A DNA stretch of 64,000 nt from Hyperoplus lanceolatus (lineage: Eukaryota > Chordata > Actinopteri > Uranoscopiformes > Ammodytidae). The notes below the pieces were generated by a model. The model was not told the origin of the DNA and did no database searches. It saw nothing but the letters and a program-made list of their open reading frames with translations. Within the stretch, counting starts at the first letter, position 1. Every line of letters starts with the position of its first letter. The DNA is taken from positions 18,252,501 through 18,316,500 of the forward strand of contig CM049413.1 in assembly GCA_026929865.2 (NCBI GenBank), written 5' to 3'. Below, one piece after another: positions 1 through 64,000 of the stretch. The position numbers and the translations under genes are program-made.

Positions 1-1795
1 ATTCTTTCGGACAATTCCACCAATACACAATTTTCTCTTTCATATCTTCATACATCTTACTTTGTGTTGTCCGAAGGGTGACGGAAGAAGCCAAAGGCTT
101 ATCAGGTCCCGCCCCCATTTTTATCAGATTCGGATTTAGATACACAGATACACAGTTATTGTTTCAGAAAATGTATTTTTTTTTTGCACAGACAGACAAT
201 GGCATAGCTCTTCAGTTTTACCGTGCCTTTGCAAGTGCCATTTTACGCTAGAAAACAAAAGCTCAATTGGAATGTGCCCACAAAGTCAAAGCACTACTCT
301 ACACTGTTATTTAGCAACACAACGTCATTGAAGTCCCAGGCTTTTACAAAGAAAACATCCCTTTTAGGTCCGCAGCATGATCAGGCCACATCAAATAATT
401 ATCAGTCACCACAAATGGTACGCTAAATATTCAGATAACAGACATAATGTGGCATGTTGCATTCACTTCTAATTAGAAAAGATCCAACACAACCTTTCAA
501 AGAACATAAGCATTGGTACGTCTAATGTGACGGTGAAAGCCAAAGAGTATCACTGCTGCAGAACACAGAGTTATTAGACAAATGAATACTATCATCAAGT
601 GCTGCATAAGTGACATTCATATAAGCAAAAGAAGGCAACTGTAACTTACTAGAAACACATCTGTGCAGTGTAAAATGATGTTGGCAGCTCTCTGCTGGAT
701 AAAAAACAGAAGAAGACACTAGGTGAAGACAGTGTATTTGTTAGAAAATGGTACTAAGAGCAGCTGGATTCGCCAAACTGGAGTCTAAACTGGTGCATTT
801 TGCCAAGTACGTTCTCATGCAAAGGAAATTATGAACAAACAAGAATGGCAGCCAATACTCTTGCTTAAAAAAACTACAAATAGCCGTGATGAAAGCTTAC
901 AGTTTTGTCAGACATGTTCCTATGTTTTAAGATATAAGCACATAGGGCACAGTTCCACTACAAATGAGGTGATGTTGATGTGAGGACGATTAGATTGTGG
1001 TTGTAATGCTATTATGTGAACAGCAGCTTGTAAGCAATATTATGAGTTTCTTCTATATAATAGATACAATGGTACAACAGAAGCCAACACGACATATCTA
1101 TAACTATTGAGTACAATCCTTTACTATCACAGAGACTGGCATTTTGGCAATGACTTTAAATTCCCTCCTCATGCTCAGAACTGTTGAACTTAAGACATTT
1201 CAGCAAGCAACACCTGTGGAGAAAAGCCATTACTTGTGGGAGGATGTCTCAGGAATTTTTTTTTTTTTTTTTTTTTTTGCAATGGCCCCGACATGCTCGT
1301 CTATAAACGAGTTACTCAAATTAAGTCGGATCAAGACAAGTACCCATAAGTGCACCGGTACGGGCCAAATTCAATTCCCATCTTCCATTCTGAGCGCAGT
1401 TGGGGGACTCAAGGTTTACTTAAGAGTCCAGACAGTGTGTGTTGTAAATGAGGTCCCATTAAATAATTTCCAAATTTGACATATCACAGCTCGGAGGTGA
1501 ATTATTTTTTTTTATGTCTTCATTTTTACTGAATGATTCCGTGCTCCTCAGTGGGTTGGAAAAAATAGCCGCTGGGTTCCAGACACCTTTTCAGAATGGA
1601 TTAATACAACCAAAACACTTTTTCTTAGCCCCTAAAAAGCTGACATTTTGGGGTTGTGTGTTTTTTTACCCAACAAAAGTGATCTCCCTAAACAAAGTGG
1701 CAACATCTGAATTAATGTGTATCACTACAGCCATACATAGAATGTGGTTATATAGATATGGATGATTAGGCCATGTCTTACGCAATGCCAGCTAA
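1..1795. other. Non-coding AT-rich stretch
   Basis: I see no gene here. Open frames are short, unrelated to any family I know, and interrupted on both strands. The only distinct feature is an uninterrupted T run at 1256-1278. The stretch ends at the 8-bp target duplication (CCAGCTAA, 1788-1795) of the transposon that follows. Confidence 0.6.
1256..1278. repeat. Poly-T tract
   Basis: This is an uninterrupted run of 23 T. It could be the reverse-strand tail of an old retroposon, but I recognise no element body beside it. Confidence 0.85.
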
Positions 1796-3402
1796 TAGGG
1801 CTGGGCGATATGGACCAAATCTTATATCACAATATAGGTAATTTCATATCACGATATGGATATTTATCACAATATAGTATTTTTCCTTAAAATTCAATGG
1901 ATTACAATAACCGTACTGAACTTTAATCACATTAGATTATTTTCATTTTTGCTTGGAACTTAAATTTCCATACAAAAGAAAAACTGGTGCAAAATACCAC
2001 ACCAGTCTGGCTTTAGTCAGTCAGCGCAAAATAAAAATGACAGCATCAACCAAATAGCCTACATTTTCCAATTGATAGTAGCCTATATCAAAATAATGAA
2101 AGACATGAATTTTCCTGCAGTATTTGCTCATCTTCATCTATAAAAGCTGTCAAAATTAAGTAATGAGCAAATGTCTGGTAATACTTTAACTCCAGCTTCA
2201 ACACAAATAATATTTTCAAGTTTGACATGTTTTAAAGTTACATAAAACCAGCCTTGCTGGCTGTCTCCAACAATAACAGCACGGGGGTGAAGCCCCGAGT
2301 AGGCTAAATATGTCATTATTAGCCAGCTAGCTCATGAGAGCTAACCCATGTAGTTTGCGGCTTAAAACAAACCAACTCTGCGTAACGGCAACAGCACGCT
2401 GAAGCAGCAAGCAAGTTTCCTTTGCCCGATGACATTTTTGACCGTTAAAAGCTGCTCTGCCACCGTGACATGGAGTTGGTTTGTTAACTATAGTGACGGC
2501 GCACCGAAGCTAGACCATAGCTATGTCCCATTACAGAGACCACGCACTTGGTAGGACGCAGTCTCGCGGTCTATGAAGGCTATAGCCTATGAAGGCCGAT
2601 TTTAAGGCCGATTCCAAGGCCAACGAGCCTTGCTAAATGAGACAGTCTCCGCAGGTCTCCGTTTACGAGCATTTCCGGTTTATGTAACAAGCCGTTACCT
2701 TGCGTGACGACTCGCCGCTCCTGTGCTGCCTAGCAACCCTGATTGCTGCCAACGGAGACAGCCCTGTCAATGGAGGAAAAAAGAAAAAGAAGTTGCCTAC
2801 CAGACGAAAAGAAAAAAAAGTACAAGAAAAAAGAAAGGAAGATAAAAGTTAAGAAGATGGAGCAACACGTTGCTATTTTGTTATTTTTTATTTTATTTTA
2901 TGCAATCTCTGAAAAAAACGCAATGAATCTTGGGATATGTTGGGCCATGAAGGATACATCTGATGCAGCCTTCAAAACCGTGAAACGAAGGCTGCATTTC
3001 TCGGCCGCATATGAGGAGCCTTGCAAGGAGCCTTGCAAATGGGACAGCCTTTGCGCGCCGCTATGACGCAATCGGTCTTCAAATGCAGCCTACGTAGGCT
3101 GCAACCCCTGAATCAAGACACAGCTCATGAGCTAGACAGCTAGAGCAACATATGAGGCTTCTTCTGTTGCGGGTAGAGAAGCTGTATTGCAGCCCAGAAC
3201 TCTGCTGCAGAGCCCCCGTGTGGTGCGGCGGTGTAACTGCAGTGTAACTATAGGGACTCGGAGGGACAGCTGCCTCCCACTCCATATATGCTCCCGCCAC
3301 ATGAACTTTTTTTCTCCGCAATATAAACGGTATGGCCAAATCTCTCCCGGTAGACACTTTCATATCGTCTATGATATGATATCGTCATATCGCCCAGCCC
3401 TA
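1796..3402. mobile_element. hAT-like non-autonomous DNA transposon
   Basis: The element begins TAGGGCTGGGCGATATGG and ends ATATCGCCCAGCCCTA, a terminal inverted repeat of about 16 bp. It is flanked on both sides by a perfect 8-bp duplication, CCAGCTAA, at 1788-1795 and 3403-3410. An 8-bp duplication is the signature of the hAT superfamily, and GGGCTGGGCGATAT ends are common in fish repeats. At about 1.6 kb it is too short for a full transposase and no transposase-like frame is present, so it must have been mobilised in trans. The subterminal DNA repeats ATATCACAATAT-like words. The middle (about 2517-3110) differs in style and may be a second, nested insertion. Confidence 0.85.
2517..3115. 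mobile_element. Possible nested element inside the 1796-3402 hAT
   Basis: The middle of the hAT-like element is richer in CG and carries GGCTGTCCCATTTG-type words facing each other: GCTATGTCCCATT near 2519 and AATGGGACAGCC near 3038. It also has repeated GAAGGCCGATT, GGAGCCTTGCAA and AATGCAGCCT words on both sides. A lysine/arginine-rich frame (about 2770-3066) starts in it but resembles no protein I know. I could not find a convincing target duplication, so the edges are guesses. It may simply be internal sequence of the host element. Confidence 0.3.
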
Positions 3403-3410
3403 CCAGCTAA

Positions 3411-6400
3411 CATATCATAGTTACTGCAATAGACGTGCATCAGACTGCTCTCGGTGTCTATTCTCCTGCCTGTAAATGACATGTCGCATCCATCCTCGTC
3501 TCCCTTCCCGGGAATGACTTCTTCCCTTTCTCTCATTATCCCATCCAGCCCACATCTCCCCTTCCTCAGCACAGCTCACCTCAGCTTTTCCTCACTTTTA
3601 CCTTTCCTCTCCCCTGTTCACCCTCCTCTCAAAAAAGCTGACAGCTGCCTTAAGGTTAAAAAAAATATTTGAAAAAAAAAAAACTCTACTGGCTCCCCCC
3701 AGCCTCCTCCCCCCACCTGGGTAGGGGCTGAGTATACCTCTTCTTTATTTATCCAGACCTGTCTTTCACCGTGATATATTTCCTGTCTGCTTCACTTCTT
3801 CTCCACGCCTCGTGCCCTGACAGATATATGGAGAGGGGACAGGGGCCTCACATATAAAAAGGAAGGGAAAGAAAGAAAAATGAAGAGGGAAAGGAGGAAG
3901 GGAAATGTTCCCTTGCATAAACGGGGAACTCTAAAATAGGGGCGCTGACATTGAACCGCAAGAAAAATCTATTGGTCAATTTTGATAAAATGACTCCTGA
4001 ATAGGACAGTGGTTATAGCACTGTATACTATCTAGAAGGACTAAGGGCAGGTCCAATAGAATAGACTGATATAGGCCATACTAATGTCACACACTCATCT
4101 GGCTTAGCATAGCTTTGTTGGCAGACATCAATGCATGTTCATGCCTGTGGAGGTCGGAACGATGGATCGTGTCACCTTTTCTGAAGGCCGAAACCTCTGA
4201 AGTAAAGGTTAGTGTATGTGTGCTCTGTTGTACGCTTTGTTCAAGAGTAATGTAACTAAAAAATAGTATGTGTCCCTGTATGTCTGTGTGGGAGTGCTGT
4301 CGCAGTCATTTGAAAAAATTCCATTCCACACCCATAATAATGTGGAGAGAGAGCCATGTAAAACTTGTGAAGGGAAGAAACCAAAGCTAATGCTCTGTCG
4401 GCTGACATGCTCACAAGGACAATACTAACACGCTGATGAGCAGGTCAAATGTTTACACGATTCAAGATCTCTGCGGAGTTGGTCAGCATGCCAACATTTC
4501 CTCAAACATTAAGGGGATAGCCAAAGTCAATAGAGTACATCTTCAACCGTGTATGATTGAACATGTCTTGATATTACAACATTCACATGCTGGTGGCTTA
4601 AGAGGAAAAGTCAGGGGATCACTGAAGTAAAAAAAAAGATTTGTCCTTTGGGGGACCATTGTACAAAAGTGAATGTAAATTCACCAAACAGTTGTATAGA
4701 TATCTCAGTCTCCACAGAGGGACTTGTCCATCCCTAGGGTTATTAGAGCGTTGCTAGAAAGTATATTGTACTATGAAAAGACTTATCAAATATACACGAT
4801 GGAAAGAAGGAGAGAAAACATAAAGGTAAAAGATAAAGATGACAACATGGAAACCAAAATAAAATTCTAATGTTCTCCGTTAGACAAGATCAAAGCAACA
4901 TAGATAATATCTGATTTAGTCTGATGAAGAGGAACATCAACAGGTACGGTATGTTTTGAAGCAACAAAGGAAATTGCCCTGCCAAACCACTCACACTGCT
5001 GCTGTTGTTCATTAAAGCAAGGACTATTGTGATTCAAATGTTAATGACGATGGCAGAGGGCAATCATACTCACACATAAACAAATAAACACAATCAAATT
5101 GACTCATAAAATCAAAATGTAACATGTCCACTAGATCTAAACATTGTATCCCCATTTTGGACGCATTGAATGCCAATATGTTCCAGATCAAAAGTTATTG
5201 TCCAGATAGAGCACTATTTGCTGTGGAGAGACCATCTGTAAAGAAATCATTTTTGGAATGATCAAATTAAGGTAAAGTCCTAAAGTGTAAAGTGCCTATG
5301 ATTTACTAGTTATCTTAAGTCCTTGAAGTTCATTCACTGCCTTGTAACACGTTGAATACCACTTTGATTCCATAATCACAATGTATCTCCTTACTATAAA
5401 TGACACAATTCTCCACACTGAAAGGCGGAAAAATGTTTTCTTACCAAATGATTGACTCTATCAATACACTCTTATAATGTAGCGGGCACTTAAGAGATGC
5501 TTGGGATGTACACATCACATAGTATGTTACATTAGCTTAGTTTTCTTGTCAAAACATTTCTCCAACAGTAAATAAGTTGTGTGCAAAAACCTTCTGCTCC
5601 GGCGCAATTAAACAAACTTTGACATCTGATGTTTAAACAATGGCTGCCTACGGGCGCTGCATTCAAAATGATATGTTGTCAGGAAGGGAGAGAAGAACCA
5701 ACATGGGAATTAGGGAAAAGGATAAGGTCACAGCTTCTTGCAATTATCAGATGGTTGTTTTGCCATCTGCCCTTCGAGTCTCAGATTTCTGAGTTTCGTT
5801 TAAACGCACCATCCAAGGCCAAAAAAGACAAGGGTGCACCTGCATCACTTAAGACTTAATGAAGTCAACTCAGTGTGCCCTTCAAGACTGTGCGTGTTGA
5901 TTTGATTTTATACCAGTGGAGAAATAAGAACTAATGGCAGACTGAAAGGCAGAAAATCAATGCAAACACCATAACCATGCTTAGGAAAATGTTGTACCTT
6001 TCTCAACAGGCAAGAGCAGGACCCATTACTCTAATGTGAAATTCAGTTCTAAGTCTGTGATAGCTGAAATATTCCAATTTTAAGCGTTCCTCTGCACTCT
6101 AGGTGAAAAAGAAAACAGATGTGTAGAAAGTAGCTGTAAAAACTCTTACTTCCTCAATTCTCCATATGTCCAACCATTGGTGATGGGTCCGCTGCCACTT
6201 AAACAAAGGTTGACATGAACCTACCAAATGGCTAATCATACTCTCTGATATACAACTTCCAAGGCAATATCCATCTTTACCCAGCGCATCAATTCATTTT
6301 CTTTGCATTATCGCCTCACACATGAAATCAATGATTTCCTCCCATTGAGAGCTGCTGTTTTCCATTGGTGAGGTAATACAGCATTTAAAAAAAAAATATC

Positions 6401-6939
6401 AAAAGGCTCTGAATGTTTCAAATCCTAATAGTTCCAAAAAAAACACATCAACTCAGAAAAACAAGCAATGCACCTAAATCAGCGTCTCAGTACGGAAATA
6501 GGTAACGACAGGAGCACAACAAATACAACAACAACCAGGCCTTTACTGTAACAGCTGTTATGTGCTAAATCAAAGACATTCTGCTGAGGGCAGAAGAAAG
6601 ATTGTAGTCTATGAGAAATAACAAGCTTCCATAAACAAACATTCTCTCCTCTCCTTTTCTTTTTTTTTGCTGTTCATTCACCGTATTTTGGTTTGTTTGT
6701 TCTGATTAATCCACCAAAGTTGTTCAGTTTAGTCCTATCCAGCTATTTCCCAGTGAGGGACACCTAACGAAACCTCTTTCATCAATTGAAAGACAGCAGT
6801 TGTTTGGGGAAACGGCGGTTCCGCCATCCGAGGCAATCAAAACGACATTAGGGAACCACCAGGGAGAAGGAGACCCATGAAGATATAGAGGCAGACACAG
6901 TAGCGATAGAGGCCGCTAGAAGAATTGCTTTGGCAGGGC
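3411..6939. other. Non-coding stretch with a pyrimidine-rich patch
   Basis: No gene or recognisable mobile element was found. About 3480-3640 is a C/T-rich tract, followed by a short A run near 3673. The remainder is ordinary AT-rich DNA with many stops in all frames. Confidence 0.55.
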
Positions 6940-7210
6940 AGATGGAAAGAGAAATAAAGATAAAATGTAGGAAGACAGGGAGGGAGCCGCCTGGAGGAAG
7001 ATAATAAAAAAAAGAAATAAAATGCGGAAGGGTTTATGGGGGGGGGGGCTTGAGTGAGAGAGAGAGTGTGGTGTATTGAAGGACACGGGTCGCAGGGGTT
7101 GGTAAGGAAGCGGACAGAGATAGGGAGAGATGGAGAGAGGGAACAAGGGATGGGGATGAGTGTGAGAGAGAGCGAGAGAAAGAGGGCAGATTAAGTGGAG
7201 AGAGGATGGG
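6940..7210. repeat. Purine-rich (GA/GGA) low-complexity tract
   Basis: The plus strand is dominated by GAGAGAGA, GGAGAGA and a G run at 7038-7048. Such homopurine DNA can adopt triplex forms. The long proline/serine/leucine frames read on the minus strand here are only translations of this bias, not genes. Confidence 0.7.
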
Positions 7211-8379
7211 TGGATGTGGTTGTGGTCTGCCTTTCCTCCCCCTAGGCCAGGACTTTATCTCGAGTTGCAGACCGGCAAGCAGCAGCGCCAGAGAGGCCCG
7301 GGCGACCCAGCGTGATTCAGAAAAAGCCAGAGCAGGGCCACATAAACACACAGCGTTGGGTGATTGCAAAGAGCCGATAGCACACGGGCGCTAACACACA
7401 GATTCATATGTGCAAACACATGAGGGGACATGCACATGATGTAATATAAAGGCAAGACAAAAAACCCACACCCCTGACACACTCCTGAGCATAAAAACAC
7501 ATAGAGCCCAAAATGAAATATGGAAAATAAAGCAAAACACACACACACATACATTATTTTTAACAACTGTAATTATCCCCACTAGAATTGTCAAATCAAC
7601 TGCTGAGAAGCATGTAAACTAATTATAGTGCTACAATGGCATCTCACTTGTAAATCATAGTGCTTGCAAAGGATTTTTACATTTTGACCATCTACCTTAA
7701 TGGTTGCCAAGGCATATGATATCTGGCAACAAAAAAAAAAGAGTATGATAAAATATGGTCATGAAGGTAAAACAAAACCCACTATTTTTGCTGCTAATCA
7801 CCACAATTCAGGTGTACTGGTTTTGGTAGTTTGGAAAACAATGATAAATGCCACAATAACTCAACAAGTACATAAGGAAAAAACAAAACAACAAAAAAGA
7901 AAATGCCAACAGATTAAGATACATTTGCATCAGACTACTGCAGGCTGTTGACTGTTGTTGAATGCAGACATTTTGGCTGCTGTATTTCTTCTTATTACAA
8001 CAAAGGAAATCATTTAAGTATGTGAGTACGTTTTTTTTCCTAATGTGGATTTTGTAAACATGGACTTCCTGTCCGTCAACTACCAACAGGGATCCATTCC
8101 AACATTAACGCTTACCACGATAGTCAGCTAATCATTTACACACAGGTCAAGCAATTGAATTGATCCTAATGTCAGAAGGACGCAGAAGATACAAATTCCA
8201 ATGTTGAGGGTGTAACACAGAGGTCATGTAAAGGATAGTTTGATAAATGCACTCCTCCTGGGAAGTAATGACTTAAACAATATGATTTTTTCAATGAGTA
8301 AGGTGTCATAGTTTTAAAGAAATGAGGCCCAATGCTGAAACAGATGAGTGAGGTTCATAGGTTGCCAGGTTGGCATCAA
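7211..8379. other. Non-coding stretch
   Basis: Nothing gene-like is visible. There is a short ACACAC tract near 7538 and an A-rich patch near 7728. Confidence 0.5.
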
Positions 8380-8570
8380 TACCCCCCCTTGCCTTTAGTT
8401 CATTGAGTTCTATTCATTGGCTTGGAGGGCTCCTTTGACTGTGACAGGCAGCCCGTCGATAATGCATGCTGGTCAAAGTGGGTGGCTAATCCAGCAGCCA
8501 ATCAATGATGAGATAAGGAGGGGCTGACTGGTAGGGTCATTAAGATAAGGCGAATAGCTTTTTTTTCTTC
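8380..8570. promoter_or_regulatory. Candidate conserved regulatory element
   Basis: This block stands out from its surroundings by balanced composition, few homopolymers and a density of words that resemble transcription-factor sites. Examples are TGACAG (TALE-type), ATAATGCATGC (POU/octamer-like), CCAATCAATGATGAGATAAG (CCAAT, PBX/HOX-like, GATA) and a second GATAAGG near 8545. This is inference from composition only. No alignment was possible. Confidence 0.25.
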
Positions 8571-8866
8571 TATTCTATTCAAATCTCGCTCCATAATCAA
8601 CAATACATACACAAGATGGAAGTGCTACATGTGAAGTAAAGGACAGTGTATCTTGCTGCGTTTGGTTTGAATGAATACTGGGGGTGGGGGGGGGCGTGTT
8701 TATCAGCCCTGCAGCCGCCAAGCTGTATTTTTTTGTTGTTGTGTCAACCGATGTAGCCCCTCTCGCTGCGAGCCAAGCGACCTGGTGTTGTCAGCTCTTT
8801 GTCTGTTCTCTTGGTCGCCATGTATCCAGAGTCAGCATTGGACAGAGGCACTGAATAGAGAGAATG

Positions 8867-8869
8867 AGT

Positions 8870-8955
<86 letters not shown>

Positions 8956-8972
8956 GCATGTGTGTGTGTGTC
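8867..8972. repeat. (TG)n microsatellite, slightly interrupted
   Basis: It is pure TG from about 8876 to 8950 with imperfect TG on either side. Valine/cysteine or threonine/histidine open frames here are translations of the repeat. It faces a CA array 108 bp downstream. Confidence 0.97.
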
Positions 8973-9079
8973 TGTTTGCAGGGGATCGGAAGAGAATGAG
9001 TGGATAGTACAGGAGTGCTGAGTAAAGCAGTCTCTGACAAGCCGACTGCAGACGAGTTTGGGGGCCAGGTCTACACGCA

Positions 9080-9086
9080 TACACAC

Positions 9087-9119
<33 letters not shown>
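9080..9119. repeat. (CA)n microsatellite
   Basis: This is an ACACAC array with one GCAC interruption. It is complementary to the TG array at 8867-8972, so together they form an inverted repeat with a spacer of about 0.1 kb. Confidence 0.95.
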
Positions 9120-10552
9120 TTCTCTAGCAATCCCAAATCTCAACTTTTTATTGATTAAAATTCTCATCAGGTGAAAAGTTCTGCAAGGTTTTCTTGTGTG
9201 TGCTAGCGGGTGCAAAATAAACTCATTTCTATTCCAAAACACATCTTGAATACATGCACAAGTCCATTTTATTATGTGCAGAAGAGGTTTCTTTTATTTC
9301 ATAACTCCCTGGTACAAGCATACTGCAGTTCTGAAAGCTGATCATACTCGATCAAAATCACAATTTAAGAGATTACTCCTGTCACCCAGAAATTAAATGA
9401 TACACGAGTTAAAAAAAGGTTTGTAGCCAAATGCATCTTTGTCGGAATGAACTTGGGGAAACTGTTCACAGTTGCATTTTTGAATATGTGTATGTAGACA
9501 CACAGTTTCTGCATCAATGCCATTGCATCTTATCCAACTCTGTTATTTTTTACCCCTGGACCAAATCTCTTCACTCCAAAATAATCTGTAAAGTGCCCCG
9601 TGTTTTTCTCTGTCACTTAAATTGCACAATCATCACTCCATTTCTGTAACAGCCCTTTACTTGACTCCGTGGCAATTTAGTCTTCGTAGATGCGAGACAT
9701 GCACTCAGTTTTTATTCATTATTTAATTCCTTTCTCAGACAACTTAACCTCTCCAAATTGCAATGAAAATGTCTATGTTTATGCGTGAATCTCAAAATTG
9801 CACCCTGGGGACAAACAAAATCAATCACACTTCAGTCACTGACAGTTTTTAGAGGAGTCAAGGGCTCGGGGATGGATTCATCTCTTTGGCCTTGGGCCTG
9901 CAGCCCATGTGGGGCCGTAATGACATAGATGTGAAAGCCAAGGACGTTTAAGGAAACCGTGTGCCGGTGTCAAGCATGTGCCTGACACAGGAATGAGTTG
10001 AAACCGCAACAATCTCTCTTTGGATTATACATACGTGTACAGTAGGAGTCATTGCTACCTGAGGCTTGTATAAATTGTAAAAATATAAACTTCAAACTGC
10101 TGACCTAAACATGTTTATTTGGTAAAGTAAACTACAACATTTTGTTTTAAAATCTATCAAAGTGTTTACATCACCTATCTTTATTAAGATTCTTATGTAA
10201 AGGGCGTCTTGTTTCTTAAATCAAGGTTGCATGACTTAAAAATTCCAGGTATGTAGATGCAAAATTTGAAGTTGCATGAAGGACGTTTTGTGTGTTTTAT
10301 GCTATAGCAAAAGCTTTCCAACTATAAAAAAAAAGAAGTTAATCCACGGTTGTATGCCACCACTGATGGCTGCCTAGCTTTCGTTGTCATAATCATCTTG
10401 TTCTGCTGGTCACTCGGGGCCTGACTTAGATTACAGTGTAATGTTGTGGGTGAACCACTGCCAATCAAGTTGTGTGGGTAGCAGCGCGGGGGCCAGTGGG
10501 ATGTCAGAATGACAGCTGGGGAAAATAGCATGACAGTTTTGAGGGCCACATG
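9120..10552. other. Non-coding stretch
   Basis: No gene was recognised. About 9840-10010 is less AT-rich and low in homopolymers and might be constrained non-coding DNA, but I cannot test that. Confidence 0.5.
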
Positions 10553-11476
10553 CAGTGTTGCCACAGTTACTTTGAAAAAGTAATCTGATTACTGATTACT
10601 AGTTACTCCTTAAAATAGTAACTTAGTTACTTTACTGATTACTTGATGTTAAAAGTAACTAAGTTAGATTACAAGTTACTTTAAACGTTACTTTACAGGT
10701 TTTGAAACCCATATATCTCAATTTAAAACATGCACATATTAAGAATCATTGAAAATATATAAAATAAAGCATGTAGGCTAGTAGCCTATAGGCCTACTGT
10801 TTTCAAAATAATAAAAATTATGGTTTGAAAAATGTAATAAAAAAAAAACCTTTTTCCCCCCATGAAAATAAATGCATTCCTCCAAAGTGCAAAGACAGTA
10901 GCAGTGTCTTTAAACTTAATGTGCTTGGCCCTTCACTCTCATGCATTAATTTGACTTTTCCCTGCAATGTCTCATGTGTTGATAGACTGGGTGTGTGCGG
11001 CCACCGGTCGTCACGTGACTATACGTTTCCAAGTTTTAAACACTTCTATCTCTTCAACGTCACCGTACCCGAATCCTAAATATCCCCATAGCAGACGCTA
11101 TATTTCATGGGGGGGGGGAGTTTGTTTTGCGCCACAGTTCATCTTAGACTCGGCCGTAATGCTGCTGCACACACACACACACAGACACCACACACACGCT
11201 GCATGTCAGAGACGAGGGGTGCTACCAAAAAGACGAGAGGAGCAGTTGGAGCGTTTAGAGACACATGCGCGCACATTTATTTACATTAAATCGCAATCGC
11301 AGTCATTTGTGCAGTTATGTAAAATGTTTCACTAAGGAAAATGACAGAAAAAGTAAGGCACAGTGACTTTGATGAGTAACTTTAATCTGATTACTGGTTT
11401 GGAGATAGTAACGCGTTAGATTATTCGTTACTGAAAAAAGAGGTCCGATGCCGGTAACGCGTTACCGGCATCACTG
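10553..11476. mobile_element. hAT-like non-autonomous transposon with AGTAACTT-rich ends
   Basis: The ends are CAGTGTTGCC and GGCATCACTG, a 10-bp inverted repeat with one mismatch. The element is flanked by a perfect 8-bp duplication GCCACATG (10545-10552 and 11477-11484), as expected for hAT. Both subterminal regions are packed with AGTTACTT/AAGTAACT words, and the right end carries GTAACGCGTTA twice. This architecture is familiar from abundant fish MITEs. At 924 bp it has no transposase. The frames near 10825-11335 have no transposase character and include a short CA tract at about 11168. Confidence 0.88.
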
Positions 11477-11484
11477 GCCACATG

Positions 11485-13019
11485 TGCCAAAAACAAAGAG
11501 GAGTGTGGCCCTGCTAACTCGAGCTCAGCTAGTGGGCTGTGTGCGTGGGCCATGGACAATCAAGCGGGGACATTCAAATAAGTCGGAAATCAGGACCCAA
11601 ATTTGATCTATGACAGTGAAGCCAGTGAGCGAATGTTGCCTTTTAGCTTCAGCCTAAATCTGCAAAGTCAGGAAGGATGCCGTTTAGTTCTTTTTGCTAG
11701 GTGAATATAGCTTGACTGATTGTGTTTGCATGAAAACACCGCAAGCACTGATCCGCACAACCGACCCATACAGTAAGTAAGTGTTTGCTGTTCCTTATTG
11801 TCAGTTGATGCATTGCTCATTCAACTTCTGGCTAGTTAATGCAGCTTTGACGTATGATGTTCAAAACTTGCCGTGTCAGGTAGCTGTCTTGGGAGGAAAG
11901 AGGTCCTTATGCAACACAGTGCATTCCATTTGTATTAACTGTTCATAGCACCTATAGGCCTTCAAGGGTTTTACAAGGAATATGCCTCGTACCTTCCCGT
12001 TCTGTTGCGCTGACAACATTGGCCTAATTAACTCTATTTCCTCTCATGTATAGCATAGCATTACTTTTGAGGGATGAGTACATGGCTGCAGATCCAAATG
12101 TGGATTCTCTTCAAACAGTATTTCCAAGTTCAGCTGCGGGGAACACTTTCTTTCGCACTCCCGTTGCATTCCAGATATGTCAAATCAGCCTGATTATCAC
12201 ATCCAAGCTTCATTTAGAGGTAGAAAAAAACATTCCAAGATTGTGTGTGGAGCGTTTGATTGACATTTTTTTCACATTTTCCTGTCAGAAACCTAAGGTG
12301 AAAACCAATAGTGTGACCCATTTGCCCTTTTCTGTCTCTCTTACTCACTCTGTCCTCGCTCAGACCGAACGTGGCGCTGTTCAAATAACTTGACCTTCAA
12401 AGTACCAGTGGGGGGGAGGGGGGTCGTTAGCTCCCATCTCCAGCTATCTTTCTCTCTCAACCTCAGCCACCAGCCAGGGAATAGAGGGAGGAGGAGGAGG
12501 GTGTCGGTGGGGCTTTTGAAGGGGCTCGCTCCCAGCAGCCTCAACCCCTGACACCGCAGCTGCCTGTCATCGGTCCATGAAGGCACCGCGCTAATAGACT
12601 TCCCACACTCTTTTCCCTGTCAAACAAATGGCCCATACCGTGGCTCCCCCTGAGAGGAACGGCCATGTCATAATCGATGTGGCTTCTCGCGGATAACCCC
12701 CCGCCCCCTCGCCCCCCCCCGACCCTCCCCTACCCCCTACCCCCTTCCACCTTCCCTGCCTTAGCCGCACTGTTGAACTGGTAAGCTCAAGTGCACGCAA
12801 GGTGAAAACAATTGTCCTTACAGCCCTGTACACAAATGCTTCTTCCACCCCCATAGAGTACAACACTAATTGTAAACTGAATAAATACCCATATCATTAA
12901 TGAACTTTTTTCCATTTCAATAATCACCATGCAACCAAACTAGGGCCCTTCCATGTCTGTCAGTCGTTACCCTCTTTCCGACGTATCTCGCTTCCCTTTT
13001 GCACTAGCACAGGTCTTCA
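11485..13019. other. Non-coding stretch with C-rich block
   Basis: No gene was found. Around 12407-12425 is a G-rich patch and 12695-12750 a C-rich block, listed separately. The 115-codon frame at 12046-12393 has no recognisable domain and I treat it as chance. Confidence 0.5.
12695..12750 (-). other. C-rich block with G-quadruplex potential on the minus strand
   Basis: This short region has at least six runs of four or more C separated by one to three bases, so the complement has repeated G4+ runs. It meets the usual pattern for G-quadruplex or i-motif formation. Whether it folds or matters biologically is unknown. Confidence 0.6.
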
Positions 13020-13370
13020 GTGGCAAGGTCTCCTAATTAAACGTCGGGAAAAAAGCGGCGAGTGCAAAATCCAATCCAATTACAGGCGTGATGAACCACA
13101 TGTGTCCCAATGGCGGCGAGCCCGACTAGGTTTACCCCGAAAGACAACAACAGCTGAACAACAAGCCTGATTGAAATGGCAGGCCTTCAAACAACATCCA
13201 CTCCCATTGGAGCAGAGCTAAAACAAACTTCACTCCCATTGGGCGCCCAGTCGAGTGTAATTTAGAAAGTTCGAAGAGAGGGATGTTTCTCATGCTAATG
13301 CAGACTCACTGCATCACTGTGAGAAGAATGACAAAAAGTTCATCAAGGTCAATGATGAGCAATACATTCC
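13020..13370. promoter_or_regulatory. Candidate conserved regulatory element
   Basis: The tract is balanced in composition and rich in homeodomain- and CCAAT-like words. Examples are CTAATTAAACG, CCAATCCAATTACAGG, two copies of ACTCCCATTGG about 34 bp apart, CATGCTAATGCA and TCAAGGTCAATGATGAG (nuclear-receptor half-site-like). All six frames are broken by stops, so it is not an exon. The call is inference from composition. Confidence 0.3.
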
Positions 13371-13539
13371 ATTTTTAAGCTTCCACTCTTTCTTTGAATA
13401 CAAATGTCAACAATTGGTCAGAATGTGCATGGGGGAAAACTACAATAAGAAAATACAGCAATATATTCACCCTCATCCCATTACGCATAGTGTGGCTGGC
13501 TAACTGCAGCTGGTTAGCAGAGCACAACACACGGGCCAC

Positions 13540-13701
13540 ACCAGACTTGGGTCTTGGTATGCTTGATTGGTACTCATTTGGTGCGCACCCGAGTACGATT
13601 GCTGTGTTTTCACCTGCGCAAAATGAACTGCGGCAAACATGGAAATGAACCCAGAGCTCGTTTCAAATGAACCTAACACGGCAGGTGCGAAAGCGTCCTT
13701 A
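13540..13701 (-). mobile_element. Fragment of a fish DNA transposon with AAGGACGCTTTC end
   Basis: On the minus strand the segment starts TAAGGACGCTTTCGCACCTG and continues with GCAGGTGAAAACACAG and GGGTGCGCACC words. I associate that arrangement with a dispersed fish element. I could not locate the opposite terminus or a target duplication, so it is treated as a truncated or diverged copy. Confidence 0.35.
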
Positions 13702-16239
13702 GTTGTTAGCATTTCCACCTAAAAGTGAATTCCCCTCTAAACCTCTCAGACGGTTTCATTTCATTAACAATCATTTGAACAACGAGAGGAGAGAAAAGAG
13801 GAAAGTCCAAGAGTGAATATAAATGTGTTGGCGCTGAACCCTGCAACACTAAACTGCAACAGTAAAATACTATTAAAGCCTGAATAATAATAGTGTCACC
13901 TATAATATCAGATATACGTGCTCAATCACAGAGGAAAATGAGCGTTTGGCTCATGATCAAATGTTGATTGTGTAAAAAATGTGTGTCCTAACAGTTAAGG
14001 ACTGACTACAACAAAGAACAATCTGCTCAATCCACACTTGGCTTATCTTATAACACATTTGGGGAACCTTATGACTTTGGGGATGCTGTTCGTCGAGGTA
14101 TACTGAGCGCATTGTGTGTGCAGAGCACTTCAGGAGACACTGTGCAAACTCACCGGGGGGTGTGTGGAAAGCTTGCTTCCTTAATTTAATTGCCAATTAT
14201 ATTAGTGCCTCAGCTCTTCTGAGTACAACACCGCTACCAAGTCAAAATAATCACAGCCTCAAACTTAATGTGTAAATACTCCCAGAGGGACAGGACGCAC
14301 TCGCATAGACACAGCGACTTAAATGCAAATGCATTGGCACACACTCAAACATGCAAACACCAGAAGGGGAGATGGCTGAATAAATCACCCGGTGAAAAAG
14401 TAAGAATCATAGATACTTCAGAGAGAGAGTTGGTGTGGCCTGTCCAAAACTTTAAACCTCTATGTCACTCTTTGAAAGTGGCAATAACAGAGAGAGGGAG
14501 AGAGAGAGAGAGAGATAGCGTGACAAGATAGAGGACCATAGTAGGGCAATAGAAAAGGGAGAGAACAAAGCAAATGCAAATAAGCTATGGCTCAAGAGCC
14601 GCTATGTACACTATATGAATAACCCAAACAGGGATTCAGAGTTTGTGTGTGTACATATACATAAAAACGCACAGTTCCCTCCTCGCCCAGGGAAGGATGA
14701 AAAAGAGCAAAACGCCGGGTTTGTAATTCATAGCCGGAGTTCTGAAAAGAGAGGACACAAGCGAATGACAGGTGCGCCCGACTCCTCGCATGCCCTTTCG
14801 GGAATTCAAAAAAAAACAGCCACCTCCAAGTTTGGGGGACTGAAGAAGTGTCTTTCTTTGAACAAAGACACAGGGAGCCTGCATAGAAAAAAGAAAAGAA
14901 AGTAGTGCCCCTCAAGGTCAGGTAAGGCACAGTGATGAAAAAAGAGAGAGCTACAGTTAAATCTACAATTCTGCTAGAGTGGTGCCAGCCTGCAGGTCGC
15001 CGTGCAACCAACCAACTCTTTCAAAAAAGGGGGGAGGGTAGGAGAAGCTGGCAGGCAGACTTATTAAATACAGCTAGTGAGTCAGACATGAGAGAAAAAG
15101 ATGATGTTCGGACCACTTTTTCCCTTGGGAATGCCCCAAAAAATTATTGAATTAAAGGAAGAAAAGGAAATACAGAAGTCTTTTGTGAGAGAGGGCAGAC
15201 GGGCAGGCAGGCAAGACTGGCACCTGAAGCACGCAGATTAGACTTGAGGCAGCATGAAAGAGAGTTGAAAAGGTAAAAATAAAAAGGGACCTATTGCGTG
15301 GCGGACATCTGCCTTTTGTTGTGTCATTGTCGTTTCTTCCTCCGACATGGTTCTTTAAGCAGAGAAAAAGGGAGAAGGCTAGGGGAGAGGTCACTAGCTT
15401 TCATGCCAATTTGGCTTTATTAGCAGGGGAAGAGGGATAGATAGAGGAGAGGAGAGGAAAGAGGAAGGGGGGAGGGGAGTGAGGGGAGTTCTCCGAATTA
15501 AAAGGAAGCTATTGATGTCGCTTTGCTCCGAGGCCCTCTTTTTTTCCCTTTTTTTCTCTTTTACCCGACTTCTAATTTAGCATTTCACACACAGCACACA
15601 CAGAGAAAATAAATTAGGAAGGGCAGGGAGAGGAGAGGACAGAGAGAAAGCTGGAAAGCAAAAGAGAATACTGTATTGGCAGCGAAGGAATGGTAACCAA
15701 AAAAAAGAAAAAAAACATTCAGAGATGTTGCAGATAAAGTATAAGGAATCACACGCAAGAGAGACGTGGGAAGATCAAGGGAAACGAAAGAAGGGAATTA
15801 TCTTTTATCAAGACGTCCTTATCAGAGAAAGGATTGGGTAGCAACCCAACAACCCAATTAAATCAGCTTTTTTCACTAAGAGAATTCATCAACCGGAGGG
15901 TTTTCTTTTAACTAGTGTGTCGGCACAGTCTAATCCGCACTCACAAATGAGCACCCGCACGCGAAACGCTCGCACCCAGATGCAGGGAAGCCAAGCAAAC
16001 CCCACGTTAAATTGTTGCTAATGTTGTTTTATTATGGGAGAAAGCAGTGCATATGATGATTGCCTTGTTTTGGCTCTAGCTGACTCCCCAATAGGTCTCA
16101 CAGGCACAAACACACCGTATGATTAATGAATGCTTATTCCTCACACCGCAAATTCTACTCCTTCCACACAAAGTCCTTTCATCTTAACAGATCGTCTGAA
16201 CACAAACACACACCTGTGCCCTTGCTTTCACATGTCTCA

Positions 16240-16241
<2 letters not shown>
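13702..16241. other. Non-coding, partly purine-rich stretch
   Basis: No gene was supported. It contains a GA microsatellite (14489-14516) and purine-rich patches near 15420-15490 and 15610-15670. Frames of up to 139 codons (14592-15011) show no domain and overlap other frames on both strands. Confidence 0.5.
14489..14516. repeat. (GA)n microsatellite
   Basis: This is an AGAGAG array with one GGG interruption. Confidence 0.85.
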
Positions 16242-16323
<82 letters not shown>

Positions 16324-16341
16324 TTCTCTCTCTCTCTCTCT
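16242..16341. repeat. Compound (CA)n-(TC)n microsatellite
   Basis: Uninterrupted CA from 16242 to 16320 is followed, after a few bases, by TC repeats from about 16325 to 16341. Confidence 0.97.
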
Positions 16342-16613
16342 ATCACAAACACACACCCAAAGACACAGATTTATGACCATTGGAAAATCCCCAGCCAGGG
16401 CTGATAGCAGTGACCGCAGACATAGCAAGACAGGGATGGGTAATTCCATCCAGTGTAGTATGAGTGAACGCTGATAAGGCCCAGCTCCTTTTGTCATATC
16501 TCCTCACTGCTTACATTCTTCCATTCATTCTCTTCTCATCTCCTTGCCTAGACCTTTTTTTTACTGCCCTCCGAGCATTTTGTGTAAATGCAGTATAAGG
16601 GTGTTATCCACCA

Positions 16614-16981
16614 TTAAAGCTATAGTGCGTAACTTTTTTTCATTTAAATGAATATTGCTTACACTTGGCCATCCCCAAGTGAGTTGACAGAAAGGTTGAT
16701 AAAGCGTATCAGCTTCCACAAAACTCTCTCTTCATTCGTCAGTATGGCAGCAATTACAAACTGGTGCTGCCCCCCCCGACACTTGCGCAGGAGCTCAAGA
16801 AACGGCCATGAAATGATTCAGTTGTTGTTTCTACTGCAAAAAATAAAATAAAACGTACACCAGAAGGAATCAAATCCATGCTCGAATACCGACGTCTTGT
16901 CATTGAGATGTACCAACAGTGGTTTTGTGATTACTCAGAATTACCCATGAGGGCGGCAGAAGTTATGGACTACAGTTTTAA
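16614..16981. mobile_element. TTAA-type MITE, copy 1
   Basis: A 360-bp insert lies between TTAA at 16614-16617 and TTAA at 16978-16981. The termini AGCTATAGTGCGTAACTT and AAGTTATGGACTACAGTT are imperfect inverted repeats. TTAA duplication is typical of piggyBac and Kolobok-type elements; the sequence does not let me choose. It shares ends and interior with the element at 30262-30621, reading in the opposite orientation: the words AATTCTGAGTAA and CACCAGTTTGTAA occur in both. It has no coding capacity. Confidence 0.8.
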
Positions 16982-18097
16982 CGTATATGTTTAAGATTTC
17001 ACAAGCTAACTGCTATCAGATCATTGGATGGATTTTACAAAACAAAAGGGGAAAGAGCTACTGGTAGAAACGAGGAGCGCCTGCAAACATAACCGTCAAC
17101 TGATCCAGGAACTGTGGATAGAATGAATGTATTATTGTGAGAGAGGATTACACTTCAGTGCTGCAACAGCAAACCCTCCTCCTCCTCCTTCTATCTCCAC
17201 CAGGCCCCCAAATGGGAAAAAATGTATTGTGCGGGGGGCTTCATGATATCAGTTTGAACAAAATGAAAAACCAACGGCTTAGAGTGATACGATCAGGCCG
17301 ACTTATTATTTCTCTTTTTTTTTTCTTTCTTTCTCGCGAACTTGTTCTGCGAGTGAAATGCACTCTATTTCACAGTGACACACACGGGTGTAACGCACAA
17401 CCTCTCCCCTCCTTCATCACGTTCCAGTCCCTGATATATCCTCTCCTTTTTCTTTCTCTCCTCGTTTTCATCTCAATCCCCATCTTTGACCCTTTGCTAA
17501 AATGGGACATGTCAGCAGAAAAAATGCTCTCCGAACACCAACTGTCAGCTTCTGTCTCTCCTCTCTCTCTCTCGTTCTCTCTCTCTCGCTCCCGTAGTCT
17601 TTATCTGTGCCGGGTTCACCTCTGAGGAGGCATGCCAGATGGTTCCTGTACTCTTCATGCCGACGTGGCTTTTTAATACGCAGAGCAGAGCGGCAGTCTG
17701 ACTGGCCGCTGGGACAAGAAGGCCTCTGCTATAGTGTAATTTGGTGAAAATGCTCCCACTTTCCCACTTACAGGGCAGCTTGATGTTGTTCTAAAACAAC
17801 CTTAGCCACTTCAGCGCATGTTGCCCCAATCATAGACTCAACCCAATTTACCAAAACAAAAACAACTTCTTATTTTTTTCCGCTTGTGCCACTTGTATAG
17901 TTCAGTCTATGATTGTGTGGATAGTTTTCTTTTTGTGTTTTATTTCAAATGTCTGTCTTTGAATTTTTTTTTCCACCACCGCAATAGAAATTTGCATTTG
18001 CAGAACTCACGGCACCATCCTCTGTCCACATTCACGTAGCTCTAGATAATCCACAAAAGTCTGTAGTTACTAGGTGACAGAATAAAGTGGCCTTGTG
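16982..18097. other. Non-coding stretch
   Basis: I see no gene. The 162-codon frame at 17137-17625 runs through T- and CT-rich low-complexity DNA and ends in a serine/arginine/leucine reading of a TCTC tract, so I treat it as chance. Confidence 0.5.
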
Positions 18098-18124
18098 GTG
18101 TGTGTGTGTGTGTGTGTGTGTGTG
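18098..18124. repeat. (TG)n microsatellite
   Basis: This is a short uninterrupted TG array. Confidence 0.9.
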
Positions 18125-19264
18125 ATCAGGCGCAATGTTCAATGTTCTCAATTTGCTTTCAGTCCACACTACCAAAGTCACTCTTTTTTTTTTTTTAGAA
18201 GGGAGCCTGTAGTAGCACAGCTAGCGGCAACATCACATTCTCAACCAGCCAAGTGCTTTGCTGAAGTGCATAGTGAAATCTTATTGTTTATAGTTTGTTT
18301 TGTCCTACTATACCATTGTGAATTTGTTTTCTTATTATTTAGGTAGAGGCTTTAAATAATCCCATTGGTTTTTTTTTGCTATCGTGCATAATTGAATACT
18401 TCACATAACTCCTAACATTGTGTATAAACATGAACAATATGACACAGCCCAGCCAGTCAACATGTGAAGGGACTATTACTTTGGAATAATGTTAGGTTAT
18501 TTTAGGTGTATGGATTATTTAGTGAGTGATAGCCAAGATGAATACACACTTTATTAATACAAGGTGTTGTTGCTAATAGTGTTACATGTACAATATTGAT
18601 TACAGGAAGCACTTTAGCTCAAAAACAACACATGACACATCTGATTAGCTTTAGAGATACATCCTGGAAACATTTGATCCCCTTGTCCAACAACGACGCA
18701 GGGTTAGCTTAAAACCTATACTGTCTTGAACCTGAGCTGATATTTTGTATAAACAGACCAATGAACAACCATGTTAAAATAAAAGACGGGCACATTAGGA
18801 TCATTTTAGTTTTCGGGAGAGAGGAGTGCACCGAGGAAATGGAACAGCTGGACCGTGTGTTTATGTGTGTGTGTTTTTAGTGTGCAATCCTCATTTCTCT
18901 GCTGCATGCTCCCCTAGTGAAAGCCCTCACATACTGACCTATTTTTGCTATTCATTTAAATTTCCTCTGACTTGTCGCATTGTGAACTATGACAATCATA
19001 CTTACACTCTTATGAGCCATGATATGGAAGCGATGGATCAAATTCTGACATATCTGATCACCTATTTCAAACACGTATACCATACACTGTTTGTGTACGG
19101 TGGCCAATGATCATGTGTCAAGGATAAGACTTTGATGTTCTGCGGTGATAGGGAGAAGTTGGCTCAGGAACCTGCCGTGCAAGTGACGGCCATGTTTCCC
19201 ATCAGCCTTTACTCCGACCCTCTGAGCTGATTGGGTGCTCAGGCTAGAACTGCTCAGGCTAGAA
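18125..19264. other. Non-coding AT-rich stretch
   Basis: Nothing gene-like was recognised. There is a T run near 18183. Confidence 0.5.
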
Positions 19265-19295
19265 CACCGTATACCATATAAAATGGTATACGGTG
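19265..19295. repeat. Perfect 13-bp hairpin
   Basis: CACCGTATACCAT and ATGGTATACGGTG are exact reverse complements separated by five A/T bases. Just upstream the 14-base word GCTCAGGCTAGAAC is duplicated in tandem, and a related ACGTATACCATACA word lies about 190 bp upstream. It could be a hairpin-promoted duplication or the relic of a small element. Confidence 0.8.
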
Positions 19296-19495
19296 CACCT
19301 GCCACATGCCACCCTGCCACTTTCCATGAGGTGTGACATTTCACATTGCCCCAGAATTGTACCTATACCAAACAGACTACCACACACATGCTTACTTTTC
19401 TACGCAAATGCACTTTACCACGTCAATAGTTTCGCCCAGCTGTGACATTAAAAACTATGTTTAGCTATGTTATCGCCCCATTAATGCGTCTATTT

Positions 19496-19566
19496 CCCCC
19501 CCCCCCCCCACACACACACAGATACGTATATATATATATATATTTTTATATATATATATGTATATT
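19496..19566. repeat. Compound low-complexity tract: C run, CA, TA
   Basis: A 14-base C run leads into ACACAC and then an alternating TA tract with a TTTT interruption. Confidence 0.9.
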
Positions 19567-19706
19567 TAAAAAAACATAAAACTCACCCACATACTCACAT
19601 ATTAATCCAGCCTTAATCCAGCCTCTAAACCCCCTACTGATGTCAATTAAAATCTCTCACAGCTGCCGTCTACCCCAAGGATTAGTTGTGACATGGACAC
19701 ACTACA

Positions 19707-19726
19707 ACACACACACACACACACAC
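19707..19726. repeat. (CA)n microsatellite
   Basis: This is a short CA array. Confidence 0.85.
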
Positions 19727-21966
19727 TAACATGTGAAGCCACACGCCATTTATGACACACATCCACTAGTGGCAAAAGAAGCAGGTCAAATATAACACAG
19801 ATTTCAAATTCTACTGTTAGTAGGAAATTCATCGCCAAACTTTTATAATAGACGGGAGCCACTTACTAAAATTCTGAGAAAAAGAGGAAAACTTTTACCT
19901 CTTTGATTTGTCACATTGTTCTGTACCGTGGCTTGTACAATGTCACAATGACCCACGGTTACAGAAGCTCTGTTGGATAGACTCTTGGTAAACTGCCACC
20001 ATGCCGAGGCAGAAATAATGGAAGCGAGAGGTATAGAAAGAACAAAGCAGAACTGACTCACTCAACTGCTGTCCTTTAATGGTTCGCACTACAGTCTAAG
20101 ACATTTGGAGAATGAACTTAACAGGAAAAATCAATCAATTTCTCAAGCTCTTTAACAATTCCAAGAATGACAAGCTGTTGGCTAGTACTTTACCAACAAC
20201 ATGTTTATGGTCTTAGTAATTTCCTGCAGATTGTCTTCACGTGCAAGTATTTCACTTTTTGAAAGAAGAAATCAACCTTCCTCTGACAACATGGAAGTTG
20301 AATGGCTTAGCTAATGGGCATAGGCTACGTTAAGACAAGTGGCAGCAGTGGCATGTTGTTCAACAAAAGTTACATAGTGGCAAACACTTTTTCAAGTTTT
20401 ACTTTACTTCACCAAGAAACATTTGCCGTCAACTTCTTCTTATTGAGCAAAGAGAATAGCTTCCGTTGCTGTGCGTAGTCAAAAGGCCTTCACAGTGGCT
20501 CTCTCTTTAAAAATGAAATATCAACTTCAGAGATGATTTTGATGAACTTCATCCCCAAATAGAAACTGGGTAATGAAAAGCAGATTTGGTACCTCATACA
20601 CCAGCCTGGTGTATGAGGTAAATGTTAAATGCGGTTAAATGTTTGCCAAAAAAACATATAATATAAACAATATAAGTCAATTCAGATGAATCCCGCCCGG
20701 GGCAGTGAAAGCAGAGCGATATACATTGTACTGTCACAGGATTTTCAATGGCAGAAAAGCCGTCTTCTTACCGCCCATGCACACCACTCAAGGACGGCAA
20801 CAGTCTTCCAACACATTAACGCTCCGCTTCAAAAGACACCGCGGAAAACATTGCCGCGGATCTATTATGTGTGCTTCAGCATGGGCCTTTCTGTAGATTT
20901 CACAAGGACACAAATACACACGCGCACATAGAGGGAGTGTTAAACTGAAAGGCAGCTTGGCAAGGCTTCCATGCTATAGCAGAAAAAAAATATGTAAAGG
21001 AAATGCCCTGCCAGCCGCGTCCCCGTGTCCCCACCCCCATTCATCAATCCACTGAGCCCAGTCCTAACCCAGAGTAATGGAGGACAGGGTGGGATGGAAA
21101 AGTCAGACATGCTGTGATTCACACTGCTTCAATGAATTCCCATAACCCACTCTGAGCTCTCTAAATTGAAGATCAGGTATGCGCAGCCACAACGATGGTG
21201 AAGCATGACTCAAGCTGCAGGATGGCAGATAGGAAACAGAGCTAAATATGTGCCAAAGTGTAATGTGTAGAGTTGGTTTGCTCATCTTTTTTTGTTTTGT
21301 TTAATGTTTTAACACCGTGTGCCTTTAAGTCCTAGAGTGGCCTAGGACAAGTCCACTGTCAGAGCAAGTTATGCTGATGATGATCATCATTGAACAGATG
21401 GGGGGAAACATTATAAATATTCATCTGTGATTTTACATAGTGAGGACCCCGGTGTGTGTTGTCATGCATTTCTGAACTACAAATCTTCCTAAGGCTTGTA
21501 ATTCTAGTGGACTCGCCTAATGTAAGCAAAATAGAGACAACATATTCAAGAGTGTGTTATGCAAATGGGACAAAAGGAACTACTACTTGGCTTCGAAAAA
21601 GGAAAGGGAGAAAGGCTAAATGGCTACAGACAAAAGATCAGACAGACAGAGAGACAAGAAGAAAACCCTCCACATACTAGACTAGATTTGTTTTTTTTTT
21701 GGGGGGGGGGCACAACGCCTTGGGCCTTAGTGCAAAAGGCCCCATTGGTTCAAGGAGAATATGAAAAACAGGGGGGAGAATGCGATAAAAGAAAAGGGGG
21801 ATGTTGAATAAATGAAAGGCCGGCAATGGATAGATAGGATGTGACAGGGCCGATTTGTAAACGCAGAGTCAGGGATAAAAGGAAACAAAAATTAGCCGAG
21901 CTATTCACAGGATCTGACTCAGAACAAAATAATGCAGTCATGGCATGCACACAAAAGTGTCTACAT
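19727..21966. other. Non-coding stretch
   Basis: No gene was found. It contains the near-perfect palindrome at 20590-20620 and a T-then-G run at about 21690-21711. Confidence 0.5.
20590..20620. repeat. Near-perfect 31-bp palindrome (15-bp arms, 1-nt loop)
   Basis: TACCTCATACACCAG is followed by a single C and then its exact reverse complement CTGGTGTATGAGGTA. A 15-bp perfect stem with a one-base centre is unlikely by chance. It suggests a template-switch event during replication, or a structural element. Confidence 0.9.

Positions 21967-23651
<1,685 letters not shown>

Positions 23652-23707
<56 letters not shown>
23652..23707. repeat. (TC)n microsatellite
   Basis: Uninterrupted CT/TC array. 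The arginine/glutamate frame on the minus strand is a translation of it. Confidence 0.95.
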
Positions 23708-23711
<4 letters not shown>

Positions 23712-26700
23712 TTTTGTACCCCCCTGAACCCACTATCTCCACCCCTCCATATCCAATTTCTGGCTTTAAATAACTTGTTTCTGCATGGATGGACTGAAAT
23801 CATACCCAGGGTTGACATGTCGCAGATTTGTCTTCCGGAATTAATTTTCCTGACAGAACATATAAAGCTTTAATGAGTTTTTATTGCATATTGATCACAC
23901 ATTGATACCACCGGCAAAGCGTTTGGTATACATTATGCAGTGACGGGTCCTCTTTGACAGCTGCCGTCTGCGTGGAGGTTCGCTCTAGCTTACTGGAGCA
24001 TGCTATCTGGATCCGGTTATTCCTTTGGCTAAATTGAACTGTGTGGCAAGCAGATAATGCTGTGACGTGTTATAAGCAATGTAATAAGTATTATTCGTTA
24101 TAATGTATTGTTGTAAGCCTATAATGGGTACAGGCAGCTGAAACCTCAGTATTCAGGATAAAGCTGTACAAACGTCGAAGGTCTCAAGTTCCAATAGTGC
24201 TGGGGGAATTACAATTAGCCTTGGTTGCTGCCAGTTTAGTCTTTTTATTTATTTTTTTCCTCATTACATATAATCGACTGAAGTGTGCGTGGGTTCATCA
24301 TCCACTGCTTGTGTGACCTTGTTCTATAATTGCAGCTTGAAAAGTTTTTGATGGGATACAATTAATAATTCTGAGAAATGAGAATGAGATGTACTGGAGA
24401 GGAAATGTCTCAATTGACCTAAAATCACTTTTTATATGAATGAATACTCATCTTTTAAAGCATTCAACATGCATGGATTGAATTGGTGTTCTACCATGGT
24501 GGGAGTACTATCAAGATTATTGTTTAACAAGATGAGGAGTCTACAGCCACGGTATACTATTTGAAGCTATATTTAACCACAGGGGTGCTTTCTAATTGCT
24601 AACATTAGTATGCAAAACAACTCACAATAAAATGCTAACATGCTCTGTTGACCATGTTCACCATCTTAATTTAATGAAGTGTTAGCATGCTAACAATAGA
24701 AAATGACCTGCACAAAAAGTAAAGCCATTTGTTTTGCAAGCATTTTGTCTGTTTTAGAAAAAAACTGACATTTCAACCTTGAATGTTGTACCAGTCCATC
24801 AAGTCTATATCTAGAAGAATATCTAAAATATCAACGCAATGGTGCCGCTCGAGCGCTGCCATTTTTCTCTCAACACAAGACCTTGTTAAGGAGACTACAC
24901 ACAGCAGTTTATCTCTCACACGGAAATTATTCTGTTGACCAAGCACTGGACTGCAGTGTGTCCACTCTTTGGGGCGGCTTGGTACCCCAACAAAGGGTGC
25001 CACAAATAGATGCGGCTCGGATTGCTTGAGCCGCACCTAACCAAACCAAACCGAACCGCTCAGTGGAACTGAAACAGGTTTGATGCACTGCCCCATCTTT
25101 GGCAACATGTCCAGTTTGCACTGAATATTAAACATCATGCAATAGCACAAAAAGAGCCCTGATGTGTGTAGAATTAAAGGATGGACGGATGTCAAAAAGA
25201 TAAAGATTTAAATAAAGAAGCCCTATAGTATACATTACAACTAGTGGCTCCACACTCAGGGGTGTTGGCCCCCAGGCAGTGAGGACCCTCCAAGAGGAGA
25301 GGGGATTAGTTAGAGGGGGGGATTAAAGGCACCTCCCTCAATTCAATGGCTAATCAAACATGTACCCTCTCATCTCTTTCATCCCTCCATCCTCTCTCTT
25401 ACTTTGTTTATTTAATGAGGACAAGCTGTTAACTGACATCGAGTGACATTGGTTGAAAGTGCTTCAATCAGCTTATGTCCATACTTAGCTAGCACGATAC
25501 CGCATAATTTCTCATTAGAATGAAGCTAACCGTCCCATCATTGGCGGTGGCAGAGCAAAGATGCAAAGGCAAGGACATAAGAGTATTAGAGCAATACACA
25601 TTGATGCAATTAACAGTGAAGGAATCTGCTTATCTGTGAGCCTGTTAATCTCAGTACTGTGTGCTAACAATGTAAAGTATTTTGCCAAGACCATTTTCTC
25701 TGCACATCCACTGTATACTTCTAACACAAGGTGGTTCATAAGCGATTGGTAGGATGTGAACATAATGTTTTACAGAAAGTCTCTGTAGCTCGAGGCTCCT
25801 TTCAACTTTTCTGCTATTTCCGTAATGGCTTCCCCCTTGGTAAGCATGATCCTTCTGACTGTGTGTTAGGTATGTATGTTTAAAGATGAGCCGAGAACAA
25901 TTTGTTAGTTGATAATTACCAAATTAAATGGGTGAGAATTATGTTGTAAATGGAATGCACCCCAATGGGGTTTTTTTTTTGGGGGGGACAGTTCCTCTGC
26001 CAAAGATCAATGCTCTAAAAACAGAAACTCAGCATTGTAGACTATAGCTAATACAATGGCTGCTTTGCTCATTAAATTGACAGCAGATTAATGTATGCAG
26101 CGGGGGCTTAATTGGTCCATACATCCTGGTGATGAGCCCGCCCTCGTCACTGAGCTATTACACACTTATCTAACATGCAGCGCAGAGGACAAAAGGCCTA
26201 CTACATACTCATGTCTAGGTTCAAGCATGTGTGTCACGAGGCTGAGAGCACATGAATTACAGTGAAAATCACATGACATTTAACTGATGAACACAGGCAA
26301 TTGGATCACATATAAAAGTAAAAAGAAATCCCCCCACAGGCCTTAAAGAGAGGCTGAAATATTGCTTGAGTACGGAAACCTTATTGCTCTGAATGGAGAG
26401 AGGGCAATGTGTTCTGCATGGTAAATATCCTCCTTCTCCATAGCCATATTCACATCCCACTCACATGTGACCGGTCAATGCAATTGCATAGGGCAATGAA
26501 GATTGAGAGTGCAGCCGCAGCGCCGCACTGGAAGGCAGGGCCTATATATCAGTGGGGAGCATGCCTAGGAATTTCCATGTTTAACCGTTGAGGAATGTTC
26601 TGCATTACAATCCGTACAGGGAGAACCTGTTATTGTGCGTCTGATGCTTCTTATCTTTCCCTCGAAACAGGTGTGACAAACAAATAAAAAAAAGGATCCA

Positions 26701-27231
26701 TCTATATGTCGAGACCGACGCAACTGTGCTAATAAAATATGAAAAGGGCATGAATAGAAAGTAGCTTTAGCCTCCTACGAATACCATCAGTGTGACAGAA
26801 TCCTGCCTCTTTTTTTTTTTATATATTTCTGCCCCCACCACTATAAACCCGTGTCTGTGATCTGCTATTTTGGCACCATGACGAGGTGGTATTCTTAGTG
26901 CCATGATATTAAGTCGTCTGGTTTTAAGGGAGGCGAGGCAGGAGTGACAGCTCCGAAACAAGCGTTTGACACTAAAACCGTGGCTAATGCTAATTCCTCT
27001 GGTGCTGGTGAAAACATTAATCTTCAGTAATGACACAAAGGCCGACTGTGAAGAGGAGGGAGCGACTTTCTGCCCCATCCCCTTGACAGCCTCACTCACT
27101 CCCATAACTCCTTCTTTTCAATTTGCTCTTCAAATAGAAAAAACACTGAAAAAACTGTTCATGTTAAAATGACTAGAATTAAAAATGACAAGTCAATGTG
27201 ACACCTACATAAAGGACTGTATCAGTGTAGA
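23708..27231. other. Non-coding stretch with one degenerate repeat
   Basis: No gene was supported. It includes the possible transposon remnant at 24785-25090 and a T-G homopolymer junction near 25971-25987. Confidence 0.45.
24785..25090 (-). mobile_element. Probable degenerate DNA-transposon end
   Basis: On the minus strand the block reads GTTCCACTGAGCGGTTCGG, then repeated GGTTTGGTT words, a GTGCGGCTC..GAGCCGCA hairpin (arms 25011-25018 and 25028-25035) and GGGGTACCAAGCCGCCCC. This TIR-like, CG-rich design is typical of fish DNA-transposon termini and unlike the AT-rich surroundings. An 87-codon minus-strand frame (24773-25036) overlaps it. It contains the peptide MAALERHHCVDILDILLDID, which could be the beginning of an element-encoded protein, but I do not recognise it. 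No second terminus or target duplication was found. Confidence 0.35.
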
Positions 27232-27255
27232 GTGTGTGTGTGTGTGTGTGTGTGT
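27232..27255. repeat. (TG)n microsatellite
   Basis: Short uninterrupted TG array. A second, imperfect GTGTGC tract lies at about 27571-27598. Confidence 0.9.
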
Positions 27256-28228
27256 CCACAGGAAACATTTTTGAATAACCATTGAGAATGTCCTTCTTAC
27301 TCACATTCTGAAAAGCATTACGCCCGGTAAGAAGAAAAACATTTAACAAGAGCTGAAAGAAAAAAAAAATTAAATCAGTAATGGAGGTCACGGGTGGCTA
27401 GCATCCACACACTTACAATTGTACACAAAAAACAGAAAATGGATTTGCAGTGTCTACTTGTGCCTCTGCTTGTGCAAATACTTGGCTAAAGATATTTCTC
27501 ACAGTGCAATTTACCGGTCCAGCGAGACATTTCCATTTCAACTGAAGGGTTTTGTTAGTCACAGACTCTGGCGTGTGCGTGCGTGTGTGTGTGTGTGCAA
27601 GTGCGCAAGTGTGAATGTGCGAAAGTGCGCGCAGCATCAGGCGAAGAAGAGATTGAAAGAGAGAGCTTCAAACTGCAGCGGAATGAGTCAGAAGGGGGGG
27701 ATTAGCGAGGGGTTATAAGCCTGTTGTAGGAGTTAGGGCCTTTTTAGTTGAAGATCAGAAGGCAGCAGCACTAGTATACTACAGCCAAATCAGACGCTGT
27801 GTTCTTCCCACACTACTGCTTCTCCGCATAGTTGTTGGTTGTAGTGCCAGACTCTCAAAGTAGGGGAAAAATATGCACTTTAATTATTGAGATGCAACCG
27901 AAATGCATATGAAGAAGGAAAAAAGTGAACAGGGTTGATTGCACCCATGTGGCGACAAAGTGACAGGTATACTTTTCACTAATCAAAAGCACACAAATTA
28001 GGGGAACAAAACCCAGTGGACGGCATTGTATGTTTACATGACTGACACAATCAGCCACAAATCATTAACCCAGTAGAGACATGTGTCTAGCGCATAACTG
28101 ACAGGTTAAATTACACCGTTGTTGTCGGTGAATATTCATGTCATGCTATCTAGAAGGAAAACGTGACGCATCCGTCTTGCTCGTCCCTTATGTCATACAG
28201 GTAAGTAGAATGCCACACACATGGGCAT

Positions 28229-28251
28229 ACACACACACACACACACGCACG
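28229..28251. repeat. (CA)n microsatellite
   Basis: Short CA array ending in CGCACG. Confidence 0.85.
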
Positions 28252-28979
28252 CTTTCATGCATGCTCTTCCACGTGAAACCGTGCGTTAATTAATAGAACA
28301 TCTCAAACATCCTGTTTCATGTTAGTAAATGAAGTGATAACGAGTGTGACTGATGAAAGCAGGGCATGCTTTAGCCCTCTCTGCCCAAAAATGCTATTCA
28401 TGTCTTCAGGTCTAGAGCCCGGATGACTTAAGTACCACTGCAGGATTGGCCTTTTCCCTCCAGTTAGGCTTAGTTATTTTAGACATCTTCCAAAACGAGC
28501 AGCAATCGAGTACACATATTTCACACTGTATAGCTAAATTGCCCGGTTGCCAAGATGGATTCGCTTGTGGACTGTCTGGGTCTATGGTGGTTATAAAGAA
28601 TTAAAGCCTGCTAAAAAAAAAGTCTGAGACGTTTTTTGTTTGTTTTTCATTTAGAAAATAAGTCATTTTGGGGTGGGAGACATAATTAATTGTGTCCAAG
28701 ATTCTGATCTAAAGTAATTTAATCCCAGTGATGCCAAAATAACTGTGTTCAGATTTAGCGCATTGCTATGTGTCACTGTAACTTAACTGTGGGATTGGGA
28801 GTAAAGATACCCTCCGAAGATGGATGAGGCTATACTTTGGGAAGTGTTATAATCATGTGTAAATGAGTAGGAACATGAATGAGTATTTTCTATTGACATG
28901 TGCATGAATATGATGGAATATCCTGCCAGGAAGTAGACAGGGATGGTGATGACAGATAATTCCATTTAAACAGCAAAAA

Positions 28980-30261
<1,282 letters not shown>

Positions 30262-30621
30262 TTAAAGCTATAATGTGTAACTTATGTTGGCCCCATGAGG
30301 AATTCTGAGTAAATACAACGACACCGTCAGCGCATCTACATGAGGTAAGCCTTTGGTAATTGTGCACATAGTTTAAATCGTCTGCTGTACGTCCAGGTTA
30401 GCAATAGGATCAACAAATGAAACATTGTGTGGGCGCTTCATGAGCGCCTGTGCCAGTGTCAGGGGTCGACACCAGTTTGTAAATGCTGCCATACCGAAAA
30501 ATACAGAGACAGTGTTGTTGAGCTGATGGGCTTAATGAAGTTTATTTCAACTTATTTTGCAGTGGCTTTAATGGAACATAAATTCATTTATATGAAACAA
30601 AGTTACACACTGTAGCTTTAA
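30262..30621. mobile_element. TTAA-type MITE, copy 2
   Basis: A 352-bp insert lies between TTAA at 30262-30265 and TTAA at 30618-30621. The ends AGCTATAATGTGTAACTT and AAGTTACACACTGTAGCT are inverted repeats with few mismatches. The interior is recognisably the same as the copy at 16614-16981 when that copy is reverse-complemented: AATTCTGAGTAA, CATCTACATGAGG-like, CACCAGTTTGTAAATGCTGCCAT. The ends are better preserved here than in copy 1, suggesting a younger insertion. It has no coding capacity. Confidence 0.85.
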
Positions 30622-33221
<2,600 letters not shown>

Positions 33222-33285
<64 letters not shown>

Positions 33286-33286
33286 C
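33222..33286. repeat. (GA)n microsatellite
   Basis: AGAGAG array with minor AAG interruptions. Confidence 0.93.
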
Positions 33287-33603
33287 AGCGAGATGGTGTG
33301 GTTAGAGTGTGTATTGGCAGTCTGTTTTTCCACATTGTTCCTATATTCAGTCGTTTAATTTTTTTTCCTTATTCAAAATGAGGATTTAAGAGTAGAGGGT
33401 GTCATAAACTGTACAGCACACTAAGTTACTTAACGTTATCCTTGTGTTTTCCTCCCAATAAGTTTTTCTCGCCTCACTTGACTTCTTTTCTTTTTGAGTT
33501 CTTAGATATAAGCAATTAACTTGATGAATGCACCTTCCTTGTATAATGGCACCACACTATTTATTATTTTCCTTTAATCATCATCCTTTAAGTAAACGAT
33601 CAG

Positions 33604-33731
<128 letters not shown>

Positions 33732-35826
33732 TGTTTGCGTGTGGGGGCTGTCTCCCTCTGGCATTGTGACAGCCATATGACTAGTTGTAATTGCCTGTTC
33801 CACTCAACACAGTGTGGGGTTAATAATGCCAGTAGCCTCGTATTCCTGCCGTCACCTTCTGCTGTCCAGCTCTGACAGTGACTCTCACTCCAGAAGGCCA
33901 CACACATACTGTGTTTAATTGTGTCACTTTTTGGGGTATTACGATCAACTTACATTCAAGGGGACTTAACGTGAACTGTGTGCTGTCCTACAAATCGCCT
34001 CTTTGAGTAAAATAAAGTTTTCTGAACTAATCTAATTGAAACATAAGCAGTTCTTTCCTAACCCTAACCCAACCTTTACCTTAACACTGACCCAAAAATC
34101 AGCATTTTACCAATTGGGGGGGCCACAGTTGTTTCCCCAATTTCACAAGCTGTCCCCAATCAACTGGGGTTGAGTCCAGTGTGTGTCGCTGAAAGTGATT
34201 TAAGTTGTACCAACACAAAAGCACACACGGTATACTTGTTATCCTATAACTGCGTGAATAAGTTAACTACACAGTGAATTCTACAATGAGAACCACACAT
34301 TTAACTACACACATGTCGATGCACTCTTTCACAATGATTCATGAGGTCTGACATGCACTCTCATCCCCTCAATAGGTATTTACAGCCATTTAACCTTGCC
34401 TTTACTGTGGATAACATAGACAGACAACATATTGAGTACAAGGCCGTTGCAGTTATACCAGTCCTCAGCAGGTTCCCCAGTATATGTCTAAAGTATTTGT
34501 GTATCAGGGCTGGTCTGCGTACTGTATGAGAGTATCCCATAGGTTTAGATCAGGTTAATCCTACAGAAGCAAGTCCCTAATAGCCATTCATATTTATTAT
34601 ATTTGCTTCATCATAAATAACCTGAAAAGCATTAATCACAGCATTAACCATCGGAATTACTGTTGAAATAAATGTAGTCGAGGCAAGGATCCCACAAGCT
34701 ACAATCTCATCATAGCTTAAGCTCAACAGGATTGAAAAAAAAATATAGCAGGGTTTTAATACGCCATCGGCTGCTATGGTTTGCTGATAATCATACCGAT
34801 CATCAAATCTGCCCAGGAACACACATCAGTTGGCGCTGGTCTACTGAACTGAGATAGTATCATTTCAGTGAATATATGTATATATATATTACGGACTGTG
34901 TGATGTTAATTCACAAACGTTGTATATGAATCTGTTTTAGGTAAGTGAAATATTTAATCACCCTCCCTTCAAAAAAAATCCCAACAGATGGACACGTTTG
35001 TTGAGAAAACAAAAGCAAACAACCCGCGGCTTTCCCCTAATTATAGAAAAAAGTCTGTGTGCTGAGCCGCGCATGTTCTGTGAGTTTGTCTTACAAGACG
35101 TGCCAGTTTAGCAGAGCATGATTTAGTAAATGAGATCAGGTCCAACGGGGGACACTCACAACAACGGGCATTTTATAACAAGATACTTTGATGTTTAACA
35201 CGCCGGCTTGGTTGAGTGAGCATTGCTGCTCCACTTCCAAAAAAAGGATATGCCATCTCCATTAAAAAGACCCCGCTCGACCCGTTTCCCAAGTGACGTG
35301 CGAGAGATTGGCAGCATCTAATTACATTCTGAGGGCGGCCTATTTCCTTTAAGGTACTAGGGGTACTATTTGACGAAAAAGAGCATTGCTTTGAATCTCC
35401 CGGGGATCACTAACGTGCTAGTTTTTTTTAAGGATCAGCGGCTAAATTGGGTCCGGGAGAAAGTTGCTGATGGTGTGGTGAGAGGAGATGTCGCTGATGT
35501 GATTCTGGAAACCGCTGGGTGGAATTTTTAAAAAAAACGCTGTCAGGCTGCGAGCAATGAAAACCTATCCAAGCATCACCAGGGATTTACTAGGGCACCA
35601 TATAGGGAGCCTTATAAGGTATTAATGGTTGACATGTAATGCTATAGTCGACCGGCTGTGTAGTGTACTAAAAAGCTCCATATGTATCTAAGAGGGGGAT
35701 TATGTAAGAGGTCATGCTGGCCAGTTGGTTGTATGCATGTGCACAAATAAGGCTGAACATGTTTCTTGTGCAGTTAAAAATTGAGAATACCAAGTGCTTT
35801 CTCCATTGATTTCTATCTTTTTTCTA
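33732..35826. other. Non-coding stretch
   Basis: No gene was found. Part of it (35240-35540) is listed as a candidate regulatory element. Confidence 0.5.
35240..35540. promoter_or_regulatory. Candidate conserved regulatory element
   Basis: A tract of balanced composition with few homopolymers contains AAGTGACGTGCG (CRE/E-box-like), CATCTAATTACATTC (homeodomain core), CTCCCGGGGATCAC and GATCAGCGGCTAAATTGG. All frames are interrupted. This is inference from composition and needs cross-species alignment. Confidence 0.22.
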
Positions 35827-36111
35827 TTTTTTTTTTTTTTTTTAACCTTTATTTATACAGGTAAATCCCATTGAGTCCGAAGACTCTTTTTCAAGGGAGA
35901 CCTGTTCCCATTTACATGTTACCATTCACACACACATTCATACACCGATAGCAGGCTAACTATCGACATTCACACGAGGCAAGGAGGGTGAAGTGTCTTG
36001 CCCAAGGACACAACAACTATGACACAGGTGGCAGGGCGAGGATCGAACCTCGAACCTCCAACCCTTTGATCATCAGCCGACCCGCTCTACCAACTGAGCC
36101 ACAGTCGCCCC
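35827..36111 (-). mobile_element. tRNA-headed SINE, full-length-like
   Basis: Read from 36111 leftward, the head GGGGCGACTGTGGCTCAGTT holds a good RNA polymerase III A box (TGGCTCAGTTGG). About 40 bases on comes a B box (GGTTCGATCCT), giving the internal promoter of a tRNA-derived SINE. A body follows with CCTTGGGCAAGACACTTCACCC-type sequence familiar from fish SINEs, then a 3' part ending ATTTACCTGTATAAATAAAG and an A-rich tail (T run at 35827-35843 on the plus strand). No clear target duplication was found. The tRNA-like head is not a functional tRNA gene: the acceptor half is missing. Confidence 0.8.
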
Positions 36112-36438
36112 ATCTAGTCCTTTCAAGACACACTGCTATGTATAGGAATACTAACACAATACAATCCTAGGATATCCTTCAACTTTACACAATGCATTGT
36201 GCATGGTCATATCCATTATTTTTTTTTAAAAGCATGGGGTTACATGAGTGAGACATATAGCAATAGGGCAGGTAGCCCCTGTTGAGAAAAATATAGCTAA
36301 GGAGAAATATCTTCGGATGGGGGAAATCTGCTGAGCTGAACAGTAATATAACGAGATTGTATGTGTCACAGCGTGTCCCAGCGTGTGCATGAAGTATGTA
36401 TGTGGCTGTCGCAGCTGTGTGGAAAGCATGGTAGCTTG

Positions 36439-37543
<1,105 letters not shown>

Positions 37544-37795
37544 ATTGCGATATTCTTCTGAATCCACATATGATATACAAAGGAAATAATGCCAAAAAAT
37601 GCTTGTCCAACCCGATTCCTCTTAAAATCATACCATTTTAACCTATGTATATGCGTCACTCGTAAACAGTGCAAATTAGACAGCTTCAGAGATGTTGGTC
37701 GGCGTACAGCCAGGCTATCCGTTTTTCGCCCTTCCTTTGATCTACGTATAAGTAAAATAAGTAAAGTTCCTCTTTCACTTTTAGAATATCGCAAT
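37544..37795. mobile_element. Possible small MITE with 13-bp TIRs
   Basis: ATTGCGATATTCT at 37544-37556 is matched by its exact reverse complement AGAATATCGCAAT at 37783-37795, enclosing about 225 bp. The enclosed DNA has more CG dinucleotides than its neighbours and is open on both strands (92 and 102 codons) without any known domain. No clear target duplication is visible, so the element call is tentative. Confidence 0.4.
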
Positions 37796-40700
37796 TGCTT
37801 GTGCATCCAAACTACAGTGCAGGCATATACAATATTGGCTTGTTTTGAGCAATTGGTTTGTTTTACCGCGGCAGCTGTTGTTCACAATGCAGATTAGGAA
37901 TGAGTCGCGGATAATGAAGCTAGACATTTTCACTAATATGATCAGGCTGCTAATGTAGATGGTCCAGATAAACCATACTCATGAAGGGCGCATGCTGCCA
38001 CTGTGCCAAATGCCTGCACACAGTGGCTGTGAGTGAGCGGGTATTATTTCATAATCCCGGTGGCCTCTCACTCCAAGTTGAATTACACCGCTGGCCTCTG
38101 CAACGCTCTCATTTCATCTACCTGTCTAATAGTTGCAGAGTGAGCGGCAGGGCAACATGATGACAAAGCCTGTGCGAGGTCACATTACACAACACATCTG
38201 TGAGAGGGGGAACCACATTCTGGCCTCAAAAGACCTGTAATTCTCTCCGCGGAAATTTAGATTCATGTTATTAACTGCACTAACTCATTTGTAGACATTT
38301 AAAGCTGCTAGGGATGAATGTGATCAGCAATGGTTATGTGTTATTTTTAACTTTAATGTCTTCCATGTTTTTGGTTCCTTTTTGATGGCACCTTTTATAA
38401 AGGCCCTTATGAACAATGGTACCACTTGGCTCCATGGGGTTTGCTACACATGTCGAGAAAAGCTGTACATCTTTTGTTTTTCTCTTAAATACAATAGCTC
38501 CTAAAACTATTGGCATACAAATTGGTACATTCAGAAAATCAGCACATTATTAAGTATTATCACGGGCTACTGTTGTTAAAGGGGACACCAAATAAATATC
38601 CACATTTTAACAGATAAGGTTATCTTAATACCTTGGTTGACCAATTATCCACCATGTTTCCAGTATATTCAAAGGGCACTATGGGAGCAGTTCCCCTCTC
38701 CTAAAACACATTTTGGACCTGCTTCAATCCTCTTCACTTATAAAATGTGATGAGTGCTACCTATCAGTTGCTTTATACAGCTCAAAGCCAAATTTGAAAG
38801 GTGGCATGAGAGCAAACTAAGCATGTCAAGATGTGAATAAAAAGGCACAAATACAGGTCCAGATTTGCTGCAGGTGGCTACAAACTGAGTCCAAGATGTG
38901 TCATTTCAGGGTGAAAATGGTTTTTCAACACAATTTTTGCAGAGACCCCGAGCTGTATAGGACCGTGGGACTCCACTTGACGAATGTACAGTGATGGCAA
39001 AACGGAAGATGGCGGTCCAAAGGGAAATAAGAGAAACAGCTAGAGCTCCGTGTAAGCTCTGAAATCAGTCACACAGACACACACATACTCCGCAAACAAA
39101 GTCACTTTACGTTGTCAGTGCCAACATCCCCACTGTCATGTAAGGACATACAGATGACTTTAGTGGCCGAGAGACTACCGACTGCAGGAGCACAAGAGCA
39201 ATCAACTGGGATTGGATAAAGCCACCAACACCATTACTCTTGAAAAAAAATTGTACTCTACACAAAATCACATCGCACCACGCACGGGCACTCTGCAACA
39301 CTTACATACCCTGCAAGGTCCGGGGCCCCTATCGGAGTGGAAAATTGAGGTTCTGGTGAAGTAGATGGAAGTTGGCATGTGGTATTAAATAGATTTAGTG
39401 TATTGATCTACCCCCTGCATCTCCTTTGAAGCAGTTCTCTCAGGTTGTATAGCAGTTTGGCAACCAGTCCAAGGTGTTGCGGGCTGTGTACTGTAACTTT
39501 AGTTTTCAGGTTATTTTAGGGAACAGAGCATTCAGAGCTCTCTACATCTAACACTCAGATGATCAAGTAGATGTCTACACCCTTCAAATAAAACCAAATT
39601 GCCAATCCCCCATGTCCAATGATTTAGGCTGGTAAACATGTAGCAATATGTTGTAGTCCATATCTTGTATGTCAAATACAATTGGATTTGAAAGCCTGCA
39701 ATGATAGTTCGAAGTGAAATCTAGCCATCTCCACTTTAACTCAAAGTAGGCACATGAAAATATTGGTGAATGTATCCCAACTATGACGAGAAATCTATTC
39801 GAGATTGGGCACGTAGTAGTCTTTGAAATGTTTTGACATTGCTTTGGGCGTTGTTTCTTGGAGCAGAGCAGCAGTCTACAAAGCAGAAAATGAAAGAATG
39901 TTGGATGAAAGTGAGATCACCAAACCTCTGTAGCCCGCCCCTCACATCTGCTCATCTGGTAACTTAGCCATCAGGTTTTGGCAAGGATGTAGAAGATAAA
40001 AGAGAGGTTATATTGTAGGAGTTGTACTCTAAATTAGTGGAACAGTATTTTAACTGGATGCTGCTACTTGCAGCTGCATAGCTTGTTCCTTTCTTTCTTT
40101 TTTCTATCAGCCTCCCACCTCAAGAATGCTTCTCTCTTGACATGAGCCTTTTCAACAGTATCGAGAATGTCTCTCTGTGTGCAGTCTTAAGCTATTACAG
40201 TCTAACCTCTGAATAGCTCTCTTGTCAACTTTCTCTTTGTTTCTCTCCTTCTCTCTTTGTAATAATTACTGTATATAGGGCAGTTCAAAAGAAATCCAGA
40301 ATTTGACAGTGAGGGATGCATCTTGTCCTTGGAGTGCAAACAAACACACACAAGATACTCAATCAATCTCCATTAGGCTCCATTCCGAGACTTTACCATG
40401 CACGAAAAAACACCATAATACAGCTTGCACCATGGAGATTTGGCTAATTGTCTCCATGGCAACTCTGTGTGCTGTCAAATGTATACGCACCTGCCACACT
40501 GTGATTCTACCCAGCATGCCTTTGGGCAAGAATTCCACCTGTCCACTGTGTTTCCTCTAAGAACACACAAGCTGCGGCTTTGGCAAGCCATTGGACCTGG
40601 GGAGGTTTTCCACAAACACTCACACAGACAAACTTCTCAGGCATGGATAATAACACACGCCTCAACAACATACATAATGAGCAGTTACTAATGAAACATG

Positions 40701-41515
40701 AACACTGGCAGCACATAAAAGCATGTTAACCCTACATGCCTGGCATCATCACTTAGCCTTTATTCAAACGGACACATTCCAAGAAGACATTTTATTTACA
40801 GCAACATACCTGGGAGTTTGTTATAGAAGCCCTTACTGTAGATACATTCTGGCTGATACTTTGTCAAAGATGTCTCCCTCTTTTACCAAAGACAGATGTT
40901 GTCAGGAGTCAGGGGGAAAAGATAGTGTGGAGCATGCCTATAGTTGATATATTACTGTCACACTAACAACTGCAATTCTAGTGACATAAATTAATAATGT
41001 TAGCCAAACAAATACAGCGAAACACTGTATATTACTGTATATAACTGTATGTACTACTTATAATACATAACCTCATGTAAGGTGTTGCTGTTTACAAATT
41101 GTTTTCTCCTAGTTCCCCAAATAAAAGCCTATGAAACCTGACTTTTGCAATATTCCTTTTAGTTTCCCACTAAAGGCACAGCAATGCACGAGAAGTCGCT
41201 TTTAGCAAGTCTGCACTCGGAGCAGTGGACACACAAGCATGCACACATCAGATCCCATCACATCACCCCCACAAAGGAGTCCAGAGTATTTCCATCAGCT
41301 TGGCAGAGCCCAGCATTCCACTTGTTGGCCTGCACACACCAAGCGCCCTCCTCCATAAGGAGCCATAATAGAGGACGATGGGTGTCACAGCGGGCCACTC
41401 CACTCATGACGAGGCCAATGTGCTAAGGCAGATGAGTCTGTGCACTTTGAACGCTGAGTTAAGCAGTGGAACTAGACCCCGGCTTGTGTTGGAACTGCAA
41501 ACGGAAGCAACTGTA

Positions 41516-41518
<3 letters not shown>
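37796..41518. other. Non-coding stretch
   Basis: No gene was found. The first part (37975-38270) is listed as a candidate regulatory element. The rest is AT-rich single-copy-looking DNA. Confidence 0.5.
37975..38270. promoter_or_regulatory. Candidate conserved regulatory element
   Basis: This low-homopolymer tract contains GTGAGCGGGTATTATTTCATAA, CCTCTCACTCCAAGTTGAATTACA, CATCTACCTGTC (E-box-like), AGGTCACATTACACAACACATCTG (nuclear-receptor half-site) and a repeat of the GAGTGAGCGG word. No frame stays open. The regulatory role is inference only. Confidence 0.25.

Positions 41519-41552
<34 letters not shown>
41519..41552. repeat. (TG)n microsatellite
   Basis: Uninterrupted TG array of 34 bp. 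Confidence 0.93.
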
Positions 41553-43148
<1,596 letters not shown>

Positions 43149-43263
43149 GGGAGGGAGGGGTGTCAGAGGAACAATGGCCCAGCCAGGGTGCACTGATCCA
43201 GGCAAGACCAAGCTGTCGCCTGGCCCCTGCTCCATATGCACTATTTAAACAGCATGCATGTGT

Positions 43264-43272
43264 GCGCACGCG

Positions 43273-43334
<62 letters not shown>
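43264..43334. repeat. (CA)n microsatellite with GCGCAC leader
   Basis: CGCACGCGCACGCAC grades into uninterrupted CA. It is complementary to the GT array about 120 bp upstream. Confidence 0.96.
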
Positions 43335-43336
<2 letters not shown>

Positions 43337-45147
43337 TTTATGTTAGTCTCTCCCACTGTGTGTGAGTTGATGTATGCTACGGTGCATTCGCCCATCAGAG
43401 TTGCTTGAGTGAAAGTTGGATGTGAAATACAGAGAGAGAGAGGTGAAAAGAGGTTTGTGTGCATAGTGTGTGCTTGTGTGTGAGAGAGAGAGAAAAAGAA
43501 AGAGAAGGAAAGAGAAAGATTTAGCCTTGCCAGCATTAGTGCATGACATGTGGGCGGATATTGAAGACGTTATTAGTATCACATTTACAGGCCTTATAAA
43601 ACTGCCACAGAGCTGGGTGGTTTTCATACATCTTCAACTGATATGTGTCACACCGTCATTTGCTGTTGCAGCTGCTCTGATGATCATTCAATGATAGCGC
43701 AGTCATTCCGTGCAATCTCATTTCTCCGTCCTATGTAACCTCTGCAGTGCTTCGGTCAAAAATTACCAATTTTTTTTAAATAATTGTGTAATAAATGTGG
43801 GATTTATTTTCATCTGATATGCAATATGGTTTCCAGACAGCCTTCAGATTCAATATTCAATGGTGTAAAAGGGATTGAGAGCTATACTCATGAAAGGTTT
43901 TTATACTTTGGTTATATTATATTTCAAGCTGGGAGTTTTATTCTTTTCTTTTCTTTTTCTTTTTACAACCAATGTCTTTAACAGTTCCTACTTTGCTAGA
44001 CTGATGCACTCTTGCACCGTAGCTTTGGGCAAAACATAAGGCTTCTCCATCTTGCCAACATGTTATTCTGTGATAGCACCACCATATGCAAGCAGCTGAC
44101 TGTAACTGCGAATAAGGCACCTGATCTCATTTTGGATTGTGGCCCCCATGAAAAAAAACATTGTAAAAAAACAGTCCGGAACCACCTGGAGGCTCTTGCT
44201 AAAGAGGCTAGATAGGTCTCTAGAGATGTTTGCAGACACTTGCCTCGGCCAGCTTGGCGAGGGACCCATAACGGAGCCATTTGCTTTTGGAATAACTCCA
44301 CGCTAATCAAAAGAAAAGGACAAACACAAAGATGCCAACGCTGCACCCTGGGGGATTTGAAAAAAACAGAATGCACCTTGGGCTACAAATGCACTATGTT
44401 CTCTTGCAAGGTACATGCTGTCACTATGACGAAAAAGTACTTAAGCTCAATGCTAAAAGAAACTGTTTGTGATTTAGTGATTTTTTTTATAGAAAATGAA
44501 TGTTCATGTGTGTTTCCTTTATCAATAAATCAAAAACAACACCTGTAAGTTGACAATATTATGGAAAGTATAAACATTGGAACAAAGTAGTGGCAGTATA
44601 TACTTAACCAGCCATATACGTTCACTTTCCCCTTGTGATAACTAGCTGTATAGTCTTGGTTTTATTTGGCCAGGGTTTAAGTTATATATTTATGAGATTG
44701 TGCTACCAGCACATACAGTTTACAATGCTGTTGAATACATTGTGTCCCTGATGTTGTCATAACTGAAAAAGCACCTACAAAAATGTTGACAGAAACATCT
44801 TTTTTTCCTAGAAAACAATGGAGGACACTCGGGACACGCTGTCAACAGTTTTCATTGAGAGTATTACAGTGAGATTTTCCTTTAGAAATACCTTCCAATG
44901 AAACCTGTTGAAAGTGGTCCGTGCAAAAGCCAGATGAACCAAGATATTGTTCCTGTAGAAACAGGTTGTGAATACTATGTGCAGGTCATTTTGCTGCGAC
45001 CGCTGTCCATGGTGCTGAATCTGGTTCATGGAGTCTCCAGTTATTTTCAGCACTGCACTGGGGTTAATCTACTGGTTGAGCATAGTAATAATTTATTTTT
45101 AAAAATGTTATGTAGAGAGCCACAAAAAGTAATCTGGCCAAATAGTC
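43335..45147. other. Non-coding stretch
   Basis: No gene was supported. Frames at 43996-44548 lie on both strands without domains. 44030-44340 has a balanced composition and could be constrained DNA. Confidence 0.45.
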
Positions 45148-45330
45148 GGGGCGACTGTGGCTCAGGTAGTAGAGCGGGACGGCCCCGCCCTGCCACTTGT
45201 GTCATGGTTGTTGTGTTGTTTGGCAAAGACACTTCACCCACTTTGCCTCATGTGAATGTGTATGACTGCTGTATGTTTGAGGTGGTGGTCGGGGGATGCC
45301 GTTGGTGCGGAATGGCACACATGCAGGTTA
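45148..45330 (+). mobile_element. tRNA-headed SINE, diverged copy
   Basis: The head GGGGCGACTGTGGCTCAGGT matches that of the minus-strand copy at 35827-36111. It continues with TGTGTCATGGTTGTTGTGTT and AAGACACTTCACCCACTTTGCC, so the two share head and body. The B-box region is deleted or degraded and the 3' part (GGTGGTCGGGGGATGCC..) differs from the first copy, indicating another subfamily. A 154-codon frame spanning 44898-45362 merely crosses this insertion. Confidence 0.7.
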
Positions 45331-46291
45331 GACATATGTATCAAAAACCACAGGGAGACTGACACAGGTCAATGGTTTCAATGGATAAGTACTTGGTGGT
45401 AAGTTGTGGTACTCCCACCTAGTTAACCACATCTTGATCTTGTTTCCTCACTACAAACAAGAGAGACAGAAAATTATCTGGGAGCCATATTAAAAAAAAA
45501 AGTCATGCCAGTGCAGCATTGAGAAGTACCAATGTTCTCTAAACTCATTAGTCACTGCTTCTTAAAATGAACATAATACACATCTTCTCCATGGATATTA
45601 CAAGTAGGCTTGGCAGTATACAGTTGGAAGTGATACTATTGGACCTAGACAGACTTCATTTGAACCAGTGCCCCTGACCAACCGTTGTTTAAAAAAAAAT
45701 GGCTTCCCTCAAATCCAACTCTTTAGTCCATGGGATGCTCATCTCAGGCTAAAAGGGGACACGGCCCTGTCGGCTCCGTTAGTTCCGACAGCAGCCCCGA
45801 GAAATGAAACAAATGAGGTTATTTGTTGTGTTTAAAAATGGAATAGGCCGTGTTATGGGTATTTCCTGCTCACATTCAGGATGGAGGCAGGCATACAGCA
45901 CATGAAGCCCTTGATATGAGAAGTCTGTCCGGTGTGCTGTTCTTGTTTACTGTGGTTGTACACTGTACATTTTGTCTTGTAATGATGCCTCTTAAAAGGT
46001 CCATTGCACGATTGCCGATTTTCCCTATTTTTTTGTTCAGAATGTTAGTAATGCTTCAGGCAAAGATTGACCTGTTAATCCAAGTCCTAAATGGTGCCAA
46101 GTAAGAACCAAGGAGAGAGTCACTGCTGCTCATGAATCAGAATGTCCCTGTTAAAGAGCCTACGTGCACACCAGTTCACCCACTACACTGACTCAGTGGT
46201 GGAAAAAACTGTGTGGAGTAGCCTAATACAAGTCTTCAACATGCCACAGATGGCTACTCGGGGAACAATATAATTGAAATCGCTGCTGCCA

Positions 46292-46292
<1 letters not shown>
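45331..46292. other. Non-coding stretch
   Basis: Nothing gene-like was recognised. Confidence 0.45.

Positions 46293-46322
<30 letters not shown>
46293..46322. repeat. (GT)n microsatellite
   Basis: Short uninterrupted GT array. Confidence 0.92.
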
Positions 46323-46325
<3 letters not shown>

Positions 46326-47093
46326 ATTCCATTATTTTAAAGGGAATTTGATAGCGGATTTGATGGGGGTTTGTTTCGAGGTGCGTGTGGAAAGAGCGCA
46401 CACTCACTGCATGCTCAACAGATGGATAAAAAACGGACAGAAACGGAGAGAAAGAGTAGTAGGGTGAGGGAAGGAGGGTGGTGCGCTCGGAGGCTCCTTT
46501 GCACTCCCGTTGGTGCGTCCCGGTTGTCAGTCCTGCTCAGCGTCACCGGAGAGCCACCTGCTCGCTACCGGGCAACACCCCATAGCCTACTTGTCAGTTG
46601 ACTGAAAATCACATGGAATAAAGTGAGTGGGTGGAGGAGGTATGGTGGTATAACGAGAAGCGGCACTGCGGCAGACGCACACACACCACTACTACAAGTC
46701 AGGAGAGCGCCCACCAGTGACAAATCGGACCTCAGTGGCGTGATCAGGTAGCTTTCAAAGAGGCTTTCTGTTGGCGTGGTGAGATGCCAGTGCGGATGTA
46801 AGTCAAGCAGTCCCCCCCCCCCCCCCACCCTCCCTCTTTCAAACCCCTCGGTGCACGCTCACTCACTCACTCACTGGCGTCTTTGGTACATCCTGGCTCT
46901 TTAGCATTCAAAGGGAGAAGGCACCCACTCACCCAGGCGCACAGTGCGCTATACGTGAACCAGGTCACGGAGGCGACCACCCTCCTGCCGAGAATCGTTT
47001 CCAGTCATTGGAGTGGGCTGTTAAAGAAGCTCCGGTGCGGTTGGAATAGCTCTGATTTATGAATGTTAATTATGTATAACTGAAAATGGCATC

Positions 47094-47107
<14 letters not shown>

Positions 47108-47124
<17 letters not shown>

Positions 47125-47130
47125 GGGGGG
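47108..47130. repeat. Poly-G run after a TG tract
   Basis: TGTGTG (47095-47107) is followed by 23 G. It is strongly prone to quadruplex formation and to sequencing or assembly error. A 14-base C run occurs nearby at about 46813. Confidence 0.9.
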
Positions 47131-47792
47131 TGCAAGAGAAGGTATCGTCCAGGCGTTGAGAAAAGCGAGTATTTGAAGGTGGAATCCATAAAAGTGTATC
47201 TGCGGGCTATGTGCGCACAATGTGCTGTGTGTCCATGTGTGCATGTGTGCGTGAGCGTGTGTGCGCGCGTGCGTGCGCGTTTCTTTTGGCCACTGCGCAA
47301 AGTTACAGGTCTGCCAGCGGCTTCAGAGGCAATCATATACAGCGCTCTGTGTCTCTCCCGCTAAAGGGATTTCAGCATTCAGAAGGGCTACACTGCAGTC
47401 CACCTGTGCTCAACTAATGGGCTGTAATTCAACTGCTGAGGAGATAAATGTGTGGGGATCTTTCTGTGACCGGCACTTCCGTCCTGGTTTCAAGGATCAC
47501 ACATCACACGAGACGCGAGAATAACTGCCGATATAGCCTACTTCAGTCGTGAAGAAAAGATAACTGGCGAAAATGAGGGTCCAGTTCCCCCTCCCATCAG
47601 CCTGAGACTCAATGCGACATTAAAACTGAACTGGGGTCTTTATACAAGGATGTTGAGAATCAAAAAAATAAATCAACTGGCAGACTGCAAAGCAATCTGG
47701 AGTGTAGGCTATACATGGCGCAAAGATAACAGTACAACGGCTCTCTACAGGAGGTGTCGATTTGAATAGATACAAAATAAATATGAAATTAC

Positions 47793-48735
47793 CTGATCGC
47801 TGTCAGCAGTAGTTATTTGATGCGACGGCTATTCCCCGATCGGTTCCGTGGATACAAATTAAGTTTCCCATCCATGGCACGTCTCAGATGGCGAGGGAGA
47901 CTATCACTCATTCGCCCTCATACTGCTGCGCGGGATCTTCTCCCACACGAATGTTCTCTGCGAGGCATTCCACTTGTGCGCCTTTTTCGAAACGGACCAA
48001 AAAATAATAATGATGATAGAAGGTGTTACAAAAAAAAGCAATACATAAAAAATAAGGAAGGAAGGGTCGCTACGGACATGAAATCATAAACTGGCCATAG
48101 ATCAAACCAAACAAAACAGAACAGAAGAAGCAAAGAAAAAAAAGGTAATGCAATAATAATTGAAAATCGTTTTTGTTGTAGATGTCCAGTTTAGTTCCAA
48201 CAAAAAATAAATCCACGTCATATAATCTCCATGGTTTTTGCGCATATAGGCACGCTGTACTGTATATTCCAATGAATGCAATGAGAGGACGCGCTCACAG
48301 GCAGCAGCGCCGCAGCAGCAGCAGGGGCAGAGTGGCTTCTATTCTACTGATGACACCCGGTACACCAAGTCCAAGGAAGCTCTTCATTTGAAGCCGAGAT
48401 TGAAACAGCGAGAGAGAGTGAGAGAGCGAGGGGGAAAAAAGAAATTAAAAAGAAAAAAACAACTGCTACTACTCCGTCCACTGCCACTGTTCTCTCCTCA
48501 AAAGGACCAAAAACGTGTTGTGTGTGGCTGTCGCTTCTTGCATTATTCGGGATAGGTATCCACAGGCAGAGGCTCGCAGTCGGGCATCTGGCTCCCCTGC
48601 AGTCACTTCGCTCGCAAAGCCGGGAAGGAAATAAAGAGAGCGAGAGAGAGATGCGCGCCCTCGCTGCCCGCTCCGCCGGGGATCCTTCGAGGCGCGTTCA
48701 CAACGGAACTCTTTTACTCCCCTCCACTCACTAAA
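47793..48735 (-). other. Putative non-coding first exon (5' UTR), minus strand
   Basis: Downstream of the CRE on the minus strand the DNA reads like a long 5' untranslated leader. It is CG-rich at first and has several short upstream frames (for example MKSFLGLGVPGVISRIEATL.., ending after 30 codons). It closes at a good splice donor, GCGATCAG/GTAATT, with the last exonic base at 47793. No frame continues through the donor with convincing coding character, so the start codon would lie in a later exon at lower coordinates. The start point is a guess based on the CRE and CG density. The gene could equally run the other way. Confidence 0.3.
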
Positions 48736-48964
48736 CATCGCCCGTGGTGACGTCAGCACGCGCAGTTTCCAAATACGGCCAAGTGAAGTGCACATGCGGA
48801 GAAAAAATTCGCACAGTCATTAAAGGATAACTCCATGTGTGTCTGTGGGTTTGTAACATGGGCCACGTTTTCCCCAGCTTGCTTGGCTTCAGTCCCATAT
48901 TGAACACTTTGATTTCACTCTGCAGCAGCCTCTCTCAGTTTTGGAGGAACACAGCTGTTAGTCC

Positions 48965-49015
48965 AATAAAGCAAATACAAAACAGTTCCATCAAAAAAAA
49001 AAAAAAAAAAAAAAA
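48965..49015 (+). other. AATAAA signal followed by a poly-A run
   Basis: AATAAA (48965-48970) is followed 22 bases later by 23 A (48993-49015). This is the spacing of a polyadenylated transcript end, so the preceding DNA (from about 48830) might be a reverse-transcribed insert. No flanking target duplication or known transcript is recognisable, and a chance genomic A run is possible. Confidence 0.3.
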
Positions 49016-49163
49016 GTTTAACAAAAAAAGTTGTGACCGGACAAATGATCACTCCAAGTCTCAGTGTTAATAGTTCATTTGTTGTTCTAGTTGTTGGTGC
49101 CCGCAGATGTCTCTGTTAACCCTGCCATGGCCAGATTCATTCTGGAAAAGAGAAGGGAAAGAG
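49016..49163 (-). other. Candidate 3' splice site and exon, minus strand
   Basis: On the minus strand a strong polypyrimidine tract and acceptor, CTCTTTCCCTTCTCTTTTCCAG, ends with the AG at 49139-49140 on the plus strand. The following sequence is open for 23 codons in one frame (NESGHGRVNRDICGHQQLEQ..) before TAA. Another frame gives MNLAMAGLTETSAGTNN and a stop. I recognise neither peptide. It could be a short terminal or untranslated exon, or a decoy site. Confidence 0.22.
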
Positions 49164-50329
49164 ATTAGTCCCGTTGCGCTTTCAGTACTATACTAATCCT
49201 GCCTGTTCCCCGGATGAAGCCTCAAAACGAGAAAAAAAAGGGAAAACAATGACAATTCACACAATTGTGCAATTATGATCCCTGAATGTCTTTGGTATCA
49301 GATGTCATACTTACATCATAGACACACACCCCTCCCCCCATATACAGTAAATGGCGTTTGATTCGATTTAGGAGCACCTTGCTGCATATATTAGCATACG
49401 GATGAGCGCAAGTGGTGGGACATTAGTCAGCTTGAGTGCTTCTCCTGAAAGGCTAGCAGGTGGAGGAGGAGCTGGGGCCTGTGCTGCTCTTCTTTTGTGT
49501 GTAGAAGGATTACCATTCATCCATCATCCGTTTTGCCATTTGTCATTTTCTGGACCTATAGTCATCCATTTCTCGGCACAATTAAAAGTTATTAACTTCC
49601 TATCAATCCTTGATTGCCATACTCTGAATGTTAAGCCTCATCACTATAAAGCTAGGCCATAGAGGAGCAGAGCATTTGCATCCAAATTCATGTTGTTTAT
49701 TTCAAACAGCTCAGCGCTACCCCTTTTTCCAGGCAGACATAAGGAAAAGAAAGAGGAAGACGGTGGGAAAATGAAGTCTGTTTCTTCTGAAGACAAAAGC
49801 GATTTGAAAATACCTCACCGCCGGGCCCACTGGTGAACACAGCGACAGATGATTCAGTGAAAACAGAAGCTCTATCATGGGAACTTGTCTATAGCAGATT
49901 AAGAGTGTGTCAGAGCATGTATATTAACAATGGATATGTAGGTACTTAAAGTCCATAAATGTGCCTTTAAAAAAGAGGCAACATTTCTCTCTGTTCCTAC
50001 ACTTTTTGTGTACCATTAAGGTTGCTACATTTACTTTGTTTTTACACATGTGTATTTACATGCTAATAGACCCCTTTTGTAGCTATTTTATGTTTCATGT
50101 TACTTTAATCAGTTCACTGCATTACACACAGAGCCCTCTTTAATTACGGAGGGATGGTTTCGTGCTTTGATTTATGGCAACACTAACGCTGTAGTTTGAA
50201 AATGGAAGGGCCCCACACACCATTTTGAGAGGGCAGGACAGAATGCTTGTGTTTTGGTTTTCTTTTATTCTGCTTTCGTTTATTAAAAGAACATAGTTTT
50301 TTTATTCCTGGGTGTACCGTTGTCAAAAG
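49164..50329. other. Non-coding stretch
   Basis: No gene was found. 49370-49500 is CG- and purine-richer and opens an 86-codon frame without a known domain. Confidence 0.45.
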
Positions 50330-50720
50330 ATCTGCCAATGATAATATTTCCTCTGCAGCTCCTATAAGCGGGCCTTTTTTTTCTTTCATTTTGCTATATA
50401 TATATTCGCCTGGGAGGATTCTGCCGAGAATCAAATTTGTGGCCTCCCAAATTGAACCAAATGAAAGCACAAAGCAGATCAAAAGGGAGACTGCCTGCGA
50501 CTGTGATAATCGGGCTCATTTATTAGCATTAGAACATGCCATGGCAACTAATTCTGCAGCCACATTATATTGATGAAAAATTCTCTCCACTCGCCACCTT
50601 TTAATTCACTTACTGACTGATAGGGATCTCGCTTTTACAATTTATCATTTCCCATGACTAATTGGAAAAAAGGAGGATTCTGATAAGGTTAACTATTCTA
50701 TTCTAATGGAAGGCAAGCCA
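50330..50720. promoter_or_regulatory. Candidate conserved regulatory element
   Basis: This tract reads like a vertebrate developmental enhancer. It has AAATTTGTGGCCTCCC, AGCACAAAGCAGATCAAAAGG (TCF/SOX-like), GATAATCGGGCTCATTTATTAGCATTAG, TGCCATGGCAACTAATTCTG (RFX X-box-like), CCACCTTTTAATTCAC and CATGACTAATTGG. Homopolymers are short. It lies about 1.6 kb beyond the CpG-rich block, on the side away from the proposed gene body. This is inference from motif density only. Confidence 0.3.
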
Positions 50721-50980
50721 CAGAGATATTGCTCGGACATCCGTCTCCTGTCCATACCATACAGAATGTCCGGGATGTAAACATAGGTCAAACATGACAT
50801 CCTTCATACATCAGTCTGTTGAGACAGACAGCTCCATCAGAATAACAGCATCAATAGAAAGGGAAATGTTTCATCAACTCAAACTGCAACATCCTTTGCA
50901 ACAGCCTTGGCATGGACTGAATAATGACATCACTATTCTGTCTGTACTGTACAATAGGGATCTCAAGCATGTACCTCTAA

Positions 50981-51590
50981 AGGCCAGGACACACCGGTCC
51001 GACTACCGACCGTCACCCGAAAATGGAGTCTGCCCATTCAGACAGCTCCAGTCTTCCCATCACGGCCAAAAAATGCCAAGAACACACCGAGTCTACTACT
51101 GACTCTCTGTACGCTCTGCGCTTGCGCGGGACGTAATGTCTCCATAACAGCAGGCGGCGCTAATATGATATTGTGGCCCAAAAAAATACGGAAGCCGGAA
51201 ATGATGGGACAGCTCTCTAGACCATAAAGAGCACCATGTTTAGCAGAGTGTGTCGAGCAGTCAAGAAGGGTTGATGCATGCGAGTACTCGCTGAACGAAA
51301 CAAACAAACAAATTAAAACAATGGCTAGCGATGCGATACTGTTATCAGCTGTTTGTGCTACCCGCCTCACTTCCGGGCTTTACTGATTCGCTAGCCCTCC
51401 ACCAATCAAATTGCTCCGACTGAAAGACTGGCCGACACCGATTGAACATGTTGAATCGGCTGAAAAGAAGCCCGATGAAGTCTACGACGGCCGACGTCAC
51501 CGAACACACCAAACAGAATTGTGTCCCCGCCCCCTCCAGACTCTCCGACCATGTCCGATGGCCGATTATCGGGCCGGTGTGTCCTGGCCT
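50981..51590. mobile_element. PIF/Harbinger-like MITE
   Basis: The ends AGGCCAGGACACACCGG (50981-50997) and CCGGTGTGTCCTGGCCT (51574-51590) are perfect 17-bp inverted repeats, with partial pairing continuing inward (CCGA.. / ..TCGG). The element is flanked by TAA at 50978-50980 and 51591-51593. A 3-bp TAA/TWA duplication is the PIF/Harbinger signature. At 610 bp it cannot encode the two Harbinger proteins, and the frames inside (about 88 and 110 codons) do not resemble them. Its right TAA is part of the boundary of the larger element that starts at 51594. Confidence 0.88.
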
Positions 51591-52083
51591 TAAAGCAGCT
51601 ACGAGTAACATTTAAATATATTTTAAACAGCCTCATGTTTCCTCAAATAATCATAAATTACCTTTAGCAGTAAACGAGACCATCAGTGCAAAGAAAGACG
51701 TTTTTATATAGTTTTTATTACTGCATTTGATATTTTCGCTCACCCAGTCCGATTTTCGGTTTGCGCATGCAAGCTCTATGGTCACATATTCGTATTGGTC
51801 GCAGATTTCAGTGTAACGCAGCAACGCGATTTGAGAAGCCTATCCCTCCAGGTGAGGGAAGGGGAGTGGGAGCCTTGTTTTAGACGATTATTTGTCGTCA
51901 TAATGACTGATAACGGGCCTGAACCATCAAAGAAAAAAAAGACAATTATTAAACCTATAATAATACGTGTGGTAACACTTTAGTTCGATAGTCCACAGTT
52001 GACACTCAACAAGCCATCAGTTGATACGCAGTTGCATGTCAACAGTGAATGAGTTTACATATCTCAACAGATACGTAACATGA

Positions 52084-52480
52084 ATTCAACTAACTGTAAG
52101 TTAACCATAAGTTGCACTATTAGTAGATGATTAGTTGACATTCAACAGAGCTTGTTCAACAGATAAAAAACAAGGATTCAACTAACTGTCTGTTAACTAT
52201 AGGTTGCACTATTAGTAGATGTTTAGTTGATATTCAATAGTGATTAAGTTGATACATATTTAGAATGCATTCAACTGTCAGTTAACTATAAGTTGCATTT
52301 TTAGTAGATGTTGTTTTGTACACGTAGCATGCATTCAACTAACTGTCAGTTAACTATTAGTTGCATTATTAGTAGATTGTTAGTTGATATTAAAGAATGA
52401 GTTAGTTGATACTCAACAAAGCTTGTCAACAAATATGTAACATGCATTCAACTAAGTGTTAGTTAACTATACAATAATTT
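52084..52480 (+). repeat. Subterminal tandem repeats, about 92-bp unit
   Basis: The unit begins ATTCAACTAACTGT and contains AGTTAACTATAAGTTGCA, TATTAGTAGATG and TTAGTTGATATTCAA. Copies start at about 52084, 52176, 52269, 52333 and 52446, the last two irregular. Short versions of the same TTGA/TCAA words fill the outer 100 bp. Dense subterminal repeats are usual transposase-binding arrays in DNA transposons, so this may be the recognition region. Only the outer copies persist in the right arm (about 56765-56960). Confidence 0.7.
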
Positions 52481-53383
52481 TATTTTGTTAATTTATTTTT
52501 ACAAAAGCAGTCTGCAACAGACATTGTACTTTTTATTACATGTTCTTTACAAATATTCATCAGTTGAGTGTCAACTTCTAGTAAGTTGACTATCAACTGC
52601 TGTTATTAACCAATTCTCAACTTACGTTTCATATGGATCAACTTTCCCACCACTCACAAGGAACACATCTAATGAATGAACATTCAACCCTCTGTTGATC
52701 ATATATGTTCATTGTAAAATAAAGATGAGAATGTTTTATCAATCAATAGGCACCCTGTGTAGGTGACTACCTGTTGATTGTCATATGACTGTCGACAAAC
52801 TATCAGTCAATATTCAACTTAGCATAAGTAGACAGGTCTTGGGACTGTCAAATTAAAGTGAAAACAGTTAGTGTCTACACACTATTAACAGAGGAAAACA
52901 GAGAAAATAGTTGACTATCAGTTGATTCTCAACAAACTATCAGTCGATATTCAACTAAGCATTAGTAGAGAGGTCTTAGGACTGTCAAATTAAAGTGAAA
53001 ACAGTTTAGTGTCTGTAGACACTCTACAAACTAGTAACAGTACAAAATAGAGACAGGTTTTGCTCAACTGATGAGTAACACTGGATGACCCCAAAGTAAA
53101 GTTAAAAAATATATAGGCAGCATATCTGAACAGGAAAGAACATTTATTTGAAGTAAATTTAACTTTTTTCAGTAGTTACACAACATGTAGGTACACAGCA
53201 AGTACCATCAATACCTCTAAAAAAGACAATAAAACTAATGCATGTATTTATTTAGGTGTCAATTGTTTAACGACAGATCGTCCAAAAATTGACATTCAAA
53301 AAGCTCAGTAAAGTGTACCATAACACCCAGTACCACTAGTTATGATACTGAGCAAACATATGTAATATATAACATCAGTTCTC

Positions 53384-53602
53384 ATGAAACGCTTTGTTAT
53401 GGTAAGAAAAAGATATATAATTTTGTTATGGACCAGAATATCTGAAGCTCCTAGTAGCTCGGGAGAAAATGGATTAACAGCAATGGTGAAACAAGACACA
53501 CTGATTCAGCAGTTAGGTTTGACAAGTAAATGTAAAATACTTATTTTCTACTCTCTCTCTTCCTTGAAGTGTATGTCATTGTTGATTCTCAGTAAAACAT
53601 AA
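53384..53602 (+). CDS. Small open frame of unknown nature in the hairpin, left copy
   Basis: This 72-codon frame (MKRFVMVRKRYIILLWTRIS..) is repeated with identical translation on the opposite strand in the right arm (55997-56215). The identity follows from the near-identical arms and is not evidence of selection. I recognise no domain. An overlapping antisense frame also exists. It may well be non-coding. Confidence 0.15.
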   Translation: MKRFVMVRKRYIILLWTRISEAPSSSGENGLTAMVKQDTLIQQLGLTSKCKILIFYSLSSLKCMSLLILSKT

Positions 53603-53685
53603 AAAAACACAACAGTGCCATTTTTTTCATTATGGACTCAAGATAAAACAACGTAATTATCACTCTCCTGTGACCAACCACTAGT

Positions 53686-53958
53686 TTAACCTGGTCCTGC
53701 CACTGTTATTTGAATGAGCACATTTGAATAATTGTTCGCTCTCTTTAGATCCAGTTGTTGGGTTACTAGCCACTCCAGGCCTGCTGTACTCCTCTTCAAT
53801 TGAAGCAGTCGGGCTGAAGAATCCAGGAATCTTGTCCTATCACCCAGTTGATGAACATAGAAAGAAATGATCTGAGAATTACCACAAAATAGTTCAAATG
53901 CATTTTGATTTCCTTTATCTAAACCATTATAGCATTGTGGTTCCACATTAAAACACAT
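53686..53958 (-). CDS. 90-codon open frame in the hairpin, left copy
   Basis: Begins MCFNVEPQCYNGLDKG and ends ..IQITVAGPG. It differs by one residue (GDRTRF against GDTTRF) from the copy at 55641-55913. Its composition is protein-like (mixed hydrophobic and charged residues, LDSSARLLQLKRSTAGLEWL) rather than low-complexity. It runs outward from the hairpin centre. No family was recognised. It could be an exon fragment of a captured or transposase-related gene, or chance. Confidence 0.25.
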   Translation of the reverse strand: MCFNVEPQCYNGLDKGNQNAFELFCGNSQIISFYVHQLGDRTRFLDSSARLLQLKRSTAGLEWLVTQQLDLKRANNYSNVLIQITVAGPG

Positions 53959-54690
53959 AATGCTTTCTATTGCTTTAATAAAATATATTTGGTACCCTAA
54001 TCAAATAAAATTCTCACTGAACCTTGTACAGATTGAAATTATTTTTTAATTAAATAAACATGTAATCTCTATGACCATTCTACACAACACCACATGCATA
54101 GACTCAGTTTTTGCTCACTTTAGACTGAAATAGCAATGTGCACTTTGAATGTGGAACATGCAAACATTTATTCAAATACAGTTTAGTGTTTATAAACACA
54201 CTTTATTTAGACAGATACTTGTGAAGCTAGGCAGCGCTAGGCTCATGCTAACGTTGCTAATATAGCTAGCGCGCTAGGCACGGCGCTAATGCTAACGTGG
54301 CTATGCTAGCGGGAGGCCGCGTCGCTAATATATATGACATTATTCTTACATACACAAAACGATATCTCACAAATACCTCAGTTAACTCACCAATTATTCC
54401 CTTTGGCTAATGGCAGCATACTTGTGACCACCACGGGTCTTCAGTGTGAGATGGATGGGTTGGTCAAGCTGGCTTTTAGCACATAGCTTTACTGTCCAGG
54501 CACACATCCATTTTTTAGCTGCCCAGGTCAGTAAAACGAGCCCTCTCTGTCTTGAAAATGCCCTAACCACGCTGGGGCAGTTCAAGTGCTTGAAAAAGGG
54601 GGGTAATCGTTATGTCGATAATATTCGAAAATCCAGACTCCAAACATATTATCACCTTCCCAAAGTTTAAATACATATTCATAGATGTAT

Positions 54691-54889
54691 CTATGTTTTT
54701 TTATATAATTGTTAATATCAGCAATGGCTGTATAAACCTCTCAAGATTAGAAGACCTAAATAGGCCTACATAGAGTGGTGTGCAATACAATGCGAACGTA
54801 TAGTGGTTACTGATAAATAACAACTATAACCTGTAGGACATTATTGATAATATTGTGAGCAGAAATTATATGAAACAAATATATATTGA
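54691..54889. other. Hairpin centre (loop)
   Basis: About 200 bp of AT-rich DNA separates the arms and shows no clear internal pairing. This spacer is presumably what allows such a long inverted repeat to be cloned and assembled. Confidence 0.6.
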
Positions 54890-55640
54890 TCTATTAATGT
54901 GTATTTTAAACTTTGGGAAGGTGAAAATATGTTTGGAGAGACTTTATTTAGGAAACATATTTCATTTCTAACTGTATCGACATTACGATTTCCCACTTTT
55001 TTCAAGCACTTGAACTCCCCCAGCTTGGTTGGTAAGGGCTGTTTAAGCGAGAGGTCTTGTTCTTTACTGGCAGCTAAAGAGAAGGTTGTGTGTCTGGTCA
55101 GTAAAAGCAGCAGCTATATGCTAAAGACCGCTTGACCAACCAATCCATCTCACACTGAAGACCCGTGGTGGTCACAAGTATGCTGCCATTAGCCAAAGGG
55201 AATAATTGGTGAGTTAACTGAGGTATTTGTGAGATATCGTTTTGTGTATGTAAGAATAATGTCATATATATTAGCGACGCGGCCTCCCGCTAGCATAGCC
55301 ACGTTAGCATTAGCGCGCGCCTAGCGCGCGTAGCTATATTAGCAACGTTAGCATGAGCCTAGCGCTGCCTAGCTTCACAAGTATCTGTCTAAATAAAGTG
55401 TGTTTATAGACACTAAACTGTATTTGAATAAATGTTTGCATGTTCCACATTCAAAGTGCACATTGCTATTTCAGTCTAAAGTGAGCAGAAACTGAGTCTA
55501 TGCATGTGGTGTTGTGTAGAATGGTCATAGAGATTACATGTTTCTTTAATTAAAAAATAATTTCAATCTGTACAAGGTTCAGTGAGAATTTTATTTGATT
55601 AGGGTACCAAATATATTTTATTAAAGCAATAGAAAGCATT

Positions 55641-55913
55641 ATGTGTTTTAATGTGGAACCACAATGCTATAATGGTTTAGATAAAGGAAATCAAAATGCA
55701 TTTGAACTATTTTGTGGTAATTCTCAGATCATTTCTTTCTATGTTCATCAACTGGGTGATACGACAAGATTCCTGGATTCTTCAGCCCGACTGCTTCAAT
55801 TGAAGAGGAGTACAGCAGGCCTGGAGTGGCTAGTAACCCAACAACTGGATCTAAAGAGAGCGAACAATTATTCAAATGTGCTCATTCAAATAACAGTGGC
55901 AGGACCAGGTTAA
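55641..55913 (+). CDS. 90-codon open frame in the hairpin, right copy
   Basis: Mirror copy of the frame at 53686-53958 with one residue changed (Thr for Arg in the GDTTRF word). It ends just before GTTAAACTAG. Upstream toward the centre is a good splice-donor-like sequence (TTG/GTGAGT, about 55208), so it could be one exon of a spliced transcript running outward. Unrecognised product. Confidence 0.25.
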   Translation: MCFNVEPQCYNGLDKGNQNAFELFCGNSQIISFYVHQLGDTTRFLDSSARLLQLKRSTAGLEWLVTQQLDLKRANNYSNVLIQITVAGPG

Positions 55914-55996
55914 ACTAGTGGTTGGTCACAGGAGAGTGATACTTACGTTGTTTTATCTTGAGTCCATAATGAAAAAAATGGCACTGTTGTGTTTTT

Positions 55997-56215
55997 TTAT
56001 GTTTTACTGAGAATCAACAATGACATACACTTCAAGGAAGAGAGAGAGTAGAAAATAAGTATTTTACATTTACTTGTCAAACCTAACTGCTGAATCAGTG
56101 TGTCTTGTTTCACCATTGCTGTTAATCCATTTTCTCCCGAGCTACTAGGAGCTTCAGATATTCTGGTCCATAACAAAATTATATATCTTTTTCTTACCAT
56201 AACAAAGCGTTTCAT
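55997..56215 (-). CDS. Small open frame of unknown nature in the hairpin, right copy
   Basis: Same 72-residue translation as 53384-53602. It is likely a passenger of arm duplication. No recognisable domain. Confidence 0.15.
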   Translation of the reverse strand: MKRFVMVRKRYIILLWTRISEAPSSSGENGLTAMVKQDTLIQQLGLTSKCKILIFYSLSSLKCMSLLILSKT

Positions 56216-57082
56216 GAGAACTGATGTTATATATTACATACTGTATGTTTGCTCAGTATCATAACTAGTGGTACTGGGTGTTATGGTACACTTTACTGAG
56301 CTTTTTGAATGTCAATTTTTGGACGATCTGTCGTTAAACAATTGCCTAAGTGACACCTAAATAAATACATGCATTAGTTTTATTGTCTTTTTTAGAGGTA
56401 TTGTTGGTACTTGCTGTGTACCTACATGTTGTGTAACTACTGAAAAAAGTTAAATTTACTTCAAATAAATGTTCTTTCCTGTTCAGATATGCTGCCTATA
56501 TATTTTTTAACTTTACTTTGGGGTCATCCAGTGTTACTCATCAGTTGAGCAAAACTTGTCTCTATTTTGTACTGTTACTAGTTTGTAGAGTGTCTACAGA
56601 CACTAAACTGTTTTCACTTTAATTTGACAGTCCTAAGACCTCTCTACTAATGCTTAGTTGAATATCGACTGATAGTTTGTTGAGAATCAACTATTTTCTC
56701 TGTTTTGCTCTGTTGATAGTTTGCAGACACTAAACTGTTTTCACTTTAATTTGACAGTCCTAACTGACAGTTGAATGCATTCTAAATATGTATCAACTTA
56801 TTCACTATTGAATATCAACTAAACATCTACTAATAGTGCAACCTATAGTTAACAGACAGTTAGTTGAATCCTTGTTTTTTATCTGTTGAACAAGCTCTGT
56901 TGAATGTCAACTAATCATCTACTAATAGTGCAACTTATGGTTAACTTACAGTTAGTTGAATACATGTTACGTATCTGTTGAGATATGTAAACTCATTCAC
57001 TGTTGACATGCAACTGCGTATCAACTGATGGCTTGTTGAGTGTCAACTGTGGACTATCGAACTAAAGTGTTACCATACGGGT

Positions 57083-57595
57083 TTGTTTATTCGGAAATAA
57101 GGAAGGTAAAAAATAAAGAATGACTGGAACAAGTTTCAAAGTTCTCAAGTGTTGTTTAATAAAGTCAAATCGCAGGACAGCTTATGCAGGTTTCAGAAGA
57201 CAGCAACAAGTGAAAAAGTGAAACGTCCTTATCGACAGCAAGGCTTTTTAACCTTCCTAAACAAAGGATAATGATTGGTTTTTATTGCTGTCATCTGGTT
57301 TCAGGGATCATCCTCTTCTCCTTCCTGGCCGTCCTCTTCATTGAACTAAGCGAAAGTAGGGTTAATCTTCCCAGCCTTGAATGTATCTAAAGCTTGACTG
57401 GACTGAGTGAGGAACTATCAGAAGGCCTTTGTTATTAAACAGATACATCGCCTTGCCCTCTAGGCTTATTTTATGGGGAAAAACATCGTACAGTTTTACA
57501 ACAAGATTTATTGCTATTTCTTCTCCTCAAACTGTCCCTGCTCAAGGCCTTAAATGAGAACATTTTAGATCACATGTTATGAATGTATCGATTGT
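57083..57595. other. Unassigned DNA between the hairpin and the RT fragment
   Basis: No gene. The region has AAATAAAG near its left end and TTTAATAAAGTC at about 57157. Its density of polyadenylation-like words suggests part of a retroelement or LTR, but I found no matching repeat ends to prove it. It is probably interior or insertion DNA of the split TTAA element. Confidence 0.35.
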
Positions 57596-57829
57596 TCAAT
57601 TGATTATATATATGAGTAAATGCAAATTAATGATGGGGGCTATAACTGCTGTTAGAGACAAAACTTCACTTTTTTGCCAGTTTATGGTGTAACCCGAGAC
57701 GTCGCCAAAATAATTAATTAGCTGGAGTAGGAGGGGGATGGAATTCTCGGGGTCGCCTACAAAGAGGGCGATGTCATCTGCGTACAGAGAGATCTTATGG
57801 TCCATCCCACCACTGACTGGCATTAGCTG
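57596..57829 (-). mobile_element. L1/Tx1-type LINE reverse transcriptase fragment
   Basis: The minus-strand translation contains the catalytic YADD box of reverse transcriptases (HKISLYADDIALFV). It is followed at the expected distance by the conserved FGDVSGYTINWQKSE block found downstream of YADD in L1-clade elements. Only about 60 residues of the palm domain remain. The rest of the polymerase, the endonuclease and the C-terminal region are absent. The reading frame is open but truncated at both ends, so this is a dead fragment. Homology stops at about 57830, where unrelated element DNA resumes. Confidence 0.8.
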
Positions 57830-58079
57830 ATGCAGTCACCAACCACTCTCATGGAGCCGAAAAGAGTCCGGTGCCCTCACACTTTCAACACACGGACATG
57901 CACTTTATTGCGTCCTATTCATTTGACACTCGCACGACCAGCACGCTCTAGAAAACAGCTTTACGACAGCTGGCGTCATAAAAATACTACAGCTTTTGTC
58001 CAAAGGGGCCGCCAACGGACAAAGTTACTCGTAGTGGCTTTAACGCAAATTCCACAACTCGATTCTTGATGTGGTCTAA

Positions 58080-58488
58080 AAGGGCTGTATAATAATTGTT
58101 TGTATTTTTTTTATGTCAGTTGAATTTTGTTTCAAGTGCAAATGAGCACTGTTAATATGTCAAAAGGCACAAGCTCTTCCTTGACTGTTTTAAGTTTATT
58201 TTAATTTTTTAGTGCACATAATGGCATTTGGGTTTAAAAGCCAAACATTTATTTTTTTGTCTGGACCAATTAATGTGAAAATGTCCTAATCCTAAAATAG
58301 GCCTACTCTTGATAATCGTTCAAGGCACACTCTAGACACATTTCTGATCAGATATTAAAGAGAGTTAATGCAAACAAACTCATTTGTACTTATTGTCTCA
58401 CCCAATGATAATCGATAAGAGAATCGATAAGGAATCGTATCGATAAGCATAATCGGAATCGTTAAATTCTTATATATTCCCATCCCTA
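58080..58488. mobile_element. hAT-type element remnant, right end only
   Basis: The segment ends with repeated ATCGATAAG and AATCGTATCGAT words followed by GGAATCGTTAAATTCTTATA and CCCATCCCTA. This arrangement is known from the ends of fish hAT elements (TAGGGATGGG as the inverted terminus). The preceding AT-rich DNA (TTTAAGTTTATTTTAATTTTTTAGTGCA) resembles the 3' part of such elements. I found no matching left terminus or target duplication, so it is truncated. Confidence 0.5.
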
Positions 58489-58761
58489 GAATTGGGGGCT
58501 GGTTAGTTGTACGAAACCCACCGAGACTTTGGACTAACTGTGATACTGGGCTTTGGCTCATTACCTTGCCTGGTCATACAGGCAAATGATGGCATAGTTA
58601 CTCAAAATAAACAGGAAGATGAAAACCAAAGTATAATGGAAGTTGTATGATGAAAAGGAAATGCAGAGTATGCTCAGGTTTTTTGCAATTTCAGCACCAT
58701 GGAGAGCTCCAAGAAGCTTAGAGATCATGCTTTTAGTGTTACACAGACATGCACATAGACA
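58489..58761. other. Non-coding stretch
   Basis: Nothing was recognised. The phrase CACCATGGAGAGCTC (about 58696) recurs in altered form at about 58871, across the CA arrays. Confidence 0.45.
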
Positions 58762-58789
58762 GACACACACACACACACACACACATGAA

Positions 58790-58831
<42 letters not shown>

Positions 58832-58980
58832 TTGTACGCACACACACAAAACCCTTGGAAGATTTAAGCACTATGGAGAGCTCAACCAGTATCAGAGAGA
58901 CATGAAGGTGATTTCAAGCCTACATTTTGGCAAAGACAAATGAATAGACACACAAGCACACACACACACACACACACACT
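58762..58980. repeat. Cluster of three (CA)n arrays
   Basis: CA arrays lie at 58762-58785, 58792-58828 and 58957-58980. The frames here are Thr/His readings of the arrays. Confidence 0.93.
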
Positions 58981-61483
58981 AGAGCTGATTTAGCTTTCAG
59001 AACGGCACTGAGATTGTGAGCTTATTTTTATTTATTTAAGATGTTAACGTGATTCCATTCAATTGAACCAGAGGGAGTGTCTCTAAATAGAAAACTCATC
59101 ACTGTATTTTTTCTCACCCTAGAAAAACCAAAGTGGTTAAGACACAAAGCTTTGTAAGAATCTATATTGGATATCAATATTTTTGAACAACGGTGTTCAC
59201 CACACTTCAGTTAAATGGAAGCAGAGCCTTTTTTCCCTAGCTTTAATTAACAGAAGACACTGTGTTCCGCGTGAAGCAAATATTTTATGACTGAGAATAA
59301 GCCAACACTAGAAATTAAGTCAAATATTAAACAACATTTTACAGGGAAAATCTTTTTACCCGACTTTCAATTTTCATGATTGCAGGCAAACGATCAAAAG
59401 AAACAACTTTAATAATTCTCTCTGTTTCATCTTTCCTGCATGTTTCCCCTCCTTGCTATTTTCCGTATACTCTCAGTTGAGTCTAATTCACAGTAACCTT
59501 AGCAATAATAAACTATTTCCCAGCAACCGGAGTTGACCCGCACCGCCGGTGACTATGCTTCAGGAAACAGCTAGGTCAAGCTTTGTACTATACTGCGCCA
59601 CGTATGTACACACATCACCACAAGTCAATGGGGCCCCTTGACCTGATTAGCAGGCAGCTGCTGTGTCCAGAGGGAGTGTTCATGTGCCCACACTATAAGA
59701 GGAGAAATAATAGAAGAAAGAAAAAAAACAACACAGCAGGATTACAACATCAAAGAGATATAGGGTGTTTGAACATCATCACTTCTATATGTGTCAAGGC
59801 ATTTTATGGATAGTGGATATACTGTTGACCAAAAAGTATCCGCCTATAGCTTGTATTTAGCGTGTTAGCAATAGGGTCTATAAGCGATTTACTTAGTGAC
59901 AGGCCGCTATTAGGACTCAATGTGTGAATATGTACATTCCTCAGTTTTTGTGACGGCTTTAATACTCACATTCAATGAAACAGTCCAAAAAGCCACGCAA
60001 ATACCCACAACTCCATCGCTGGGCCCCCTAATCAAAACAAGTGCAATTTTCTACTATTCTCCTCTGTCATTTTAAAACGCCTGCCTTTTTCAGAATATTG
60101 TATTGTCCCCGTTTGATTAATTTTGCCGAGGTTAATCAGCTCCTGAACAATGCTGTGTTTGATTTTGCTTCCCGTGGATTGCGGAAAGTAAGGAACAAGC
60201 CACAGCTTTGAGGTTGAACTTGCATTGTCACTATTGTTTTTCACCTTTTTTGTCTTGGTGAGTATAAGGAAGATAAAAGAAAAGAAAGAGCCCAATTCAA
60301 CAGCAGTCACTTTGACAACTTGCTAAGAATACAGCTACAGATGTGTTTCTTTGAAATGGTCACTTCAATTGAGTTGTACATTTTCCTTGCCGGTCCTCCT
60401 CGCAGTCTGTGTAAAATCAGCCCCATAGTTTTGAATTGCTTTTAGGATTTATTTTTCTCCTTTTTTCTGATCCCCGTTTGCAGTAATGGCTTTGAAGTTT
60501 GCTAGTGCAGTGAAATAATCGAAAATATCACAGACACCATGATGTTTTCTGTCCACCACTTTCCCATTCACACTTTTTGTCTCTTTTCAAATTGAGACCA
60601 ATGCAGAGCATTGTCCTTTAGGGACGTCAAGCACGCACACACACACACGCACACGCACACTGACACACATGAATAAACATGTTCAAATTGCTAAATAACT
60701 CACATTTAACTTCTTATATAATCTTATTTGTGTGAATGGTCATGCTTGTATCAGCACAACTATGTGTAGGCTTGCACATGTATGGGTTGGGATACGCAGC
60801 CATAAACATAAATGCAGGCATGTAGTTGAGTGTTTACGTGCCTGTTTGTGTCTGTGTGTCTAATGCTCGGCCTACTTTAGAAAAAAAGCAGTGGTCCATG
60901 AAGCTGACTAAAGTTCCTCCCTGAACAAATGTGACAATTATGATAGGGCTCCTTGGTACAAAACTCCCGTCTGGCTCGCCCATCCATATATTCCTCCTCT
61001 CTCCTAATGCCACCTCCTCTTCCTATCTATTAGTTTGATGCCCTTTCTCTAACATAAGACCGGTATACAGGCATTTTCTAAGGAGAAAGTTTTTCAACCC
61101 TTCTCACATCCCTTTAAAAAAACAATTTTTGCTCAGACCTTCTCTACCTGCATTAATCTTCAATTAAATTGAGAATATTTTTTATTTCACAACACAAAGG
61201 CCAATTGGGGGCAAACAAGTATGGAAACATATATATGCACAAACAATTATTTCACAGAGATAATATTCAATAATGAATGGAAGTGGCTATATAGGCAGTA
61301 GCTTGTAGTGCAAGTGTATTTTTCACACGTCAATAAAAAGGTTAAACTGGCCAGTGACCATCTCTTGTACCCTCACTGTTCACAAGGCTAATGGCTCCTG
61401 AAGAATCACAATAAATAAACTTCTTCCTAGAGTTGTACATGCATATCATCTAAAGCATGTTCTGTAGCATTGGATACAAGTAC
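58981..61483. other. Non-coding stretch
   Basis: No gene was found. 59990-60250 is listed as a candidate regulatory element. An imperfect CA tract lies at 60632-60668. Confidence 0.5.
59990..60250. promoter_or_regulatory. Candidate conserved regulatory element
   Basis: It contains CCCCTAATCAAAACAAGTGCAA, GTTTGATTAATTTTGCCGAGG, GGTTAATCAGCTCCTGAACAATGCTG and CTTTGAGGTTGAACTTGCATTGTCACTATTGTTTTTC (SOX-like). Composition is balanced, and the 92-codon minus-strand frame overlapping it shows no domain. This is inference from motif density only. Confidence 0.22.
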
Positions 61484-61735
61484 TCAAAAAGGGCAGGACA
61501 ATATTCTATGGCTTGTTGAAAAGACTTGTTCAGTCATAAACTTTGCAAGCTGTGCTGTGCTAGTAAATTTAGAGCCAGGGTTAAGGACACCTTGCAATTG
61601 GATCTTGTCCCCTTGAAGGAAGAGATATAAATTACCAAATAAATGAACAAGACTAGAGTTTACAGCTTTAATAATGGCTCTGTGAAGAAATACTTGGTCA
61701 CAGCGGAGCACTGAGCCTAATGCTAATGCCAACAT
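61484..61735 (-). pseudogene. Unidentified 83-codon open frame, possible gene or retroelement fragment
   Basis: MLALALGSVLRCDQVFLH.. continues with VHLFGNLYLFLQGDKIQ and LNPGSKFTSTAQLAKFMTEQ, then stops. Unlike most frames in the window it is not low-complexity and reads like globular protein, with alternating hydrophobic segments and conserved-looking Gly/Pro turns. I cannot name a family. No splice sites of note or second exon were found nearby, so it may be a fragment of an inserted gene or chance. Confidence 0.25.
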
Positions 61736-62857
61736 AAGCAGCTATCATGTTTCAAACTTGCAAAAGAGCCACCATCAGGGACTCGCGTGTAGGTATAATG
61801 TCAAACATGTTCCCTGTCTTGGGAAAAGGTTTAGCTGTGTCTTAACTGCTTATGGAAATTCAACTCTTTTGGAGTAGGTTAAGAAAAAAAAAGTGTTATT
61901 ATAGTAATGTAGCTGCCAGAGCTCTAGATATTAGCATCAACACAAAGGCTGGTAGGAGTGTCATTAGTTTTGCAGGTGTGTTTTCCGATATCGGAAAAAA
62001 AGGGAAAGTGACCCAATGATGGCACTAGAAGACATGTGCAGGAAGCTTCCAATAAAGTGCAATTCAGCCCAAGGGGGTCATGACTGTGTGTACCAAATCT
62101 CCTGGCACTTCATTCTGTATTTTCTAATGTTGAGCCATTTCAATCAAAATGACGTTTGATGTTTTAGACTGAGCACGTATATAATGTAATCTATAACTTT
62201 GTTTGACCCAGATATGACTTATAATCTCTCTTCTTTTCATCTTTGGCGAGTCAACAAAGTTAGACTTATTGTGAAGCATCCAGGTGCCATTTCCTCCATG
62301 CAATAAATCACTCACATACATGCAATGAGTGTTCCTTCTACCTTCACTTATACATGTTAGGATTATCTGAAAAAAACAATCCCTTCATCTGACAGAGACG
62401 GATCACAGGGCTGAACGTTGTCCTACCCCTTGGCTCACCTGCAGTGTGCACCTCTAATGCGCTCATCTTGGTCTGTCTATCCTTTCTGGTCTGGGCTCCA
62501 TCTTTTCATCTTCCTAGACATACAGTAGATCACCTCTCCCTGGCCCTTCTTCTCAAATGTCTCCCCTGGTCCTCTCCATCTCATCCCTCTGTCCGCTCCA
62601 TTCATCTTATCTCTCCAGCTCCCCCCCTCACACACACATACACATACATTTAAGAGCAGCTGAAGCCCAGAGCAGACCATACTTTGTTGCCCCATCTATC
62701 ATGTCTGACTGTATTTGGCCTAGGTCCAAAAAAAGAAGAAGCTATGATTTAAGTCTACCTTGCTTTCGGCTGGCTGACTGGGTGAGCTTTGTTGTGCCCC
62801 AGCTGGTTCTTAGATGTAAGAAAACTGTGATGCAAGTTATTTTGTTACGTCCACTCA
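61736..62857. other. Non-coding stretch
   Basis: No gene was found. A pyrimidine-rich tract runs at 62540-62640. The 8-bp duplication TCCACTCA at its right end (62850-62857) belongs to the next element. Confidence 0.5.
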
Positions 62858-63962
62858 CAGCGGCGGCTCGCCCATAGAGGGCGATGGGGCGACGCCCTCC
62901 TTGAGCCATACCAGCAAAGAACAAATATATAATAATGATAATAATAATGATGATTTTATTTTTTTATTTGTTTAGTATTTATAATCATAATTTATTATTT
63001 CAATACAGTTTTTACCTGCGTCTAAGTCTGAATATCATTGTACAATCAGCGTCTGTGCTCTGTACCGTCATTCTGGGGCGATTTCGGGCTGGTTGAAAAT
63101 CGCCCTGAGCAATAGACTTCAATGTAAAACTTTTTTTTTTCAAACTTCAGGCCTCGCAATGCAATCTCTATGGGTTCCGGGCATCCCATGGGGATGGGCT
63201 CGTTTGAACGGCTAGCAGGATGATAAGGAGCTAACGCTATGTCCTGCTGCCGCTGCATATGGACTGTATAATGGCTTTTAATCCATCCTAATGGCAGCAC
63301 AGACACCGCATGGATAACTTCGGGTGTCACCCCTATGCATCTTCTCTCAGAAAAGGTAAAACAAACATTAAACATCAATCTGCATATGGACGAGCCAGCG
63401 CAGTTCAACAGCTGATCCATAGACTGTTTACTCTGACAGCTGCTGTCCGTCCGCGGCATAAACCCGCCTACCAAGTAACGGTGCTGTAGACAGCATGGAC
63501 ATATAAAGAAAGGTAGACAGTAGTAATGCAAACCAATGTGATGATTGCACATATGCTATGCCAGCATCCATTTTTGTTTAATCAGAACCCAACTGTCAAG
63601 TCAATCAGATTATTGTGATTAATTGTAGAGCAGGTCTCTTAGCTTTTAAAGGAAGCCTATCTGAGGAGCACACTGGTAGATGACAAGTTATCTGTGATGG
63701 CCACAGCCAGATAATTAAATAATTTTAGAGCTAAAATAATTTTATTCAAGAAATGAACTAACTTAATGTCCAAAAATACTGTACAGTGCAATGCTTGTCT
63801 AATGTTGCCAGAGTGGGTTATGCCAGATGAACAGGAAAAACAAACTGTTAAATGAAATATGACATTGTCATATTAGCTATCTGATTTAAGTTAATTTTAG
63901 GTCATTTTACCCATCATGGCAACAATTGCCCCCCCTGAGATTATTGTCAGGAGCCGCCACTC
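62858..63962. mobile_element. hAT-like non-autonomous transposon
   Basis: The ends CAGCGGCGGCTC and GAGCCGCCACTC are inverted repeats with few mismatches. They are flanked by a perfect 8-bp duplication TCCACTCA (62850-62857 and 63963-63970), the hAT hallmark. AGTGGCGGCT-type ends, with GGGCGATGGGGCGACGCCC just inside and a C/G-run before the right end, are familiar from fish. The 168-codon minus-strand frame (63046-63552) shows no BED, hAT-dimerisation or other domain, so I regard it as fortuitous. Confidence 0.85.
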
Positions 63963-64000
63963 TCCACTCAGCTATTCGAGACAACTCCTGGCTTATTCTT

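Follow-up and report, generated by a model that had tools for sequence, protein, structure and literature searches.

A kilobase hairpin and its fold-back family in the genome of Hyperoplus lanceolatus

Long hairpins can give rise to rearrangements and to double-stranded RNA. In the window analysed here (a 64-kb stretch of Hyperoplus lanceolatus DNA), the initial annotation had marked a 5.1-kb hairpin with inverted outer ends at 51971..57074 and offered two readings: a fold-back transposon, active in recent times and built almost entirely of its arms, or a composite that arose by double insertion, head to head, and was then mobilised. Is the hairpin a real feature, and if so, which of the two is it? 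Three checks along the lines proposed with that annotation, a self comparison, a search for further copies with both termini, and a search for empty sites (here among paralogues), each gave a positive result, and none of the outcomes it listed as refuting turned up in the assembled sequence. We report, with high confidence, a young, multi-copy, non-autonomous, and non-coding family of fold-back DNA transposons, presumably moved by a trans-acting transposase, with arms that appear to be homogenised by conversion.

The hairpin and its insertion site

The hairpin at 51971-57074 was confirmed as a real feature. It is 5104 bp long (the window's share of the fold-back family), and its limits are set by inverted ends placed exactly at 51971 and 57074 (GGTAACACTTTAGTTCGATA and TATCGAACTAAAGTGTTACC), by 8-bp flanking repeats, and by other copies that are alike; the element tips are GGTAACAC. 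The best minus-strand score in the self comparison was 2914 bits, against at most 41.9 across 20 dinucleotide shuffles, and no second family copy was found inside the 64-kb window.

The left terminal block (51971..52284, plus strand) and the right one (56761..57074, minus strand) were identical at 312 of 314 positions. Each holds a subterminal tandem repeat with a 92-bp unit in 1.9 copies, on the left at 52064..52237 (plus strand; GTTGA/TCAAC-rich by repeat and motif counts) and on the right at 56808..56981 (minus strand; repeat detection). The following ~557 bp of the left arm (52285..52841, plus strand) were deleted from the right arm according to the arm alignment and are present on both arms in the near-intact copies L013 and L018. 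The rest of the near-identical outer arm (left, 52842..54456, plus strand; right, 55142..56760, minus strand) agreed with its partner at 63/67 positions with an 11-bp gap (52842-52919) and then at 1528/1536 positions plus five short gaps (52920-54456). The inner arms (left, 54457..54720, plus strand; right, 54860..55141, minus strand) have diverged, with just 200/250 positions identical, and clear pairing is absent from the loop (approximate limits, 54721..54859). Kilobase arms with scattered differences, as originally described, are found in the outer arm. Two corrections apply to that description: identity falls abruptly ~2.5 kb from the ends instead of declining at an even rate, and a large deletion is present in the right arm. 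The window had no Rfam match over the gathering score, and no Pfam family was detected in ten ORFs or in a six-frame translation of the arm and loop.

The 8-mers described as a flanking duplication are present on the plus strand at 51963..51970 (ATACGTGT) and 57075..57082 (ATACGGGT), but they agree at 7/8 bases, the right one being altered. The target of the window copy lies within a dispersed repeat, with remnants at 51947..51970 and, up to the query end, at 57083..57179 (both plus strand, the latter from matches to empty paralogues); the joined flanks match this repeat across the insertion site at 39 other places, among the matches listed. Eight empty paralogous sites were fetched from the host genome, all of which hold the 8 bp once (six exactly, two with one-to-two-base variants), and the window hairpin is therefore a real insertion. 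The six exact sites identify the left 8-mer as the pre-insertion sequence, and T at position 6 in 8/8 sites places the alteration of the right 8-mer there.

Long-read libraries commonly contain artefactual long inverted repeats, and a fold-back read, left as a chimera or an assembly error, could have produced such a structure. The chance of this here is close to nil, since the arms stop precisely at the tips, an 8-bp repeat adjoins them, the flanks are unlike each other, and SNPs and indels distinguish one arm from the other; the hairpin also recurs at many loci with other target-site duplications (TSDs), and empty target sites exist.

Copies in the host genome and the likeness of their arms

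In the host genome, the two ends have moved jointly to many sites, as a single unit that duplicates 8 bp of its target. The element end occurred 238 times genome-wide at up to 3 mismatches (100 individually listed; control, 1), and both inverted arms were present in 23 of 25 further fetched loci. Copies L013 and L018 are near-intact (5.68-5.69 kb, 2.5-kb arms), with arm identity of 97-100% per 100 bp and then a sudden fall; in these two and in L009, it drops over a cliff to 66-69 of 100 columns. Fifteen of 20 two-ended copies kept the loop marker, and the only frame of at least 150 aa among these 20 lies mostly inside a nested insert. Perfect 8-bp TSDs, each different, were found in 13 of 27 two-ended copies. 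As in fold-back elements, inverted arms form most of the element, it moved as a unit with target duplication at several sites, and its outer arm is repetitive (92-bp unit, 1.9 copies per arm). The window element, at 5104 bp, is above the size of a MITE (under ~600 bp), as is the standard copy of 5.68-5.69 kb; two derivatives that keep both ends, L058 (192 bp) and L059 (286 bp, with a perfect TSD, AGATTCAA), are of MITE size.

These copies also bear on the composite reading, in which a shorter element inserted twice, head to head, and then moved as one. The palindrome has two ages or more, its inner inverted repeat being older than the outer arms and further diverged, and one-armed copies (L022 and L029) exist within the fetched stretches. 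Against this, all 22 two-ended copies read in whole (the 20 above plus L058 and L059) are this hairpin or its deletion or insertion forms, several copies have their diverged inner arms centred between the outer arms in a symmetrical layout, unlike the outcome of two chance insertions, and the lone arm of L029 runs into unrelated DNA rather than a second end. The composite reading is thus very unlikely. The fold-back transposon reading, recent activity included, was borne out by the many two-ended copies, their varied 8-bp TSDs, a mean between-copy difference of ~0.8-1.9%, and the empty paralogues.

Within a copy, the two outer arms of 2.5 kb show concerted evolution. Fixed differences between A and B arms were absent from four segments (25-30 arms each), and the mean difference was 0.65-0.86% within copies versus 0.84-1.88% between copies. 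Since copies differ so little on average, little time may have elapsed, and the youth of the family alone might explain the likeness of the arms, making conversion unnecessary. We regard this as improbable, because 40 private variants were shared by the two arms of one copy (153 were confined to a single arm), 9/9 common variants in segment 900-1280 occurred on both arms, and the arms of an older subfamily have diverged behind a nested insertion. This insertion, of 1.33 kb, was followed in two of the 11 listed copies of the subfamily, L034 and L035; in the section behind it, arm matched arm at 361/394 and 360/396 positions, respectively (window copy, 393/397), and the L035 arm outside the insertion was 98.6% identical. 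Homogenisation is partial, because a copy's own partner arm was nearest or tied in only 4/11, 7/11, 5/10, and 7/15 copies; most private variants (153), too, were confined to one arm. Arm-to-arm gene conversion or fold-back copying would account for the concerted arms, and would stop where arms have become too different, at the older inner inverted repeat or at a nested insertion. The long palindrome itself might have originated, more speculatively, in fold-back priming at the inner inverted repeat, with one arm serving as template for the other.

Known hairpin transposons and the source of the transposase

Kilobase hairpin transposons are already known (Galileo and Tetris), and the host family is a variant of that kind; known kilobase fold-back transposons are mainly from insects, and this family is in a fish. 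In Drosophila FB, sea-urchin, and plant fold-backs, long inverted arms form most of the element, an arm-dominated structure that the family shares, by description, in another host. A study of Tetris lists these elements among those with long inverted arms (PMC4079207), and describes Tetris (Drosophila virilis) as non-autonomous, with TIRs of up to 1735 bp that hold internal tandem repeats, an 8-9 bp TSD in complete copies (three in number), and short derivatives that keep the ends. The host family is likened to Tetris by description, being non-autonomous with long tandem-repeat-bearing TIRs, a TSD in that range, and short derivatives sharing its ends, but the Tetris repeats are of 220 bp versus a 92-bp unit here. 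Studies of Galileo (Drosophila, P superfamily; PMC4168063; PMC3573991) describe non-coding two-TIR and 2RT copies that consist of little besides their long inverted arms; in D. willistoni copy 112, of 9021 bp, the TIRs measure 4246 and 4680 bp. Internal sequence is recruited into both arms, and the authors infer TIR-to-TIR transfer. The host family likewise has non-coding copies built almost entirely from long inverted arms, a likeness of structure and not of compared sequence; it differs in its 8-bp TSD (7 bp in D. mojavensis; PMC3573991), and Galileo has coding copies, none of which were found here.

Both orientations of the tip sequence returned no papers, nothing recognised as this element appeared in titles and abstracts on fish or vertebrate fold-backs, and pattern searches of viral contig and genome contig collections gave no matches. 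"Undescribed" holds for the literature searched here only.

No transposase with the family ends was found, and it is the structure that points to movement in trans: a cut-and-paste transposase supplied from elsewhere would act on the GGTAACAC tips, perhaps assisted by the GTTGA/TCAAC-rich subterminal repeats. The 8-bp TSD length matches that of hAT elements, whose termini are inverted repeats of the CA/TA..TG type, which the tips of the host family are not. It also matches KDZ/Zisupton (8 bp; PMC12730594) and Mutator (MULE; 8-11 bp, often with long TIRs; PMC6446971).

With several superfamilies sharing this TSD, there is nearly an even chance that the element belongs to one of them (hAT, KDZ/Zisupton, Mutator, or P) and that an autonomous copy is in the genome, where coding matches numbered 18 for KDZ, 8 for MULE, 19 for P (PF21787), and 150 scored of 722 candidates for hAT. 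Their distances speak against it, the match nearest to any of the 108 ends compared (of about 240) being at 240 kb for KDZ, 695 kb for MULE, 681 kb for P, and 15 kb for hAT (150/722 scored). An autonomous partner with family ends was not found, either among these coding matches or by end-variant searches: the first 20 bp joined to other subterminal sequence gave 1 match (control, 1), and the first 14 bp gave 4 (control, 4), one of which was hairpin copy L026. Among single ends, 13 of 18 lacked family sequence 2.3-3.1 kb inside; four of the 13 were read (L078-L081), and the other nine could still conceal an atypical or autonomous copy.

Individual candidates for the partner were rejected. L079 has a 34-bp stub followed by single-copy DNA and then an abundant repeat, and the nested insert of L028 (4.3 kb) has no frame that reaches 100 aa. 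The long frames of the long copies L082 and L083 look retrotransposon-like (labelled by eye), the hAT exon at L084 lies 714 bp from a 20-bp-like end, outside rather than inside it, and the KDZ loci L056 and L057 have no family end within 8 kb.

Edges of the target-site duplication

In the 27 two-ended copies, the TSD mismatches lie at the edges. At 29/31 of them, the base in the outer TSD was that of the element tip triplet (ACC/GGT). In the window copy, the single copy so judged, the empty sites mark the outer TSD as the altered one. We tentatively suggest tip-templated gap repair, a reading that we hold at somewhat less than even, by which the element's 5'-GGT tip would serve as template for the initial one to three bases of new DNA at each outer gap edge; this would turn the outer edges of the 8-bp duplication into ACC...GGT. 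If true, it would be a signature of the transposase and, if general, would let genome sequence alone report gap repair and offer a clue to the missing enzyme. Nothing recognised as this edge signature appeared in titles and abstracts on imperfect TSDs. Near-identical copies are plentiful in this host, which also has an older subfamily, natural barriers in the form of nested insertions, and paralogous sites that are empty, and both arm sameness in palindromic transposons and the filling of insertion gaps become directly testable in it.

Three other explanations of the edges were rejected. Carry-over of donor flanks does not fit the varied inner bases retained by perfect copies, and a simple gain of G+C in the outer TSD does not fit positions 1 and 8, where the outer base was A/T like the tip in 5/6 mismatches. 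Loss of an inner G from the TSD was dropped after the empty sites showed T at position 6.

Structure and insertion site

The element extends exactly from 51971 to 57074 of the window, ends in perfectly matched inverted tips, and is flanked by ATACGTGT (left) and ATACGGGT (right). The initial annotation described arms that match nearly throughout, which arm alignment of the window copy bears out for the terminal block (312/314 identical) and the main outer arm (1528/1536), but not for the whole arm: the inner arm around the short loop is 200/250 identical, and 557 bp of the left arm are absent from the right. Self-inverted similarity of the element scored 2914 bits, versus at most 41.9 bits in shuffled sequence. 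A Galileo copy in D. willistoni has 4.2- to 4.7-kb terminal inverted repeats (TIRs), with TIR-to-TIR transfer proposed by its authors (PMC4168063), Galileo in D. mojavensis has recruited internal sequence into both TIRs (PMC3573991), and the nonautonomous fold-back element Tetris has TIRs of up to 1735 bp and target-site duplications (TSDs) of 8 to 9 bp (PMC4079207). Judged by these long-TIR precedents, a hairpin of this size is not a new kind.

The joined flanks matched 39 other listed places across the insertion site (40 of 321 candidates scored). Eight empty sites, paralogous copies of the target repeat without the element, were examined; ATACGTGT was present once in six, ATATGTGT in one, and CTAGGTGT in one, with T at position 6 in all eight (read by eye at one locus, L092, where the alignment was shifted). 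The element is a real insertion. Its target is thus a dispersed repeat, 8 bp of which were duplicated at insertion, as had been proposed from the flanks, and the right copy is the changed one, now ATACGGGT, altered either later or at insertion. Directly left of the target repeat lies another dispersed repeat (51590 to 51946), 90% identical to L049 (C5). Many long dinucleotide arrays (GT/AC) occur across the window (e.g., 28979 to 29174, 36441 to 36631, and 43025 to 43146).

Copies in the host genome and coding content

The element belongs to a family. The terminal 314 bp, used as a query, gave at least 75 matches (40 scored of 264 candidates, at 99 to 100% identity), and the 23-base tip (≤3 mismatches; positions taken from the first 100 listed) occurred 117 times forward and 121 times in reverse, versus 1 and 0 in the control. 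Out of 25 loci picked from the 314-bp matches, 13 of them for two ends facing each other, 23 had both inverted arms; L022 and L029 had a single arm within the stretch examined. Two recognisable ends were found at 19 examined loci, giving 20 copies with the window copy, of which 15 retained the loop marker and 5 had an internal deletion (L010, L011, L016, L019, and L027). Both arms were full length in the near-intact copies L013 (5681 bp) and L018 (5690 bp), eight copies carried inserts of 0.6 to 1.6 kb, and two mini-forms measured 192 bp (L058) and 286 bp (L059). L015 (element positions 871 to 1994) and L016 (3010 to 4134) have a nested element of 1.12 kb in common; it is bounded by GGGGAAGGTGGGG in inverted orientation, and its two versions are 99.4% identical.

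An inner query (54560 to 55040; 40 scored of 233 candidates) gave 29 places at 97 to 100% identity and 11 at 92 to 94%, the latter, including the examined L034 and L035, being an older subfamily. Less easily accommodated in this picture are 18 single ends, 13 of which were without family sequence 2.3 to 3.1 kb inside. Four of these were inspected at the end itself: element sequence broke off after 138 bp in L078 and after 34 bp in L079 (C1:30773660-30774460), where this stub of the tip adjoins single-copy DNA, whereas L080 and L081 went on as arm sequence.

Pfam searches (E up to 1) returned no family in six frames of arm and loop or in ten open reading frames, and the only frame of at least 150 amino acids among the 20 two-ended copies (175 amino acids, L014) lay mostly inside a nested insert. 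Host-genome matches to KDZ (18), MULE (8), P (19), and hAT transposases (150 scored of 722 candidates) were at least 240, 695, 681, and 15 kb, respectively, from any of 108 known ends. Several of the 18 KDZ/Zisupton matches were without stops. The tip with different subterminal sequence occurred once as a 20-mer (control, 1) and four times as a 14-mer (control, 4); thus, within the limits of these tip searches and the 108 ends compared, there is no second element type with the same tip. The transposase may have come from a partner whose tips have diverged, from a copy with a coding interior behind one of the unlisted ends, or from a partner that has since been lost.

Concerted evolution of the arms

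When the arms were oriented by the loop, none of four segments (25 to 30 arms each) had a fixed difference between A and B. Within a copy, the arms differed on average by 0.65, 0.68, 0.69, and 0.86%; between-copy means ranged from 0.84 to 1.88%. A copy's own partner arm was nearest or tied in only 4/11, 7/11, 5/10, and 7/15 copies, so the homogenisation effect is partial. Over seven segments, variants private to one copy in the sample lay on both arms in 40 cases and on one arm only in 153; those common to several copies did so 54 and 46 times. A single divergent inner-arm state is common to the family: inner-A sequences of 15 copies differed by only 1.26% on average, whereas within the window copy inner-arm identity is 80%.

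Identity dropped abruptly along the arms in L013, L018, and L009. Arm A of the older-subfamily copies L034 and L035 is interrupted by one and the same nested insert of 1.33 kb (at 1186 to 2516 and 4004 to 5329, respectively). Arm-to-arm identity behind this insert was 361/394 in L034 and 360/396 in L035, versus 393/397 in the corresponding section of the window copy. Outside the insert, the L035 arms were 98.6% identical over 1172 bp. The simplest reading is that the arms have been copied onto each other repeatedly, such copying recurring within the element and being stopped by heterology (inner arm, nested insert). The older inner inverted repeat, because of its central position, may have been the fold-back primer that gave rise to the long palindrome.

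Edges of the target-site duplication

TSDs were compared in 27 two-ended copies (the window copy, 19 examined loci, L058, L059, and 5 of 10 further end pairs), leaving out L025 (altered tip) and L022, L026, L028, L029, L032, and five pairs (end missing). Thirteen were perfect. Imperfect TSDs were mostly so at the edges: out of 32 mismatches, 1 was at position 4 and 31 were at positions 1 to 3 and 6 to 8, where the tip triplet (ACC left, GGT right) fitted the outer base in 29, the inner base in 2, and neither in 0 (sign test, 2.3e-7, conceived on the same data). A further irregularity is that flanks differed at 5/8 positions in L058 and likewise in L054/L055; those of L054 and L058 may not be true TSD pairs, and by subtraction the fit without them is 21/22. 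The outer base also fitted in 5/6 mismatches at positions 1 and 8, for which A and T are expected from the tip; this speaks against a simple gain of G+C. That the outer copy is the altered one was seen directly in one copy, that of the window, via the empty sites. No account of the element family or of this edge pattern was found in literature outside most subscription journals and the repeat databases.

In ordinary DDE insertion, gap-fill synthesis begins at the outer edge. If the tip (5′-GGT) served briefly as template there, the new strand would carry its complement, A-C-C, at bases 1 to 3. Such brief templating, followed by partial mismatch repair, would, as a hypothesis, account for the edge pattern. 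The base directly outside the TSD, when read in the direction of the element, was A in 31/40 cases (first 20 copies).
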